DNA of 64,000 nucleotides from Streptococcus intermedius SK54 = ATCC 27335 (lineage in GTDB: Bacteria; Bacillota; Bacilli; Lactobacillales; Streptococcaceae), in contig NZ_ATFK01000007.1 in the NCBI RefSeq assembly GCF_000413475.1, forward strand, positions 1-64,000. The letters are read 5' to 3'. Position 1 is the first letter of the stretch, and each line of letters begins with the position of its first letter. Below the pieces are notes generated by a model. That model had not been told where the DNA came from. It saw only the letters and a program-made list of their open reading frames with translations, and ran no database searches. Shown piece by piece: positions 1 through 64,000 of this stretch. A program made the translations under genes and the position numbers.

Positions 1-37
1 CAAAGGTCTTTATCGCCATTCAAGCGACAACTATCTT

Positions 38-66
38 AGTATATCACCTACTACTCTTCTTGTCAA
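38..66 (-). promoter_or_regulatory. Strong promoter, probably of an rRNA operon leaving the window
   Basis: Read on the minus strand there is TTGACA (61-66), a 17-base spacer and TATACT (38-43). Immediately upstream (about 67-110) is an A-tract-rich stretch like a UP element. The bases that would be transcribed first (1-30) end in a GACCTTTG string resembling the leader before 16S rRNA in streptococci. The rRNA itself is outside the window, so this is inference from promoter strength and leader resemblance. Confidence 0.65.
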
Positions 67-109
67 TACCTTTTTTCATCTTTTTTTCTAACGCTAAAAG
101 TTTTAAAAC

Positions 110-607
110 GAACCGAAAGTTCTAAAATGAAGTTAGCTACTTGAAAATAGAAATAAATATCTTAGAAACATGTCTACTGCCCCCCAAGAATTAAATACAA
201 TGATTAAAAGAGCCGATTCCAATATCTTAATAAACTGAAACCAGCCATTCAAGACTGTACTATTTTTATGAGTACGATTCGACACAAAACCGTCTAAAGT
301 TTTTATGCACATTCAGTCTAACACCTTATTCATAAAGAAAGGTATCGTTTTTGTGTACGCCTTTGGATCTATCACAAACAATAAAAAAAAGCAATAATAG
401 CCTTGATTTATCACTGTCATAAAAATAATTTTTATTGAAAGTGTTGATATCTTTTGTAAATGGTAGAAAAAGAATTTAATCCTGTCCAATACAGAACTAA
501 ATCCTTTCAATATTTTCTTATACAACTTTCGGGACAATACACTTCTTCTTATAGAATTTTCTCATCATACTTGCATACAGTTAGCTCAAAGAATCTTCTC
601 ATCTATC
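110..607. other. Intergenic region with no gene I can support
   Basis: AT-rich stretch between the putative rRNA promoter and the end of metI. One 74-codon minus-strand frame (313-537) has a TTG start, weak ribosome-binding site and composition typical of chance AT-rich reading frames. I see no convincing gene, tRNA or repeat. Confidence 0.5.
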
Positions 608-1300
608 CTATTTATGTCTTAATTTTCTAGTCAAAAAATCACCAGCAAACTGGATAGTAAAGATAAGAATAATGATAATCACTGTTGCTAAAATAGTGAC
701 ATCATTGTTATAACGATTGAAACCATAAGCAATAGCAACATTGCCAATCCCGCCGGCTCCGACAGCACCGGCCATCGCAGTTTCACCTACAAGTGAAATA
801 AGAGTCACGGTCGTCACACGAATCAAATCGGGCAAACCTTCACTCAGATAGACCCCAACTAGGTCACTGAAAGTCGCTCCACTTGCCTGAGCAGCCTCAA
901 TAACACCATTGTCTAATTCGGCGAGAACAACCTGAACTTGACGAGCAAAGAAAGCAAATACAGCAAAAGAAAGTGGTACGATAGCTGCATTTGGTCCAAT
1001 GCTAGTTCCTACAATCAAATGGGAAAACGGAGAAAGTACGGCTAACAAAATAATAAATGGAATTGCGCGAAAGATTGACGTGGTTTTATCTAAAATCCAA
1101 AAAACTACTTTATTTTCCAAGACTCCTCCCGGAGCGGTCAAAACAAGAAAAAGCCCAGCAATTAACCCTAATAATCCACCAATAACAAAAGAAGTGACTG
1201 TCATATATAATGTCAAGTAAATAGCCGTTCCCCATCCTGCCTGACCACTCCACCCCATTCGATAAACATTTGGCAAATATGTTTGAATAAAGTTTTCCAT
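608..1300 (-). CDS. metI: Methionine ABC transporter permease MetI
   Basis: Membrane subunit of the MetNIQ importer, moving methionine across the cytoplasmic membrane. The 230-residue protein has about five hydrophobic segments. The cytoplasmic coupling loop around residues 135-190 has the EAAQASGAT-type EAA motif and ends in a GAVGAGGIGN segment typical of MetI. The start sits one base after the metN stop, so the two are transcribed and probably translated together. Length is usual for the family. No clear terminator follows; the next bases are the empty left-edge region. Confidence 0.93.
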   Translation of the reverse strand: MENFIQTYLPNVYRMGWSGQAGWGTAIYLTLYMTVTSFVIGGLLGLIAGLFLVLTAPGGVLENKVVFWILDKTTSIFRAIPFIILLAVLSPFSHLIVGTSIGPNAAIVPLSFAVFAFFARQVQVVLAELDNGVIEAAQASGATFSDLVGVYLSEGLPDLIRVTTVTLISLVGETAMAGAVGAGGIGNVAIAYGFNRYNNDVTILATVIIIILIFTIQFAGDFLTRKLRHK

Positions 1301-2362
1301 TTATGCTTCTCCCTTCAATACCGTCAACTGAACACCAGCTTCACGAATAGCTGTTTTAGCTGTTGCTAGATTTTTCTTTTCACCAGATAAAACAACAACC
1401 AGTTCTCCAACAGGCGTTCCACCTAAAATTTCAATATTTCCATAAAGTATGTTGGCAGTAACTTGATGATGTTTGTAAATCTCATTCAGCAAGGGTTCAT
1501 CTGTAGATGTTCCCGCATATTTCATTTGCACCAGAAGGCTATTTGAAGCCAAATACTTTACAATCTCTTGCTGCTCAATCTTATCCATAGCATCATCAAT
1601 TCCTGTTGCAGTTGAGATAAAATCTTTGGTTAAGTCTTGCTGAGGGTTAGAAAAAATATCCAAGACAGATCCTTCTTCAATCAGTCGTCCATTCTGCATG
1701 ACTGCAACACGATTAGCGATATCTTTGACAATTTGCATCTCATGAGTAATCAAAACAATCGTTAATCCGAGCTTTTGATTCAAATCTTGTAACAATGCTA
1801 AGATTTGTTTGGTCGTTTTGGGATCAAGTGCAGAGGTTGATTCATCTGAAATTAAGATTTTGGGATCATTGGCAAGAGCACGTGCAATTGCAACCCGTTG
1901 TTTTTGCCCTCCAGAAAGCTGAGAGGGATAATTTTCAGCACGATCTGCTAAGCCAACGAGCTCCAACAATGTGTGTACTTTCTCTTTCTTCTCTTCTTTT
2001 GACAAACTAGAATGTTTCAACGCAAACGCAACATTTTCTTCCGCTGTTAATTGACTCATCAAATTAAAATGTTGGAAAATCATGCCAATATCTTGACGTT
2101 TACGACGCAATTGTTCTGCTGTTAAGGTTACTTTCTTGTCAAAAAGAACATCCCCATCTACAATAATTTTTCCACTTGTGGGTACCTGCAAAAGGTTAAT
2201 CACACGCACCAAGGTTGATTTCCCAGCTCCAGAATAGCCAACAATTCCATAAATGTCTCCTTCCCGAATATGAATGGTCACATCTTTAACTGCTTGAATC
2301 TGACGTTTCTTTTGTTGAAAAGTTACGTCAATATGCTCTAACTGAATCATTTCTTTACTCAT
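1301..2362 (-). CDS. metN: Methionine ABC transporter ATP-binding protein MetN
   Basis: ATPase of the methionine importer. Visible motifs: Walker [10 protein letters not shown] (about residues 42-50), signature LSGGQKQR (about 150), Walker B ILISDEST (about 170) and the H-loop ITHEM (about 205). Residues about 265-350 form the C-terminal NIL domain, which in this family binds methionine and trans-inhibits transport. The start overlaps the end of the M20 peptidase gene by 8 bases, indicating translational coupling. Length (353) is normal. Confidence 0.95.
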
Positions 2363-3728
2363 AACTTACAATCAGCTCCTCTACTAATTCAATATGGGTG
2401 TAATAATCTGCAATGCGTACATTCTCATCACCACCATGGTCTCGACTATTTGCATTACCAAGTCCAAAAGCGACGATCGGTACTTCAAGAGCTTCAAATA
2501 CTGTATGCATCGGACCTGTACCGGCTGTGGTCGGCAAGACAGAAACTCCTTTTTTATAGAATTTCTTAGCCAGTTCAATAACCTTTAAAATCGGTGGCGC
2601 ACTCATATCACTACGATAACTCATTTCGCCCAAAGTATAGACTAATTCTACCTTATCAAAACCATTTTTATCGAGTTGTTTTCGGATTAATTCTAATACT
2701 CTATGAGGTTCTAGTCCTGGAACTAAACGAACTTCTACTTTTGCTGAGGCTTCTGCAGGAAGGATTGTCTTGACTCCTTGTCCTTGGTAACCAGAAGTAA
2801 TTCCTTCAATATTAAAAGAGGGTTCAAAGAAGATTCGATTTAAAAAATCTTTTTTCTCCGCTTGTAATAAAGGTAATTTCAAACCGTAAATGGCTTCTAC
2901 TTCTTCTGGACTGCGCTGAGCGTATCTCTCCACCAAAGCCAATTCTCGTTGATTGGGTGTTATTACTTGTTCATAAAGCCCTTCTACTTTAATGCGTCCA
3001 TCCTTATTTCTCAAGCTAGTAAGGGCATTAATCAAGTACCAAGAAGCTGAATCAATCACGCCACCAAAACTGGAGTGAATGTCCACTTCTGCACTTTTAG
3101 CCTTGATATCAAACGTGACAATTCCCTTATTTCCACCAGAAATTTCAAGTTGACCTAAAGAATTTTTAATGCCTTGCTCCCAAACCAACAGGTCTGCTCC
3201 GTGTAGAAGAGATTTGTGTTTCTCTATATATTTCTCCAAATCAACCGAAGCTGATTCCTCCGCACCTTCCATGATAAAAATGACAGTAACAGGCAAGTCA
3301 TCATGAGTTTGTAGGTATTTTTGAACAGCCGTCAAACGTGCAATAATATGCCCTTTGTCATCATCGACTCCACGACCATACATGCCACCATCCCGAATAG
3401 ATAGAGTGAACGGATCATCTGTCCAAATTTGATCACTATCTGCCGGAACTGTATCATAGTGGTTGTAAAAAATAATTGTCTTAGCTGTTGGATTCTGACT
3501 TTTAAATTTTGCTATCACAAATGGCGCTGTATAACTTTCATCTAATTCCACCTCTGCACCGGCTTTGATAAAGATTTCTTTTAGATAAGCAGCAACTTCT
3601 TGTAGACCAACCTGTTGGGCAAAGATTGATTTTTTAGAAATCAATGCCCGCAAAACGGCAATATAGTCTTGTGCCACCATATCCTCTTCAAATCTTTTAA
3701 TTTGTTCTTCTTCACTTGAAAATGTCAT
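2355..3728 (-). CDS. M20 family metallopeptidase in the methionine-uptake operon
   Basis: Zinc-dependent M20 peptidase or deacylase of 457 residues. Metal-ligand motifs are visible: NHYDTVP (first His-Asp), GRGVDDDKG (bridging Asp), MEGAEES (catalytic Glu pair) and a C-terminal GGDE region. The gene lies between metQ and metN, a conserved streptococcal position. This suggests it releases methionine or a related residue from imported dipeptides or N-acyl compounds, but the substrate is not shown by the sequence. Its ATG is preceded by a GAGGA ribosome-binding site. Often annotated loosely as succinyl-diaminopimelate desuccinylase, which I would not trust. Confidence 0.88.
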
Positions 3729-3750
3729 CTTTTTTCCTCATAGTTATGGC

Positions 3751-3787
3751 GACAAAACTCAGTCGGCGATTCCAACTGAGTTTTGTC
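3751..3787 (-). promoter_or_regulatory. Perfect 13-bp hairpin between metQ and the M20 peptidase gene
   Basis: Arms 3751-3763 and 3775-3787 are perfectly complementary with an 11-base loop. On the transcribed (minus) strand no U-run follows, so it is not a canonical terminator. It may act as a 3' stabiliser letting the binding protein metQ be made in excess over the downstream peptidase and transporter subunits. Confidence 0.6.
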
Positions 3788-3817
3788 AAACTGAAATACA
3801 GATAAATAGGGGGAATC

Positions 3818-4675
3818 TTACCAAACTGGTTGATCTAGACCATCTGATGTTTCGTCAACTACTTTTTTGACTTCATCTGTATGATAGGCTTTGATAATTT
3901 TCTTAATGGCATCTGCTTTTGGAGATTTTTCCCAATCTTTTTTAGCTGCAATGATATTAAACCATTGTTTTGAGTTTTTATCTTTTGGTTCAACAAACAG
4001 AGCTTTTTTAAAATCAATTTTTGCTTCGGTAACAAAAGTATTATTGACAACAGCTGCATCTACAGATGTCAATGAACGTGCTGTTTGACTGGCATCCAAT
4101 TCTGTAATTTTCAATTTCTTTGGATTTTCTTTGATATTTGCCACAGTTGCCAATTCATTCCCAGATTTGTCTAATTTAATCAGACCTGCAGATTGCAATA
4201 GATTGAGTGCTCGACTTTCATTTGTTGCATCATTTGGAACTGCGATTTCTGCACCATTTGGAATTTGACTTACTTTCGTATATTTATTTTTTCCATTTTT
4301 TGTACCAGAATAGAGGCGAATTGGGGCAATATAAGTTTCAGCTGCTGCGACTACGTTTTGCTTGTTTTCCTTATTCCAGTTGTTCAAAAAATAGTAGTGT
4401 TGGAAAGCATTGATATCCACTTCACCATCAGCAACTGCTTTATTCGGCTGAGAGTAATCCGTAAATTCTGTAAATTGCAACTTGATGTTATCTTTTTTCA
4501 ACAACTCTTGAATCTTGTTCCAACGTTTTTCTTCCGAATCACTTTTTGTCATCACACCAATTTTAACTGTCTTGGCATCAGCATTTTTATTTCCCGAACC
4601 ACAAGCTGCTAAACCAATTACTGCTGTCGCTGCTAGAGCTGTTATTCCAAACCATTTTTTCAATTTCATTTTCAT
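3818..4675 (-). CDS. metQ: Methionine-binding lipoprotein MetQ
   Basis: Extracellular substrate-binding lipoprotein of the NlpA/MetQ family (285 residues). The N-terminus has a lysine-rich start, a hydrophobic stretch and lipobox LAAC (Cys about residue 25), followed by a low-complexity linker. Family features include the KIGVM strand, DINAFQH and a VPNDATNESRAL segment. It heads the metQ-M20-metN-metI operon. An upstream promoter and MET-box-like dyad (4701-4768) imply control by the LysR-type regulator MetR/MtaR. Confidence 0.94.
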   Translation of the reverse strand: MKMKLKKWFGITALAATAVIGLAACGSGNKNADAKTVKIGVMTKSDSEEKRWNKIQELLKKDNIKLQFTEFTDYSQPNKAVADGEVDINAFQHYYFLNNWNKENKQNVVAAAETYIAPIRLYSGTKNGKNKYTKVSQIPNGAEIAVPNDATNESRALNLLQSAGLIKLDKSGNELATVANIKENPKKLKITELDASQTARSLTSVDAAVVNNTFVTEAKIDFKKALFVEPKDKNSKQWFNIIAAKKDWEKSPKADAIKKIIKAYHTDEVKKVVDETSDGLDQPVW

Positions 4676-4700
4676 TCTCCTTTAAAAATCTTATGAAAAT

Positions 4701-4768
4701 AGTATCGCACATATTTACCTGATTGACAAATTGTTATTTCATAACAAGGGTTATAGTTTTAAGCTATA
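4701..4768 (-). promoter_or_regulatory. metQ promoter with MET-box-like operator
   Basis: On the minus strand TTGTCA (4724-4729), 17 bases, then GATACT (4701-4706) form a plausible promoter. Just upstream, 4752-4768 reads TATAGTTTTAAGCTATA, one substitution away from the streptococcal MET-box palindrome TATAGTTTnAAACTATA as I recall it. Placement upstream of -35 fits activation by a LysR regulator responding to methionine supply. Confidence 0.65.
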
Positions 4769-4780
4769 ACTAAATTTATT

Positions 4781-4816
4781 AAAAAACCAGCTGACATTTA
4801 GCATCTAGCTGGTTTT
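4781..4816 (-). terminator. Rho-independent terminator of the amino-acid-binding lipoprotein gene
   Basis: Arms AAAACCAGCT (4783-4792) and AGCTGGTTTT (4807-4816) form a 10-bp stem followed on the minus strand by a run of U. It separates the upstream lipoprotein gene from the metQ operon. Confidence 0.85.
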
Positions 4817-4823
4817 AAGTTTC

Positions 4824-5648
4824 TTATTTCACATCTGCTTCTGCTGGCAAGTAACTACCACCAAAGAATTTTTGAGATAATTTTTCCAGAGTCCCATCTT
4901 TGTACAAGTCTTGAATGCGCTTATTGACAAATGTTTTCAATTCATTTTGCCCCTTTGCTAAAAGTGGATAAACATAAGGTTGTTGATTGCTTGGTAAATC
5001 AATCACTTTTAGGTTATCCAGTTTTTGATTTTTAATAACTGTTTCAACACCGATTTTATCAAAAATCTTATAATCAAACTTTCCATCGTTTAAATGGTTC
5101 ATAATTTGTTGAAAATCCGCTTTTGTATAGCTAATTTTTGTTGGATTGTTAGCATGTGCTTGATTGTATTTTTCTAATTGTGCGGCAGTCGTTGTCCCTT
5201 GCACTACTTCTGTTTTCTTACCACCAATATCATCCAATGATTGAATAGTTTTATCCGATTTTTTCACTACTAAGACATTTGGATTTTTAGCAGTCGGAGC
5301 TGCATACAAGTACTTACCTGCACGTTCTTTTGTATAGCTGATATTGTTCACTGCCATTTGGTAGCGATCGCTATCTAGACCAGCGAAAATACCAGACCAC
5401 TCTGTCGTTTCAAATTTGACCTTGTATTTATTAGAACCTTTAAAAATGGCACGAAGAACTTCAATCTCATAGCCGGTTAGTTTCCCATTTTCTTCATAGT
5501 TAAATGGCTTTGGTGAAGCATTCGTTGCAACTTTGACTTCCGTTTTCCCAGATGAAGTAGCTAACTTTGAATTAGAGCATGCTGCTAACATTCCTGCTGT
5601 TAAAAGTCCAAGAGCTACTAAAGAAGAGTATTTCAATACTTTTTTCAT
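4824..5648 (-). CDS. Amino acid ABC transporter substrate-binding lipoprotein (TcyA/cystine-like)
   Basis: 274-residue periplasmic-binding-protein family 3 lipoprotein. Signal peptide and lipobox LAAC (Cys about 24) are clear. Ligand-domain hallmarks follow: [20 protein letters not shown], then [20 protein letters not shown] and [10 protein letters not shown]. It probably binds cystine or another polar amino acid; no permease or ATPase gene is adjacent, so it may feed a transporter encoded elsewhere. Its place before the metQ operon is conserved in streptococci, suggesting a sulphur amino acid role. It has its own terminator. Confidence 0.85.
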
Positions 5649-5756
5649 ATTCCTACATAACCTCTTTCATTAAGATAAATCCTATCATATCAAATATTTT
5701 TCTTCTTGACTATTATTTGATTTTAAACATGGGAATGTTTATAGATAACGGTTCAA

Positions 5757-5793
5757 AAAACAGCCCAATTCAAATCTTTGAAACTAGGCTGTT
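5757..5793 (-). terminator. Terminator after the DUF5105-like lipoprotein gene
   Basis: AACAGCC (5759-5765) pairs with GGCTGTT (5787-5793), with an inner TTCAAA/TTTGAA stem, followed on the minus strand by a U-run. It ends the transcript of the lipoprotein gene that stops at 5831. Confidence 0.8.
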
Positions 5794-5830
5794 CTCATAA
5801 TATTATACATTATACACTAACAATAGCATT

Positions 5831-6967
5831 TTAATAAGTATTTCCTCTAAATATACGCATCAACGATTCATAAGACGTATCGCTTGAAGTATCTACAGTC
5901 CACTTATTGCCTTTTTTAACCAATTTTACTTCGTAACCATCACGACTAACTGAATTATTTGTAACTAATGGCAAACTTTCAAATTGGCTTGGCGCGTTTT
6001 CTAAAATATATTTTTCAGCAGCTTTATATGCATCGTTATACTCCGTATACTCACCTTTGTGCTCATCAACAAATTTAGAAATTAAATCATAAGTTCGTAA
6101 ATTTTTAAGTCCAATTGTTTCTGGACGAACATAAACAACTGCAGTCTCTGGCAAGAAAGTTTTTACTTTGTATGATATTTTAGCTCGTTTAGCATTAACC
6201 TTAGCATAAGCTTCTACAAAAGTTCGTAATTCAGCTTCGGTTGGTTTATAGTAAGTAAAGCTTTTACCAAGCTTATCGATGAATTTTTTCACAAATTCAT
6301 TACGATCTTTTTCTAGATCACCACCTAAAGTAAAATCAGCATTTTTAACGTCTTTTTTTGCTAACAAGGTAATAGCTGCTTGATCAGAATCTTGAGAAGT
6401 ACTTAACTTTGAAGCTTTTCCCGAAGCATTTCCACTCAAAAATACTTTCTCTATATATTCCTTTGCAAGATCCGTTACTTTATCAACATTATCAGGGTAT
6501 TTAGAAGCATCCACTTTCAGTTCAATATCTTTGGAACCTTTTTGACCAGTTCCAAAATCTAAAGGAGAGTAATGAAGTTTGTATTTTTCCTTCGGTTTTA
6601 CTTCAAAAACAACATAACCACTAGCACTCTTCTTTTTCGAAATACTTTCAAAAGCAAAAGTTTGAAATTTATTACTTGAATCATAAACCTGAATTGGTTT
6701 AACCTTTTCATCATCTGAATTGTAGAGATTGATATCTCTTGTTGTAAGATTCAGAGTTTTATTGCTCTTATTTTTAATTTCGATATTTAATGCAAGGTAT
6801 TTTGAATCTGAAGACTCATCGCGTGGCAACACGTACATTCCATTTTTTACTTTAAGATCAACATCATTATTTCCAGCAGTGTTCTTCCCACTCGTTTTAC
6901 CAGCACTACAAGCCACAAGAGTTAATGCTATACCAGCAATTAACAGATATTTAAAAATCTTTTTCAT
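5831..6967 (-). CDS. Lipoprotein with DUF4352-like N-terminal and DUF5105-like C-terminal regions
   Basis: 378-residue exported lipoprotein: lipobox LVAC (Cys about 20) after a short signal peptide. Residues about 35-150 resemble the beta-sandwich DUF4352-type domain (KYLALNIEIKNKSNKTLNL, then SASGYVVFEV). Residues about 160-378 form a mixed region resembling the DUF5105 family of Firmicute lipoproteins, with a DTSSDTSYESLMRIF ending. Function is unknown; it is probably anchored on the outer membrane face. Domain names are from pattern memory, so moderately sure. Single-gene transcript with a terminator on each side. Confidence 0.7.
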   Translation of the reverse strand: MKKIFKYLLIAGIALTLVACSAGKTSGKNTAGNNDVDLKVKNGMYVLPRDESSDSKYLALNIEIKNKSNKTLNLTTRDINLYNSDDEKVKPIQVYDSSNKFQTFAFESISKKKSASGYVVFEVKPKEKYKLHYSPLDFGTGQKGSKDIELKVDASKYPDNVDKVTDLAKEYIEKVFLSGNASGKASKLSTSQDSDQAAITLLAKKDVKNADFTLGGDLEKDRNEFVKKFIDKLGKSFTYYKPTEAELRTFVEAYAKVNAKRAKISYKVKTFLPETAVVYVRPETIGLKNLRTYDLISKFVDEHKGEYTEYNDAYKAAEKYILENAPSQFESLPLVTNNSVSRDGYEVKLVKKGNKWTVDTSSDTSYESLMRIFRGNTY

Positions 6968-7058
6968 AAATATTCTCCTTAAAATAATCTTTATCTATTT
7001 TACCATAGATATAGTACTAGGTAAACCAATTTTTGCAAATCATTTGAAATTTCCAATG

Positions 7059-7099
7059 AAAAATGAGATAAGTTCCATTTCGAAACCTACCTCATTTTT
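7059..7099 (-). terminator. Terminator of yebC
   Basis: AAAAATGAG (7059-7067) and CTCATTTTT (7091-7099) form a 9-bp stem with U-rich 3' arm on the minus strand, just after the yebC stop. Confidence 0.75.
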
Positions 7100-7106
7100 A
7101 GGCCTA

Positions 7107-7823
7107 TTAAAATCCTTCTACATTTGTATAAATTTTTTGGACATCTTCGTCATCTTCCAAAACAGCATACAATTTTTCAAATGTTTCTAAGTCTTCACCT
7201 GATAAAGTCACATCAGATTGCGGAATCATTTCCAATTCGGTAACTTGAAATTCCTCCACACCAGATTCGCGGAGAGCAGTCAAGGCTTTGTGCAAATCTG
7301 TTGGTGCTGTATAAACGGTGATAGTACCATCTTCTGCTTCTACATCGTCCACATCAACATCAGCTTCTAGCAGTTGTTCAAACACACTATCAGCATCATC
7401 TCCTGTGAATACAATCACACCTTTATTATCAAACATATAAGACACTGAGCCACTCGCTCCCATGTTCCCACCATTTTTACCAAAGGCAGAACGAACATTT
7501 GCTGCGGTACGATTGACATTTGACGTTAAGGTATCAACGATGAGCATTGAACCATTTGGACCAAAGCCCTCATAACGTCCTTCAGTAAAGGTTTCGTCTG
7601 TATTTCCTTTTGCCTTATCTAACGCTTTGTCAATAATATGCTTCGGCACTTGCGCTTGTTTAGCACGTTCAATAACAAATTTCAAAGCTGAGTTCGATTC
7701 TGGATCTGGTTCTCCTTTTTTAGCTGCTACATAGATTTCAACACCAAATTTAGCATAAACCTTTGAGTTTGCTCCATCTTTTGCTGTTTTCTTTGCTACA
7801 ATATTGGCCCATTTACGTCCCAT
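7107..7823 (-). CDS. yebC: YebC/PmpR family protein (TACO1 family)
   Basis: 238-residue YebC family protein. The N-terminus MGRKWANI, the [14 protein letters not shown] core and the acidic C-terminal DVEAEDGTI segment are diagnostic. Family members act as translation factors relieving ribosome stalling on proline-rich stretches and are also described as transcription regulators. Full length. An AAGGAGA-type ribosome-binding site precedes the ATG. Its position beside tmcAL is usual in streptococci. Confidence 0.93.
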
Positions 7824-7937
7824 TGGATATTCTCCTTTAGATTTTCACTTTTTCAATCTTTTTTATTATAACACAAGTCAACTTGAATTTCACTAGTAAA
7901 TTAGTGACAAAATGCTGGTTTATAAAACAATTTTTCA

Positions 7938-9029
7938 TCAATCTACCATAATCGGGATTCTTCCAAAATTCTGTTCCTCTAGCTTTACATTTCCTAGTTG
8001 GTAAATACGATCAGCTTGCTGTGTTAAGAAATCCCATGGTTCTTGACCAATGCGGCTGATGACTTCGATTTTCTTTTTCATCTTTTTAAGATGTTCTTGA
8101 CCTGCTTGAGTAAAACCTAATACGTGAATCCCACTAGGCAAAAACTCATCTCTTGCACCAACCAAAATATAGGTCAAAATCCGTCTGATTCGTGCTTTCG
8201 TATATCGCTTGGTAGTCACTTGTTCGACCAACTCTTCTGTGGTATAACTGGTTTTTGCTGCTTCCCGCAAGCGCACTGCAAGTTCCTGATTAACCTGATA
8301 AAAAGTAGTCAGATCAGGATGACTAATCATCTGATAACGCAAAAAAGGATAGAGTGCTGACCAGGTTACTTTAGGAGACCGAATCAGAAGTTCATGATCT
8401 GGGGTAAATTTTGCTAGAAAACCTGAACAATTCATTCGCTTTCTTAGAGCAGTAGCCGAAGCATATTTTTCATTTTCTGCCTGCGAATGGTAGCCTGCTC
8501 CCTGACGTATGATTGGTGTCAATTGAATATTTTTTCCAGCGCAAGCTTTGGCATAAGAAAGCCCTAAAATATGATTTGGTGTATTTCCAGTGAAGGCCAC
8601 ACCGGCAAATTTTTTCCACATTTCCTGCGTTTTCTGTGGATAAGACAAATCTTCTGGCAAACTTTGCAAGTAATTCACCATTTTCTGTTGATTATCCTCA
8701 TAAATCTGTGAAAAGTATTGATAATCCAGATTTTCTTCCGTCCCAAAAGCCAACTTATCCACACCTAGACGCTCTAAAATGTCCACCGCACCTTGTGCAA
8801 AGTAATCCGCTGACTGAACAGCCACCAAAAATGGCAATTCAACCACCAAATCAGCCCCATTTCGCAGAGCCATTTCCGCGCGTGTCCACTTATCCACAAT
8901 CGCAGGCTCACCACGTTGGACAAAATTCCCCGACATGGCAACAATCTTCACACCTTTAGCCTGCTCTAGCAAAGATTTGTGACCATTGTGGAAGGGGTTG
9001 AATTCTGCAATGATACCGGTGATAGTCAT
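7938..9029 (-). CDS. tmcAL: tRNA(Met) cytidine acetate ligase TmcAL (YlbM family)
   Basis: Nucleotidyltransferase-fold enzyme that makes N4-acetylcytidine at the elongator tRNA-Met wobble position using acetate and ATP. The N-terminus [18 protein letters not shown] holds the HxGH-type motif. [13 protein letters not shown] near residue 320 is also typical. I place the start at the ATG at 9029 because GAAGGAG lies 6 to 8 bases before it; a longer frame to 9050 lacks a ribosome-binding site. The hsdR stop is only 23 bases upstream, so the defence island now sits immediately in front of this housekeeping gene. Confidence 0.9.
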
Positions 9030-9052
9030 GGAGTGCTCCTTCATATACAAAA

Positions 9053-12019
9053 CTATTGATCTTTTAAACTGTTGTAGACATCATCAATAAACATCTGAGC
9101 AATGCGCTTTTTAAATTGTTCATTGTTGAGGAGAACACCGAAGAAATCTTGATTCTGCATATATCCTTCTGTTAAGGCTTGGTCAATCTCATCTTCAAAC
9201 GAAAAGGCAAAATCTTCCCTGGAATTAACACGCGCTGATTGCTGCAACTTCTCATTCTTCTTCATCAGCTCACGAATGGAAACTGCTCCACTGATGCCAA
9301 CTTGTGGGTCAATATCTAAATCCAATTGTTCATTGATTTCCTTGATAATCTCAGATAGTCTTTTTTCTTGCTCATCTGTGACAGAATTCAGGCTTGGTTT
9401 TCCTAAGGTTACTTGATAGTCACCTTCCAGATCAGACACCGTATAAACACCTGTCTGTTTATGTTTCATATAGTCTACAACAATCTTATCTGCAATGGTA
9501 AAATCATTTCCGCCCAAACGAACATCAATCATCTTGACTAAGCTCTGAAGAAAATTATATCGCTCATGCAAAATTTCATTTTGGTAAGCTGTCGCTTGAA
9601 TTAAAAAGGTATACATACGTAAGAAACCACGAATAACCTTCTTGATATTCAACTGTTCTTTCTCATCATACTTTTTCACACGATCATAACTGACATTCAA
9701 CAAAGCAACCATTTTCTGTTTTTCTCGACTAGAACGCTTTTCTTGATAGAGAAATTGATTATATTCATGAACAATATCATAGTCCAGAATCCCATATTCC
9801 TCAATCTTTTGGTCTAATTCAAAAACATCGCTTGGTGTAATGGTTTCAGCTAAGATTGTTTCACGATAGTAAGGTGCAAATCCTTTATTAATATCCTCGT
9901 ATGTATTTTTAAAATCCAGAATAAAAGTTTTCTTATTGTAACCTTTCACAATACGGTTCAATCGCGACAAAGTCTGTACAGCAGCCACATCACGCAGCTT
10001 CTTATCCACATACATGGCCACTAGTTTCGGTTGGTCAAAGCCAGTTTGATATTTATTAGCTACAATCAGCACCTGATAAAGATCCGTATTAAAACGATCT
10101 TTCAGTTTCTCCTCACCAAAGCCATTCATAGCAGACTCTGCATATTCATGACCATCAAGATGAACTTTGCCTGAAAAAGCAATCAGAGTTTTAATCGTTG
10201 TCATGTGGTGTTCTGTCAGGTATTTTTGGAAAGCTAGTTGATACTTAACGGCTGCTTCACGTCCTGATGTCACAATCATAGCCTTACCATTGCCGCCTAA
10301 TTCAGCCATAATATCATGCGTAATAAAATGATCCATGATAATCTCTACTTTCTGATTAATATTCTCATCAGAAAGTTCGATAAATTTAGCAATCTTCCGT
10401 TTGGCAACTGTTGTTTTTAATTCAGGATCCTCTTCGACAGCCTTATTGAGCTTATAATAGGTCTTATAAGTCGTGTAATTATTTAGAACATCCAGTATAA
10501 AACCTTCCTCAATCGCTTGTTTCATACTATAAACATCAAAGGGCGCTTTCGTTCCATCAGCATGCGTTTGCCCAAACAACTGTAGGGTGGTCGCCTTTGG
10601 AGTCGCTGTAAAGGCAATAATGGAAATATTATCCTGCTTACCAGTCCGAGCAATTTCCCCTTCTATCACATCCCCAACTGATACTTCTTGGACTTCATCA
10701 ATGGTTCCATTCTCTTGATTAGTCTCTGTCAAGACATGGCTGACCGCAGACATATAAGTCCCTGTTGTTGAACTATGGGCCTCATCAATCAAAATCGCAA
10801 ACTTCTTACCAGCTGTATTTCCAGCAGTCATCCAATTGGATTTATTGATTTGAGCAAACTTATGGATGGTTGTCGCAATGATTTTGGTATTGCCTGCCAG
10901 AGCATCTGCCAGATCACTGGATTTTGCTTTATCATCCATGACCTTGATGACCCCAGGCTGGTGCTGAATGGCCTGTACAGCACTTTGCAACTGACGGTCA
11001 ACGACAATCCTGTCCGTTACGATTAAAACTGTATCCACAACATTCTTATCTTGATCATCATGAAGATTGACCAAACTGTGGGCCAGCCAGGCAATGGTAT
11101 TGGTCTTTCCAGAACCAGCTGAGTGCTGAATCAGATAATTGCTCTCTGTGTGATTGACACGCATATCATCTAAAACACGATTAACCGCACGGCGCTGCTG
11201 ATAACGTGGAAAAATAAGATCTTTCTTACTACGATTTTCTTTATAGACCTTTAAGAAAATAAATCGTTCGATGAGCTGAAGGATACTGTCCTTAGTTAAG
11301 ACTTCCTTCCAAAAATAGGCCGTATCCGGTCCATCAGGATTGTGGGGATTTCCAGCACCTGTATCAATCCCTTCTCCTTTTCCTTTATTAAAGGGCAGAA
11401 AATAAGTGCTTTGTCCTTTGATCTCTGTGGTCATATAAACTTCCAGCGTGTCAAGGACAAATGCTGCCAGAACGCCTGTATTGAAACGGAAAAGACGATT
11501 TTTAGCATTGCGTTTTTTCAGCTGTTTCATCCCATCCTGAACCGACTGCCCGTTAGGATTGAATTTGAGCTCAATGACAAATAAAGCCAGACCATTCAAA
11601 AAGATAACCAAATCAATACGATCGTCCTCTTGATAGTTCACTTCTTCCATGACTGTCAGACGGTTTTTCTCATAGTTCTGATTCGCCTTGCTGTTGAAAG
11701 AAGTTGCAGGCTTACGATACATGAGATGCAGCTCTTTATTTTCAATGTAAACGCCCGATTTTAAGGAAAAAAGAAAACCGCCCTTTGTAATTTCTTGATT
11801 AATCAGGTTGATAATGGTTGCTTGATCCAATTTTTTCAAGAGATATTCCATGGTATCTTCCTGAGTTGCCATCAAGAAATCCCAGAGCATCTCCGTATCC
11901 ATGGCTAAGCGCTGGTCATAAGCAGCATGAGAACACTCTACAAAGCCATTCTCACCGACCAAGTCATCTATAATCCAACGCTGAAAATCATACCGTTCTT
12001 TGAGATTTAATTCCGCCAT
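9053..12019 (-). CDS. hsdR: Type I restriction enzyme R subunit HsdR
   Basis: Motor and nuclease subunit of the type I restriction-modification complex, about 988 residues. The N-terminal PD-(D/E)xK nuclease shows [19 protein letters not shown]. Superfamily 2 translocase motifs follow: HSAGSGKT (Walker A), ILIDEAHSS (DEAH), AFTATPK and SRLNRIVKG (motif VI). The C-terminal helical region contacts HsdM. Start chosen at the ATG at 12019 with AGGACAAGG upstream; the frame extends to a TTG at 12043 overlapping the Fic stop. It follows the Fic gene by 13 bases and they probably share the promoter at 12973. It is separated from hsdM-hsdS by three accessory genes. Confidence 0.95.
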
Positions 12020-12032
12020 TCCTTGTCCTTTC

Positions 12033-12932
12033 CTAATCTTCAAGAGATAGGATAGCTAAGTACATATCCAATCTCTCATTGACATATTGCGCAAAAAGAT
12101 TTTCCATCGCAGCCAAACTCCCCTTGGCATGGTAGTCATCAAAAGCCTGATAATAAGCCAGCCTATCCGTGAATTTGATATCAATCGGAGGAAAGCCAGC
12201 CTTCATGAGTTCAAGATTGACCAAGAGTCTCCCTGTACGACCATTGCCATCAATAAAGGGATGGATACTCTCAAAGTCAATATGAAAGCGAGCCAGCTTG
12301 GTCACCATGTGCTCACTACTAGACGCATAATCAGCCAATAACTGCTCCATCATAGGGCGAATCCGATAAGGCTGGGATGGTTCATTCACTGCTCCCATGA
12401 TACGCACAGGTACTTTCCGATAGACCCCACGGTCATCTTTTTTATCCGATAAGACCAGATAATGAATGTCCTTGATGACCTGCTCCGTCAAGGGATGATC
12501 TTCCGATACCAAGACCTGGACATATTGGAAAGCCTCACGATGACCAATGGCTTCCATATGATCCTTGAGCGGTTTCTGGTCGATGGTCAAACCACGCAAG
12601 ACCATGTCCGTCTCTCTCAGCGTCAAGGTGTTCCCCTCGATAGCATTTGAATTATAAGTATACTCTACCGTAAACTCCTCATTCAGCCGTTCTAGCTCCC
12701 CAGAAGTTAAAGGGCGTAAAGTAGCCAGCTTGGCCAACTTTTCATCAATCAGGGGCAAGAGGCTAACCGCTCTTTTAAGACGACCATCTGATGGTTTCTT
12801 GGCATCCGCAGGAATCTTCCATAAACGTCCTTGACGGACAGCGCCCGCAATCTTGCCCTGCTGACAGAGATCCCTCACACGACGATCTGAGATTCCCCAC
12901 AGCTGAGCAGCTTGCTTGACAGACATATACAT
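12033..12932 (-). CDS. HTH-Fic family protein (class II-like, self-inhibited AMP transferase)
   Basis: Fic-domain protein, about 299 residues. Residues about 1-45 form a MerR/excisionase-type helix-turn-helix (SVKQAAQLWGISDRRVRDLC). An inhibitory helix motif SNAIEGN (about 115, the S/T-x-x-x-E-G/N class II signature) precedes the complete catalytic motif HPFIDGNGRTGR (about 220). Such enzymes transfer AMP to proteins; the target is unknown. The start is the ATG at 12932, 12 bases after AAAGGAGG; a TTG abutting that site (12944) is unlikely. It lies directly upstream of hsdR, a common association. The DNA-binding head and the repeats at 12987-13038 suggest autoregulation. Confidence 0.9.
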   Translation of the reverse strand: MYMSVKQAAQLWGISDRRVRDLCQQGKIAGAVRQGRLWKIPADAKKPSDGRLKRAVSLLPLIDEKLAKLATLRPLTSGELERLNEEFTVEYTYNSNAIEGNTLTLRETDMVLRGLTIDQKPLKDHMEAIGHREAFQYVQVLVSEDHPLTEQVIKDIHYLVLSDKKDDRGVYRKVPVRIMGAVNEPSQPYRIRPMMEQLLADYASSSEHMVTKLARFHIDFESIHPFIDGNGRTGRLLVNLELMKAGFPPIDIKFTDRLAYYQAFDDYHAKGSLAAMENLFAQYVNERLDMYLAILSLED

Positions 12933-12972
12933 AAAGATACTCAACCTCCTTTGTCATACAAATCTTACTAAC

Positions 12973-13038
12973 ATTATAGCATAGTTCGGAAGGATAGGGG
13001 AGTTTGCGGAAGGATATTTGGAGATTCGCGGAAAGATA
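12973..13038 (-). promoter_or_regulatory. fic-hsdR promoter (extended -10) with three helically phased repeats
   Basis: On the minus strand TGCTATAAT (core 12973-12978) is a perfect extended -10 with no good -35. Three copies of CGGAAGGATA (plus-strand view, the third with one change) start at 12987, 13007 and 13029, spacings of 20 and 22 bases or about two helical turns. They cover the region from just upstream of the -10 outward, an ideal place for a DNA-binding regulator such as the Fic protein's own HTH. Confidence 0.7.
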
Positions 13039-13074
13039 GTTTTAAATGCCAAGTTCAATATTTACAATTTCAAA

Positions 13075-13632
13075 TTATTCATCAATATCAAGTTTAAACT
13101 CATTATTCAAGGACTTCAAATATACATTTTCTCCTTTTTTTACATTTAGATTCTTATGACTAATAATAAACTTCTCCACTAAAATCTTATCTTCATTTTC
13201 TAATTCACAAGTAAAAATTCGATAATTTAAAATTTCTAAAACAATGTTTACACTAAAATAGTTGTGTTTAATACATAAATATCCTAGCGTGGTAAAGAAA
13301 ACTAGAAATAGAACCATACTATCCCATTTTGTGAAGTCAAAAGCAAATAAGGGGAGAATATAGGATAAAAGGTATTCAGAGGTAATAGATTTTTCTTCTT
13401 GTATATTTTTCAAGACAAAAATACTTGTTCCTTCCTTCTCATCTGAAGAGAACCTAAGCAATACTGCTATCAAAGAAACTATCCACAAGAAAACAATAAC
13501 AAAAATACTATATTTCTCCGTGCCTAGAGACTGAGAGCACTCTATACAACTTTTTATATCAATAAATAAAATAGATATCCAAAGGGGTGTAAATGAAGTA
13601 TAGTATAGACTAAAAAACAAAAATTTCGACAT
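13075..13632 (-). CDS. Small four-helix membrane protein, KwaA-like
   Basis: 185-residue membrane protein. Hydrophobic segments lie at about residues 5-25, 43-61, 86-100 and 105-123. SEYLLSYILPLFAFDF and a following GYLCIKHNYFSVN-type loop come before a soluble, charged C-terminal tail of about 60 residues. This architecture and the motif around the third segment resemble KwaA of the Kiwa anti-phage system, and the neighbour upstream resembles KwaB. Identity is inferred from architecture and context, not from alignment. It follows the DUF4868-like gene by 15 bases, with a weak ribosome-binding site. Base composition is visibly more AT-rich than hsdM or hsdR, suggesting separate acquisition. 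Confidence 0.55.
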   Translation of the reverse strand: MSKFLFFSLYYTSFTPLWISILFIDIKSCIECSQSLGTEKYSIFVIVFLWIVSLIAVLLRFSSDEKEGTSIFVLKNIQEEKSITSEYLLSYILPLFAFDFTKWDSMVLFLVFFTTLGYLCIKHNYFSVNIVLEILNYRIFTCELENEDKILVEKFIISHKNLNVKKGENVYLKSLNNEFKLDIDE

Positions 13633-13647
13633 ATTCTTTAAATCTTA

Positions 13648-14589
13648 TTAAATCCACTTTCTTGAACCAGAAACTTCCATTGGAATATCATCAAACGGAT
13701 CAAGCATACCTTTCTGACAAAGCAGTTTTACAATTTTATCTGCAACTCCATCTTGAGTGGAATCAAATTTGTCATTCTTTAATGGAATATTGAATTTTTT
13801 TGCAATCTTCTTTCGAGACTTTTTATCCGCCAATTTTTCAAGATGATCATCATTGAACGAAACAAACTTCCTTGGATTATGGCCACTACTTGCAGACTCC
13901 TTAAAAGAATCAAATCCTTCAATAATAGATTTTACTTCAATTAACTGAATTTTGCTATCACAGATTGAGTGATAAGCTCTTTCCATATTAAAAAGTTTTT
14001 CTCCAGATAAATTCAACAGATATACGATATCATTAACGATTACCAAATCTATAGAATTTCTCAATGTTAAAACTTTATTGGAAATCTCTTTAAAAGTTCC
14101 ATTAGACTGCAAAAATTTATTTTTCAAAGTGGTAATGGGATTTTGCATTGAAACAAACTTTACAGAAATTGTATCATCATCAATTAGCAAATCTCCTTTT
14201 ATTACAGAGGCTTGGTATTTTAATTCTAGCGGTTGGATTTCTGTATCAGGATTAGCTATTGCTTGGAGTAACAGTCCATACTCGTTTGTTATCAGTTCAC
14301 TTGACTTACTCAATTTATAAATAACTTTAACATCTGCTGAACCATCGTACTCACGACAATCAGTATATTGTTTTAGCTCTCCTTGTTTGCCCGACTGATT
14401 ATCAGATAAATATTTTTTTGCCAACTCCTCTACATGCTCTTTTAATCGACCTTTAGGTGATATTTCCACCTCTCTTGTTGAATAACTCGAGCCATTTCTT
14501 TTTGAATGAGTAACTTTAATAATCTGCAATGACCATGCATCACACGTTGATACATTTTTTAAAATAGTTTCTAGGTACTGAATAGTCAC
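13648..14589 (-). CDS. DUF4868 / KwaB-like protein in the type I RM operon
   Basis: 313-residue soluble protein. The C-terminal half (about 165-313) has the pattern I associate with DUF4868/KwaB: a strand pair around DLVIVNDIVYLLNL, then GEKLFNMERAYHS, a helix ending RKKIAKKFNIPL, and a terminal VSGSRKW. In Kiwa systems KwaB is the DNA-interacting partner of membrane protein KwaA. Here the order is kwaB-like then kwaA-like, reversed from the usual one. Start is GTG at 14589; its GGAGG lies inside the last hsdS codons, so translation is coupled to hsdS. Alternatively these could be an unrelated accessory pair. Confidence 0.55.
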   Translation of the reverse strand: MTIQYLETILKNVSTCDAWSLQIIKVTHSKRNGSSYSTREVEISPKGRLKEHVEELAKKYLSDNQSGKQGELKQYTDCREYDGSADVKVIYKLSKSSELITNEYGLLLQAIANPDTEIQPLELKYQASVIKGDLLIDDDTISVKFVSMQNPITTLKNKFLQSNGTFKEISNKVLTLRNSIDLVIVNDIVYLLNLSGEKLFNMERAYHSICDSKIQLIEVKSIIEGFDSFKESASSGHNPRKFVSFNDDHLEKLADKKSRKKIAKKFNIPLKNDKFDSTQDGVADKIVKLLCQKGMLDPFDDIPMEVSGSRKWI

Positions 14590-14595
14590 AATAAT

Positions 14596-15840
14596 CTACA
14601 CCCTCCGTTTTCCTGTCACGTAATCATAAATCAGCGTTTGTCTTTGCTGATTGATATTTTCAATCTGTTTTTGCTTAATGTCAATCATTTGGTTGATTTG
14701 ACTAATTTTTTGGTCGAGGAAATCAGCGATTTTTAGTTGTTCCTCCACATTTGGCAACACTATCTGCAGTTCAGATAAATCACTAAAACTTCCTCCTTGT
14801 CGAACTCCACCACCAAAACTATAAAATACCTTGCATATATCATAAGCATGGAACAAATAGTGATAGTACTTAGAATTCGTTTGTTTATTTATAGCTCTTA
14901 TAGTGACATAAGCTGAGGTTATAAGACCTCGTTCTAAAGAAAGTCCCGTTCGTAAGCTTTTCTTATCATTCTGTAAATCAGTTAGCCTAAAGACAATATC
15001 ATTTGCCTCTATTATATTGTAAGTTTCAAAAGATTCAGGAAGTAATCCCATCAGATTAGTATTTGATTTTCTTTTGATACTACCATAACTTAGCGAAAGT
15101 AAGTTATCTTCTCGATTTCCAATGTTTTTATTTTTCACTTCTATAAAATAATTTGAAACCTTTGTCACCCCCCACCCCTCTGGCACTTGTCCTATCCAGT
15201 CCACGCCAGAGTCTTTCATCGGGGCGGTTTTATCCAGACCTTTTGTAACGGTTTCATAGATGAGGCTTTGGCGGTAGGCTGCCAACTTCTGGATTTGCTC
15301 CTCTAGCAAGGACTTAGCCTTGTCCAATTGAGTAACCTTTTTGTCGAGAAAATCAGCGATTTTATTTTGTTCTTCGTCAGAAGATGGAAATGGAACTACA
15401 ATATTTCTAATATAATCCCAACTAGCTCTAGGCATCTTACTTCCGTAGGTTGATGAATCCACATCATTTATAAAACTATCACTCTGGATCATCCAATATA
15501 AAAATTTTTTATTTAGAGCACTTTCCTTAAAAACAAGGAATTCTGAACTTGCTGTCCCAGAAAAAGTGGCTAGCCAATACTTACGTAAATATGGTCTAAG
15601 TTTTCCAAATAAGATATCTCCTTTATTAAAAGAAATATTCTCTGCATTGTCAACTTGGATTTCAGTAGGAATATATTCTCCTATATTCGATATTATATTC
15701 TCCATCCCAACATATACGTTAGAATCCGTTGTTTTTGCCTTCTCACTTCTAAGATTAACTAAATATCTGAGCTTCATTTCTTGCCAATCATTGGGAATAG
15801 TTTTCATCCACAAATTAGCACTCTCCTTCATCCTAGTCAT
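14596..15840 (-). CDS. hsdS: Type I restriction-modification specificity subunit HsdS
   Basis: 414-residue target-recognition subunit. Two variable target recognition domains (about 15-165 and 220-370) are each followed by a conserved coiled-coil spacer containing IADFLDxK (about 155-205 and 370-412). The half-repeat is also visible in DNA at about 14714-14749 and 15341-15376. The start ATG overlaps the hsdM stop by 8 bases. A single intact copy is present with no second hsdS or recombinase nearby, so I see no phase-variable shuffling system here. Confidence 0.93.
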   Translation of the reverse strand: MTRMKESANLWMKTIPNDWQEMKLRYLVNLRSEKAKTTDSNVYVGMENIISNIGEYIPTEIQVDNAENISFNKGDILFGKLRPYLRKYWLATFSGTASSEFLVFKESALNKKFLYWMIQSDSFINDVDSSTYGSKMPRASWDYIRNIVVPFPSSDEEQNKIADFLDKKVTQLDKAKSLLEEQIQKLAAYRQSLIYETVTKGLDKTAPMKDSGVDWIGQVPEGWGVTKVSNYFIEVKNKNIGNREDNLLSLSYGSIKRKSNTNLMGLLPESFETYNIIEANDIVFRLTDLQNDKKSLRTGLSLERGLITSAYVTIRAINKQTNSKYYHYLFHAYDICKVFYSFGGGVRQGGSFSDLSELQIVLPNVEEQLKIADFLDQKISQINQMIDIKQKQIENINQQRQTLIYDYVTGKRRV

Positions 15841-17938
15841 GCTTCAAGTCCTCCAAGAGTTGCTGCAACTGTTCTTCTAGGTCGTAAAAGTCCTTGAGCA
15901 GGTTTTCTGCTTTTTCAGGTGCTTGATACTTGTAGAAATAGCGGGTAAAGGGGATTTCTGCACCGAGTTTGGTGTCATCCCACCAGTAGTGAGCATCTGG
16001 CACGTGGGGATAGACTTCACGCTCAAAGTAGGTACTTTCATCCTCAGAGAGCTTGACGATTTCAGAGTCCTTGGTCGTCTTATCATAGATGATACCATCT
16101 GCTACTTCGCCAAACTTATCCTTTTTCTTGGTGGTAATCACTTCTGCCGTTTTGTCCATTTGACTCATGGCCAGGGCTAGGGCATTGAGGTTAGCAGATG
16201 TCAGCTTGATATCGGCTAAAAGATCCTTGAGTTTTTGTGAAAAATCTTCAAAGTTTGGATAGGTCGCATCTGTTAGCCCGACTCGTAAGGCTGCCATGAT
16301 TTGCTCTTGCTGGTCTTTCCCCGCCAACATCTTTTGCAAATCCTTATCCTGCTTAGCTGTACGTGGTTCTGTCTCTAGCAATTCTTGATATTTATATTCA
16401 TCGTAAAGCTTAGTGAAAAAGGGAACAGATTTGATAGCTTCCAAAGTTTCTTCCGTAATGGCACCACGACGCTGCAGGGGCTGCATGACTAAAAATTCCT
16501 TGTAAAGAAATTCTTGATTGTCAAAGATTTTAACCTGTTCATTTTCCTTAAAATCATGATACCACTTCACAATCTGACGAATATTATCTGGTGAGAGTTC
16601 CCGACGTTTTTGCCCTAGTGACTTACGTAAGGGGACAAATTCCCCTGTCGCATCAATAAACTGAACCTTGTTTTGTCGCTCCGGTTTCTTATCCTTGTTG
16701 TAGATCCAGATATAAATCCCAATCCCCGTATTATAGAAAAATTGCCCAGGAAGAGCGATGATTGCTTCCAAGAGGTCGTTTTCTAGGATGTAGCGTCTGA
16801 TCTGACTTTCACCCGATGTCGTCCCACCTGAAAAGAGAGGTGAGCCATTAGAAATAATCGCAGCTCTGCCATTTTCCTCCATCTTGGCTAAAGCATGCAA
16901 GTGGAATAAAAGCTGGGCATCGCCAGTCGTTGGGGTGGCCACGAAACGTCCCTCACGGCCTTCCGTCTTTTCAAAGAGTTCTTGGTCTTTTTTGACAGCT
17001 GCTTCGACCCCATCATCCGCATCTTTTCCTCCCCACGATTGCCCAAAGGGTGGATTCGCAATGACAAAATTCATCTTGACATCAGGAAATGAATCAGGAT
17101 CTTTCAATGTGTCCGCTTTGACAAAATAATCTGATTCTTCTTGTCGAAATAGCATATCTGCCTTCCCTATACCATAGGTTTCAGAAAGATATTCTTGACC
17201 AAAGAGTCGTACACTGACATCATGATTGAGCTGCTTGATATAGCTTTGTGCAGTCGCAAGCATACCACCTGTACCAGCAGCCATATCCAAAATCTTGATT
17301 TCTTTTCCTGCTTTGAAAAGAGACTCATCAGCTTCCATTAAGAGCAGGTTCACCATAAGCCCGATGACTTCACGCGGTGTGTAGTGGGAACCAGCCTCCT
17401 CGTTTTCAGAAAAGCGACGGATAATGTCTTCAAACATATAGCCCATCCGCATAGAATCAACTGTACTTGTAGACAAATCAATTTCAGAGAATTTTTTCAC
17501 TACAGTGAAAAGACGACCCGTTTTGGCTAAAGTCTCAACTTCGTCCTTGAATTTCAGATTTTCAATGATATCTTTCACTCGCTGCGAATAACCATCTAAG
17601 TAATCTAAGAAGTTTTCCTTAATCCCGTCGGGATCGTTGAGCAGATTCTTCAGAGTAAATTGACTAAGATTGTAGTATTTATAGCCAGTGATTGATTCAT
17701 AAATTCGCTCAGGTGTTTTAGGGTTAGCTTTATATTGTTCCAAAACTTTTTCTTTGGTCGGAAGAAGAGCCGCCTCTAAACGAGCCAAAACAAACATAGG
17801 GATGATGACATCACGGTATTTATCAGCCCGATAGGCACCACGAAGAGTATTGGCAATAGACCAGACTAAATTGACATCTTTACTAATATTGACACTATTT
17901 CCCTGAAAGAGCGGTAATTTATTTTTAAAGTTTGACAT
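15833..17938 (-). CDS. hsdM: Type I restriction-modification methyltransferase subunit HsdM
   Basis: N6-adenine methyltransferase, 701 residues. It has an N-terminal helical HsdM_N domain (about 20-170) and an AdoMet motif DMAAGTGGM (about 220). The catalytic motif NPPFGQSWG is at about 297. A long C-terminal extension (about 500-701) ends in a coiled-coil stretch rich in Glu and Leu that would contact HsdS. Longer than the classic E. coli M subunit but usual for this Firmicute subfamily. It is the first gene of the island, preceded by an AT-rich promoter-like region and a hairpin at 17982-18004. Confidence 0.94.
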   Translation of the reverse strand: MSNFKNKLPLFQGNSVNISKDVNLVWSIANTLRGAYRADKYRDVIIPMFVLARLEAALLPTKEKVLEQYKANPKTPERIYESITGYKYYNLSQFTLKNLLNDPDGIKENFLDYLDGYSQRVKDIIENLKFKDEVETLAKTGRLFTVVKKFSEIDLSTSTVDSMRMGYMFEDIIRRFSENEEAGSHYTPREVIGLMVNLLLMEADESLFKAGKEIKILDMAAGTGGMLATAQSYIKQLNHDVSVRLFGQEYLSETYGIGKADMLFRQEESDYFVKADTLKDPDSFPDVKMNFVIANPPFGQSWGGKDADDGVEAAVKKDQELFEKTEGREGRFVATPTTGDAQLLFHLHALAKMEENGRAAIISNGSPLFSGGTTSGESQIRRYILENDLLEAIIALPGQFFYNTGIGIYIWIYNKDKKPERQNKVQFIDATGEFVPLRKSLGQKRRELSPDNIRQIVKWYHDFKENEQVKIFDNQEFLYKEFLVMQPLQRRGAITEETLEAIKSVPFFTKLYDEYKYQELLETEPRTAKQDKDLQKMLAGKDQQEQIMAALRVGLTDATYPNFEDFSQKLKDLLADIKLTSANLNALALAMSQMDKTAEVITTKKKDKFGEVADGIIYDKTTKDSEIVKLSEDESTYFEREVYPHVPDAHYWWDDTKLGAEIPFTRYFYKYQAPEKAENLLKDFYDLEEQLQQLLEDLKHD

Positions 17939-17981
17939 TTTTTACTTTCTATTCTCAGATTCTATTATATTATATCATAAT

Positions 17982-18004
17982 AGCCTATCATTATTTGATA
18001 GGCT
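17982..18004. terminator. 9-bp hairpin between the methyltransferase gene and hsdM
   Basis: AGCCTATCA (17982-17990) pairs with TGATAGGCT (17996-18004) across a 5-base loop. On the minus strand the following bases are AU-rich rather than a pure U-run. It marks the right edge of the defence island, ending the housekeeping transcript that stops at 18031. Confidence 0.5.
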
Positions 18005-18030
18005 TCTGTATATTTGTTAATAAAATTCCC

Positions 18031-18765
18031 CTACTTCAGGCACACAAAGAACCAACGTTTTGATTTTTTGCGTGGCTTTTTATCTTCAAAATCTGCATAG
18101 ACCTTAACAGTTTTAAATCCAGCTCGTTCTAGTAAAATATCATAGGTTAGAATTTCATAAGTGCGTTCTTCGTGGACTTCGTCGTAACGTGTGAAGCGTC
18201 CGTCTTCGTCTTGCAAGAAGAAGGTCAATTCATGCACGACTGAATGTGGGGCTTCATCGGCGTATGTATCCCAAACCATGGCAAATTCATCAGCGTTTTC
18301 ATGGTAAGAATAACCAGGAAAGACGGTATCTGTCTGGTAAGTTGAGTGCACATCAAAAATGAAAACGCCGCCTTCGTTCAAGCAGTGGTAAACTTGCTGA
18401 AAGACATCACCGACTTCAACTTCATCGACCATGTAGCAAATTGAATCAGAGTAACAAGTCACCAAGTCGTATTTACCAACCTGCGACAAATCAAGCATGT
18501 TTCCCTGTCTGAATTCAATAGCTTCACCTGCTTCTTTGGCATGTTTACGAGCGATTTCAAGCATCTCATCACTCAAATCCAATCCCGTCACATCAAAGCC
18601 AACTTTGGCAAAGCGTACGGATTGAATTCCTGTTCCACAAGCTAATTCTAAGAGCTTTTTCTTATTTTTTGGAAAATGGCGGAGCGAAAAATCGGTCCAT
18701 TTATCATAAAGACTATCATCCATAATAGCATCATAGACTGATGCGAAGGTTTCATAAGTTGTCAT
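18031..18765 (-). CDS. Class I SAM-dependent methyltransferase
   Basis: About 244-residue Rossmann-fold methyltransferase. The AdoMet motif LELACGTGIQS is near residue 42, followed by GLDLSDEML and a VTCYSDSICYM segment. It sits just after rsfS in a conserved streptococcal order; the substrate is unknown. The start is taken at the ATG at 18765 (MTTYETFASVYD). A frame to TTG at 18783 exists. A 6-bp hairpin (18776-18792) overlaps the upstream ribosome-binding region and could modulate translation. tmcAL, usually the next gene, is displaced by the RM island. Confidence 0.85.
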   Translation of the reverse strand: MTTYETFASVYDAIMDDSLYDKWTDFSLRHFPKNKKKLLELACGTGIQSVRFAKVGFDVTGLDLSDEMLEIARKHAKEAGEAIEFRQGNMLDLSQVGKYDLVTCYSDSICYMVDEVEVGDVFQQVYHCLNEGGVFIFDVHSTYQTDTVFPGYSYHENADEFAMVWDTYADEAPHSVVHELTFFLQDEDGRFTRYDEVHEERTYEILTYDILLERAGFKTVKVYADFEDKKPRKKSKRWFFVCLK

Positions 18766-18775
18766 CTTATCTAGA

Positions 18776-18792
18776 AGTACCAAAAAGGTACT
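18776..18792 (-). promoter_or_regulatory. Small hairpin overlapping the methyltransferase ribosome-binding region
   Basis: AGTACC (18776-18781), five A, then GGTACT (18787-18792). On the minus-strand mRNA it lies between an AAAGGAAGAG sequence and the ATG. It may shorten the effective spacing or hide the start; effect unproven. Confidence 0.35.
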
Positions 18793-18804
18793 CTTCCTTT
18801 CTTC

Positions 18805-18836
18805 TCATTGAAAGAGGTTGGGACAATGTCCTCAAC
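18805..18836. repeat. Imperfect hairpin of the GAGGTTGGGAC type between rsfS and the methyltransferase
   Basis: A GAGGTTGGGAC stretch and the near-complement GTCCTCAACCCTC flank a short loop, followed on the plus strand by a T-run (about 18844-18850). Similar hairpins are scattered in streptococcal intergenic regions; a related one lies at 53337-53364. On the minus strand no U-run follows, so read-through from rsfS into the methyltransferase is likely. Confidence 0.45.
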
Positions 18837-18852
18837 CCTCATCGTTTTTTAT

Positions 18853-19218
18853 CTACAAGGCTTGTTTCTCAAGCAATGGTGTCACATCCACACCAACGGC
18901 TTCATGCCAAAGTTTTTCAAGATTGTAGTGTTCCCGCATTTCTTCAGAAAAAATATGAACAACGACTCCATCTAAATCCAACAGCACCCAGCCTCCAGCA
19001 GCATCCCCTTCTACATGGCTAGCTGACAGCCCTACTTCTGTGACTTTTTCACGGATATTTTCTGCAATAGCTTCTAGTTGACGACTATTCATAGAGCTAG
19101 CAATGACAAAATAATCAGTCATCGTCGTCAACCCTTGCAAATCTAGCACAATGATATCTTCCGCTCGTTTCTCATCTGCTGCTTTTACGACCAATTCTAG
19201 TATTTTTTGTTCTTTCAT
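18853..19218 (-). CDS. rsfS: Ribosome silencing factor RsfS
   Basis: 121-residue RsfS/YbeB/Iojap protein that binds L14 (uL14) on the large subunit and blocks subunit joining under nutrient stress. Typical segments are [23 protein letters not shown] and the conserved [16 protein letters not shown]. Length normal. It follows the broken cysteine hydrolase gene without a gap, in the conserved yqeK-hydrolase-rsfS order. Confidence 0.93.
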
Positions 19219-19731
19219 TTAATCCTCTTTTAAAATTTCTTCCAAATTAGCCACTTGGGCAAAACGTCTGTCCCAAATGTTTTCATAATGCTGTATCAAT
19301 TGTTCTGCTGCAATTTTTCTGTCATCAAAGGTAGTCGTGCCATTTTTGACAACTGACAAATCATAGCCAAATTCAAACGCCACCTTAATAGTTGTATCAA
19401 TGCAGTAATTCGTCGCCATGCCAACAATAATCAAATGCTCAATATCATGATTAGTCAGATAAGATTGTAAATGAGTCTCCTTAAAAGCACTATTGTAACG
19501 CTTATCAACGACTTGCTCACCAATTTCTGGAGCAATACTTCCGTAAATTTCCCAACCACGACTTCCTGTCATTCATTCGCTGTCATTATGGCGAACGTAA
19601 ATCACTTCAATATTTTTCTCACGACAAGTGGCAATTACTTTTTGCCAAATAGACAAACATTTATCAACCGCATAAGGTTTAGCCTCTATCAAGGCTGTCT
19701 GAATATCAATCACTAACAGAGCTGTTTTCAT
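19219..19731 (-). pseudogene. Isochorismatase-family cysteine hydrolase interrupted by an in-frame TGA
   Basis: The complete frame starts at ATG 19731, overlapping the yqeK stop by 4 bases (ATGA), and begins [20 protein letters not shown]. After 52 codons (ending RHNDSE) a TGA at 19573-19575 interrupts it, followed at once in the same frame by ATG and GSRGWEIYGSIAPEIG to the normal end. The catalytic Asp (VIDIQ) is upstream of the stop and the catalytic Cys (ATNYCID) downstream, so neither fragment alone should work. Possible outcomes are true decay, a sequencing error, or re-initiation giving an inactive C-terminal piece (19219-19572). Confidence 0.85.
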
Positions 19732-20324
19732 TTGTTATCTTTCATAAAGCCAACATAAGCATTATAGGTCTCCAAAGTTTGAGGAAAGATCGGCAAGCCC
19801 TGATGAGCCAGATATTCCACTGTATGCGCTGTTTCATAAGCCACGGCTCGATTAAGCGAAATACAAGCAATTTCACGCGCCTCTTCCACCCCTGGAAAAT
19901 CCCGATTGGGCTCAATATAGTCTGCTACATAAACGACTTTATCCAAATCAGACATTTGGGCAGAACCTACAGTATGAATCTCAATCGAGCGCAAAATTTC
20001 TGGATCACTCAGTCCTAAATCTTCTCGAATTTTGTAAACACCGACCAAACCATGCCAAACATTATTTCCCCACTCTTTCAGTTTTAGAGCCAGATCATAC
20101 TTATCGATCAGCGCCAGAAATTCTTCATCAGAAAGCTTTTTTGCATAATCATGAAGGAGGCCTGCCAATCCGGCTTTTTCGCGATCAACTCCGAAACGTT
20201 CGGCTAATTCAATCGCTGTTTGCTCAACTCCCAAGCAATGTTTTAACCGTTTCTCTGGTAGAAGCTGCTGCATTTTGACTAAAAGCTGATCACGAGTAAT
20301 TCCCACGTAGGCTTCATATCCCAT
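19728..20324 (-). CDS. yqeK: HD-domain diadenosine tetraphosphatase YqeK
   Basis: HD-domain hydrolase of about 198 residues; the family cleaves Ap4A symmetrically to ADP. Metal-binding residues are visible: [11 protein letters not shown] (His), GLLHDYAK (His-Asp), then WHGLVG and EIHTVGS. Start at ATG 20324 (AAGGAC ribosome-binding site) rather than 20345. It overlaps the nadD end by 11 bases, so the two are translationally coupled. Confidence 0.9.
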
Positions 20325-20952
20325 TGTAAAGTCCTTCTTTCTCAATATAGTCTAAAACCGGCTTAGGTAGAAGAAAATTCGGCACTCGTCCTTGATTCAG
20401 AAAGTCCCGAACCATGCTAGAAGAAATATCCATCAACGGCACATCTACCCAAATAACAGGATAGGACGTTCCTGCTTTATACCTAGGGCGTTGAACACCA
20501 ACAAATTGAACCAAATCAACCAATTCGTCAATTCGATACCATTTGGGAAGGTAGTCGACCATGTCCGCTCCGATAATGAAATAATAATCTGTATCTGGAT
20601 GCTTTTCTGTCAAGAGCTTCATCGTATCATAGGTATAACTAATGCCTTTTCTCTCGAGTTCAATAGTTTCAATTCCTAAACCTTCGATGCCTTCAATCGC
20701 TAACTCCAACATTTTCAGTCGATGTTTCTCATCAATCGTCAATTTCTTATCAACATGCGGTGGCTCATACTCAGGCATCAGCAGAACCTGCTCTAAACAT
20801 AGTTGCTGACGAACTTGATCAGCTACGACCAAATGAGCATTATGGACTGGATTGAAGTTTCCACCTAAAATCCCAACTTGCTTTCTTTTTTTTGCTTTTA
20901 TTTCTGGTTCCAACTTCACTTTAGTGAAAGGAGTCAGTAATTCAATTGCCAT
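20314..20952 (-). CDS. nadD: Nicotinate-nucleotide adenylyltransferase NadD
   Basis: Makes deamido-NAD from nicotinate mononucleotide and ATP. Motif [15 protein letters not shown] (about 28-42) holds the HxGH-like catalytic histidines. [13 protein letters not shown] (about 180) is the second nucleotide-binding motif. Length 212. It follows yhbY by about 12 bases and overlaps yqeK, part of the yqeG-yqeH-yhbY-nadD-yqeK operon. pncA elsewhere in this window feeds nicotinate into the same pathway. Confidence 0.94.
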
Positions 20953-20964
20953 AGACTACTTCCT

Positions 20965-21276
20965 CTAAATTTCTTTTACCTTTACTGAAATTTTGCGGTT
21001 TTCCTTTTTGCTGGACTGCTTGTACAAAATCAAAATACGACCAATTTTTTGAACAGTGTCCACGCCGATTTCTTCTTCGAGAATTTCTGCAACTTCATGA
21101 ATGTTCTCATCTGTATTTTGCAGAAGAGTCACTTTAATCAATTCTCTAGCATCTAGAGCTTGACGAACACTTGTTTTGATTTGATCGTTAAGTCCATTTT
21201 TACCAATCTGAATGATTGGTTTGAGACTGTGAGCTTGACTATTTAAAAAAGACCGCTGTTTAGATGTTAATGACAT
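20965..21276 (-). CDS. yhbY: CRM-domain ribosome assembly RNA-binding protein YhbY
   Basis: 103-residue CRM-domain protein associated with 50S assembly. The domain motif IQIGKNGLNDQI (GxxG loop) and the terminal GRILILYKQSSKKENRKI are typical. Located between yqeH and nadD in the usual order. Confidence 0.93.
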   Translation of the reverse strand: MSLTSKQRSFLNSQAHSLKPIIQIGKNGLNDQIKTSVRQALDARELIKVTLLQNTDENIHEVAEILEEEIGVDTVQKIGRILILYKQSSKKENRKISVKVKEI

Positions 21277-21339
21277 AGATTCCTCTTTTGTTTCTTATTT
21301 CGTTTGTATTCTCTTTACTTTTCTAACAGCCATTTCTTC

Positions 21340-22446
21340 TTAGATAATGGCTTTGCGGGTCACCACTGCTACTCCCTCTGGCACCCAAGCTGCAACCTGT
21401 GCCGGCCCTACCACACGAATCCAACCTAAACCTGAAAAAACCACATCTATTTTGGTTTCAATTTTCAGTTCATGTTTGACCAACTTGGGAAAAGTTGGTA
21501 ATTCTTGTTTAGAGGGTGGTGTTAGCAAAGAACCTACATGCTTATTATAAAACTCTCCTGCTCCTGCAAGCTTGGTGCGATGCAGCTTTAGTTCATTGTC
21601 AAAATAAGCTGTAAAACCTTGCTTGTCACCTGATACAAAGTCAAAACGCCCCAATCCACCTAAAAAGAGGGTTTGCTCCGGATTGAGTTGGTAAGTTTTG
21701 GGTTTAATCTCCTTTTTCGGACTGACATATTTGAGATGTTTGGCAGACAAATAATGAGCCATTTGATATCGGTGGATAATCCCTGGTGTATCATAGATAT
21801 GACTACCATCATCCAGCGGAATCTCAATCTTATCCAAAGTAGTACCAGGAAAACGGGAAGTAGTGATAATATCCTTGTCACCAGTGATTTCCTGAATAAT
21901 GGCATTGATTAGCGTTGACTTACCAACATTAGTTACACCGACCACATAGACATCTCGGCCTTTCCGATACTGCTCAATCTTTTCCATCAGCTCTTTAATA
22001 GCTTGCTTGTTTTGAGCTGAAGTCAGAACTACATCAATAGGACGTAGGCCTTCCTCGTGAGCTCGCTCTGTCAGCCATTGGGTAACCTTGTTCGACTTAA
22101 CCGACTTAGGAAGGATATCTTTTTTATTTCCAACTAGTAGCACATCATTGCCGGCCACAAAGCGTGGTAAACCCGGAATGATGGAACCATTAAAATCAAA
22201 AATATCTACCACATTGACTACAAGGGCATTACTGTCACCAACTTCGTGGAGAAGCCTAAGAAAATCATCGTCTGTCAGCTGCACATCAGTAATTTCGTTG
22301 TAGTGACGGAGACGAAAACAGCGCTGGCAATACAGTTCGCCTGTCTCCAGTCCTTTTTCCAAAGCGGACTGAGGAGTATAGCCCATCTTGTCCTTGTGTT
22401 TTGTCTGAATCGGTGCTCCACACCCAATACAGAGAATATCTTCCAT
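21340..22446 (-). CDS. yqeH: Ribosome biogenesis GTPase YqeH (circularly permuted)
   Basis: 368-residue GTPase needed for 30S maturation. An N-terminal treble-clef zinc finger (CIGCG at about 6 and CQRC at about 39) is followed by permuted G motifs. NKKD (G4) is near 105, before GVTNVGKST (G1) near 170 and DTPG (G3) near 218. The C-terminal RNA-binding region follows. It is 2 bases from the preceding HAD phosphatase gene and cotranscribed with it. Confidence 0.95.
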   Translation of the reverse strand: MEDILCIGCGAPIQTKHKDKMGYTPQSALEKGLETGELYCQRCFRLRHYNEITDVQLTDDDFLRLLHEVGDSNALVVNVVDIFDFNGSIIPGLPRFVAGNDVLLVGNKKDILPKSVKSNKVTQWLTERAHEEGLRPIDVVLTSAQNKQAIKELMEKIEQYRKGRDVYVVGVTNVGKSTLINAIIQEITGDKDIITTSRFPGTTLDKIEIPLDDGSHIYDTPGIIHRYQMAHYLSAKHLKYVSPKKEIKPKTYQLNPEQTLFLGGLGRFDFVSGDKQGFTAYFDNELKLHRTKLAGAGEFYNKHVGSLLTPPSKQELPTFPKLVKHELKIETKIDVVFSGLGWIRVVGPAQVAAWVPEGVAVVTRKAII

Positions 22447-22448
22447 GT

Positions 22449-22976
22449 TTAAATTCCTTTTTTATATACAATCGGTCCGTACTTTTTCGTCATTTTTTTT
22501 AGCACACGCCGCTCACGCGCTCGGTTTATCTGGGTTTTAAACGAATCATGTTCAACCAGTGGCTTGACCAAAATCGAACGAATTCCAGCCCTGTGAGCAG
22601 CTCGAATATCCGTCATAAGTTGATCGCCCACCATGACCACTTCGTTTTTCTCAAAATGGAATTCCTTCAACGCACGATCAATCCCCCAAGTAAAAGGCTT
22701 CATAGACCAATAAACATAATCAATCTCAAACTTTTCAACCGCTCGTTTGACTCGTTTCTTAGTATTATTGGACACCACAATGATTCGAATTCCTGCATCT
22801 CGCACATCATGAAGCCATTGCTTCATTTCTGGTGTTCCATCTGAATTATTCCACGCAATGAGGGTATTGTCTAGGTCTACCAAAACTGCTTTGATGCCGT
22901 GTTTTTTTAAGCTTTCAACTGTCAAATCATAAACTGCCTCAATTGCAAAATCAGGCATGTAATTTTCAATCGCCAC
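22449..22976 (-). CDS. yqeG: YqeG family HAD-IIIA phosphatase
   Basis: HAD phosphatase of about 175 residues. Motif I is VDLDNTLIAWN, motif II VVSNNT, and MVGDQLMTDIRAAHRAG gives motifs III and IV. Substrate may be phosphatidylglycerophosphate or another phospho-ester, not shown here. I choose a GTG start at 22976 because GGAGAG lies 5 bases upstream; the frame extends to a TTG that is part of this ribosome-binding site. First gene of the yqeG-yqeH-yhbY-nadD-yqeK cluster, with TATAAT just upstream at 22991-22996 (minus). Confidence 0.88.
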   Translation of the reverse strand: MAIENYMPDFAIEAVYDLTVESLKKHGIKAVLVDLDNTLIAWNNSDGTPEMKQWLHDVRDAGIRIIVVSNNTKKRVKRAVEKFEIDYVYWSMKPFTWGIDRALKEFHFEKNEVVMVGDQLMTDIRAAHRAGIRSILVKPLVEHDSFKTQINRARERRVLKKMTKKYGPIVYKKGI

Positions 22977-23065
22977 ATTTCTCTCCAAACATTATACTTC
23001 TACCTATTTTAACATAAAAAGAAAGTTTTCGCATCTTAGATTTTTTTATCTATTTTATATACAAT

Positions 23066-23095
23066 TTGCCAAAAATTGTTTAAAAATGTTATAGT
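23066..23095 (+). promoter_or_regulatory. Promoter of the TVP38/TMEM64 gene
   Basis: TTGCCA (23066-23071), 18 bases, TATAGT (23090-23095), followed by CGGAGG and the ATG at 23126. Confidence 0.6.
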
Positions 23096-23125
23096 AAGAG
23101 TAACACATTGAACTCGGAGGAATTT

Positions 23126-23752
23126 ATGGCAACTACGAGCAAGAAAATGACTGCCGTCTCTCCTTTTTTGCAAAAATTTATTAACTGGTCTTCTATAATC
23201 GGAGCACTTGGAACAGTGATTTTCTGTATCTGGGCTTATTATGCTGGTATTTTACAATCCAAAGAAACCTTATCAGCTTTTATTAAACAAGCTGGTATTT
23301 GGGGACCACCACTTTTTATTTTCCTGCAAATCCTACAGACAGTTGTTCCTGTTATTCCCGGAGCGTTGACTTCGGTTGCTGGTGTTTTTATTTATGGTCA
23401 TATCATTGGTACCATTTATAACTATGTTGGAATTGTCATCGGCTGTGCTATTATTTTTTACCTAGCACGTACCTACGGACCTGCTTTTGTCCAATCTGTC
23501 GTTAGCAAGCGTACTTATGACAAATACATTGGTTGGCTAGATGAAGGCAATCGTTTTGAACGTTTTTTTATCTTTATGATGATTTGGCCCATCAGCCCAG
23601 CAGATTTTCTTTGTATGCTAGCCGCACTTACGAAAATGACTTTTAAAAAATATATGATCATTATCGTCTTGTGCAAGCCTATCACGCTTGTCATCTATAC
23701 TTACGGTTTGACATACATTATCGACTTCTTTTGGCAATTATTTTCAAAATGA
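23126..23752 (+). CDS. TVP38/TMEM64 (VTT/DedA-like) membrane protein
   Basis: About 208-residue integral membrane protein with about five hydrophobic segments. The family core PVIPGALTSVAGVFIYG and a YNYVGIVIGCAIIFYLARTYG segment mark the VTT domain. Members are proposed lipid scramblase or transport proteins; the role here is unknown. ATG at 23126 chosen with CGGAGG 6 bases upstream. It is one of few plus-strand genes and has its own promoter and a bidirectional terminator. Confidence 0.85.
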   Translation: MATTSKKMTAVSPFLQKFINWSSIIGALGTVIFCIWAYYAGILQSKETLSAFIKQAGIWGPPLFIFLQILQTVVPVIPGALTSVAGVFIYGHIIGTIYNYVGIVIGCAIIFYLARTYGPAFVQSVVSKRTYDKYIGWLDEGNRFERFFIFMMIWPISPADFLCMLAALTKMTFKKYMIIIVLCKPITLVIYTYGLTYIIDFFWQLFSK

Positions 23753-23784
23753 AAGACAGAGCAATGCAATTCGCTCTGTCTTTT
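23752..23784. terminator. Bidirectional terminator between TVP38 and EamA genes
   Basis: GACAGAGC (23755-23762) pairs with GCTCTGTC (23773-23780), flanked by A and T runs on both sides, serving the convergent genes. Confidence 0.85.
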
Positions 23785-24694
23785 ATAATATTCCTTTTCG
23801 TTTTTCTAATATTAAATCTTTTATAGAAATTAAGACTACCGCTGATAAAATCATAAACATGCCGACAAAATCTAATAAATAAAATTGCTCATGCATAAGG
23901 AGAAAAGCAAAAAATACCGCCGATATCGGTTCAACCGCCGCTAAAAGGCTAGATTTAACAGGTCCAACCAAACTGGTTCCTTTGAGGAATAGCGTATAAG
24001 CGAGGATTGTTCCCACTAAGATAATGCCCACCAAAGCTAGGTATACTTCCATTGACAATCGCCAATGAAAATGTAAGATACCACTAAATGGTGTTAGAGC
24101 AAGGCCTGCTAATGTCATCCCCACTCCAATCACCGGAATACTGCCCCACCTTTTTATCAATTGAATTGGAATTAAAATATATAAAGCGTAAGTGAAGGCG
24201 GCAAATAATCCCCAGAAAAGCCCTGCTGGCGTTACAGATAAGTGATCGAGCTGTCCATGAGTGGCAATCAAAAAAGTACCTCCAATAGCTAATATCATAG
24301 ACAACACTTCTGTTATAGTAGGTGCAACCCAATCTTTGAGACAAGTATAAGCAAGAATTCCAATTGGACAGACATATTGCAGAACAGTAGCTGTGCCTGC
24401 ATTGCTTTCATAAATAGATTTTAAATAAGCAAATTGATTGAGCAAAAGTCCTAATAAAGCAAAAAGCACTAATGACATCATCGCTTCCCGATCTTTTAGC
24501 ATTTCAAATAGTTTTTTTTGATTGGTTAGTAGCATATACAATACCAAGAGAACTCCTGCAATTAAAAGTCGAATATTCGTTAAAACTAAAACAGGAAATC
24601 CATGTACCATTAAGTATTGCCCACTCGTTCCAGACAATCCCCATGCAATCCCTGCCACTAATGTTAACAGTGTTCCTTTGGCTATTTTTGACAT
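23783..24694 (-). CDS. EamA/DMT family transporter
   Basis: About 303-residue drug/metabolite transporter with ten predicted helices in two EamA repeats. The first is about 10-140, beginning TLLTLVAGIAWGLSGTSGQYL; the second about 150-295 contains YTLFLKGTSLVGPVKSSLLAAVEPISA. Probably exports amino acids or other metabolites; substrate not predictable. Start at ATG 24694 with GGGAG upstream; an earlier ATG at 24712 lacks a ribosome-binding site. TATAAT at 24719-24724 (minus) marks the promoter. Confidence 0.88.
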   Translation of the reverse strand: MSKIAKGTLLTLVAGIAWGLSGTSGQYLMVHGFPVLVLTNIRLLIAGVLLVLYMLLTNQKKLFEMLKDREAMMSLVLFALLGLLLNQFAYLKSIYESNAGTATVLQYVCPIGILAYTCLKDWVAPTITEVLSMILAIGGTFLIATHGQLDHLSVTPAGLFWGLFAAFTYALYILIPIQLIKRWGSIPVIGVGMTLAGLALTPFSGILHFHWRLSMEVYLALVGIILVGTILAYTLFLKGTSLVGPVKSSLLAAVEPISAVFFAFLLMHEQFYLLDFVGMFMILSAVVLISIKDLILEKRKGIL

Positions 24695-24741
24695 TCTACT
24701 TCTCCCTTTCATCGTATGATTATAACATAAAACATAAAGAA

Positions 24742-24766
24742 AAATCAGCCAAGTTTGACTGATTCT
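24742..24766 (-). terminator. Terminator of the butanediol dehydrogenase gene
   Basis: AATCAG (24743-24748) and CTGATT (24759-24764) with inner CAA/TTG pairing, then U-rich sequence on the minus strand. Confidence 0.7.
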
Positions 24767-24788
24767 TATCTCATCATCAAGAAAATAT

Positions 24789-25835
24789 TTATTCTGGTGA
24801 CACCAAAATTTTAATCTGTGCCTTGTCCTGAGTCAGTTCGATAAAACCTTCCTGCACAATATCTTCTAGCTTAATCTTCTTGGTCACAAGCTTGTCAGCA
24901 GAGAAATACCCCTGCTCCATAAGCTCCAACACCTTAGGAAAAATATGCCGATAGGCGATAATTCCCTTGAGCGATTTTTCTTGAATCGCAAATTCATTGG
25001 GATTGATACTGGCTTCACGTTCCCAGATAGAAACCACCATACATTCTCCAGCCTTGTGGACAGCAGCCAAAGCTTGTCCCAACACAACTGGTACCCCAGT
25101 TACTTCATAAGATACATCTGCCCCACCACCAGTCAAGCGCTGAACAGCAGCTACTGCATCCTCGCCTTCTTCTGGCCGCACAACAATCGCCCCAAGCTCC
25201 TCTGCCTTTGCTTGACGCTCTGGAGATAATTCAACAGCATAAATCTTAGAGGCACCGGCTGCTCGCAAAGCTTCAACAATCAAGAGCCCGATTGGTCCTA
25301 AACCGAAAACGACTGCGGTATCACCTGCCTTAAGAGCTGACTGACGGACTGCATAAACAGCCACAGCAGCAGGTTCTGTCAAGGCTGCCTGCTCATAGCT
25401 AAGGCTGTCTGGAACTTTATGAACAAGATCCCCATCCAAAACACAGTATTTGGCAAAACCACCATCTGCCGCCAAGCCGACAAAGTTTAGATTGGGATCC
25501 AGGTTGTAATCCCCGATAAGATTATGCTTGGCTAAAATCGGCTCAACTGTCACTCGGTCACCAACCTTAACCCGTGTCACGGCACTGCCAACCTCAACAA
25601 TTTCTCCAGCAAACTCATGTCCCAAGGTTACAGGAGCCTTCTGCCCAGAGTAGACATGCTCTGTTTCTGTCGGAATAAAAATAGGTCCATCCAGATATTC
25701 ATGCAAATCAGTTCCACAGATTCCTGTGAACTTGACCGCAATCTTGACCTGATGCGGTTTGACCTCCGGTACATCCACTTCTTCAATGCGGACATCTTTG
25801 GCGCCATACCAACGCGCAGCATTCATTTTTGCCAT
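24789..25835 (-). CDS. Zinc-dependent 2,3-butanediol dehydrogenase
   Basis: 348-residue medium-chain alcohol dehydrogenase. Catalytic zinc ligands are at GICGTDLHEYLDG (Cys about 40) and GHEFAGEI (His-Glu about 73). The Rossmann motif GLGPIGLL is near 180. The N-terminus MNAARWYGAKDVRIEEV is typical of (R,R)-butanediol/acetoin dehydrogenases, giving reversible acetoin reduction with NADH. The four-cysteine structural zinc loop is not evident. Promoter 25869-25897 contains a cre-like site in the spacer, suggesting CcpA control. Confidence 0.88.
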   Translation of the reverse strand: MAKMNAARWYGAKDVRIEEVDVPEVKPHQVKIAVKFTGICGTDLHEYLDGPIFIPTETEHVYSGQKAPVTLGHEFAGEIVEVGSAVTRVKVGDRVTVEPILAKHNLIGDYNLDPNLNFVGLAADGGFAKYCVLDGDLVHKVPDSLSYEQAALTEPAAVAVYAVRQSALKAGDTAVVFGLGPIGLLIVEALRAAGASKIYAVELSPERQAKAEELGAIVVRPEEGEDAVAAVQRLTGGGADVSYEVTGVPVVLGQALAAVHKAGECMVVSIWEREASINPNEFAIQEKSLKGIIAYRHIFPKVLELMEQGYFSADKLVTKKIKLEDIVQEGFIELTQDKAQIKILVSPE

Positions 25836-25868
25836 AAAAATACCTCGCTTTTTAATTTGTTAATTTTA

Positions 25869-25897
25869 TTGTAAACCCTTTCAGAAATCTTGTCAAA
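25869..25897 (-). promoter_or_regulatory. bdh promoter with an embedded cre-like site
   Basis: Minus strand TTGACA (25892-25897), 17 bases, TACAAT (25869-25874). Bases 25871-25884 (TGTAAACCCTTTCA) match the CcpA cre consensus at 13 of 14 positions and lie between -35 and -10, where CcpA binding would repress. Confidence 0.65.
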
Positions 25898-25928
25898 AGT
25901 TTAGCTACATTTTCAAAAAACAGCATAC

Positions 25929-25954
25929 AAAAAACCAGCCTAACGACTGGTTTT
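25929..25954 (-). terminator. Terminator of the gatCAB operon
   Basis: AAAACCAG (25931-25938) pairs with CTGGTTTT (25947-25954); a U-run follows on the minus strand just after gatB. Confidence 0.88.
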
Positions 25955-25963
25955 CACTTGTTT

Positions 25964-27397
25964 CTATAATTTCTCCAACTCTTCATTGAGCAGTTTTTGT
26001 GCTACTTGTGGGTTGGCTTGCCCCTTGGTGGCCTTCATCAGCTGGCCGATCAAGGACTTGGCTGCATTCTTGTTACCGCCCTTATAGTCATTGATGGCTT
26101 TTTCATTGTTGGCAAATACTTCTTGGATAATTGGCAGAAGCTGGGCAGGGTCTGAAATTTGAATCAGGCCTGCTTTCTGTACATACTCTTTAGCAGAGCC
26201 ACCATTTTTAGCTAGATGAACAAAGACCTTCTTAGCAATCTTAGAGGAAATCGTTCCATCTGCAATCAGAGCAATCATCTCAGTCAAGTTCTCAGGTGTC
26301 AGATCAATCTCAGAGATGGTCTTACCTTCGGCATTGAGGTATTGCGCTACTTCTCCTTGGAGCCAGTTAGAGACAGCCTTAGCATCACCTCCTGCGGCAA
26401 CAGCTGCTTCAAAGAAGTCTGACACAGCCTTCGTCGCTGTCAACTGCTTGGCATCGTAGTCAGACAGACCGTAGTCGCCCACATACTTGGCACGACGCTC
26501 TTTTGGAAAGGCTGGCAGACTGCTACGCACTTGCTCAATCCAAGCATCCTCAATCTCAAAGATTGGTAGATCAGGCTCTGGGAAGTAACGGTAGTCCGCT
26601 GAACCTTCCTTAACCCGCATGAGCAGAGTTTCGCCAGTTGCTTCGTCATAACGACGGGTTTCCTGACGGATTTGACCGCCGCTGCGTAGGATTTCTGCTT
26701 GACGTTTTTCCTCAAATGCTAGACCCTTACGGACAAAGTTGAAGGAGTTAAGGTTTTTCAGCTCAGTCTTGGTACCAAACTCTTTCTGGCCGTAAGGACG
26801 GATGGAAATATTTGCATCGACCCGCATGGAGCCCTCTTCCATCTTGACATCAGAAATGCCAGTGTACTGGATGATTTCCTTGAGAGCAGTCAGATAGGCA
26901 TAAGCTTCTTCTGGACTGCGCATATCCGCTTCAGATACAATCTCAATCAATGGTACCCCTTGGCGGTTGAGGTCCACATAAGAGTATCCATCGCTGCCGT
27001 GGGTATTCTTTCCAGCGTCTTCTTCCAAGTGGGCCCGCTCGATACGGATTTTCTTGGTTGTGCCGTCTTCTAGCTCAATCTCAATCCAGCCATTGTAGCC
27101 AATTGGCTCATCAAACTGAGAAATTTGATAGGCTTTTGGATTGTCCGGATAGAAGTAATTCTTGCGGTCAAAGTGCATCTTCTGGTGAATATCCATATTC
27201 AAGGCCAGAGCAGCCTTGATACCATAGTCAATGACACCCTTGTTCATAACAGGCAGGACACCTGGAAAAGACCAGTCAATGATATTGGTGTTGGCATTTG
27301 GATCTTCACCGAAGTGAGCTGGAGCCGGTGAGAAAATTTTTGAATTGGTCTTCAATTCAACATGGACTTCCAGTCCGATAACTGTTTCAAAGTTCAT
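25964..27397 (-). CDS. gatB: Asp-tRNA(Asn)/Glu-tRNA(Gln) amidotransferase subunit B
   Basis: 477-residue GatB, the tRNA-binding and kinase subunit that activates Glu-tRNA-Gln or Asp-tRNA-Asn for amidation. [24 protein letters not shown] begins the catalytic cradle. The mid region carries [17 protein letters not shown], and a C-terminal YqeY-like tail (about 330-477) ends in a Gly-Gln-Ala-Asn-Pro loop. Last gene of the gatCAB operon; its start overlaps the gatA stop by one base. Confidence 0.96.
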
Positions 27398-28863
27398 TAT
27401 TTTTCACCTCCAAAGATAACTGGCTGCTGTTTGTGGTAGTCAGTCGTCGCTTCAAATGCTGCGGCTGCCTGATAGATGGTCGCTTCATCGAAGTGGTTAC
27501 CAATCAGCTGCAAGCCGACAGGAAGACCATCTACAAAGCCAGCTGGGATTGAAATGCCCGGCAGGCCAGCCAAATTGACTGGAATGGTCAAAAGATCAGC
27601 CAGATACATGGCCACTGGATCTTGGTTTTGACTGCCCAAGTCATATGCTACTGTTGGTGCAGTTGGACCTAAGATTAAGTCATATTTTTCAAATACCTTG
27701 GCAAAATCTTGCATAATCAAGGTCCGAACCTGACCAGCTTTCTTGAAGTAGGCATCATAGTATCCAGATGACAAACTGAAAGTTCCCAGCATGATCCGGC
27801 GTTTCACCTCATCACCAAAGCCTTTGCTGCGAGATTTGACATAGACATCTTCTAGATTTTCAATGCCTTCTGCGCGGTAGCCATAGCGAATACCATCAAA
27901 ACGTTGCAGGTTAGAACTAGCTTCAGAAGAAGCAATAATATAGTAGACTGCCACGCCGTACTTGCTGTGAGGTAGGCTGACTTCTTCAACGATAGCTCCT
28001 AGACTTTCCAAGTGCTTCGCTGCTGCTAAAATTGTTTCCTTGACCTTACTGTCAATTCCCTCACCCATGTATTCCTTAGGCAGGGCAATCTTCATCCCCT
28101 TGATGTCTTGGCCAATCTTGCTAGTAAAGTCTGGCACAGCTTCTTGTGACGATGTCGAATCCTTAGGATCATTACCAGAAATAACATTCAGAAGCTGTGC
28201 ATTTTCCTTAACCGTTTGAGAGAAAGGCCCAATCTGGTCTAAAGAAGAACCAAAAGCAATAAGACCGAAGCGGGAAACCCGTCCGTAGGTTGGCTTGAGG
28301 CCGACTACACCGTTAAAGGAAGCTGGCTGGCGAATGGAGCCACCTGTATCTGATCCCAGCGACAGACGAACCTGACCAGAGGCAACAGCTGTTGCTGAAC
28401 CACCAGATGATCCACCAGGAACCTTACTGCTATCCCATGCATTTTTTGTCGTCTTAAAGTAAGAGTTTTCGCTGGAGCCACCCATAGCAAACTCGTCCAT
28501 GTTGGTCTTCCCGATGATAATCATGTCCTTGCCGTAAAGCTTCTCCACGCTAGTCGCATCGAAAATCGGCTTGTAGTTGTAGAGCATTTTAGATGCAGCC
28601 GTCGTCAAAATTCCCTTGGTTGAGATATTATCCTTGACTGCCAGCGGAATTCCGCTCATAAGATTGTCGGCATCAATCCCCTTAGCGTCCAGAGCCGCAG
28701 CCTGGGCCAATGCCTCCTCTTCGCTAACAGTAATGAAGCTGTCAACAGCTTCTTCACGTTCTTTAATGTCAGCCAAAGTTGCCTGAGTTAACTCTACCGC
28801 AGAAATTTCTTTCTTGACCAGCAAGTCGTGCAGTTCTTCAATGGTCTTGTGATTAAAAGTCAT
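27397..28863 (-). CDS. gatA: Asp-tRNA(Asn)/Glu-tRNA(Gln) amidotransferase subunit A
   Basis: 488-residue amidase-signature glutaminase that supplies ammonia for transamidation. The catalytic Lys-Ser-Ser triad is in [10 protein letters not shown] (Lys about 76), PGGSSGGSA (Ser about 152) and [13 protein letters not shown] (Ser about 175). Length is standard. It overlaps gatC by one base and gatB by one base, so the three are translated as a unit. Confidence 0.96.
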
Positions 28864-29165
28864 TAGGCATCTCCTCCGTCATCTAGGATGGCAGGCACTT
28901 TGATGTAGCCCCGCTCTTTTTCAGGTACATTTTGGAAAAGCTCGTCCCGATTCCATCCTGGCTGAGCCACATCTTCTCGCATATAGTTGATATTGGCAGC
29001 CACATTAGAGGTAAAAGGCACACCCTCCGTATCCACTTCATTGAGCAATTCGACCATGTCGACAATTTTTGACAGAGTTGTCGCAAACTCTGCTGTTTCT
29101 TCTGGAGAAAAAGCGAGTTTTGACAAGTTAGCAACATGCGTTACTTCCTCTTGAGTAATTTTCAT
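28863..29165 (-). CDS. gatC: Asp-tRNA(Asn)/Glu-tRNA(Gln) amidotransferase subunit C
   Basis: 100-residue belt subunit that stabilises GatA-GatB. Begins [19 protein letters not shown] and ends [12 protein letters not shown], both typical. First of the three gat genes, downstream of the broken aspS2 and probably transcribed with it from the T-box promoter. Confidence 0.94.
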
Positions 29166-29229
29166 CTCTGTTTCCTTTCTCTTCTTTTATTTTTCAGCAT
29201 AACTGGAAAATAATCGTCTTCTTATTTTA

Positions 29230-30977
29230 TCATAAATAGGCTTCGTTCTTCAATTCCAAATGCAGGTCTTTGAGCTGTCTCTGGTCAATCAAACTTGGAC
29301 TTTCCAGCATTGGATCAAAGCCAGTACCATTTTTGGGAAAGGCAATAACTTGGCGTATGTTTTCTTCCCTGGCCAAAATCATGACCAAGCGATCCAAACC
29401 CAAAGCCAAGCCACCGTGCGGTGGGAAGCCGTACTCCAAAGCTTCTAGGAAGAAACCAAAGTCCCGCTCATAGTCTTCTCGACTCATGCCCAATAGCTCA
29501 AACATCGCCTCCTGAGTCTTCCGGTCATGAATCCGCAGACTTCCTCCGCCAATTTCATAGCCGTTCAAGACGATATCATAAGCATAGCTGCGGAATTGAC
29601 TTGGCTCCTGTCCATCTTCAAAGATCCCCTGTGTGAAAGGATGGTGCATGGCTTGATAGCGATTTTGGTCTTCATTCCACTCCAGCAGCGGCCAATCCAC
29701 AACCCAGAGGAAATGCACCAGACTTGGGTCAATCAAATCCAAAGCTTTTGCGACTTCTATACGCAGATGGCCCAAAGCTTCCTGAGCCCGACGCTTCTTG
29801 GCCATAACTAGCAGGATGAGATCTCCTTCCTTAGCCTCAAAACATGCTAGTAAATCCTGACTTTCAGCCTCAAAAGTGCTAGCCAAATCTCCAACCAATT
29901 GACCATTTTCAACCTTGAAACTGGCAAAACGACTGCAGCCAAATTCCTTCATTTCCTGATAGTAGTGACTTAGCTGTTTCTTGCTAAAAGCACTGGCTGC
30001 ATCGGGCACACAGATTCCCATCACTTCCTCTTGGTTGTCCAAGGCTTTCTTGATGAGAAGAGAGTCATTGGACTGACACAAATCTGTCAAACTCTTCAGC
30101 TCTAAACCAAAGCGCGTATCTGGCTTATCAGAACCAAAGCGGCTCATAGCCACTTCATAGCTGATAGTCGGAAAATCTTCTGTCAACTCTAAACCATGAG
30201 TTTTCTTGACAACAGCCTTGAGCATAGCTTCAACCAGAGCTTGGATTTCTTCTTCGCTTGCAAAACTCAACTCTAAGTCCACCTGAGTAAACTCTGGCTG
30301 ACGATCGCCCCGTAAGTCTTCGTCACGAAAACAACGAACAATCTGATAATAGCGCTCGAGGCCAGCTCCCATCAGCAACTGCTTGAGCATCTGTGGGCTC
30401 TGCGGTAGTGCGTAGAATTGATTTTTAAAGACCCGACTAGGAACCAAGAAATCTCTAGCTCCTTCAGGTGTTGACTTAGTCAAGTAAGGCGTCTCAACTT
30501 CCAAAAAGTCCAAACCATTCAAATATTCCCGAATGGTTGAAGTGACCTGATGACGAAGTTTGAGGTTATGTGTCATCTTCTCACGGCGCAAGTCCAGGTA
30601 GCGGTATTTCTGACGCAGGTCTTCACCGGTATGGGCATGCTGGTCCAGCTCAAAAGGCAGTGCTTTGCTGCTAGAAATAACCTCAATCTTCTCAGCTCCA
30701 CTTGTCCTGACTTAATAGCTTTATTGACAAAGCGCCCTTCTCGTTTGACAACTTTTCCTGTGACAGAGATAACGTCTTCCTTGTGCAAACGGTCAATTTC
30801 AGCAAAAGCCGGACTAGCACCTGCTACAAAAACTTGAAGCAAGCCTTCTCGATCACGTAACTCTATAAAAGCTAATTTCCCATGGTTTCGAATATTTGCA
30901 ACCCATCCAGTCGCAGTCATTTCCCGACCAACTTGTTCTAACCCGTAGTTCCCAATAAAAACTTCTTTCATATTCAC
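29230..30977 (-). pseudogene. aspS2: Second aspartyl-tRNA synthetase (non-discriminating type), frameshifted
   Basis: Class II AspRS split between two frames. Codons from ATG 30977 encode the anticodon-binding OB domain through SGQVEL, and a shift at about 30691-30699 moves to the frame that ends at 29230. The latter holds class II motifs: VETPYLTKSTPEGARDFLVPSR, RCFRDEDLRGDRQPEFTQVDLE (motif 2) and GLALGLDRLVMI (motif 3). The usual residues bridging the break suggest a 7-base deletion between short AGCTG repeats. In the anticodon loop, RNHGK puts His where discriminating enzymes have Leu, a mark of non-discriminating AspRS. The housekeeping aspS (usually with hisS) is presumed elsewhere, so loss may be tolerated. 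Confidence 0.85.
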
Positions 30978-31044
30978 TACCTCTTTCTACATTCATTTCA
31001 ATTCAATCACTAATTGCTCGCAAATTACATATAGAAATCTCCAC

Positions 31045-31080
31045 CCATAGTTCTTAGTGCTAAAGCATTAAGAACTATGG
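31045..31080 (-). promoter_or_regulatory. Second long hairpin between the T-box terminator and aspS2
   Basis: CCATAGTTCTTA (31045-31056) pairs perfectly with TAAGAACTATGG (31069-31080), and the interior GTGC/GCAT extends the stem to 16 pairs with a 4-base loop. On the transcribed strand no U-run follows. It lies just after the T-box terminator and may stabilise the processed mRNA 5' end. Confidence 0.6.
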
Positions 31081-31356
31081 AAAAACGGCTTCCATCTGTA
31101 TAAACAGACGAAAGCCGTGGTACCACTGTTATTCATTGCATTGCAACCTCAGGCTCGTAACGTGAGCAGGCGTTTGTGCTTTGATTCACACAAATTATTT
31201 ACAACGATATAATGGGTTTAACCAACTTATCCACTACTACGAACAGTATAGAAAAACCACTCTATCATTGACAGTATGTTCTTTGGATTTTGTCTCCTTG
31301 GCGCTGCTCTCAGCTTTCAGCACTCTCTGTGCAAGTCAACAAGCCTACTTTACTGC
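31081..31356 (-). ncRNA. T-box riboswitch, Asn specifier (AAC), controlling aspS2-gatCAB
   Basis: Leader RNA that senses uncharged tRNA. The conserved T-box core TGGTACCACGG is at 31115-31125 (minus). The terminator stem ACGGCTTTC... / ...GAAGCCGT with five U spans 31081-31118. Stem I folds by eye: lower helix GCAGTA (31351-31356) with TACTGT (31271-31276), AGTA of the loop E at 31346-31349, upper helix GG-TTGTT-GA-CTTG with CAAG-GA-GACAA-TCC, then an AGAGAG bulge. The specifier codon is AAC (31278-31280) followed by A immediately before the lower helix, the same register as glyQS. AAC is asparagine, so the switch should respond to uncharged tRNA-Asn. Confidence 0.85.
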
Positions 31357-31925
31357 TTTTTTACTTTTAAATTGTTATCTATTATAGTCGAACCTAAAAC
31401 ATTTTGCAAGTGGTTGAGAGCAAATTGATGATTTTCTTCAGAAAGAGAAGCTACCGCAGATTCTACCACCTCAATTTGATACCCTAAATTGTAGGCATCG
31501 ATTGCCGTATGCAGGACGCAAATATCCGTCAAGACCCCTGTCAGAACCACCGTGTCTACTTTTCTTTCTCGCAGACGTATATCCAAATCTGTGCCAGAAA
31601 AGGCAGAATAATGGCGCTTGTCCATCCAAAAGACTCGAGAGTCCGCTTGATGTCTCTTATAAAAATCAGCTAATGAGCCATAAAGATTACGTCCGCTAGT
31701 TCCTTTGATATTGTGTGGTGGAAAGAGTTTACTTTCTGGGTGGAAAGTATCTCCTTCGTCATGGGCATCAATTGCAAAAAAGATATAATCTCCTCGCTCA
31801 AAAGCCGCCTCGGTCACTTGGGCAATGGTTTCGGAAATTGCCTGAGCTGGTGCACCTGCCGTCAATTTCCCATTATCTGCTACAAAGTCCACTGTATAGT
31901 CAATTGAAATTAATGCTTTTGTCAT
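31350..31925 (-). CDS. pncA: Nicotinamidase/pyrazinamidase PncA-like cysteine hydrolase
   Basis: 191-residue isochorismatase-fold amidase that converts nicotinamide to nicotinate for NAD synthesis. Catalytic Asp in LISIDYTVDFV (about 9), Lys in WMDKRHYSAF (about 102) and Cys in GVLTDICVLHTA (about 135) are all present. Metal-site residues DAHDEGD and HPE also fit. It overlaps the codY stop by one base. Its own stop codon lies inside Stem I of the T-box and it contains the aspS2 promoter near its 3' end. Confidence 0.9.
   Translation of the reverse strand: MTKALISIDYTVDFVADNGKLTAGAPAQAISETIAQVTEAAFERGDYIFFAIDAHDEGDTFHPESKLFPPHNIKGTSGRNLYGSLADFYKRHQADSRVFWMDKRHYSAFSGTDLDIRLRERKVDTVVLTGVLTDICVLHTAIDAYNLGYQIEVVESAVASLSEENHQFALNHLQNVLGSTIIDNNLKVKKQ
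31381..31409 (-). promoter_or_regulatory. T-box promoter inside the 3' end of pncA
   Basis: Minus strand TTGCAA (31404-31409), 17 bases, TATAAT (31381-31386), placing the start of the leader near 31374, about 18 bases before Stem I. Confidence 0.65.
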
Positions 31926-32713
31926 CAGTAATCTCGCTTTTTAATCTCTTCAAAGATATCAGGGATAAGAACTTTAAGATAGGTTCCTTTCATTCCTAGA
32001 GAACGACTTTCGATAATGCCTGCACTTTCTAGTTTACGTAGAGCATTGACAATCACTGAGCGCGTAATGCCAATACGATCTGCAATCACTGAAGCTGTTA
32101 GCTGCCCTTCATTGCCGCTTAATTCACCTAAAATAGCAGAAACAGCTCGTAATTCTGAATAAGACAAAGTATTTACAGCCATAGTTACAGCTGTTCGACG
32201 TCGAATATTTTTTTCATCTTCTTCTCGTTGGAAGTTGAGTAGCTGAATACCAACCACTGTACTTGCAATTTCAACCAAGATCAAATCATCATCGTCAAAT
32301 TCTTTATCATTGCGCCAAACAATCAATGTCCCTAAACGAATCCCAGAAACATGAATCGGTGAAATTGTCGTCAAGCCATCTGGAAATTCATCTTTTGTCT
32401 CAATAGGAAAAATAGATAAATCATGATTGACTGGAAGATTGGCCTCAGTATCATACATCAAATTTGCGGTGCGAACATACTCTTCTGGGAAGATTTTCGT
32501 TTGATAAAATGCTTCCACACGATCATTGTTTGTCTTGTAGCGCATGAAATACCCCAAAAGACGACCCTTGCTATTTACAATACAAGCATTGCAATCCATA
32601 ATTTCAGCTAATTGTTGGGTAATTGCATTATAAGGTAGTTCATCCTGCAATCGCTCATCTGAACGACGCAAAATAGATGTTATTTTTCTTGTTTTTGCTA
32701 ATAAGTTTGCCAT
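31925..32713 (-). CDS. codY: GTP-sensing transcriptional repressor CodY
   Basis: 262-residue global regulator binding branched-chain amino acids (and GTP in many species). N-terminal GAF domain (about 1-155) contains [20 protein letters not shown]. The C-terminal winged HTH includes [26 protein letters not shown]. It is followed by pncA with overlapping stop and start. The promoter has a CodY-box-like sequence just upstream of -35, indicating autoregulation. Confidence 0.97.
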
Positions 32714-32739
32714 AATTTACCTCGCATATAATCTTATTG

Positions 32740-32784
32740 ATTATACCATAAAGCGCTTTAATCTTCAACAATTATCTGAAAATT
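32740..32784 (-). promoter_or_regulatory. codY promoter with CodY box and a GCGC-centred palindrome
   Basis: Minus strand TTGAAG (32763-32768), 17 bases, TATAAT (32740-32745). Bases 32770-32784 (AATTATCTGAAAATT) match the CodY box AATTTTCWGAAAATT with one change. The spacer holds the perfect palindrome TAAAGCGCTTTA (32749-32760), whose core equals that of a cre site. Confidence 0.75.
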
Positions 32785-32847
32785 GTTTATTGAGGTACAA
32801 TTATACTTTGTTACTTCTATAAAAACGAAGATACCTACGCCTGATAC

Positions 32848-32869
32848 AAAAAGCAGCCAAAGGGCTGCC
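32848..32869 (-). terminator. Terminator of the aminotransferase gene
   Basis: GCAGCC (32853-32858) pairs with GGCTGC (32863-32868), followed by five U on the minus strand, directly after the stop at 32875. Confidence 0.82.
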
Positions 32870-32874
32870 ATTTA

Positions 32875-34092
32875 TCATCGTCGATATTGTTTTAAGAAAC
32901 GAGTCATCTTCTCTTGAATTTGTGCTAACTCATCTACACGAGGCAGGTAAACAATCCGGAAATGATCAGGATCTTTCCAATTAAAGCCTCGTCCATGCAC
33001 CAGTAAAATCTTTTCTTGCTTTAAGAAATCCAGCACGAATTGTTCGTCATCATCTACTTGATACATTTCTCTATCAATTTTAGGGAAAATGTAAAGCCCT
33101 GCTTTAGGTTTTACTGCAGATAGACCTGGGATTTCATTAATAGCTTTATAAATAAAATTCCGTTGCTCATAAATTCTTCCACCGGGAAGTAGTAACTCAT
33201 CTACTGATTGATAACCGCCAAGCGATGTTTGTACCACGTGCTGAGATAGGACATTTGAACACAGACGCATATTTGACAGCATATTTAACCCTTCGATGTA
33301 ATCTTTTACATGATATTTTGGTCCAGATAGCACCATCCATCCTACACGAAAGCCTGCAATACGGTGCGATTTAGACAAACCGTTCATACTAACACAGAAA
33401 AGATCAGGAGCTAAACTTGCGATAGCTATATGCTTTTCACCGTCCATTACTAAACGATCATAAATCTCATCCGCAAAAATAATCAAATTATTTTGCCGTG
33501 CAACGTCAACCAGCTCTTCTAAAACTTCCTTAGGATATAGAGCTCCTGTCGGATTGTTTGGGTTGATAACGACAATAGCTTTTGTATTAGAAGTAATTTT
33601 CGATCTAATGTCATCAATATCTGGGTACCAATCAGCAGCTTCATCACAAAGATAGTGAACAGCATTCCCTCCTGCTAAACTCACAGCAGCAGTCCAGAGA
33701 GGATAATCCGGCATAGGTACCAGCACCTCATCACCATTGTCTAGCAAACCTTGCATAGACATGACAATCAGCTCGCTGACTCCATTTCCAAGGTAGACAT
33801 CGTCAATATCAACATTTGGAATATTCTTTAACTGGCAATATTGCATAATAGCTTTCCGAGCAGAAAAAATCCCTTTCGAGTCTGAATAGCCCTCGCTATC
33901 CCGTACATTCATAATCAAATCATGAATCACTTCATCTGGTGCCGTAAAACCAAACTCAGCAGGGTTTCCTGTGTTCAACCGAAGGATTTTCTCACCATTT
34001 GCACGCATCCGCATAGCTTCTTCTAAGACAGGACCTCGGATATCATAAGCTACATGTTCTAACTTTGTCGATTTATTAAATTCTTTCATCAA
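32875..34092 (-). CDS. Alanine-type pyridoxal phosphate aminotransferase (AlaA/AlaT-like)
   Basis: 405-residue class I aminotransferase. INPNNPTGALYPKEVLEEL is typical. The PLP lysine is in SMNGLSKSHRIAGFRVGWM (about 242) and the substrate-binding Arg in the terminal DHFRIVYLPRVDEL. The N-terminal GPVLEEAMRMRANGEKILRLNTGNP matches the AlaA/YfbQ branch (pyruvate-alanine, glutamate donor). A partial CodY-like box lies in its promoter region, fitting amino acid control. Single gene with its own terminator. Confidence 0.88.
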   Translation of the reverse strand: MMKEFNKSTKLEHVAYDIRGPVLEEAMRMRANGEKILRLNTGNPAEFGFTAPDEVIHDLIMNVRDSEGYSDSKGIFSARKAIMQYCQLKNIPNVDIDDVYLGNGVSELIVMSMQGLLDNGDEVLVPMPDYPLWTAAVSLAGGNAVHYLCDEAADWYPDIDDIRSKITSNTKAIVVINPNNPTGALYPKEVLEELVDVARQNNLIIFADEIYDRLVMDGEKHIAIASLAPDLFCVSMNGLSKSHRIAGFRVGWMVLSGPKYHVKDYIEGLNMLSNMRLCSNVLSQHVVQTSLGGYQSVDELLLPGGRIYEQRNFIYKAINEIPGLSAVKPKAGLYIFPKIDREMYQVDDDEQFVLDFLKQEKILLVHGRGFNWKDPDHFRIVYLPRVDELAQIQEKMTRFLKQYRR

Positions 34093-34122
34093 TTTTTTTC
34101 CTCATTTCAAAAGAATCAATTT

Positions 34123-34153
34123 ATTATAACGCAATTTTTCTAAAAAATCTCAA
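34123..34153 (-). promoter_or_regulatory. Aminotransferase promoter with weak CodY-like box
   Basis: Minus strand TTGAGA (34148-34153) and TATAAT (34123-34128) with a long 19-base spacer. Bases 34134-34148 match the CodY box at 12 of 15 positions and overlap the spacer. Suggestive only. Confidence 0.4.
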
Positions 34154-34183
34154 AAACTTCTTGTAAAGTCTGCTTGAAAATAC

Positions 34184-34212
34184 TTTACTTTTTTCATGTA
34201 AAGGGTTACAAT
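34184..34212 (+). promoter_or_regulatory. Promoter of the universal stress protein gene
   Basis: TTTACT (34184-34189), 17 bases, TACAAT (34207-34212). An inverted repeat CTTTAC (34183-34188) and GTAAAG (34198-34203) overlaps -35 and spacer, with another GTAAAG at 34163-34168; possible operator. Confidence 0.5.
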
Positions 34213-34241
34213 ATAACTAAAGAAAGAATGGAGGTATTCCT

Positions 34242-34694
34242 ATGCTACAAAGATATCAAAACATTATGGTTGCTGTTGATGGTTCTCACGAAGCCGAACT
34301 TGCCTTTGAAAAAGGGGTAAATGTGGCGCTAAGAAATAATTCACGTCTAACAATTGCACATGTTATTGATACACGTGCATTGCAAAGCGTTTCTACATTT
34401 GATGCAGAAGTCTATGAAGAATTACAAGAAGACGCAAAAAAACTCATGGATCAATATGCTGAAAAAGCCAAAGAAGCTGGTGTGGGAAATGTTGTCACAG
34501 TTGTTGAAATGGGAAATCCGAAAACCCTTCTTGCCACTGATATTCCAGAAGAACAAAAAGTTGATCTCATCATGGTCGGTGCTACCGGGCTCAATGCCTT
34601 TGAACGGTTACTGGTTGGTTCCTCATCTGAATACATCTTGCGTCATGCAAAAGTTGACTTACTTGTTGTTCGTGATAAGGAAAAAACATTATAA
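34242..34694 (+). CDS. Universal stress protein UspA family
   Basis: 150-residue Usp with Rossmann-like fold: YQNIMVAVDGSHEAELAFEKG at the start. The ATP-binding GATGLNAFERLLVGSSSEYILRHA motif (G-2x-G-9x-G(S/T)) is near residue 110, so it probably binds ATP. Role in stress survival is inferred from the family. GGAGG precedes the ATG. Monocistronic with terminator. Confidence 0.93.
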   Translation: MLQRYQNIMVAVDGSHEAELAFEKGVNVALRNNSRLTIAHVIDTRALQSVSTFDAEVYEELQEDAKKLMDQYAEKAKEAGVGNVVTVVEMGNPKTLLATDIPEEQKVDLIMVGATGLNAFERLLVGSSSEYILRHAKVDLLVVRDKEKTL

Positions 34695-34706
34695 TACAAA
34701 GATAAA

Positions 34707-34742
34707 GAGAGATTGGCATAAACCAGTCTCTCCTCTTTTTTA
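34707..34742 (+). terminator. Terminator of the universal stress protein gene
   Basis: AGAGATTGG (34708-34716) pairs with CCAGTCTCT (34723-34731) then a T-run on the plus strand; convergent with the HAD gene. Confidence 0.82.
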
Positions 34743-36128
34743 TTCTTCATTTTTTTCACAATTTCGTTGATAAGCTTGAATTTGACGTTCAAGCTCTTTT
34801 TTGATAGCAGGTTCTGGTGCATAATTTTTTTCCCAATCATCTGGTTTTAAAATTTTATGAGTAACTGGATCAAAGTGCGCTTTACCATCTGGGAAGAGTT
34901 TCCCCATATTCGCTTGGTGTACAATTTCAAATAAACGCTCAGGATCTACTCCCATTAAAACAAAACTACCATAAGTAAAATATAGCATATCAATCAGTGC
35001 ATCTACTTGTCCAACGAGAGACATCTCTGCGTTACTCTTCTGTTTAACCTTATCGGAAGCTTTATCTATCGCTTTATGCAAAGATTGAACAGACTGATTG
35101 AAAATTTCTTCTGACGGACTGGCTGCACGTAAAAATTCCACTAGCTCTTCTACCTTGAAGCCTGCACGATGACGAGCACCTTCTGTTGTCCACAAGATGG
35201 GCTCTTCCTGCGTGCATTCATCCATTATCCCATGAAATTCTTTAACCTTATTAAAGTGGTGGTCGCTACTGATAAAGACTTTTTCACTCGCCAAAATACC
35301 AAAATGCTCCAAAGCCTTATGAATTCCGTCCTGACTATTACTGCTAGTAGTGTGTTTCGCAACTTCTTTCACGCGACTAGTTCCATTTCCCATAGCGATG
35401 GACATCCCAACCCCCGCTAACATTTCAACATCATTATCAGAATCACCAAAAGCCATGACTTGATTGATATCAAAGCCATATTCCTTTCCAACCAGCTTAA
35501 TCCCCTCTAGCTTGGACATACCCTGATTGATAATGTCAGCTGCAAAAGGACTGCTGCGAGTGAATTTTAAATTTGGAAAATCGGCTTCTATAGATTGTGT
35601 TTCTCTCGGAGTCGCCAACATTAACACTTGATAAATCGGCTCTTGAATAGATTTAAATAAATCATTCTGTTGTTGAGGGAGCGCCTTACTGATTACATGA
35701 TTGAAACCTTTATTGACCAAATGTGTCATCTTTTTCGGAACAAAACGGCTAGTCCATTGAGAAAACTTGCTCATGCCAAAGCTCATGATTTTTGAACCAA
35801 CCATTCCTGATTTTGTCCCAAATGAAATTTCTATTTTATGCCGATGCGCATATTGAATCAAGTGACGTAAGCTCGTTTTATCTATTGGCTTGGCAGAAAT
35901 GACTTTCTCTTTTGAAAAAATATATTGTCCATTATAGGTTACTGCAAAATCTAAATCCAACTGTTCCATAAAGGATTGAACAAAAAAGGGACCTCTTCCT
36001 GTGGCTAAACCAACTAAAATGCCTTGCTGTTTCAAACTATGGATCGCTTGTTCTGTGGATTTCAAGACCGTCCGACTATCGTTTACTAACGTTCCGTCAA
36101 TATCAAAGAAGACTGCTTTGATTTCCAT
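34740..36128 (-). CDS. Cof-type HAD phosphatase fused to a MazG/PRA-PH-like domain
   Basis: 462-residue two-domain protein. Residues about 1-272 are a Cof/HAD-IIB phosphatase: FFDIDGTLVND (motif I), GLATGRG (motif II) and MAFGDSDNDVEML (motifs III and IV). Residues about 280-440 form an all-helical domain. Its VEELVEFLRAA, DALIDMLYFTYG and QANMGKLFPDGK segments resemble all-alpha NTP pyrophosphohydrolases of the MazG/HisE type. The combination suggests clean-up of damaged nucleotides or sugar phosphates, but no substrate can be named. Confidence 0.82.
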   Translation of the reverse strand: MEIKAVFFDIDGTLVNDSRTVLKSTEQAIHSLKQQGILVGLATGRGPFFVQSFMEQLDLDFAVTYNGQYIFSKEKVISAKPIDKTSLRHLIQYAHRHKIEISFGTKSGMVGSKIMSFGMSKFSQWTSRFVPKKMTHLVNKGFNHVISKALPQQQNDLFKSIQEPIYQVLMLATPRETQSIEADFPNLKFTRSSPFAADIINQGMSKLEGIKLVGKEYGFDINQVMAFGDSDNDVEMLAGVGMSIAMGNGTSRVKEVAKHTTSSNSQDGIHKALEHFGILASEKVFISSDHHFNKVKEFHGIMDECTQEEPILWTTEGARHRAGFKVEELVEFLRAASPSEEIFNQSVQSLHKAIDKASDKVKQKSNAEMSLVGQVDALIDMLYFTYGSFVLMGVDPERLFEIVHQANMGKLFPDGKAHFDPVTHKILKPDDWEKNYAPEPAIKKELERQIQAYQRNCEKNEE

Positions 36129-36192
36129 TCATTTCTCATCTCTTTCTTTTATGATACAATAATTATAGCATAGATTCAGGAGAAGCTCACTT

Positions 36193-37155
36193 ATGACCAA
36201 AAGAATTCTAGTTTTACATACTGGCGGTACTATTTCCATGCAAGCTGACACCACTGGAAAAGTCGTCACAAATGAACATAATCCCATGAACCATGTCGCA
36301 GTTCCTCTAGAAGGCGTTCAAGTGACTGCTCTTGATATATTCAATATTCCTAGTCCTCACATGACACCGCAGCACATGCTACAATTGTACAAAAGAATCA
36401 AGGCAGATGGAAAGCATTTTGACGGTGTTGTGATTACTCACGGAACCGACACTCTAGAAGAAACGGCATATTTTTTGGATACGATGGAACTTCCAAATAT
36501 TCCTGTCGTTTTGACTGGTGCCATGCGAAGCTCTAATGAACTCGGGAGTGACGGAGTTTACAATTACTTGTCTGCACTTCGTGTTGCAAGTGATGAAAAG
36601 GCATGCGGAAAGGGCGTTCTAGTAGTTATGAATGATGAAATCCATTCTGCTAAATACGTAACAAAAACACATACAACAAATGTCAGTACCTTTCAAACGC
36701 CAACTCATGGTCCACTTGGATTGATTATGAAAAAAGAAATCCTCTATTTTAAAACTGCCGAACCACGCGTGCATTTTCATTTGAATAAGATTACTGGCTT
36801 GATTCCTATTATTCCCACCTATGCTGGAATGACAACCGAATTGCTGGATATGTTAGATTTGAAGAGAATAGACGGTCTCATCATTGAAGCCTTCGGAGCT
36901 GGGAATCTACCACAAGAAGTGGCACAAAAGCTCAGTCATATGACTGCTTGTGGTCTCCCAATTGCATTGGTATCCCGTTGCTTCAATGGCATTGCAGAGC
37001 CAGTTTATGCTTATGAAGGAGGCGGTGTGACCCTTCATGAAGCAGGGATTATGTTTGTTAAAGAATTAAATGCTCCTAAAGCTCGTATCAAACTTCTCAT
37101 CGCCCTTAATGCTGGGCTTCAAGGGCAGACATTAAAAAACTACATAGAAGGCTAG
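36193..37155 (+). CDS. ansA: Type I L-asparaginase
   Basis: 320-residue asparaginase hydrolysing asparagine to aspartate and ammonia. Active-site threonines are in VLHTGGTISM (about 14) and VITHGTDTLEETAYF (about 85), with the partner Lys-Asp region in GAMRSSNELGSDG. No signal peptide, so cytoplasmic. Monocistronic, plus strand, terminator immediately after. Confidence 0.92.
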   Translation: MTKRILVLHTGGTISMQADTTGKVVTNEHNPMNHVAVPLEGVQVTALDIFNIPSPHMTPQHMLQLYKRIKADGKHFDGVVITHGTDTLEETAYFLDTMELPNIPVVLTGAMRSSNELGSDGVYNYLSALRVASDEKACGKGVLVVMNDEIHSAKYVTKTHTTNVSTFQTPTHGPLGLIMKKEILYFKTAEPRVHFHLNKITGLIPIIPTYAGMTTELLDMLDLKRIDGLIIEAFGAGNLPQEVAQKLSHMTACGLPIALVSRCFNGIAEPVYAYEGGGVTLHEAGIMFVKELNAPKARIKLLIALNAGLQGQTLKNYIEG

Positions 37156-37170
37156 AGTTCTTATATAGAT

Positions 37171-37200
37171 AAAAAGCCTCGATTATTTCGAAGCTTTTTA
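37171..37200 (+). terminator. Terminator of ansA
   Basis: AAAAAGC and GCTTTTT arms with a TCGA/TCGA interior form a stem at 37171-37200, ending in a T-run on the plus strand. Confidence 0.75.
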
Positions 37201-37560
37201 GGAGATTTTATGTTTAGGAGATTTATGAAAAAAAGTTTTTTAACTCGCTTGTTTTTTAGTTATCTACCATATATTTCTAATTCCTTTCCTGTATTTTTGA
37301 ATGTTTTGTTATAATTCACTTTAATGTTTACTGTCATTGGACTTACCTCTTTCTTTTTGATGAATTTAGTATAGCCCGAAAAACTTAAAACAGGCTTATA
37401 GATTTCTTTCAGAAAACTTAATTTTAAAGAGGCTATTACAAAACGCCTCAATTTGAAAATATACGTTGCAATAAACCAACGACACAATAGCTAATTGACT
37501 TTTAGTTAGTGGTAGAACTTGCGAAACAGGGTCTCAAGGTTATTCACTTTTCAAGTTTAG
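37201..37560. other. AT-rich intergenic region with possible opposed small peptides
   Basis: Two short frames face each other. A plus-strand frame (37225-37314) of 29 hydrophobic residues starts MKKSFLTRLFF after AGGAGATTT. A minus-strand frame (ATG at 37337 to 37260) starts MTVNIKVNYN with AGAGG upstream. Neither matches a family I know, and either could be chance. The minus frame stays open upstream to 37487, possibly a remnant of something longer. I see no IS ends or RNA gene. Confidence 0.3.
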
Positions 37561-37570
37561 TAGAGTTTTA

Positions 37571-37612
37571 GATGAGAGATAGGACTAAAAAATTTTAGTC
37601 CTATCTCTCATC
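37571..37612. terminator. Perfect 20-bp terminator hairpin at the end of the secA-recG cluster
   Basis: Arms 37571-37590 and 37593-37612 are perfectly complementary with a 2-base loop. A T-run follows on the plus strand; the minus strand side has only AU-rich bases. It lies 32 bases past the recG stop. Confidence 0.8.
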
Positions 37613-37643
37613 TTTTTTGATGTATCCATCATGCTGACTAAAG

Positions 37644-39659
37644 TCAGTCCAAATAACCCTGCTTATCCAAATAAAGTGCTACAATATGCCAGTCTGCATG
37701 CGTTCGCCAATCAGGAATAGATACAATTTGGCTAGCAACTTTTCTGGCTTCCTCTAAAATCGGATAATCCTCTACAATATCCGCCACCTGAAATTCTGGT
37801 AAACCAGACTGCCGAGTGCCAAAGATTTCACCAGAACCACGCATTTTCAGGTCTTCCTCAGCTAAGACGAAACCGTTAGTCGTTTCCGTCATGATTTTCA
37901 TGCGCTTCTTACCAGATTCAGTCTTGGGATTAGCCACGAGAACCGCATAAGATTGCTTGTCTCCACGTCCTACCCGCCCGCGCAATTGGTGGAGCTGACT
38001 GAGCCCAAAACGATCCGCATCCATGATTAGCATAACCGTAGCATTTGGCACATTAACACCGACTTCAATGACTGTTGTAGATACCAGAATATCTATTTTT
38101 CCTTTCTTAAAGCCCTGCATAATGGCATCTTTTTCATCGTTCTTCATTTTACCATGTAGCAGAGACACTTGTGCTTTGTCACCGAAATAAATCTTTAATT
38201 CCTCTTCCAAAGCAATAGCATTTTTTAGATCTAGCGCTTCTGACTCCTCAATCAAAGGAGAGATGACATATACCTGAGCACCTCGTTGCAGCTCTTTCTC
38301 CAACCAATTGAGAACCACATTCAGCTGCTCGTGCTTGACCCAGCGAGTGATAATCGGCTTACGCCCCGCTGGCATTTGATCAATAACCGACACATCCATA
38401 TCGCCAAAGGCAGTGATCGCAAGTGTCCTCGGAATCGGTGTTGCAGTCATCATGAGAACATCAGGATTATCCCCCTTTTCCCGCAGAACCCGTCTCTGCT
38501 CCACTCCAAAACGATGCTGCTCATCAATAATTACTAGGCCCAAACGATGATAGGAAACTCCTTCTTGAATCAAAGCATGAGTGCCAACAATCATATCTAC
38601 CTGACCAGCCTCAATAGCTTCTAGCGCCTCTTTTCGTTCTGCTTGCTTCATTCCTCCTGTCAATAAAACTATTCGTAGTTCAGGAAAAAGTTGGCTCAAG
38701 CTATCAAAGTGCTGTTCTGCTAAAATTTCAGTCGGTACCATAAGAGCAGATTGCAAACCAGCTGTATAGGTAGCGTACATAGCTAGACCCGCAACCACCG
38801 TCTTTCCACTACCCACATCTCCCTGCAAAAGCCGGTTCATATGGGTTGGTGCTTTCATATCTTGTAGAATTTCATCAAGACTCCGCTTCTGGGCAGCTGT
38901 CAATTCAAAAGGTAGCAGTGTCAGCTTTTTTTCTAATAAATCATCTCGCCAAAGAATAGCTAACCCTTGACTCGCATTCTTGCTTTCGCTCTTTAGGACT
39001 TGTAACTGCATTTGAAAGTAAAAAAGCTCTTCAAACTTGATTCGACGCAAAGCTTGTTTGTATTCTGCCAAATCTTTTGGAAAATGCATCGCGCGCACAG
39101 CTTGGCTACGTCCCAATAGTTGATAATGACCTAGCAGAATTTGAGGTATATTTTCTTCCAATAGAAGGTCTAGGCCTTGGTCAAAAGCTATTTTAATAGT
39201 CTTTACTAAACTCGTTTGACTAATCCCCTGAGCCACCCGATAGACTGGTTGCAAATCATCTTCTACTTGTGCTAAAATTTTCATTCCAGTCAAACCAGCC
39301 TTGGCCTTATCCCATTTGCCAAAAATAGCAATAGTTGAACCAAGTGCTACCTTATCTGCTAGATAAGGCTGATTAAAAAAGTTGACGGCAAGGACCACTT
39401 CACCTTGCTTGATAGTAAAACGCAGGCGATTACGCTTATAACCATAATACTGCACGTTAGCCGGTGTAACGACCACTCCTGAAACAACTGCCTTTTCACC
39501 ATCTTCCAATTCTAACACATTTTTACTTTTAAAGTCTTCATAGCGAAATGGAAAATAGAGCAGCAAATCCTGCAGGTTCTCAATACCAAGTTTACTCAAT
39601 TTTTCGGCAGATTTTGGTCCTACACCTGGCAGAACCGTTAAAGGTTGGTGTAAATTCAT
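37644..39659 (-). CDS. recG: ATP-dependent DNA helicase RecG
   Basis: 671-residue branch-migration and fork-reversal helicase. N-terminal wedge/OB domain (about 1-225) starts LTVLPGVGPKSAEKLSKLG. Helicase motifs: LLQGDVGSGKT (Walker A, about 283), IIDEQHRFGV (DEQH), TATPIPRT, then motif VI QLRGRVGRGD. Full length. Last gene of the secA-DAHP synthase-acpS-alr-recG cluster, separated from alr by a long hairpin. Confidence 0.96.
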   Translation of the reverse strand: MNLHQPLTVLPGVGPKSAEKLSKLGIENLQDLLLYFPFRYEDFKSKNVLELEDGEKAVVSGVVVTPANVQYYGYKRNRLRFTIKQGEVVLAVNFFNQPYLADKVALGSTIAIFGKWDKAKAGLTGMKILAQVEDDLQPVYRVAQGISQTSLVKTIKIAFDQGLDLLLEENIPQILLGHYQLLGRSQAVRAMHFPKDLAEYKQALRRIKFEELFYFQMQLQVLKSESKNASQGLAILWRDDLLEKKLTLLPFELTAAQKRSLDEILQDMKAPTHMNRLLQGDVGSGKTVVAGLAMYATYTAGLQSALMVPTEILAEQHFDSLSQLFPELRIVLLTGGMKQAERKEALEAIEAGQVDMIVGTHALIQEGVSYHRLGLVIIDEQHRFGVEQRRVLREKGDNPDVLMMTATPIPRTLAITAFGDMDVSVIDQMPAGRKPIITRWVKHEQLNVVLNWLEKELQRGAQVYVISPLIEESEALDLKNAIALEEELKIYFGDKAQVSLLHGKMKNDEKDAIMQGFKKGKIDILVSTTVIEVGVNVPNATVMLIMDADRFGLSQLHQLRGRVGRGDKQSYAVLVANPKTESGKKRMKIMTETTNGFVLAEEDLKMRGSGEIFGTRQSGLPEFQVADIVEDYPILEEARKVASQIVSIPDWRTHADWHIVALYLDKQGYLD

Positions 39660-39693
39660 AATTCCCCTTCAGTTCTGTTTCTCAAAAATTTAT

Positions 39694-39752
39694 AAAAGCA
39701 GACTAAAACAGATCCCCTCTGACAAATCTTTGGAGTGTTTCCGACTGCTTTT
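39694..39752 (-). terminator. Long hairpin between alr and recG
   Basis: AAAAGCAG (39694-39701) pairs with CTGCTTTT (39745-39752), with further imperfect inner pairing. AU-rich bases follow on the minus strand. Possible partial terminator lowering recG expression. Confidence 0.55.
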
Positions 39753-39762
39753 AAATGTTAAC

Positions 39763-40869
39763 TCACTTTTTATAGATTCTAGGTACACGGTCACTAAGCA
39801 AACAGACCACTTCATAATTAATCGTTCCACGTTTTTCTGCCACATCTGTTGCAGAAATAACCTCTTCCCCGCTTTTTCCGATGAAAACAACTGACGTACC
39901 AATAGGATAAAATCGAGGCAAACGAACGGTAATCTGATCCATAGACACACGTCCAACGACAGGACAAGCTTTCCCATCAATTAGAACATTAAAACCTTGC
40001 ATATCTCGCGTCCAACCGTCAGCATAGCCTAGTGGAATCGTCCCAATGAACTGTGGGCTATCGCTAGTGTAAGTGGCTCCGTAACCAATATCTGCCCCTG
40101 CTTCTAATTGCTTCACATGAACCAGTTCTGAAATTAGAGAAAGAGCCGGTTTCATTTCATAAGGAAGCTCCAAGGTACGGCCGCTGGGATTGAGGCCATA
40201 GATTATATCACCCAAACGAACTGCTTTCATAACAGTATCTGCATGCCAAAGAGTCGTCGCAGAATTGCTAGCATGAACAATCGGGGGAACAATATCTAAT
40301 CGCTCTAGAATTTCTTTAAAACGTGCTAACTGTGCCGCAAATTTTTGCGTATCTGCCTCATCAGCTGTCGCAAAATGGGTAAAAATTCCTTCGACCTGAG
40401 CCCCTACTTTTTTCAAACGGTGAATCGCTTCTTGAGCGTCTTGGCTATTCCGAAAACCAATCCGACCCATTCCAGAGTCGATTTTTATATGAACAACCAA
40501 TCCAGTTACATCTATATTTGATTGTAACAACAAATCAATCCATTCTAAACTAGCAACCGTATAAGTAATCTTGTATTTCATTGCCAATGGAACAGACTGG
40601 ATAGTTGATACTCCCAGAACCAGAATTTTTTTTGAAATACCAGCTTCTCTCAGTTCCAAGGCTTCATCAATATTGGAAACACAAAAACCATCCACAATTG
40701 GCTCGATAGATTGCGTAACAGCAACTGCACCGTGACCATAGGCATCTGCTTTAACAACGGCCCATTTTTCAACATCACCTGGTATATGTGCCGCAATTTG
40801 TTTTATATTAAAATGGATAGCCGCTAAATCCACAATTGCCTTAGTAGGTCGATGATTACTCGTTTTCAT
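39763..40869 (-). CDS. alr: Alanine racemase
   Basis: 368-residue PLP-dependent racemase supplying D-alanine for peptidoglycan. The PLP Lys is in [13 protein letters not shown] (about 40). The second catalytic Tyr is in [13 protein letters not shown] (about 265), with the MGRIGF segment near 134. Start ATG at 40869 follows GGAGG and overlaps the acpS end by 14 bases. Together with acpS and secA it gives an essential-gene cluster. Confidence 0.96.
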
Positions 40870-41221
40870 GATATTCCTCCAAAATCACACTAGCTGTAAC
40901 AATATTACCTGCATGGCTGATCGATACCCAGACCTTGCCAGAAAAAGGGGATTTGGTGAAAATAGGCGCTCCTTTTTCATTATTTAAAATTTCTAAATCC
41001 TGAAAGGTGACACAACCAATGCCAGTTCCCCATGCTTTAGAAAACGCCTCTTTAGCAGACCAACGCCCCGCCAAATATTCCATTTTTCGCTTACCAGTCA
41101 GCTTTTCAAATCTGTCAAATTCTGCGGCTGTCAAAACTTTCTTGGCAAAACGAGCATTTTTTTCATAAACTTTTTGAATAGAAGAAATTTCCTCTATATC
41201 AATACCATGTCCTTTAATCAT
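40856..41221 (-). CDS. acpS: Holo-[acyl-carrier-protein] synthase AcpS
   Basis: About 121-residue phosphopantetheinyl transferase that activates [12 protein letters not shown] at the N-terminus (Asp ligand) and [17 protein letters not shown] (Glu and Lys) are the active-site motifs. I start it at ATG 41221 because the family begins MIxGxGIDI. An in-frame ATG at 41257 with an AAAAAGG ribosome-binding site would add 12 residues encoded by the hairpin at 41233-41254, which is unlikely. End overlaps alr. Confidence 0.92.
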
Positions 41222-41227
41222 CTTTTT

Positions 41228-41254
41228 AAAAAGAGTTGAGACTAGTCTCAACTC
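41228..41254 (-). terminator. Terminator-like perfect palindrome between DAHP synthase and acpS
   Basis: Bases 41233-41254 are a 22-base perfect palindrome (10-bp stem with TA centre extended), followed by five U (41228-41232) on the minus strand. It looks like a working intrinsic terminator, yet acpS-alr follow immediately. Confidence 0.75.
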
Positions 41255-41262
41255 CATCCTTT

Positions 41263-42303
41263 TTATTTTTCATTTTTAGATAGGGTAGTATAAATTTCCT
41301 TGACTAATCTGACTGTATTATCCCAACCCAAACAAGGGTCTGTGATGGATTTTCCAAACACTTCAGGCTCATTTTGACGGCCATCTTCTAAGTAAGACTC
41401 GATCATAAAGCCACGTACAATTTTTTTGATTTTCTCATTCCAATCACGATTGATTAAAGTTTGACGGACAATTCGCACCTGTTCTAAATACTGTTTTCCA
41501 GAATTATCATGGTTGGTATCAATGATGATAAAAGGATTTTCTAAGCCCATTTTTTCATATTGAGCAATCGTATCTAGTAAATTATCATAGTAATAATTTG
41601 GAATGTTCTTTCCGTATTCATCAAGACCACCGCGCAGAATAGCATGCGCTAAGCGATTGCCTGAAGTTTCTACTTCCTTACCAGCAAACAAGAAACTTTG
41701 TTTGTTTTGGGCTGCATAAATCCCATTAAACATAACATTAAGATTTCCAGAAGTGGGGTTTTTTAAACCAGTCGCAACGTCAGCTCCACTAGCTACAAAA
41801 CGGTGTTGCTGATCTTCCACAGAACGTGCCCCAACAGCCATATAAGAAATCAAATCATCTACTAACGGAAGATTTTCCGGATACAGCATTTCATCAGCTG
41901 TCGTCATTCCCGTTTCTGTAATAACACGATAATGCAAATTGCGCACTGCTTTAATGCCATTGATTAAACTTGGGGCTGCTTTCGCATTTGGTTGATGAAT
42001 CAAGCCTTTATAGCCGTCACCATTGGTACGAGGTTTTGCCGTATACACACGCATCACCATAAAAATACGGTCTTTTACCTCTTCTTGAAGGGTAGATAAA
42101 CGTTTTGCATATTCTAGAACAGCTGCTTCATTATCAGAAGAACATGGGCCAATAACCAACAGAATTCGATCATCTTCTCCGCGAATAATTGCGTCTAGTT
42201 CCCGATCTCGTGCTTCTTTCTTGGCTAAAGCATCTCCTTCTAATTTTGATATATTGCGAACTTTTGCTACATCAATTGGCTGACTAGTTGCTTTAAATGT
42301 CAT
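41263..42303 (-). CDS. aroG: 3-deoxy-7-phosphoheptulonate synthase (DAHP synthase, class I)
   Basis: 346-residue enzyme joining PEP and erythrose 4-phosphate, first step of aromatic amino acid synthesis. [28 protein letters not shown] and the metal-binding [10 protein letters not shown] region are all present. Many streptococci have two tandem copies here; only one is seen in this window. 20 bases downstream of secA. Gene symbol choice (aroG/aroF/aroH) is arbitrary without regulation data. Confidence 0.93.
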
Positions 42304-42323
42304 AATCTCCCCCTATACACTAC

Positions 42324-44843
42324 TTATCTATGGCGCCCATGACAATTTTTAAACTTCTTACCAGAACCACATGGACATAAGTCATTGCGCTTCACTTTTG
42401 TCAAATCGATATCACTAGGTAAGCCAGATTTTTGTGCTGCAATATTACGTGTTGCCGTTGTACTGATATGGTGTTCCGTCCGTGGACGCTCTTGCTCATG
42501 AATTTGAGCTTTCATCATCAGCCGTGTAACATCAAACTCAATCGAACCAATCATATCATTAAACATGCGGAAACTTTCTGCTTGATATTCAACAACCGGA
42601 TTGTTTTGTGCATAACCTCGGAGTCCAACAGCATTACGTAATTGATCTAAAGCATCAATATGGTCAGTCCATTTATTGTCCACTACACGCAGAATCAAAA
42701 CTTTTTGGAATTCTCTGATTGATTCTTCATCTCGCAATTTTGCGACCTGATTGTCATATACTTCCAGTGCTCGTTGATACAAGTTTTCCTTTATTTCATC
42801 ATCTGATAAGTCGATTAAGTCTGATATGTTGATAGAGTCTTCGGGCACCAGATTATATTTCGCAAAATTCACAATAGCTTCGATTTTTTCTTGCTGTTCG
42901 GCACGACTATTGCCATCTACAAAACGATTAATAGTCCGCTTCATCATAGCGTGAATTTCCGGTGCTAAATCACGATCAGCCGTAATGACATCATAACGTT
43001 GTGCATAGATAATCTCACGTTGCTCACGCATGACATCATCATATTGAAGGACTTGTTTACGTGTATCGTAATTGTTCCCTTCAACACGCTTTTGGGCTCC
43101 TTCCACTTGACGAGTAAACATTTTGGATTTGATAACCGACTCTTCTTCACTCATTTTGAAGCGTTCCATAACTGCTTTAATCCGCTCTGAACCAAAACGA
43201 CGCATGAGCTCATCTTCAAGTGACAGATAAAATTGCGACTCCCCTGGATCTCCCTGACGTCCGGAACGACCACGAAGCTGATTATCGATACGACGACTTT
43301 CATGACGTTCTGTACCAATGACACAAAGCCCACCTAACTCGCGAACGCCTTCACCAAGTTTAATATCCGTACCACGACCAGCCATATTGGTTGCAATCGT
43401 TACAGCACCTCGCTGACCAGCATTCATAATGATTTGCGCTTCTTTATAGTGATTTTTCGCATTCAATACTTCATGAGGAACTCCAGCTTCGACTAATTTT
43501 TTAGAAATATAATCACTCGTTTCAACAGCAACTGTCCCCACAAGTACAGGTTGCCCTTTTTCATGACGAGCTTTCACATCTTGGACAACTGCTTTAAATT
43601 TTGATTCAATACTTGGATAAAGAAGGTCTGGGTGATCAATACGAGCCACCGGACGGTTGGTAGGAATTGGAATCACTCGAATGTTATAAGTTTCGCGGAA
43701 TTCTTCTTCTTCTGTCTTGGCCGTTCCTGTCATCCCCGACAATTTCTTATACATACGGAACAGATTTTGGTAAGTGATAGAAGCTGAGGTCTTCGTTTCA
43801 TCTTGAATTGGTACACCTTCTTTAGCTTCAATTGCTTGGTGGAGTCCATCAGAATAGCGGCGACCTTCCATTGTCCGACCTGTAAATTGGTCAACAATCA
43901 AAATTTCCTGTTCTTCACTAACCACATAGTCAATGTCCAACAGCATAATATAATTTGCACGAAGAGCATTGTCAACAAAGTGAGTCAGTGCTACATTTTC
44001 AATGTCATACAGGTTTTCTAGTTTGAAATAACTTTCTGCCTTATCAATCCCCGAATCAGAAAGTCCAATAGTTTTAGACTGAACATCAATAATATAATCA
44101 TCTTTGTTTAATGATTTTACAAAGCTATCCGCCATATGATAAAGCTGATTTGTATCAGACGAAGTTGGTCCAGACACAATTAAAGGTGTACGAGCTTCAT
44201 CAATCAAAATAGAGTCCACTTCATCAACCAAAGCATAGTTAAGTGGGCGTTGCACCATATTTTCAGCACGCACTACCATATTGTCGCGCAAATAATCAAA
44301 CCCAATCTCTGCATTCGTTGAATAGGTAATATCGCAAGCATAGGCTTCTTTCTTTTCTGCTGATGACTTTGCGGCAAGGTTAATACCAACAGAAAGTCCC
44401 AACCAAGAGTACAATTCACCCATTTCAGTTGCGTCACGTTCTGTCAAGTATTCATTGACCGTAACAACATGGACACCTTCACCAGATAATGCATTCAGAT
44501 AAACCGGCATGGTCGCTGTCAAAGTTTTTCCTTCTCCAGTACGCATTTCTGGTACATCTCCATGGTGCAAGACAATCCCTCCCATAATCTGTACGGGGTA
44601 AGGGAAGAGGCCCAACACGCGCTTTGCCCCTTCACGGACAACGGCAAAGGCCTCGTAAAGCAAATCATCTAATGACTCGCCATTTTGATACCGTTGCTTG
44701 AATTCATCTGTCTTTGCTTTCAAAGCTTCATCTGACAAAGCAGCCATTTCGTCTTCATAAGCCATGACTCTCTTTGCCATTTTTTCTAGTCTTCTTAACT
44801 CACCTTTATCGTTTTCGATAATTGTTCTTAAAATATTCGCCAT
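42324..44843 (-). CDS. secA: Preprotein translocase ATPase SecA
   Basis: 839-residue motor of the Sec translocon. Walker [12 protein letters not shown] (about 100), [13 protein letters not shown] (DEAD-like, about 208), and helicase motifs [13 protein letters not shown] and [13 protein letters not shown] are visible. The C-terminal zinc finger [14 protein letters not shown] is intact, binding SecB-like or lipid partners. It leads the cluster from a strong promoter at 44888-44916. Confidence 0.97.
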
Positions 44844-44887
44844 TTTCTTCCTTACTTGTCATAATTTTTATTTAAAACGTTCTTTTC

Positions 44888-44916
44888 ATTATAGCATTTT
44901 TTGCTACATCTTTCAA
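44888..44916 (-). promoter_or_regulatory. secA promoter
   Basis: Minus strand TTGAAA (44911-44916), 17 bases, TGCTATAAT (TATAAT at 44888-44893): consensus -10 with TGn extension. Confidence 0.75.
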
Positions 44917-44931
44917 GAAAATTAAAAGATA

Positions 44932-44963
44932 AAAACGGCAGTTCCATTTGACACCGCCGTTTT
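44932..44963 (-). terminator. Terminator of the KimA-like gene
   Basis: AAAACGGC (44932-44939) pairs with GCCGTTTT (44956-44963); U-rich sequence continues on the minus strand. Confidence 0.82.
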
Positions 44964-44969
44964 ATATTC

Positions 44970-46817
44970 TTATTCTTTTAAATGATAAGAATAGCTAGCT
45001 ACAACAACATTTTCATGCCATCTGAGAAAATATTTCAATTTCAGACTCATTTGGTTATGTAGCATATTTTGCCAGCTATGATTTGGAATGAACTGTGGCA
45101 CTAATACCGTCACAGTATAACCTTTCTTCTGTGCATTACGAGCGACTTTTGTCACATACTGTACTGTTGGTCTGATGATATTACGGTAACTTGTTTCTAC
45201 ATTGACAAATTGGATATCTGAAAAATAGTGTTTAAACTCACTTGCTACTTCTTCATCTTTTTCTTGTGTTTCTTTAGTAGATACGTGCATAGCAATCACT
45301 TCATCACCAATACTACAGGCATAATTCATCGCACCGGCACTAACACGCGTAACATTCCCAACAAGGACTAAAACCAGATTACCTGCATAGTTCACTCGTT
45401 CGACTTCTTTATTCAAGCGCAGTTGATTAGCGACTTTGTTATAATGATTTTTGATTGTTAAGAAAATCCAAAGCAAAATAATAATAATTGGGAAGAATGG
45501 CCAGATATCTCGCAAACGGAAAAGCAACAAAATCGCCACAATCGTGTAACAAATCGCTGCACCCAGAATATTTGTTACAGAATATTTTAAGAAATGTTTT
45601 CCATACTGTTTGCGCCAATGTAGGACCATTCCTGTTTGAGAAAGCGCAAAAGGTACAAATACACCAATCGTATAAAGTGGAATGAGCCGCTCAGTATTCC
45701 CGTTGAAAATCAATAACAGAAAAATTGCACCAATAGCCAAGGTCAAAATCCCATTTGAGTAGCCAAGACGAGCACCTTTCTCCATATACATATGTGGCAT
45801 ATATTTATTTTTTGCCATATTGTAAGATAGCATAGGAAAGGCCGAAAAGCCTGTATTAGCCGCTACAGCAAGAATGAGAGCTGTTGACAATTGGAAAACA
45901 TAAAAAAGAAGCTGTCCAATAGGTGAATTTCCTAAAATAGCCTGTGCCATTTGAGCAAGCGTCGTAACGCCCTTTATCGGAACAATTCCAATCCAATAAT
46001 TTAAAAAGGTAATGCCAGCAAACATAAATCCAAGAATCGCTGCCATAATTGCCAAAGTTTTTGCCGCATTTTCAGCTTTTGGTGTTTTGAAAAATGGGAC
46101 AGAATTTGAAATAGCTTCCACACCTGTCAAAGAGGCTGAACCGCTCGTAAAAGCACGTAACAGAAGCACTAAGCTAACACCTGAGATGGATTTTCCGATA
46201 GGAGCCGTTGCATGATAGGATAAATTTCCCAGCAATAATTGCAATAAGCCAAAGCCAATCAAGAAAACAGTACTTGCGATAAACAAATACACTGGAATCA
46301 TAAGAGAAACTGCAGATTCCCGCAAACCACGTAGATTCATCAACATTAAAACCAGCACTAAAATAATAGAAATATGCAAATTATAAGGATGCAAAGCAGG
46401 AATTGCTGACGTAATCGCATCTGCCCCAGACGAAACGGATACCGCTACTGTCAACATATAATCAACCAGCAAACTACCACCTGAAATCAGACCAGCTTTT
46501 GGTGAAAGATTTTCCGTTGTAACCATATAAGCCCCACCACCTTGTGGATAGGCATGAATCACCTGACGATATGAAATGGTTAAACTGGCCAGCAAAATCA
46601 GCACCACAATGCCAATTGGTAGCGACCACCAAATCGCACCAGCAGATACAGATACCAACACTAAAACAACTTGTTCAGGTCCATAAGCAATTGAAGACAG
46701 AGCATCACTTGATAGCATAGCTAGAGCTTGCAACTTTGTTAATAGGTTTTCTTCTTCTCCCTCATTGCTTGATTTCAAAGGGCGCCCAATAAAAATATTC
46801 TTCAGCTTGGAAAACAT
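44970..46817 (-). CDS. kimA: KimA-like APC superfamily potassium importer
   Basis: 615-residue membrane protein with about 12 helices and a cytoplasmic C-terminal domain (about 470-615, Usp-like). The N-terminus FIGRPLKSSNEGEEENLLTKLQALAMLSSDALSSIAYG matches KimA (YdaO), a high-affinity K+/H+ symporter controlled by c-di-AMP in other Firmicutes. PQGGGAYMVTTENL is the APC signature. Databases often call this simply amino acid permease. Its promoter contains a 22-bp tandem repeat resembling CodY boxes, and no ydaO-type riboswitch is visible upstream. Confidence 0.8.
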   Translation of the reverse strand: MFSKLKNIFIGRPLKSSNEGEEENLLTKLQALAMLSSDALSSIAYGPEQVVLVLVSVSAGAIWWSLPIGIVVLILLASLTISYRQVIHAYPQGGGAYMVTTENLSPKAGLISGGSLLVDYMLTVAVSVSSGADAITSAIPALHPYNLHISIILVLVLMLMNLRGLRESAVSLMIPVYLFIASTVFLIGFGLLQLLLGNLSYHATAPIGKSISGVSLVLLLRAFTSGSASLTGVEAISNSVPFFKTPKAENAAKTLAIMAAILGFMFAGITFLNYWIGIVPIKGVTTLAQMAQAILGNSPIGQLLFYVFQLSTALILAVAANTGFSAFPMLSYNMAKNKYMPHMYMEKGARLGYSNGILTLAIGAIFLLLIFNGNTERLIPLYTIGVFVPFALSQTGMVLHWRKQYGKHFLKYSVTNILGAAICYTIVAILLLFRLRDIWPFFPIIIILLWIFLTIKNHYNKVANQLRLNKEVERVNYAGNLVLVLVGNVTRVSAGAMNYACSIGDEVIAMHVSTKETQEKDEEVASEFKHYFSDIQFVNVETSYRNIIRPTVQYVTKVARNAQKKGYTVTVLVPQFIPNHSWQNMLHNQMSLKLKYFLRWHENVVVASYSYHLKE

Positions 46818-46847
46818 TTTTTTCTCCTAAATTTTTCAATATCAGCC

Positions 46848-46896
46848 ATTATAACGTTTTTCTGAAACACTATCAACGTTTTCTGAAAATGACATC
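46848..46896 (-). promoter_or_regulatory. kimA promoter overlapped by a 22-bp tandem repeat (CodY-box-like)
   Basis: Minus strand TTGATA (46871-46876), 17 bases, TATAAT (46848-46853). Two direct repeats of 22 bases (46853-46874 and 46875-46896) share AACGTTTT(T)CTGAAA. The second unit matches the CodY box at 12 of 15 positions (46877-46891). The first unit fills the promoter spacer, the second lies just upstream of -35. Confidence 0.65.
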
Positions 46897-47079
46897 AATT
46901 TTTAATATAACTGACAATTCCTGCAAAAATATAAGGATTATACAGTTGGGATCGCTTTGCAATTACGTATAAAAATAAGTAAATTAATGGAGAACTATGT
47001 CATAAGGTTTTAGATTTGAAAAAGCAAGCACACTCCGTGAAACTTCTGTTTTTTACTTGGCGAACTTTTTCGACTCATA

Positions 47080-48237
47080 CTATTTTACTTCTTGATTTGG
47101 TTTAATGAAGTATTGCAAGGCAATACGATTCTCTGGATGTCTATCAACAAGATAGAGCACTAGTAAGAAAAACCATTCCAGTGGTTTCATAAGAAAATAA
47201 ATCAAATCTGCCTGCCAAGCTTTCTTAATGTGCCGCGAAATAGGATAGCCGTAACGGTCATAAAAATCTCTGATGAGACGGTGGGTTTTAGGCATTTTTT
47301 CTTCTAGAACTTGCTCAAAAGCATTAGCAACGAGGAGCTGGCGGTTAACCACAATCCGATGTCCGTGCCGAACACCCATACGAAGTGGTTTCACGATTTT
47401 TCGATGTCCTGAAGCACCTACAGTACACAGATAATGTTCATCATAAGTTACACTAGGCGGTGATATTTTTTGTGACAGCGTCCAATCACTAGTATTAATC
47501 CACATTTTAATTAAAGCAGCGGGCTCTTGACCAAATAAAGTCAGAATCATAAGGGCAACCCCTAAGATAGGTAGGAGTAACAGCAGAGCCATAACTGGAA
47601 GATGATAGCTTTTTGATAAGAAGCCAGCTAATTTTGTTCGCCAAGGCTTCTGATAAGTAACCTGATGTTGCTGCTGATTCCATGAATGAATCGTCTGAGT
47701 GATAACGCGCAGACAAATAAGAGCATAATTCCAAGGCATAAGACACATGAGAACATAGGCTGGTAAACCCAGTGAGTTAGAAGTAACATTAGTGATAATT
47801 GTAAACATTTGAATAGACCAGGTAAAAGAAAGGGCGATTCCAAGATAAAGCAGTCCTATACAACTGGCCAGGACTAGAGGCGGTAGTTTTTTGAAAGGAA
47901 TAAAATTTAAAACAAAGTACCCAACAAGACTCAGCAGAATTAATGTAACAAAAGTCGGAATAGCATCTGGCCAAATTGGAGCGTGTAGAGCGTCATTCAC
48001 ATTTACTTCAGTCCAAGGATTGTCACTAATCTTAAATATTTGATTCCCAACAAAAATTGTCAACAATGGTCCAAAGGTAAGGATTAATATGTCATTAGTA
48101 TCTGTATTTGATTTTTTTACTAAATCTGTGTTTAGTTTTTTTGCTGATGTAAGACCATTTATCGTTTTAGTAGTAACAATGATTGGGATTGCTATCAACA
48201 ATAATATTAGAGGTAAAACAATAAATAAACCAAGCAT
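47080..48237 (-). CDS. Multi-pass membrane protein next to the TelC/TipC array (DUF6688-like?)
   Basis: 385-residue protein with one N-terminal helix (about 2-22) and about five more hydrophobic segments up to residue 240. A soluble C-terminal half (about 245-385) contains ICTVGASGHRKIVKPLRMGVRHGHRI and an HIKKAWQADLIYFLMKPLEW segment that may be membrane-associated. It may belong to the DUF6688 group, a name I cannot verify. Same strand and directly downstream of the immunity array, so it may be part of the toxin locus (immunity or accessory). Function unknown. Confidence 0.6.
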   Translation of the reverse strand: MLGLFIVLPLILLLIAIPIIVTTKTINGLTSAKKLNTDLVKKSNTDTNDILILTFGPLLTIFVGNQIFKISDNPWTEVNVNDALHAPIWPDAIPTFVTLILLSLVGYFVLNFIPFKKLPPLVLASCIGLLYLGIALSFTWSIQMFTIITNVTSNSLGLPAYVLMCLMPWNYALICLRVITQTIHSWNQQQHQVTYQKPWRTKLAGFLSKSYHLPVMALLLLLPILGVALMILTLFGQEPAALIKMWINTSDWTLSQKISPPSVTYDEHYLCTVGASGHRKIVKPLRMGVRHGHRIVVNRQLLVANAFEQVLEEKMPKTHRLIRDFYDRYGYPISRHIKKAWQADLIYFLMKPLEWFFLLVLYLVDRHPENRIALQYFIKPNQEVK

Positions 48238-48434
48238 TTTTTCTCCTTTTAAATGTAAAATAGTATAGCTACCGATTTCTAAACTTCACTCCTTCAAATA
48301 AGTAATTAATAGAGTGTCCCCCACTCTGGTGATATTGATTTTTGCATAACAAATATTCAATATCTATCATATCTTCACTTTCTGGAGGAATGGGAAATAT
48401 TGTCAAAGATTACTGTCAAGAAGTCTCTTTTTCA

Positions 48435-48482
48435 TCATTGACCTCCTGTCACCGACTCTAGACGGCTTAAAAACTTAGATAC
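48435..48482 (-). pseudogene. Scar of a lost toxin copy: last 15 codons of a TelC-type C-terminus
   Basis: Minus strand reads VSKFLSRLESVTGGQ then stop, near-identical to the TelC end. The overlapping ATGATG begins a tipC-like start (MMKK) that decays after about ten codons (stop about 48405). Nothing of the rest of this toxin or immunity gene remains. Confidence 0.75.
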
Positions 48483-48497
48483 AGGTTAAAATAGCCT

Positions 48498-49112
48498 TTA
48501 CCACTTCTCCCACTGCGTTTTCACAGTTACTTGACCGTAATTCTTCGGTGAATACTTGCTTTTATAAATAGAGCACCAGTCTTTTAAGACTTTTTGATTC
48601 ACGATTTTTTCATAGTAAGCATCTAAATCTTTCGCAGTAATGCCGTATTTCTTCAGATAAGATCTGACTTGGGTTTCGTCTTCAATATATTTGTCGGAAT
48701 CACCCTTTTCTAAAGCGATTTTAACAGATTTTGTTAAAGTCCTATCCTGACGAGTATATTTATTCCATATTCTAACTCGGACATTTGGGCCAATTTCTTT
48801 TTCAAAGTATATAAGAATATTATTATTTTTGTTTAAAAAACTAAAATCTATCGCTATTTTTGTATAATTCCCTGTTTTAGCAATATCCTTATACAAAATA
48901 CTTGGATAAAATTTTGAATCATCGCTATATTCTTGATAGCTATGTACTTCTACATCAGTCAATTTGTTAAAAATATTATTCAATCGATACGTTTTCTCCG
49001 TTTCTTGATAGATCTCATCAAAAATATTTTTGGGCTGATTCATATAGTAATAAATGCCTGCCGATAAACTAAGTAGAAGACAAGCTAAAATACTGATTGT
49101 CTTTTTCATCAT
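48498..49112 (-). CDS. TipC family immunity protein, third copy
   Basis: 204-residue protein: short N-terminal membrane anchor (about 5-22, ISILACLLLSLSAGIYYYM) then an extracytoplasmic domain, as expected for immunity to a toxin acting outside the membrane. The first 45 and last 65 residues are nearly identical to the other two copies, while about 50-125 differ strongly. Preceded only by a 15-codon toxin scar, so it is now an orphan immunity gene. AGGAGG lies before the double ATG; the second ATG has better spacing. Confidence 0.8.
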   Translation of the reverse strand: MMKKTISILACLLLSLSAGIYYYMNQPKNIFDEIYQETEKTYRLNNIFNKLTDVEVHSYQEYSDDSKFYPSILYKDIAKTGNYTKIAIDFSFLNKNNNILIYFEKEIGPNVRVRIWNKYTRQDRTLTKSVKIALEKGDSDKYIEDETQVRSYLKKYGITAKDLDAYYEKIVNQKVLKDWCSIYKSKYSPKNYGQVTVKTQWEKW

Positions 49113-49156
49113 TGACCTCCTGCTACCGCTTCAAGCCGGTTTAAAAACTTAGATAC
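49109..49156 (-). pseudogene. Scar of a lost toxin copy between tipC copies 2 and 3
   Basis: Minus strand reads VSKFLNRLEAVAGGQ then stop, overlapping the ATG of tipC copy 3. It joins directly to the 3' flank of tipC copy 2. The same junction sequence (GGTAAAGGCTATTTTAACC) occurs at the other scar, pointing to one repeated deletion or duplication event. Confidence 0.78.
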
Positions 49157-49171
49157 AGGTTAAAATAGCCT

Positions 49172-49789
49172 TTACCACTTCTCCCACTGCATTTTCACAG
49201 TTACTTGACCGTAATCCTTTGGCGAATACTTACTTTTATAAATAGAGCACCAGTCTTTTAAGACTTTTTGATTCACGATTTTTTCATAGTGAGCATCTAA
49301 ATCCTTCGCAGTGATACCGTATTTCTTCAGATAAGCTCTGACTTGGGTTTCGTCTTCAATATAATCATCTGATGCCCCCGGTGCCAAAATTACTTGAACA
49401 GTCTTTATAAGTGTCTTTGATATTGGATTATATTTAGCTACAACCCACAACTTTGTCCCCGAGTTGATTTTTTTTTCAAATGAAATCGACATTATACTAG
49501 ATTTCCGTATAAAATTAAATCCAATTCTTATTTCAGTGTATCCCTCTGAAAGACTTTCTCTCTTATAATTTCCAAATGGAGTATATTTGAAATATTCACC
49601 ATCACTAGGCCAGACTGCTCTAATATCAAAACCATCTATTTTCCTCAAAATATTATTCGCTCGGTATGTTCTCTCCGTCTCCTGATAGATTTCATCAAAA
49701 ATATTTTTGGGCTGATTCATATAGTAATAAATGCCTACCGATAAAATAAGGAGAAGGCAAACTAAAATACTGATTATCTTTTTCATCAT
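49172..49789 (-). CDS. TipC family immunity protein, second copy
   Basis: 205-residue membrane-anchored immunity protein, overlapping the stop of the orphan toxin module by 4 bases (ATGA). Ends and anchor as in the other copies. The middle (FDIRAVWPSDGEYFKYTPFGNY) resembles copy 1 more than copy 3. Presumably matched to the orphan toxin module upstream, whose sequence is slightly diverged from TelC. Confidence 0.82.
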   Translation of the reverse strand: MMKKIISILVCLLLILSVGIYYYMNQPKNIFDEIYQETERTYRANNILRKIDGFDIRAVWPSDGEYFKYTPFGNYKRESLSEGYTEIRIGFNFIRKSSIMSISFEKKINSGTKLWVVAKYNPISKTLIKTVQVILAPGASDDYIEDETQVRAYLKKYGITAKDLDAHYEKIVNQKVLKDWCSIYKSKYSPKDYGQVTVKMQWEKW

Positions 49790-50292
49790 TGACCTCCTGC
49801 CACTGCTTCAAGACGACTTAAAAACTTAGAAACATCTGAATAGAGCTGGGCAATATAATCCTTAACGGCAGGTTCGGCATTTTTGTTAATCCCATTTGGA
49901 ACCAAACTGTCGTAAATGGTCTTCTTCACTCTCTTCCAATCCTTATTTTTCAGAAATTCTTTCTCCCGAACAGAATGGTCTTTTTGCACATCCTTGTAGT
50001 AGGAAGACATAGCACTTTGATAAGATTGCCCTTTTTTCATCCGACCAATGATATTGACAGAGTCCAGATCTGCCTTGTAATCATCCTCACCAATGCTCGG
50101 TTTTCTTTCGTTGGCATTATAGGTGGTATCTCCTTCCCAGCCTGCTAAATCCTTGACATGTTCCCTGCCACCATAAATGTCAGACAGCTGCACACTAATC
50201 GGATTCAGATGGGTGCCCATGGTGACAGATTGGTGGGTGAAGTCTACATCAATTTTGCTGTAATAACCAAGCAATACTACCACTTCTCCCAC
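49786..50292 (-). CDS. Orphan TelC C-terminal toxin module lacking the LXG domain
   Basis: About 168 codons in frame. From residue 17 it is nearly identical to TelC residues from about 405 to the end (DFTHQSVTMGTHLN, LAGWEGDTT, GEDDYKADLDSV). The first 16 codons are read through the end of tipC copy 1 and are probably not native. The GTG at 50292 is inside tipC-1, so it may be silent or translationally coupled. Without an LXG domain it cannot be exported by the type VII system; it looks like a recombination reservoir. Confidence 0.8.
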   Translation of the reverse strand: MGEVVVLLGYYSKIDVDFTHQSVTMGTHLNPISVQLSDIYGGREHVKDLAGWEGDTTYNANERKPSIGEDDYKADLDSVNIIGRMKKGQSYQSAMSSYYKDVQKDHSVREKEFLKNKDWKRVKKTIYDSLVPNGINKNAEPAVKDYIAQLYSDVSKFLSRLEAVAGGQ

Positions 50293-50894
50293 TGCGTTTT
50301 CACAGTTACTTGACCGTAATCCTTTGGCGAATACTTGCTTTTATAAATAGAGCACCAGTCTTTTAAGACCTTTTGATTCACGATTTTTTCATAGTAAGCA
50401 TCTAAATCTTTCGCAGTGATGCCGTGTTTGTTCAGATAAGACCTGACTTGGGTTTCGTCTTCAATATAGTTATTTGAACCATTCTCTTTTATAACAATTT
50501 CTACAGTTTTAGCTAAATATTTATCTTTAGCACTATACATATTCCATAGTGACAAGCTAATTTTTGAATCCAATTTTTTTCTAAAGGATATTGATACTGT
50601 TTTTCTATTTCGTTTAAAATTAAATCCAACTCTAATATTAGAATAGTCGCTACCTTCCTCTTCGATTTCATAGGTACCAAATGGAGTGTACTTATAACTG
50701 TCACTATCCGCCGGCCAAACCGCTCTAATGTTAAAGCCATCAATTTTCCCTAAAATATTATTCATTCGGTACGTTCTCTCCGTTTCTTGATAGATCTCAT
50801 CAAAAATATTTTTGGGCTGATTCATATAGTAATAAATACCTGCCGAAAAAATAAGAAGAAGGAAAACTAAAATCCCGATTATCTTTTTCATCAT
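50277..50894 (-). CDS. tipC: TipC family immunity protein, first copy (cognate to TelC)
   Basis: 205-residue immunity protein with an N-terminal transmembrane anchor (about 5-22) and an exported domain. Its ATG overlaps the TelC stop (ATGA), the usual coupling of immunity to toxin. C-terminal motif KVLKDWCSIYKSKYSPKDYGQVTVKTQWEKW is shared with both other copies. In S. intermedius TipC neutralises TelC outside the cytoplasm; the same role is inferred. Confidence 0.85.
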   Translation of the reverse strand: MMKKIIGILVFLLLIFSAGIYYYMNQPKNIFDEIYQETERTYRMNNILGKIDGFNIRAVWPADSDSYKYTPFGTYEIEEEGSDYSNIRVGFNFKRNRKTVSISFRKKLDSKISLSLWNMYSAKDKYLAKTVEIVIKENGSNNYIEDETQVRSYLNKHGITAKDLDAYYEKIVNQKVLKDWCSIYKSKYSPKDYGQVTVKTQWEKW

Positions 50895-52549
50895 TGACCT
50901 CCTGCCACCGACTCTAGACGGCTTAAAAACTTAGATACATCTGGATAGTTTTTCGCAATATAATCCTTAACGACAGAATCGGCATTTTTATTAATCCCAT
51001 TTGGAACTAAACTGTCGTAGATGGTCTTTTTCACCTTTTCCCAATCCTTATTTTTCAGAAACTCTTTCTCCCGAACAGAATGACCTTTTTGTACATCACT
51101 GTAGTAAGAAGACATGGCACTTTGGTAAGATTGCCCCTTTTTCATCCGACCAATGATATTGACAGAGTCCAGGTCTGCCTTGTAATCATCCTCACCAATG
51201 CTAGGTTTCCTTTCGTTGGCATTATAGGTGGTGTCTCCTTCCCAGCCCGCTAAATTCTTAACATGTTTCCTGCCGCCATAAATATCAGACAGCTGCACAC
51301 TGGCAGGATTCAGATGGGTGGCCATGGTGATAGATTGGTGGGTGAAGTCTGCATTCCCCCTTCCATCATTGGAATAAGCTTTTAGCCTTTCATCCCAAAA
51401 CTTGTCAAATCCTTCTGTTGTGCCATAAACTAATTTGTAAGAATTCTTAGCCGTTTCATAATAATCAGGATCTTGTTTTACCATATCTCCTGTCGTAGAT
51501 AGTGTTCCTCCAGCCATTTCATGCTGTAAGCTCAGATTATACTGTAACTGCTTAGCTTCTGCCTTACTGAGTCCTAACTCCTGAAAGATGTCCAGCAAGG
51601 ATTTCGGCACCTTCTGCTTCTCACCCGTTACTGGATTAGACACAACTTCCTTGTAAAAATACCTGCTCAAATAGCCAGCTGTCTCATCCCACTTCACTCC
51701 ATTATATGAAACGGAGCCAATAATTCTAAATAGAAGATAATCTCTTTCTTCCTGAGTGTAGTCGTCAAAAATACTTGAAAACTTCCGTTCAAGTCCCTGT
51801 TTCAACTTCAATATCTGCCTTGCTGTGGTGCTGTCAAAACCATATTCTGTCATCAGATGTTCCAGAAAGACCTTATCTTGTTTGCTTAAGGTCAAATCCT
51901 TTAGTGCCGCATAAGCTGAAAGGCGCTTGCTCCAACTTAAATCACTCGGCAGAGTGAATGTCTTGCTTTTACTATCCCAGCTCCGTTCTGCCTGTGCTAG
52001 CCCCCTTTGGAGTTGTAAATCAATCTCTTCCAACTCTTCAAATAAAGTGGCAGAATAAGTATCATAAACCCGCAAACCTTCTAAAATCACTTCATAAACT
52101 CGTTTATTCGCTTGATGACCACGAATCAGATCTGTATTCGTCCGGCGGAGATTCTGCTTTTCTGTCCTGGAAATCTCTAGTCTAGAAATACTCTCATAAA
52201 TTGCCTCCAATTGATGAGTCTGCTCCTCTTCCTGACGAATCAAGCGAAGTAAGTCCTCTTCATCCCAGCTTTTGGTATCTACCCTAGCCTGATACTCCTC
52301 GGGAAGTTTGGCAATGGCTTTTTGCAGGCTTTCTGCATAGAGCTCACTACCTTGAGCCAATGGTAAAAGAATCGTTGAAAAGTAGGCTCTTGCGGAATCA
52401 TATGCTTTGCCTTTCAAACTTTCTGTATCATTTGCGAAAACTTGAATGGATTGTTGCAGGGCTTGATAGCCTGCCATTTGAGCTTGGCACATCTTCTTCA
52501 CACTATCTGCCTGTGCTTGTGATTTCCCCAAGTCCATCTTGATACTCAT
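50891..52549 (-). CDS. telC: LXG-domain type VIIb secretion toxin, TelC-like (lipid II targeting)
   Basis: 552-residue polymorphic toxin. N-terminal LXG domain (about 1-205) starts MSIKMDLGKSQAQADSVKKMCQ and is mostly helical; then a central region (about 205-390). The C-terminal toxin domain has an Asp-rich set ADFTHQ, GWEGDTT and GEDDYKADLDS. TelC of S. intermedius is about the same length, and its C-terminal domain degrades lipid II in calcium-dependent fashion. Co-directional helper genes precede it and tipC overlaps its end. The secretion machinery (EssC and partners) is not in this window. Confidence 0.88.
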   Translation of the reverse strand: MSIKMDLGKSQAQADSVKKMCQAQMAGYQALQQSIQVFANDTESLKGKAYDSARAYFSTILLPLAQGSELYAESLQKAIAKLPEEYQARVDTKSWDEEDLLRLIRQEEEQTHQLEAIYESISRLEISRTEKQNLRRTNTDLIRGHQANKRVYEVILEGLRVYDTYSATLFEELEEIDLQLQRGLAQAERSWDSKSKTFTLPSDLSWSKRLSAYAALKDLTLSKQDKVFLEHLMTEYGFDSTTARQILKLKQGLERKFSSIFDDYTQEERDYLLFRIIGSVSYNGVKWDETAGYLSRYFYKEVVSNPVTGEKQKVPKSLLDIFQELGLSKAEAKQLQYNLSLQHEMAGGTLSTTGDMVKQDPDYYETAKNSYKLVYGTTEGFDKFWDERLKAYSNDGRGNADFTHQSITMATHLNPASVQLSDIYGGRKHVKNLAGWEGDTTYNANERKPSIGEDDYKADLDSVNIIGRMKKGQSYQSAMSSYYSDVQKGHSVREKEFLKNKDWEKVKKTIYDSLVPNGINKNADSVVKDYIAKNYPDVSKFLSRLESVAGGQ

Positions 52550-52550
52550 C

Positions 52551-52901
52551 CTACTTCTTCTCCTCTTCTTTACAACTTTCCTTTAGTTTTTCGTAATAAA
52601 TAACATCCATCTTATCTTCCAGCCGACGTTCTTCAGCTTTGAGAGTAGTGATGCAATCATCGAAGTCATTGAAAAAATTGTTTTTATAAACATTTAATTG
52701 GTGGCTAGTTTCCTCCAATTGATTGGCATATTTACTTTGGTAGGTAGCTTCATAAAGTTCCATTTCCAAAGACTGATTATTGCTCATATAAATCTCAATG
52801 TCGTCTAAAATTCTTTCTGCTCGAAAACGACGATGAGACACTTCTTCTAACTGATACGACAATTGCCGCTCTTGCTGGTGCAACTCATCCCATCTACTCA
52901 T
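52551..52901 (-). CDS. LXG-associated helical protein Lap2 (DUF3958-like)
   Basis: About 116-residue all-helical, highly charged protein (coiled coil about 5-110). In type VIIb toxin loci such a protein binds the LXG domain together with Lap1 to target the toxin for export. I place the start at ATG 52901, directly after the Lap1 stop with AAGGGG upstream, not at 52955 inside Lap1. One base before the TelC start region. Confidence 0.78.
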   Translation of the reverse strand: MSRWDELHQQERQLSYQLEEVSHRRFRAERILDDIEIYMSNNQSLEMELYEATYQSKYANQLEETSHQLNVYKNNFFNDFDDCITTLKAEERRLEDKMDVIYYEKLKESCKEEEKK

Positions 52902-52902
52902 A

Positions 52903-53178
52903 TTATTTCCCCTTAAAAGATTTTGCACCAGCTTCATCAATAGCTTCAAACTCACTGGCTACCGAATGAAGATGATGGGATGCTGTATCAACAGCTGAAA
53001 CAATTTTATTTAATAAAGTCTTCGATTGCCCCAGAACAGTATGTGCTCGTGCATTCCCTTCAAGCGTTGTTTGGTCATCTTGTTCTACGCCTGCAATTCC
53101 GCTTAGTTCTTGACCTGCCTTTCTTAGATTCGTTGCATAAGTTTGTGCAACTCCTGATTCACTTTTTATCATCCCCAT
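52903..53178 (-). CDS. LXG-associated helical protein Lap1 (DUF3130/TIGR04197-like)
   Basis: 91-residue WXG100-like helical hairpin protein; predicted helices about 5-35 and 45-80. Near the C-terminus, SEFEAIDEAG contains FxxxD, the export motif of Lap1/DUF3130 proteins. First gene of the toxin operon. AAAGGA precedes the ATG. It should form a complex with Lap2 and the LXG domain. Confidence 0.8.
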   Translation of the reverse strand: MGMIKSESGVAQTYATNLRKAGQELSGIAGVEQDDQTTLEGNARAHTVLGQSKTLLNKIVSAVDTASHHLHSVASEFEAIDEAGAKSFKGK

Positions 53179-53336
53179 ATTATCTATCCTTTTATTAACA
53201 ATTATTGCTATTTATTTTATCACAAATAACTGACCAAACATAGAAAAAACTGCTAAATGTCTCTTTCAATGCTTCAAATATATTTTAATTCCCCGCATTT
53301 ACAATAACTACGCCATAATGCTTTACCTCATATAAA

Positions 53337-53364
53337 AGAGGTCAAGGAATTTCCCCCAACCTCT
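53337..53364. terminator. Terminator-like hairpin after manA
   Basis: AGAGGT (53337-53342) pairs with ACCTCT (53359-53364) with partial inner pairing; U-rich on both strands. It separates the sugar operon from the toxin locus. Confidence 0.6.
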
Positions 53365-53382
53365 GATTTTTTATATCATTTT

Positions 53383-54327
53383 TTACGGATGACTGACAAT
53401 CATTTCAAGATCTTGTCCCTCAAAAGTCCAAGCCTCCACGTCGCTTGGTAGGATAAAATGAGTTCCTTTTGCAATTGGATAAGTTTTCTCATCTACTGTC
53501 ATCATCCCTTGTCCTGCCAGCACACTCACTAATAAATAAGGAGCCGTTTTCTCAAGAGTAACTTTTCCTGATACTTCCCACTTATAAACAGCAAAAAAGT
53601 CACTGGCCACTAGCAGCGTTGAGGCCAAATCATCTGCTTTCACAGTAACTGGTCGACTATTGGCCGGCGCACCGATATTGAGTACATCAATGGATTTTTC
53701 CAAATGCAATTCCCGCAAATTACCTTGGGCATCTTTTCGATCAAAATCATAAACACGATAGGTTGTATCACTAGATTGTTGAGTTTCTAGAATCAGAATA
53801 CCAGATCCAATCGCATGCATCGTTCCACTTGGCACATAGAAAAAATCCCCAGCCTTGACTGGCACTTTTGTCAAGAGCGTATCCCATTCTTTCTTTTCAA
53901 TCTGCTGGCGCAGCTCTTCTCGCGACTGAGCATTGTGCCCATAGATGATTTCTCCTCCTTCATCTGCAGCAATCACATACCAGCACTCGGTTTTTCCTAA
54001 TTCTCCTTCGTGCTCCATAGCATAGTGATCATCCGGATGAACTTGAACACTCAACCAATCATTGGCATCTAAGATTTTCGTTAAAAGTGGAAAGACAGGT
54101 TCGTTACTATTTCCAAACAGATCACGGTGTTCAGCATAGACTTTATCCAAGCCCCTACCAGCAAAACGACCATTCTTTATGGTAGAAACACCGTGTGGAT
54201 GAGCCGAAATCGCCCAGTATTCGCCCACTTTGTCACTGGGAATTTCATAGCCAAATTCATCTCGTAGCTTCGTTCCACCCCAGATTTTTTCATGCATAAC
54301 AGATTGTAAAAATAATGGTTCCGACAT
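53383..54327 (-). CDS. manA: Mannose-6-phosphate isomerase, class I
   Basis: 314-residue zinc cupin enzyme interconverting mannose 6-phosphate and fructose 6-phosphate. SVQVHPDDHYAMEHEGELGKTECWYV contains zinc ligands (Gln, His, Glu), and a further His is in YVPSGTMHAIGSG. Start at the second ATG (54327), 5 bases from AGGAGG. It follows the GntR gene by about 27 bases; placement with a beta-glucoside system is unusual but may simply share the transcript. Confidence 0.93.
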   Translation of the reverse strand: MSEPLFLQSVMHEKIWGGTKLRDEFGYEIPSDKVGEYWAISAHPHGVSTIKNGRFAGRGLDKVYAEHRDLFGNSNEPVFPLLTKILDANDWLSVQVHPDDHYAMEHEGELGKTECWYVIAADEGGEIIYGHNAQSREELRQQIEKKEWDTLLTKVPVKAGDFFYVPSGTMHAIGSGILILETQQSSDTTYRVYDFDRKDAQGNLRELHLEKSIDVLNIGAPANSRPVTVKADDLASTLLVASDFFAVYKWEVSGKVTLEKTAPYLLVSVLAGQGMMTVDEKTYPIAKGTHFILPSDVEAWTFEGQDLEMIVSHP

Positions 54328-54354
54328 CATTGCCTCCTTTTAATTATAGATAAC

Positions 54355-55080
54355 TTAAATATTTTTAACATCTAAAAGAGAATACCCTCTCGTGTCAAAT
54401 CGATTGCGACTTCTTGAATACTCAATTGGACGTCCAGTTTCCAAATAAACAACTTGCTCTACTTGCAAAATTGGATCCGTCTCTTGACAAGACAAGTAGG
54501 TCTGATCGTATTCATCTGGTTTTTCAGCTGTAATATGGCGATAACTTCCGGCAAATTTTAAGTTTAATTCGTCCCATAAATAAGCATAAATAGACTGAAG
54601 CAAAATAGTCTCATCCAACCCTGGCACCAACTCACACGGCATATAGGTATGTTCCAACACATAGGGCCTCTCATCAAGCAGACGCAAACGTATGATTTTA
54701 TAAACCGGCGCCGTCACCTCCACTTGCAGGCGCTCTGCAATCTCGGCTTCTGGAAATTCAACTGTAAATTGAACAATTTTACTGGTTAATGTTCGATCAT
54801 CATTTTTGAAATCTTGACTCAAGCCATTGTAATTATTCAAACGAAATTTTGAATCTTCTTTATCCCAAAAAGAGGAATTTAACACTCTCGTTCCATTTCC
54901 TTGTTTGGAAAAAATCAATCCCTCAATGGTTAGAATCTCAATGGCTTTTTTTATAGTCATTCGGCTAACACCGAACTCTTTTGATAATTCAAACTGAGTA
55001 GGCAACATGGAGTCTACTGGGTAGACTCCATTTGCAATTCGATCTCGAAGTATATTTGTTATTTCTTCGTATTTAGGCAT
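54355..55080 (-). CDS. GntR/UTRA family transcriptional regulator of beta-glucoside use
   Basis: 241-residue regulator: winged HTH (about 1-70; LPTQFELSKEFGVSRMTIKKAIEIL) and a UTRA ligand-binding domain (about 85-240). UTRA regulators of this branch sense phosphorylated sugars. It lies between the PTS EIIC and manA genes. The inverted TCTATACTTTTT/AAAAGGTATAGA repeats in the EIIC-bglA gap are probable operators. Confidence 0.9.
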   Translation of the reverse strand: MPKYEEITNILRDRIANGVYPVDSMLPTQFELSKEFGVSRMTIKKAIEILTIEGLIFSKQGNGTRVLNSSFWDKEDSKFRLNNYNGLSQDFKNDDRTLTSKIVQFTVEFPEAEIAERLQVEVTAPVYKIIRLRLLDERPYVLEHTYMPCELVPGLDETILLQSIYAYLWDELNLKFAGSYRHITAEKPDEYDQTYLSCQETDPILQVEQVVYLETGRPIEYSRSRNRFDTRGYSLLDVKNI

Positions 55081-55113
55081 AAGATAGCTCCCGCGAATCT
55101 CTCTTTCATATCA

Positions 55114-56382
55114 TTATAATACAGAATCAGGTTGTTTGTCCAGCATACGAAGGAATGGATACCAGATAAGACCTACAATGACCATATCCACCAATTGAAG
55201 AATACCTCCTAAAATAGAATTGGTTGCTAGTATTCCGCTAAAGAATATGGGCACTGTCCAAGGAACTGCCACTCCTGTTGGAGCCGGAACAATCCCCAAG
55301 GTCATCACAATATAGTTAAATGCAGTAACAATAATTGGTGCCAAGACCCACGGAATCAAAATAGTCGCATTCAACACGATTGGCAAACCAAAGATAACTG
55401 GTTCGTTAACATTGAAAATTCCAGCACCTAATGCCAAGCGACCCACGTTCTTATACATTTTCTTTTTCAGAACAAAAGCCATAATGATGACAACTGCTAA
55501 GGTCATACCTGAACCACCAAGTCCTACAGTAAATGTTTCCATAAACGATTTTGAAATGATATTCGGTAAATGCTTGCCGGCTTGATAAGCTTCCAAATTG
55601 TCCAACATCAAGGTATTCCAAATAGGATCCATGACAGAATTGACAAGAGTTTGTCCATGAAGCCCAAAGAACCATAAAAATTGCACAAAGAAGATTGCAA
55701 GCAAAGTTGCCCAGATACTGCGCCCCAATCCAACCAATGGTATTTGAATAACCTTGTAAATAATATCATGAAGATTTGCATTTAAAAATCCTGTCAAACC
55801 AGCATTGACAAACAGGAACACCACTAGAGTTAACATGGCAGGAACTAAAGCCGCAAATGATTTGGCTACTGCAGGCGGAACGCTATCTGGCATTTTAATC
55901 TGCCAACCTTTTTTCGTCGCCCAGCAATAGATTTCTGCTGCTAAGAATGCAACAAGCATCCCGAGAAACATCCCTTTAGCTCCTAAACGATCTAAACTAA
56001 GAACCCCTGAAACCTTTGCTCCTTTATCCGTCATCGTGTAAAACGGTGTCAAAAGAAGGAAACTAGAAAAGGAAATAGCTCCACCAAAAATCCCTTCAAC
56101 TTCATAACTCTTAGACAAATAATAGCCAATACCAAACGTTACAAAAACTGTCATAATTGACATCGTTGCATTTTGTCCACTGCTAAATAGATTAGACAAA
56201 GTAGCTTTCGTTGCATCATTGAAAAACGGCAAATTGTTAAATACGACTACAATTGAGCCAAACATCGTTAATGGGAAGGAGAGCATAAAGGCATCCCGCA
56301 AAACAGTCAAATAACGATTGGCCGCGAGCTTGTTTGCCAATGGCAATAACTTATCACCGATTTGATCTAGAAACTTGTTCAT
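55114..56382 (-). CDS. PTS system EIIC component, cellobiose/lactose type
   Basis: About 422-residue sugar permease domain of the Lac/Cel family with about ten hydrophobic segments. Signature features: GSIVVVFNNLPF, FFGLHGQTLVNSVMDPIW and FNVNEPVIFGLPIVLN (phosphorylation-coupled core). No EIIA or EIIB gene is next to it, so those must come from another locus. ATG at 56382 is used; a TTG one codon earlier extends the frame. First gene of celB-gntR-manA. Confidence 0.92.
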   Translation of the reverse strand: MNKFLDQIGDKLLPLANKLAANRYLTVLRDAFMLSFPLTMFGSIVVVFNNLPFFNDATKATLSNLFSSGQNATMSIMTVFVTFGIGYYLSKSYEVEGIFGGAISFSSFLLLTPFYTMTDKGAKVSGVLSLDRLGAKGMFLGMLVAFLAAEIYCWATKKGWQIKMPDSVPPAVAKSFAALVPAMLTLVVFLFVNAGLTGFLNANLHDIIYKVIQIPLVGLGRSIWATLLAIFFVQFLWFFGLHGQTLVNSVMDPIWNTLMLDNLEAYQAGKHLPNIISKSFMETFTVGLGGSGMTLAVVIIMAFVLKKKMYKNVGRLALGAGIFNVNEPVIFGLPIVLNATILIPWVLAPIIVTAFNYIVMTLGIVPAPTGVAVPWTVPIFFSGILATNSILGGILQLVDMVIVGLIWYPFLRMLDKQPDSVL

Positions 56383-56415
56383 CAATTATCCCTCTTTTTC
56401 TTTTTTGATACTTTA

Positions 56416-56490
56416 ACTATACTATATTCTTCAAAAAATGTCTATACTTTTTAACAAAAAGATTGACTTTTTCTACAAAAGGTATAGAAT
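56416..56490. promoter_or_regulatory. Divergent promoters of EIIC and bglA with paired GntR-operator candidates
   Basis: Minus: TAGACA (56439-56444), 17 bases, TATAGT (56416-56421). Plus: TTGACT (56463-56468), 16 bases, TAGAAT (56485-56490). Inverted copies TCTATACTTTTT (56441-56452) and AAAAGGTATAGA (56477-56488) are 36 bases apart, one on each promoter. Confidence 0.68.
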
Positions 56491-56524
56491 TGTGTTGTAA
56501 AGATTTTTTAAAAGGAGAAAATAT

Positions 56525-57922
56525 ATGACATTTTTAACATTTCCAAAAGGCTTTTTCTGGGGAACTGCTTCCAGTGGGCCGCAAACAGAAGGTCGATTTG
56601 ACGGTGATGGAAAAGGAGAGAATATCTGGGACTATTGGTACAACAAAGAACCTGAAAAATTTTTCAACCATATTGGACCTGATAAAGCTTCCTATAATTA
56701 TCAGTATTACAAAGAAGATGTGCAACTAATGAAAGCAACTGGACACAATTCTTTCCGCACTTCTATCCAATGGAGTCGGCTAATCCCAGAAGGTGTTGGT
56801 GCTGTTAATCCACAAGCCGTAGATTTTTACAATTCATTCATTGATGAACTGATTACAAATGGAATTGAACCATTTATTAACTTATACCATTTTGACATGC
56901 CAATGGCACTACAAGCAAAAGGCGGTTGGCTTAATCGGGAAACGGTTGATGCTTATGTAAACTTTGCAAGAACCTGCTTTGACCTATTTGGTGACCGCGT
57001 CAAATATTGGTTCACTCACAATGAACCCATTGTTCCCGTCGAAGGTGGCTACCTCTACAATTTCCATTATCCAAATGAAGTCAACATGAAACACGCTGTA
57101 CAGGTGGCTTTTCACGAAATGCTCGCCAGCAGCTTAGCTGTCAGAGCCTATCACGAAAAGCAAGATGGTAAAATTGGGATTATCCTCAACTTAACCCCAA
57201 GCTATCCGCGTGATGAGAATAATCCTGAAGACGTCAAAGCTGCTCAAATTGCAGATGCTTTCTTTAATCGCTCTTTCTTAGATCCTGCCATCAAAGGCGA
57301 ATACCCTGCTGATTTGATTGCTCTTATTAAGGAACTAAATATGGTGCCAGAACACACAAATGAGGATTTAAAGACCATTAAAGAAAATACCATTGACTTG
57401 CTTGGTGTCAATTATTACCAGCCACGTCGAGTTCAAGCCAAAGAAAAACCTATTGATAAAAATCCGCAGAATCCTATGCCAGATGATTTCTTTGACTACT
57501 ATGATATGCCAGGAAAAAAAATGAACCCTTATCGCGGTTGGGAAATCTATGAAAAAGGAATCTACGACATTATGATGAATGTTCGTGATAACTATGGAAA
57601 TCTTCCTTGCTATATCTCAGAAAATGGTATGGGGGTTGAAGGTGAAGAACGTTACATCAACGCAAATGGTCAAATTGAAGATGAGTATCGTATCGAATTT
57701 GTCAAAAATCATCTTCGCTACCTTCATCAAGCTATCCACGAAGGAGCCAATTGCTTAGGATACCATATGTGGACTTGTATGGATAACTGGTCTTGGAATA
57801 ACGCCTATAAAAATCGCTATGGCCTCATTGCTGTTGACCTAGACAAACAAGGCAAGCGAACCATTAAAAAATCAGGTTATTTCTTTAAAGAACTGTCTGA
57901 CAAAAATGGTTTTGAAGACTAA
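56525..57922 (+). CDS. bglA: 6-phospho-beta-glucosidase, GH1
   Basis: 465-residue GH1 enzyme that cleaves phosphorylated beta-glucosides entering through the PTS. Acid/base Glu is in FTHNEPIVP (about 170) and the nucleophile Glu in YISENGMGVEG (about 367). The N-terminal FPKGFFWGTASSGPQTEG is the GH1 signature. AAAGGAGA precedes the ATG. Divergent from EIIC, likely under the same GntR regulator. Terminator follows. Confidence 0.93.
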   Translation: MTFLTFPKGFFWGTASSGPQTEGRFDGDGKGENIWDYWYNKEPEKFFNHIGPDKASYNYQYYKEDVQLMKATGHNSFRTSIQWSRLIPEGVGAVNPQAVDFYNSFIDELITNGIEPFINLYHFDMPMALQAKGGWLNRETVDAYVNFARTCFDLFGDRVKYWFTHNEPIVPVEGGYLYNFHYPNEVNMKHAVQVAFHEMLASSLAVRAYHEKQDGKIGIILNLTPSYPRDENNPEDVKAAQIADAFFNRSFLDPAIKGEYPADLIALIKELNMVPEHTNEDLKTIKENTIDLLGVNYYQPRRVQAKEKPIDKNPQNPMPDDFFDYYDMPGKKMNPYRGWEIYEKGIYDIMMNVRDNYGNLPCYISENGMGVEGEERYINANGQIEDEYRIEFVKNHLRYLHQAIHEGANCLGYHMWTCMDNWSWNNAYKNRYGLIAVDLDKQGKRTIKKSGYFFKELSDKNGFED

Positions 57923-57931
57923 CGAGTTGAT

Positions 57932-57983
57932 AATAGCAGAAAAAGCTGGTACAAAATGTACTCAGCTTCTTTTGCTATTTTTT
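57932..57983 (+). terminator. Terminator of bglA
   Basis: AATAGCA (57932-57938) and TGCTATT (57973-57979) with inner AAAAGCTG/CAGCTT pairing, then a T-run. Confidence 0.82.
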
Positions 57984-58000
57984 ACCTGACTGACAAAGTT

Positions 58001-58093
58001 ATGATCCTTGAAACAGGAAATTTAACGGTTAAAATTCCTATCACAACTATCTACGGAGAGAGCATTCTACTCAATCTCCCAATATTTTTTTAA
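58001..58093 (+). pseudogene. Possible remnant of a family 2 glycosyltransferase C-terminus
   Basis: Plus frame of 30 codons including LTVKIPITTIYGES, which resembles the conserved KEIPIxTIYIEEN stretch near the end of GtrB-like glycosyltransferases. It overlaps the cupin 3' end on the other strand. No ribosome-binding site and no upstream domain; probably a fossil or chance similarity. Confidence 0.3.
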
Positions 58094-58484
58094 CGAATTC
58101 TTCACAATCGCATTTATCATTCTTTATGATATCAGCTTGGCTAACTCCTTGAGGAACAAATCGAAACACTATAAAAGAGGCTGATGTGCGATTTCTATTC
58201 ACCAGTCGATGAATGCTATTTTTAACACGTAGGACATCGCCTTGTTTCACTTCTGCTCTTTCTAATGTCGCATTTTCTATTGTCTCTATAGATATTTTTC
58301 CACTAGTAACGACAATCACTTCTTCAACCTGTTGGTGGCGATGCCAATCTTGAATACTCCCTGGTGGGATCTTGTTTGTATGTACTTCAAATTCTGGGTA
58401 TAAAAAATATTGGACTTCTGTTCCATTTTTCTTAACTCGAGAAAGAGCTTCTTTACTGTTTCTGATTTCAATTTCTTGTTCCAT
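58071..58484 (-). CDS. Single-domain cupin protein
   Basis: About 137-residue cupin. The metal motif is seen in PPGSIQDWHRHQQVEEVIVV (HxH...E) and GDVLRVKNSIHRLVN (His). Possible sugar-binding or small-molecule enzyme or sensor; no substrate indicated. Start at ATG 58484 preceded by GGAGG; an upstream ATG at 58502 lies within the neighbouring terminator. A C-terminal Cys-Asp-Cys motif is of unknown use. Confidence 0.78.
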   Translation of the reverse strand: MEQEIEIRNSKEALSRVKKNGTEVQYFLYPEFEVHTNKIPPGSIQDWHRHQQVEEVIVVTSGKISIETIENATLERAEVKQGDVLRVKNSIHRLVNRNRTSASFIVFRFVPQGVSQADIIKNDKCDCEEFVKKILGD

Positions 58485-58503
58485 TATTTTCCTCCGCATC
58501 AAA

Positions 58504-58537
58504 AACTCTTTCCAGTCAAAGTTTGACTAGAAAGAGT
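58504..58537 (-). terminator. Terminator of the ABC exporter operon
   Basis: ACTCTTTC (58505-58512) with GAAAGAGT (58530-58537) and inner GTCAAA/TTTGAC; U-run on the minus strand. Confidence 0.85.
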
Positions 58538-58568
58538 CTCTATTGCAATTTATCGTTTGTCGTTTCCT

Positions 58569-60329
58569 TTACGCATACTCTGCCTCTTCATCGAATTGAC
58601 TATTGTAAAGATCAGCATAGAAGCCATTTTCTTCCATCAATTGATTGTGATTTCCTTGTTCAATGATATTACCATCACGCATGACCAAAATCAAATCAGC
58701 ATTACGAATGGTCGACAAGCGGTGAGCAATGACGAAAGAAGTCCTTCCCTCCATCAACTTATCCATCGCTTTTTGGATCAATTCTTCTGTCCGCGTATCA
58801 ACAGATGAAGTCGCTTCATCCAAGATAAGTAAGGGAGCATCCTTAAGAAGTGCACGCGCGATAGTTAGCAATTGCTTTTGCCCAACAGAAAGACTGACTG
58901 TGTCATCCAACACTGTATCGTATCCTTTTGGCAAAGTCTTGATAAAGTGATGAACCCCGACAGCTTTAGTCGCTGCCACAACCGCTTCATCAGAAATATT
59001 CTTCTGATTGTAAATCAAATTTTCTTTAATCGTTCCCTCAAATAACCAAGTGTCTTGAAGGACCATTGAGAAAGCATCATGCACTTCAGAACGTTTCATC
59101 TGCTTGGTATCAACACCATCAATAGTAATCCGCCCTTTTTCAATTTCATAAAATTTCATCAACAGATTGACAATCGTCGTTTTCCCAGCACCGGTCGGAC
59201 CAACAATAGCAATCTTTTGGCCGGCTTTTGCCTTGGCAGAAAAATCATGAATAATTGTTCGATCCGGATTGTAGCCAAAGAATACATTATCAAAGGTAAC
59301 ATCACCCTTTAAAGTTGCGAGCTGTTGAGACTTGTGCTCATCGTTTTCCATTTCCAGCTCTGCTAAAAACTCAAATACACGCCCCATAGCAGCACTAGCT
59401 TGTTGAAGAGTGGTAATCCCTTGTGCAATTTGGGACAATGGTTGAGAAAAAGTCCGTACATATACCATAAAGGCAACAATCGTCCCCATCGTGACATCAC
59501 CATTCAATGCCATGCTCGCTCCAACCAATACGACCATAACATAACCGAAGTTCCCTGTAAATATCATTAACGGCATCATAATCCCAGAAATAAATTGGGA
59601 CTTCCACATACTGTTATAAAGCTTCGTATTAAGCATTTGAAAGGCTTTTTTTGATTCCTCAGTAGCATTGTAGCTGACAATGACATTGTGACCAGAATAC
59701 ATCTCTTCCACATATCCATTGACACTAGCAAGATTCTCTTGTTGTGCACGGAAAAACCGTTGTGATTTGCCCATAATCAACGCAACAAAGACAAAACCAA
59801 TCAAAACCGATCCAATCGTTACAAAGGATAGAACCACGTTGTTATAAAACATCATAAAGAGAACAGCAATGAGAAGCAAACTTGATGAAATCACTGTTCC
59901 TAAACTTTGGTTCAGAGATTGTCCAACAGTATCCACGTCATTAGTGACTCGTGAAAGAGTGTCCCCTTGCGAATGACTATCAAAATACCGCAAGGGTAAT
60001 TTATTAATTTTCTCCGCAATGGCTGTCCGTAAACGTTTTGAAAAATGCTGAACGACGGACGAAATAATAAAGGATTGCATATAATTTAATACAGCACCCA
60101 CCACATATAAAACTGCTAAGAAAAGAGCAATATTAGAGATAGCCTTTAGATCAATCCGACTTCTCATTCCTTCTGTGATGAGATTGGTAATTTCTTTTAA
60201 TTTGACCGGACCATAAACCGTGATAACACTAGATAGTATTACTCCCACAAACGCAACGAGCAAGGGAAACTGGAATCCTTTGATATAGGGTTTCACTTGG
60301 CTAAATAAAGATGATTTTTTATTTTCCAT
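58569..60329 (-). CDS. Multidrug ABC exporter half-transporter (second subunit)
   Basis: About 586-residue half-transporter: six-helix membrane domain (about 20-310), then ATPase. Walker A GPTGAGKTT, Walker B LLILDEATSS with the catalytic Glu. The signature reads SVGQKQ instead of SGGQ, so this subunit carries the altered signature of a heterodimer. Start at ATG 60329 after GGAGG; overlaps the first subunit by 11 bases. Partner encoded by the preceding gene. Likely exports drugs or lipophilic compounds (EfrAB/PatAB class). Confidence 0.9.
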   Translation of the reverse strand: MENKKSSLFSQVKPYIKGFQFPLLVAFVGVILSSVITVYGPVKLKEITNLITEGMRSRIDLKAISNIALFLAVLYVVGAVLNYMQSFIISSVVQHFSKRLRTAIAEKINKLPLRYFDSHSQGDTLSRVTNDVDTVGQSLNQSLGTVISSSLLLIAVLFMMFYNNVVLSFVTIGSVLIGFVFVALIMGKSQRFFRAQQENLASVNGYVEEMYSGHNVIVSYNATEESKKAFQMLNTKLYNSMWKSQFISGIMMPLMIFTGNFGYVMVVLVGASMALNGDVTMGTIVAFMVYVRTFSQPLSQIAQGITTLQQASAAMGRVFEFLAELEMENDEHKSQQLATLKGDVTFDNVFFGYNPDRTIIHDFSAKAKAGQKIAIVGPTGAGKTTIVNLLMKFYEIEKGRITIDGVDTKQMKRSEVHDAFSMVLQDTWLFEGTIKENLIYNQKNISDEAVVAATKAVGVHHFIKTLPKGYDTVLDDTVSLSVGQKQLLTIARALLKDAPLLILDEATSSVDTRTEELIQKAMDKLMEGRTSFVIAHRLSTIRNADLILVMRDGNIIEQGNHNQLMEENGFYADLYNSQFDEEAEYA

Positions 60330-62085
60330 TTTCCAATTCCTCCTTTGATAATTGTGAGTAAGCAATTTCTTGATAAACTTCGTTGGTCTCTAGTAGCTCT
60401 TTGTGAGTCCCTTGCCCAACAACCTTCCCTTTATCCAACACCAAGATCTGATCAGCATCCATGATCGTTGAAATCCGCTGAGCTACAATCAATCTGGTTG
60501 TAGCTTTCACTTTTTTCGCCAATTCTTCTCGCAAAATACGGTCTGTTTTATAGTCCAGTGCTGAAAATGAATCGTCAAAAATCAGAATTTCAGGTTTCCT
60601 AGCAAGTGCACGCGCAATCGCCAACCGCTGTTTTTGACCACCAGAGAAATTGGTTCCGCTTTGTGCAACCTCTGAGTGTAGACCACCTTCTTTTTCTTCA
60701 ACAAATGATTTCGCTTGTGCCAAGTCCAACGCAGACCACATTTTTTCATCATCCAATGGACTTTCATTGCTTTGTCCAAAGTCTAAATTACTCTTTATAT
60801 CACCAGAAAAGAGAACAGCTTTTTGTGGAATGTAGCCAATTTTATTATGCAAATCTTCCAACTGATAATCTTTTACATTCACGCCATCTACTAAAATTCT
60901 TCCTTCTGTCACATCATAGAAACGAGGAATTAAACTAATTAGGGTTGATTTCCCAGAACCAGTTGATCCGATGAAAGCCACCGTTTCGCCCGCTTTAGCC
61001 GTAAAGCTAACATGTTCAATGACTGCCTCAGAGTTTTTAGTATAGCGGAAAGAAACATTGTCAAATACCACTTCACCTTTGATATCTTTAGCTGTTTTTG
61101 CTTGCATTGGAGATTCAATCGTTGAATGCAAATCAAGTACCTCATTAATCCGCCCCGCAGACACCAAGGTACGAGGAAGAACGATAAACAGAGCAGCCAT
61201 GAGCATGAAGCCCATTACGACCTGCATAGCATAGGACATAAAGACAACCATGTCGCTAAAGATTGGCAAGCGTTCTGATAAAGCTGCATCTTGAATCAAG
61301 TAAGCACCAATCCAGTATATTGCCAAGGTCAAACCACTCGAAATCCCCATCATAATCGGATTTAAAATCGCCATGAGCCGATTAACAAAGAGATTCAACC
61401 GAGTCACTTCATCATTTGCCCCTGCAAATTTATCATCTTGATAGTCTTCAGCATTGTAAGCCCGAACAACACGAAGCCCTGTTAGACTTTCACGCGTAAT
61501 ACTATTTAACTTATCAGTCAATCGTTGAATAACAGATTGCTTTGGAAAAGCCAACGTCATCAAAACTGTCGTCATGATCATATTCACAATAACTGCGACA
61601 ATAACTGCCCATAGCCAGTATTCTGATTTTCCAATGATTTTTGTAATCGCCCAAATCGCCATAATCGGCCCACGAGTCACGACTTGCAAGCCCATAGTAA
61701 TCATAAGCTGAATTTGCGTAAGATCATTGGTTGTCCGCGTTAAAAGACTTGGAATAGAAAATCTCTTAATCTCAGCATCTGAATAATCCAGTACACGATT
61801 GAAAATATCTGAGCGCAAGCTCGTTGTAAAGCTAGCTGCCAATCTAGCCGCAATAAAACCAACGACCACAGCACTGAGAAAACTAGCAAATGACAATCCA
61901 ATCATTTTCAAGCCCGGATTCCACAAATCAGAAATAACTGTTCCTCTCGTCTGTAGGAGTTCCGTAATTTTTGAAATATAGGTTGGAACCTCTAAGTCCA
62001 AGTAAACTGCCAAACAAGTAAATAAGATACTGATGATAATCATCCCTACTTCTTTAACAGTTAAACGTTTAAACAATTTAACCAT
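60319..62085 (-). CDS. Multidrug ABC exporter half-transporter (first subunit)
   Basis: 588-residue half-transporter with six membrane helices (about 15-310) and an ATPase: Walker A GSTGSGKST, intact signature FSGGQKQR. Walker B is ILIFDDSFSALD, with Asp in place of the catalytic Glu. Together with the altered signature in the other subunit this makes one degenerate ATP site, the hallmark of heterodimeric exporters. It overlaps the MarR gene end by 8 bases. Confidence 0.9.
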   Translation of the reverse strand: MVKLFKRLTVKEVGMIIISILFTCLAVYLDLEVPTYISKITELLQTRGTVISDLWNPGLKMIGLSFASFLSAVVVGFIAARLAASFTTSLRSDIFNRVLDYSDAEIKRFSIPSLLTRTTNDLTQIQLMITMGLQVVTRGPIMAIWAITKIIGKSEYWLWAVIVAVIVNMIMTTVLMTLAFPKQSVIQRLTDKLNSITRESLTGLRVVRAYNAEDYQDDKFAGANDEVTRLNLFVNRLMAILNPIMMGISSGLTLAIYWIGAYLIQDAALSERLPIFSDMVVFMSYAMQVVMGFMLMAALFIVLPRTLVSAGRINEVLDLHSTIESPMQAKTAKDIKGEVVFDNVSFRYTKNSEAVIEHVSFTAKAGETVAFIGSTGSGKSTLISLIPRFYDVTEGRILVDGVNVKDYQLEDLHNKIGYIPQKAVLFSGDIKSNLDFGQSNESPLDDEKMWSALDLAQAKSFVEEKEGGLHSEVAQSGTNFSGGQKQRLAIARALARKPEILIFDDSFSALDYKTDRILREELAKKVKATTRLIVAQRISTIMDADQILVLDKGKVVGQGTHKELLETNEVYQEIAYSQLSKEELENGK

Positions 62086-62536
62086 TCGCTTCTCCTTTTT
62101 CTAATTTTTCAATATTCTGGTAAAATTTTCCCATTACCTGAAAAAAAGTCACCAAATCTTCTTCTGAAATGCCAGTCAATAAGCAGCGATCCATCTCATC
62201 AAAGAAATCCCGAATTTTATTCATGCGCTCTTTTGATTCTGATGTCAAACGAATAATCTTAGCGCGTTTATCTGCTTCACTCACTTCCAGATAAATCAAG
62301 CCATTTTTAACCATTCGCTTCATTAAATTACTAGCAACTGACTTGGTAATTCCCAACTCCTGCTCAATATCTTTAATAAAGGTCATCTTGCCACAATCTT
62401 CTCGGTGATTCACAAAATGCAATACTTGCCCTTGTGGACCCGCCATAAATTCAATCCCTCGCTCTTTAGCAATTTTTTGAATCATCAGATGCGTCTTTCG
62501 TCCAAATCGCTTGAATTCCAATAATGGTTTTTCCAT
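62078..62536 (-). CDS. MarR family transcriptional regulator
   Basis: 152-residue winged-helix regulator: recognition helix region GITKSVASNLMKRMVKNGLIYLEVSEADKRAKII (wing). N- and C-terminal helices form the dimer interface. First gene of the marR-ABC-ABC operon, likely repressing it and releasing on binding a drug or metabolite. Three dyads around the promoter (62555-62640) are probable operators. AAAGGA precedes the ATG. Confidence 0.92.
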   Translation of the reverse strand: MEKPLLEFKRFGRKTHLMIQKIAKERGIEFMAGPQGQVLHFVNHREDCGKMTFIKDIEQELGITKSVASNLMKRMVKNGLIYLEVSEADKRAKIIRLTSESKERMNKIRDFFDEMDRCLLTGISEEDLVTFFQVMGKFYQNIEKLEKGEANG

Positions 62537-62554
62537 TTTGACGTCCTTTCAATT

Positions 62555-62640
62555 AGTTCTCCAGAGAACCAATTAGTTTTCATGGGAACTATTTTACTAC
62601 AATTCAAATGAATGTCAAGCAATAAGTTTCTATGAGAACT
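62555..62640 (-). promoter_or_regulatory. marR-ABC promoter with three operator-like dyads
   Basis: Minus strand TTGACA (62613-62618), 16 bases, TAAAAT (62591-62596). Dyads: AGTTCTCCAGAGAACC (62555-62570, containing the perfect palindrome GTTCTC-CA-GAGAAC), AGTTTTCATGGGAACT (62575-62590), AGTTTCTATGAGAACT (62625-62640). The second abuts the -10, the third lies just upstream of -35, and the first two are 20 bases apart. Confidence 0.78.
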
Positions 62641-62657
62641 ATTTTTATTAAAATAAA

Positions 62658-62685
62658 ATAGCTGACCAAAAATTAAGCCAGCTAT
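62658..62685 (-). terminator. Terminator of the OYE-family gene
   Basis: ATAGCTG (62658-62664) pairs with CAGCTAT (62679-62685), followed by U-rich sequence on the minus strand. Confidence 0.78.
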
Positions 62686-62707
62686 CCTTATTTTTTATAT
62701 AAGACGT

Positions 62708-63895
62708 TTACTTTTCAGCTCTGTCATATTTTCCAGTATGAAGCTCTGTGATACTATCATGCCCTGGCAACTCTGGTAAACCTAAAGAATCCTCACGAGT
62801 AAAGGCTTCACGCAAACCAGATGTCCAGGCGGTTTGCTCTAGTTGTTCTGGACTAATTTGGTGTACAATTTCATTGCCACGACCTTCTTTTATCTTTTGC
62901 CCAAACAATGGATCAATCAATGTTCCGCGACCAACTGCAATCAAATCAGTCGGAGTCTGTGCAATCGCATCCTGCGCTTCTTCCTCGCTAAAGACACCAC
63001 CAACAATAATTAGCTTAGTTTGATTATCTAGAATTGATTTAAAATGCTCAGCATAAGTCCGATCAGAGCCAACAGGTTTTGACGCATATCCTTCCCAGAG
63101 CGACAGATGAATGTAATCCAACTCATATTTGATGACTTCTCGAATCAAGGCTTGGGCTTCTCTGTAACTATAACCGACCTCATCTCCGTGAATTTCTTCA
63201 GGACTGATCCGATAGCCTACGATAAAATCTTTTGGTGCATATTCTTCTACTACTCGTTTCACTTCTTTTACGACCGCAAGAGGAAAAGCCATGCGTTTTT
63301 CTAAAGAACCGCCCCATTTATCCTCACGCACATTTGAGAAACTTGAAAAAAATTGCTGCAAGAGATAATGATTTGCGCCATGAATTTCCACTCCTGAAAA
63401 ACCAGCTTCAATAGCACGCTTAGTGGCACGTCCAAAATCTTTAATAATTCCTTCAATCTCAGCATTCGTCATTTCACGAACTGGATAAGACAAAAATGAA
63501 AAATCAAGAGCACTGGGTGCCAAAACCTCCTCACCTTTAACAGCGCGACCAGAAGCTTCGCGACCACCATGATGAATCTGTAAAATAGCTTTGTTGCCAT
63601 TTTTCTGCAAGGCTGCCGCAATCTTTTTAGCTCCCTCTAGATGCTCATCGGAGTAAATTCCTAATTGTTCAGGATAACCTGGTCTAGAGCAAGGCCCACC
63701 TGACTCACTCACATAATGGTATTCAGCAATCAATAATCCTGCAGCTTGCGAACGAGCATGATAATAACGCAAGGTATCATCAGACACAAAACCACCTTTC
63801 AAACCACTAAAGGTTAGCATTGGTGGCATAACCAAACGACTAGAGAGCTGAGCACCATGACGGAATTGAACCGTATCTATAAGACTTTTTGACAT
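62708..63895 (-). CDS. Old yellow enzyme family NADH-dependent flavin oxidoreductase
   Basis: 395-residue FMN TIM-barrel. The N-terminus has RLVMPPMLTFSGLKGG. LQIHHGGREA, HGANHYLLQQFFSSFSNVREDKWGGSLEKR (active-site His and the strongly conserved R-x-D-x-W-G-G-S) and VGRGTLIDP (FMN phosphate) are present. Such enzymes reduce activated C=C bonds; the natural substrate is not clear. A good ribosome-binding site (AGGAGG) precedes ATG 63895. Upstream bases to 64000 hold no further gene. Confidence 0.9.
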   Translation of the reverse strand: MSKSLIDTVQFRHGAQLSSRLVMPPMLTFSGLKGGFVSDDTLRYYHARSQAAGLLIAEYHYVSESGGPCSRPGYPEQLGIYSDEHLEGAKKIAAALQKNGNKAILQIHHGGREASGRAVKGEEVLAPSALDFSFLSYPVREMTNAEIEGIIKDFGRATKRAIEAGFSGVEIHGANHYLLQQFFSSFSNVREDKWGGSLEKRMAFPLAVVKEVKRVVEEYAPKDFIVGYRISPEEIHGDEVGYSYREAQALIREVIKYELDYIHLSLWEGYASKPVGSDRTYAEHFKSILDNQTKLIIVGGVFSEEEAQDAIAQTPTDLIAVGRGTLIDPLFGQKIKEGRGNEIVHQISPEQLEQTAWTSGLREAFTREDSLGLPELPGHDSITELHTGKYDRAEK

Positions 63896-64000
63896 GATAA
63901 ATCCTCCTTAAAATTTTAATTTTTGATTCCACTATTATTTTATTAAAGCCATTATCGCAGATAATCACTCATTTAGCTAAGCCTATTCCCTAGACTTCAT

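What the first reader, a model, noticed from the sequence alone, without database searches (positions are those of the whole stretch)
13075..14589. Kiwa-like pair embedded in a type I restriction-modification operon
Between hsdS and fic-hsdR lie a DUF4868/KwaB-like protein and a four-helix membrane protein with KwaA-like architecture. Their order is reversed relative to usual Kiwa, and the first is translationally coupled to hsdS (ribosome-binding site inside the last hsdS codons). This would physically and transcriptionally link a membrane-associated anti-phage sensor with the methylation/specificity subunits. Seen: frames, hydrophobic segments, overlap and motifs. Known: KwaA is a membrane protein and KwaB carries DUF4868. 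Inference: that these two are homologues and act as one system with HsdMS.
Basis: partly seen in the sequence, partly recalled or inferred. Interest (0 to 1): 0.82.

Follow-up and report, generated by a model that had tools for sequence, protein, structure and literature searches.

The report
Kiwa defence cassette inside restriction operon
A two-gene anti-phage system called Kiwa sits as one of several exchangeable defence cassettes at a fixed spot inside a restriction-modification operon of streptococci, so two known kinds of defence are packed together and probably made together.

Summary
14589-13648 (-) encodes a KwaB homologue (Pfam KwaB above cut-off; fold), 13632-13075 (-) a KwaA homologue (14 PADLOC KwaA models; NCBIfam KwaA below its cut-off). 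They lie between hsdS and fic-hsdR, kwaB first, with a Shine-Dalgarno core inside the last hsdS codons. The reversed order is not unusual: 9 of 15 other Kiwa loci that I fetched are kwaB-kwaA, as is a published, active S. thermophilus Kiwa (PMC11514479, passages). 'One system with HsdMS' is not supported. All 14 operons found by HsdR at 77% identity or more (window included) carry cargo at this spot; with S. suis 2219, 15: Kiwa 3; a weakly DUF6731-like pair 6; PDC-M67 1; PDC-M39A-type membrane protein plus 349-aa protein 2; SIR2 2; PDC-S42 1. Cargo changes between backbones 93-98% identical in DNA, with borders at the hsdS stop and at the fic operator or hsdR leader. Best reading: a stand-alone Kiwa in an exchangeable accessory slot. 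Side result: the candidate PDC-M39 looks like a diverged Kiwa, firmly for its membrane protein, moderately for its partner.

The parts
15833..17938 (-). hsdM, type I modification subunit (701 aa)
   Evidence: Pfam N6_Mtase 1.5e-59 and HsdM_N 5.8e-21; PADLOC MTase_I 3e-214
14596..15840 (-). hsdS, type I specificity subunit (414 aa); the left border of the cassette slot is at its stop codon
   Evidence: Pfam Methylase_S 1e-17; PADLOC Specificity_I 8.2e-77; border from blastn of sister operons
14602..14606 (-). Shine-Dalgarno core GGAGG inside the last hsdS codons, 12 nt before the kwaB GTG
   Evidence: sequence; an SD core lies in the last 18 nt of hsdS in 13 of 15 operons
13648..14589 (-). kwaB (313 aa, GTG start)
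   Evidence: Pfam PF16162 KwaB 2.7e-9, 37.7 bits over cut-off 26.3; 7 PADLOC KwaB models; Foldseek ranks 1-6 all solved KwaB, E 1.1e-8 to 1.0e-6
13075..13632 (-). kwaA (185 aa, membrane protein)
   Evidence: 14 PADLOC KwaA models, best 2.4e-16; NCBIfam KwaA 3.8e-18 but under its cut-off; family profile to solved KwaA 8.9e-23
12973..13038 (-). putative fic-hsdR promoter: three TATCCTTCCGNNA-like direct repeats (spacing 22 and 20 bp), then TGCTATAAT; right border of the slot in Fic-bearing operons
   Evidence: last repeat with -10 found by pattern in 7 of 7 Fic-bearing and 0 of 8 Fic-less operons
12033..12944 (-). fic: N-terminal HTH_17 plus Fic domain, motif HPFIDGNGRTGR; belongs to the fic-hsdR half, absent in 8 of 15 operons
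   Evidence: Pfam Fic 1.4e-20 and HTH_17 8.9e-9; motif
9053..12043 (-). hsdR, type I restriction subunit (996 aa)
   Evidence: NCBIfam TIGR00348 hsdR 4e-62 (under its cut-off); Pfam SWI2_SNF2 3.1e-21 and HSDR_N 9.3e-13

Best explanation
This is a Kiwa system (kwaB-kwaA) carried as one of several interchangeable defence cassettes in a fixed slot of a streptococcal type I RM operon, between the hsdS stop codon and the fic operator or hsdR leader. It is probably transcribed together with hsdM-hsdS, and kwaB translation is probably coupled to hsdS termination, so the cargo is made with the modification half of the RM system. It then works as Kiwa does elsewhere: KwaA in the membrane reacts to phage attachment or injection, and KwaB binds the incoming DNA and stops its replication and late transcription (mechanism taken from passages of a review, PMC12904381). 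It needs no HsdMS partner. Cassettes are exchanged by recombination in the conserved 3' end of hsdS and in fic/hsdR. Shown here: homology, placement, variation of cargo on closely related backbones, shared borders. Inferred: co-transcription, coupling, anti-phage function, independence of HsdMS, recombination route.
For: KwaB and KwaA homology by Pfam, PADLOC, family profile against PDB, and (KwaB) fold. hsdM-hsdS-kwaB-kwaA-(fic)-hsdR in the 3 of 284 genomes of the genus with a KwaB relative. 14 of 14 operons found by HsdR at 77% identity or more hold cargo; six kinds over 15 operons. The Kiwa label needs 3 changes on both backbone trees, forced by starred branches. Borders: L004/L059 match ends 5 nt before the end of hsdS and resumes at the fic operator; L063/L065 ends 4 nt before and resumes 25 nt ahead of hsdR; L067/L068 ends at the stop and resumes 35 nt ahead of hsdR. 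In 13 of 15 operons the first cargo gene starts -4 to +6 nt from the hsdS stop. Kiwa of S. [quoted passage not shown]
Against: No transcript or phage data. The pair is diverged: NCBIfam's KwaA equivalog cut-off is missed (65.9 against 100 bits), NCBIfam gives nothing for KwaB, single-sequence phmmer finds no solved KwaB and solved KwaA only at E 0.045. The KwaB model is of middling quality and its matches have TM 0.47-0.52 and rmsd 8-10 A; the KwaA model is unusable. The SD core is 12 nt from the kwaB start in the window and lacking in L005. The tree test of all cargo labels is weak with 15 rows. I could not show that S. thermophilus 90730 Kiwa belongs to this subclade: I had no sequence of it, and the host in those tests may have had RM of its own.
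Confidence: 0.75

Rival explanations
1. Guarded cargo, as with PrrC in EcoprrI: the cassette product is held or watched by the HsdRMS complex and fires when a phage inhibits restriction. Kiwa would then be the back-up layer against antirestriction.
For: A module at this address is known: DarTG2 between hsdS and hsdR in EPEC (PMC12255303, passages); PrrC is embedded in the EcoprrI locus and fires when EcoPrrI is inhibited (PMC12707154, passages). Cargo present in 14 of 14 operons.
Against: Cargo of unrelated families sits on closely related HsdM and HsdR, which is hard if each must be held by the same complex. Kiwa relatives stand without RM in the stretch read (L039, L074). No binding data.
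Confidence: 0.12
2. One composite system: HsdMS (specificity, methylation) directs KwaB to unmodified phage DNA.
For: Close spacing of kwaB to hsdS, kept in three species.
Against: HsdS is only 36-37% identical between the three Kiwa operons while KwaB is 61-67% identical to the window's; the three do not group on the backbone trees; the same spacing serves unrelated cargo; a Kiwa gene pair protects without its neighbouring RM genes (PMC11514479, passages).
Confidence: 0.05
3. Passenger or decaying cargo: kwaBA is kept only by hitch-hiking with the RM operon.
For: Rare (3 of 284 genomes). Parts of sister operons are broken: the SIR2 cargo of L066 by an early in-frame stop, hsdS of L068 in two short frames.
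Against: Both window frames are intact and KwaB/KwaA are conserved at 61-69% between species, with long invariant blocks.
Confidence: 0.08

Closest known systems
Kiwa (KwaA-KwaB) of the solved structures 9mrx, 9nyu, 9mtn, 9mrg, 9o0i
   Same: Both proteins homologous and adjacent; KwaB fold recovered
   Different: Order kwaB-kwaA (the usual kwaA-kwaB order is recalled); 13-15% identity in the structural matches; placed inside an RM operon; NCBIfam KwaA cut-off not reached
Kiwa of Streptococcus thermophilus 90730 (PMC11514479, passages)
   Same: Listed as kwaB then kwaA, in a defence island with RM; cloned pair active against phages sk1 and c2
   Different: The passages read do not say that it lies between hsdS and hsdR; sequence not available here
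DarTG2 between hsdS and hsdR of enteropathogenic E. coli (PMC12255303, passages)
   Same: A second defence module at the same address of a type I operon; [quoted passage not shown]
   Different: Toxin-antitoxin cargo, other bacteria, upstream repressor RptR instead of a fic operator
PrrC in EcoprrI (PMC12707154, passages)
   Same: Accessory defence gene embedded in a type I RM locus
   Different: tRNA anticodon nuclease activated when the RM enzyme is inhibited; nothing of the kind is shown for Kiwa
Phage-defence candidates (PDC) found by 'guilt-by-embedding' (Payne et al. 2024 preprint, known here only through citing papers)
   Same: Same idea; PADLOC names three cargo kinds of the slot as PDC (M67, M39A, S42)
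   Different: Here Kiwa itself is in the slot, and cargo varies within one operon family

Membership tests
Kiwa | KwaB (DUF4868/PF16162) protein | tested here: met
   PF16162 37.7 bits over cut-off 26.3; 7 PADLOC models; profile of 19 KwaB to 9mrx_K 9.8e-22; no NCBIfam hit
Kiwa | KwaB fold | tested here: met
   Model mean pLDDT 67.4; Foldseek ranks 1-6 all KwaB, probability 1.00, TM 0.47-0.52, rmsd 8-10 A; rank 7 is E. coli YejK at E 0.23
Kiwa | KwaA membrane protein, by sequence | tested here: met
   14 PADLOC KwaA models, best 2.4e-16; profile of 19 KwaA to 9o0i_G 8.9e-23; but NCBIfam NF041622 65.9 bits under cut-off 100
Kiwa | KwaA fold, transmembrane helices | tested here: inconclusive
   Model pLDDT 45.4, not searched; two strong and several weak hydrophobic segments
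Kiwa | Two adjacent genes on one strand | tested here: met
   15-nt gap, same strand; adjacency kept in L004 and L005. Transcript not measured
Kiwa | Gene order kwaA-kwaB | tested here: not met
   Order is kwaB-kwaA; but 9 of 15 other fetched Kiwa loci share it, so order does not define the family
Kiwa | Phage protection; KwaA tetramer and KwaB dimer lattice | not testable with these tools
   Needs experiment
Composite Kiwa-HsdMS system | Obligatory pairing of KwaBA with this HsdMS | tested here: not met
   Related backbones with five other cargo kinds; Kiwa relatives without RM in the stretch read
Type I RM operon with embedded defence module | Module between hsdS and hsdR on the same strand | tested here: met
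PrrC-type guarded module | Module silent until the RM enzyme is inhibited | not testable with these tools
   Only the embedding is shared

The most novel reading that the evidence does not exclude
The hsdS-to-hsdR slot of this operon family is a dedicated, never-empty second-effector position: the RM complex, or the coupled translation, licenses whatever cassette is there (Kiwa, a Kiwa-like pair, DUF6731-type pairs with a membrane protein, SIR2, PDC-S42), so that inhibition of restriction by a phage unleashes a second defence. Kiwa would then be a plug-in effector of a type I RM guard.
Probability: 0.12. Interest if true: 0.8.

Novelty: new variant of a known kind. Interest (0 to 1): 0.45.

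Why it matters
It gives a clean natural series: type I backbones 93-98% identical in DNA that differ in the cassette at one precise address, with Kiwa as one of the plug-ins. That lets one ask directly whether an RM operon and its embedded defence cooperate or merely travel together, by swapping cassettes in one backbone. It also ties the candidate PDC-M39 to Kiwa and points to an unnamed pair (281-286 aa protein plus small membrane protein), the commonest cargo here, as a next candidate for testing.

Tried and rejected
Kiwa on phages or plasmids: no match for KwaB in 72,556 plasmid or 50,697 phage records; KwaA none in phages and one weak match (28% over 57%) on a Halobacterium plasmid. Viral contigs: KwaB none confirmed; KwaA one locus, L074, with its own diverged KwaB on the opposite strand.

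KwaA structure: model too poor to search. That all membrane-plus-soluble cargo pairs are Kiwa: rejected for the DUF6731 pairs (KwaB against DUF6731 probability 0.0, KwaA against its membrane partner 0.8). The six unnamed pairs are one family (soluble parts 45-100%, membrane parts 36-100% identical); their link to DUF6731/PDC-M67 is weak: L061 2.4e-5 under the Pfam cut-off, L060 no hit; hhalign 2.8 for the soluble part, 90.6 over only 46 columns for the membrane part; no blastp similarity of note to L059.

PDC-M39 and Kiwa: results depend on the rows used. With the two slot sequences alone KwaA gives 49.9 and KwaB 2.8; with relatives added 98.3 and 93.2; with the Enterococcus-order PDC-M39 rows alone 96.5 and 83.5. 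The 349-aa protein of L063/L069 has no PADLOC hit and matches PDC-M39B only at probability 8.2, E 0.0042, so it is not assigned; its membrane neighbour is PDC-M39A (PADLOC 1.5e-20; hhalign 98.5).

Cargo following the backbone: cargo labels are not clustered beyond shuffles (8 changes; shuffled mean 8.4; as low in 103 and 97 of 200). With 15 rows this test is weak; the argument rests on near-identical backbones with different cargo.

The slot as a general property of type I operons: not so. Five more distant operons of the genus (HsdR 37-43%) have either nothing between hsdS and hsdR (L093) or one and the same kind of 380-aa gene (L094-L097).

Literature: the main Kiwa paper (PMC12348683) is not held; Payne et al. 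2024 was seen only as a citation. A search for Kiwa with type I restriction-modification, embedded and Streptococcus found 0 papers; this covers only the held library.

Rows left out: L037 was left out of the KwaB alignment because its KwaB appears to be in two short frames, but is counted in gene order; two PF16162 matches under the cut-off (G736, G864) were not followed. Of the M39A search, L076, L078 and L085-L087 were not used; L081, L082 and L084 are KwaA genes of Kiwa loci already held.

Full report
What is there. On the minus strand the window holds hsdM (17938-15833), hsdS (15840-14596), a 313-aa gene (14589-13648), a 185-aa gene (13632-13075), fic (12944-12033) and hsdR (12043-9053). 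The genus is Streptococcus: genome G057, given as same genus, has the contig length and range of Streptococcus suis 2219, and G213 that of Streptococcus sp. HMSC034E03.

Identity of the two proteins. The 313-aa protein matches Pfam KwaB at 2.7e-9, 37.7 bits over a cut-off of 26.3, and seven PADLOC KwaB models. NCBIfam gives no hit and phmmer against solved structures finds no KwaB. A profile of 19 KwaB proteins finds solved KwaB at 9.8e-22. The predicted model (mean pLDDT 67.4 from a five-sequence alignment) has solved KwaB chains as its six best Foldseek hits, E 1.1e-8 to 1.0e-6, TM 0.47-0.52, rmsd 8-10 A; the seventh is the E. coli nucleoid-associated protein YejK at E 0.23. The 185-aa protein has no Pfam hit, but matches 14 PADLOC KwaA models, best 2.4e-16, NCBIfam KwaA at 3.8e-18 though under that model's cut-off, and solved KwaA by phmmer only at 0.045; a profile of 19 KwaA finds solved KwaA at 8.9e-23. 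Its own structure prediction failed (pLDDT 45.4). So both are Kiwa proteins, of a diverged branch: on the KwaB tree the three streptococcal proteins fall with L073, L074 and L039 (100/99) on a long stem of 1.68; L074 and L039 are themselves flagged as long, so that join is unsure.

Gene order. In the PF16162 surveys 12 of 395 genomes of the order and 8 of 398 of the phylum have a match, 6 of the 8 over the cut-off (the window's genome is in both). I read the order in the 15 loci fetched from these outside the genus (L018-L027, L035-L039): 9 are kwaB-kwaA (L019-L026, L037) and 6 kwaA-kwaB (L018, L027, L035, L036, L038, L039). KwaA of L023, L026, L037 and L038 gave no hit to my three-sequence profile and was confirmed with PADLOC. 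On the KwaB tree the order label is clustered (2 changes, shuffled mean 5.1). The S. thermophilus 90730 Kiwa is listed as (kwaB, kwaA), ORFs 0688 and 0689 at ascending coordinates; the cloned pair gave 5- and 4-log reductions for lactococcal phages sk1 and c2 and about 1 log for streptococcal phages (PMC11514479; passages). The reversal is therefore ordinary.

Neighbourhood in relatives. KwaB relatives occur in 3 of 284 genomes of the genus, the window's included; all three have hsdM-hsdS-kwaB-kwaA-hsdR, with fic before hsdR in two. KwaB of the other two is 61 and 67%, KwaA 64 and 69%, HsdM 77 and 83%, HsdR 78 and 81%, HsdS 36 and 37% identical to the window's. Of the 15 surveyed loci outside the genus, five have type I genes within the fetched stretch (L021, L026, L027, L035, L037); L035 reads hsdM-(HsdS-sized gene)-hsdR-kwaA-kwaB in line, where the middle gene has no hit of its own.

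The slot. I then searched the genus with HsdR instead of Kiwa: 19 of 279 genomes match at E 1e-100 or better, 14 of them at 77% identity or more, the window among them. I read all 14 operons (window; L005; L059-L070) plus L004, which came through KwaB. None of the 14 is empty between hsdS and (fic-)hsdR. Cargo over the 15: kwaB-kwaA in 3 (window, L004, L005); a 281-286 aa protein plus a 142-164 aa membrane protein in 6 (L060, L061, L062, L065, L067, L070); PDC-M67A (8.5e-148; DUF6731 1.9e-9) plus PDC-M67B in L059; PDC-M39A (1.5e-20) plus an unassigned 349-aa protein in L063 and L069; a SIR2_2 protein (1.2e-24) in L064 and, broken by an early stop, in L066; PDC-S42 (1.1e-152) in L068, whose hsdS is in two short frames. 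Family scans were made on L059, L060, L061, L063, L064 and L068 and, with PADLOC only, on L065 (no hit); L062, L065, L067 and L070 are placed by blastp with L060/L061, L066 and L069 by blastn with L064 and L063.

Exchange with sharp borders. L004 (Kiwa), L059 (PDC-M67) and L060 have hsdM and fic-hsdR parts 93-96% identical in DNA; the matches end 5-10 nt before the end of hsdS and resume at the fic operator. L063 (PDC-M39A), L064 (SIR2) and L065, and again L067 and L068 (PDC-S42), are 93-98% identical; matches end 0-7 nt before the end of hsdS and resume 17-35 nt ahead of hsdR. On HsdM and HsdR trees the Kiwa label needs 3 changes, all forced by well-supported branches; all labels together are no more clustered than shuffles. 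HsdS itself also varies in long stretches between otherwise near-identical operons.

Coupling. In 13 of 15 operons the first cargo gene starts between -4 and +6 nt of the hsdS stop (not in the SIR2 operons), and an SD core lies in the last 18 nt of hsdS in 13 of 15 (missing in L005 and L066). In the window the core is 12 nt from the GTG, longer than usual, so re-initiation at the stop is as likely as a strong site; this is inference. The promoter and terminator scan of 8800-18300 gave no clear excess (32 promoter-like against 27.4 +/- 5.6 in shuffles; 4 terminator-like against 6.7).

The fic-hsdR half. Fic-bearing operons (7 of 15) have repeats and an extended -10 just before fic; by pattern the last repeat with the -10 is in 7 of 7 and in 0 of 8 Fic-less ones. 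In the 64-kb window the repeat pattern with one mismatch occurs 5 times against 0.97 expected (0 of 100 shuffles reach 5), three of them here. So restriction is probably under its own control and the cargo belongs to the hsdMS transcript; untested.

PDC-M39 and Kiwa. The PADLOC PDC-M39A profile matches 13 of 246 genomes, among them the KwaA genes of three Kiwa loci held here (G446 3.2e-8, G376 4.1e-6, G419 1.2e-4), and PADLOC also reports it for the KwaA of L038 at 5.6e-5. Profile-profile comparison, E for one comparison: KwaA against M39A 98.3, E 2.4e-14 over 154 columns; KwaB against the partner set 93.2, E 2.9e-7 over 194 columns; reversed profiles 0.5 and 0.1. Without L063, L069 and L083 the figures are 96.5 and 83.5. 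So M39A is a KwaA relative with good support, and M39B a KwaB relative with moderate support; the 349-aa protein of the slot stays unassigned (8.2 to M39B, 2.8 to KwaB). One paper notes that PDC-M39 loci get another name from DefenseFinder, without saying which in the passage seen (PMC11811056), so the link may be known to others.

Known or new. [quoted passage not shown] PrrC is embedded in the EcoprrI locus (PMC12707154, passages). PDC families come from embedding (PMC12988326, PMC10855318, passages). I did not find Kiwa at this address in print; the searches cover only the held library. The finding is a real Kiwa, a new arrangement of known parts, and a well-resolved case of cassette exchange.

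How it likely works. KwaA and KwaB form a membrane-anchored complex; on phage attachment KwaB binds the entering DNA and blocks replication and late transcription (review passage, PMC12904381). The RM operon supplies expression and a place that recombination can refill. Whether HsdRMS also controls the cassette, as with PrrC, is open and is the most interesting alternative.

Changes on checking.

Noticed in passing
window 12973-13038 (-) and the same place in L004, L059-L062, L070: Direct repeats like TATCCTTCCGNNA, 20-22 bp apart, ahead of an extended -10 before fic; the last repeat with the -10 is found by pattern in 7 of 7 Fic-bearing and 0 of 8 Fic-less operons. The HTH-Fic protein may regulate its own fic-hsdR unit.
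   Followed up: partly
L075, L077, L079 and L063 8695-9336, L069 4677-5318: PDC-M39A looks like a diverged KwaA, and PDC-M39B (moderately) like KwaB; a PDC-M39A-type membrane gene sits in the same RM slot in L063 and L069, before an unassigned 349-aa gene.
   Followed up: yes
L060, L061, L062, L065, L067, L070: The commonest cargo is a 281-286 aa protein plus a small, four-segment membrane protein; of those scanned (L060, L061, and the soluble part of L065) none has a PADLOC hit.
   Followed up: partly
L074 6001-7495: In a viral contig kwaA and kwaB are convergent and overlap tail to tail by 14 nt, near a large gene that looks like part of a tape-measure gene (recalled resemblance).
   Followed up: no
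L073 9711-10631: KwaB 51% identical to the window's in a MAG named Ruminobacter, at a contig end, with no hsdS upstream.
   Followed up: no
L004 11105-11720: The kwaA-fic gap of S. suis 2219 holds what looks like a degraded second copy of the fic operator (88% over 34 nt to L059) and a short hydrophobic peptide frame on the minus strand (holin-like by recall): perhaps a scar of an earlier exchange.
   Followed up: partly
L068 between hsdM and the PDC-S42 gene: hsdS is reduced to two short frames while hsdM, the PDC-S42 cargo and hsdR stay open.
   Followed up: no
L094-L097: A more distant type I family of the genus has a 380-aa gene between hsdS and hsdR (weak HEPN_Swt1 match, 0.0012, under cut-off, in L095) and, in L095 and L097, a 241-aa gene between hsdM and hsdS.
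   Followed up: partly
L037 7693-8554: KwaB appears as two short frames (124 and 122 aa) beside an open KwaA.
   Followed up: no
KwaB model m0cf7e742702b: The first Foldseek hit after the KwaB chains is the nucleoid-associated protein YejK (E 0.23, probability 0.18); too weak to use, but a DNA-binding protein.
   Followed up: no
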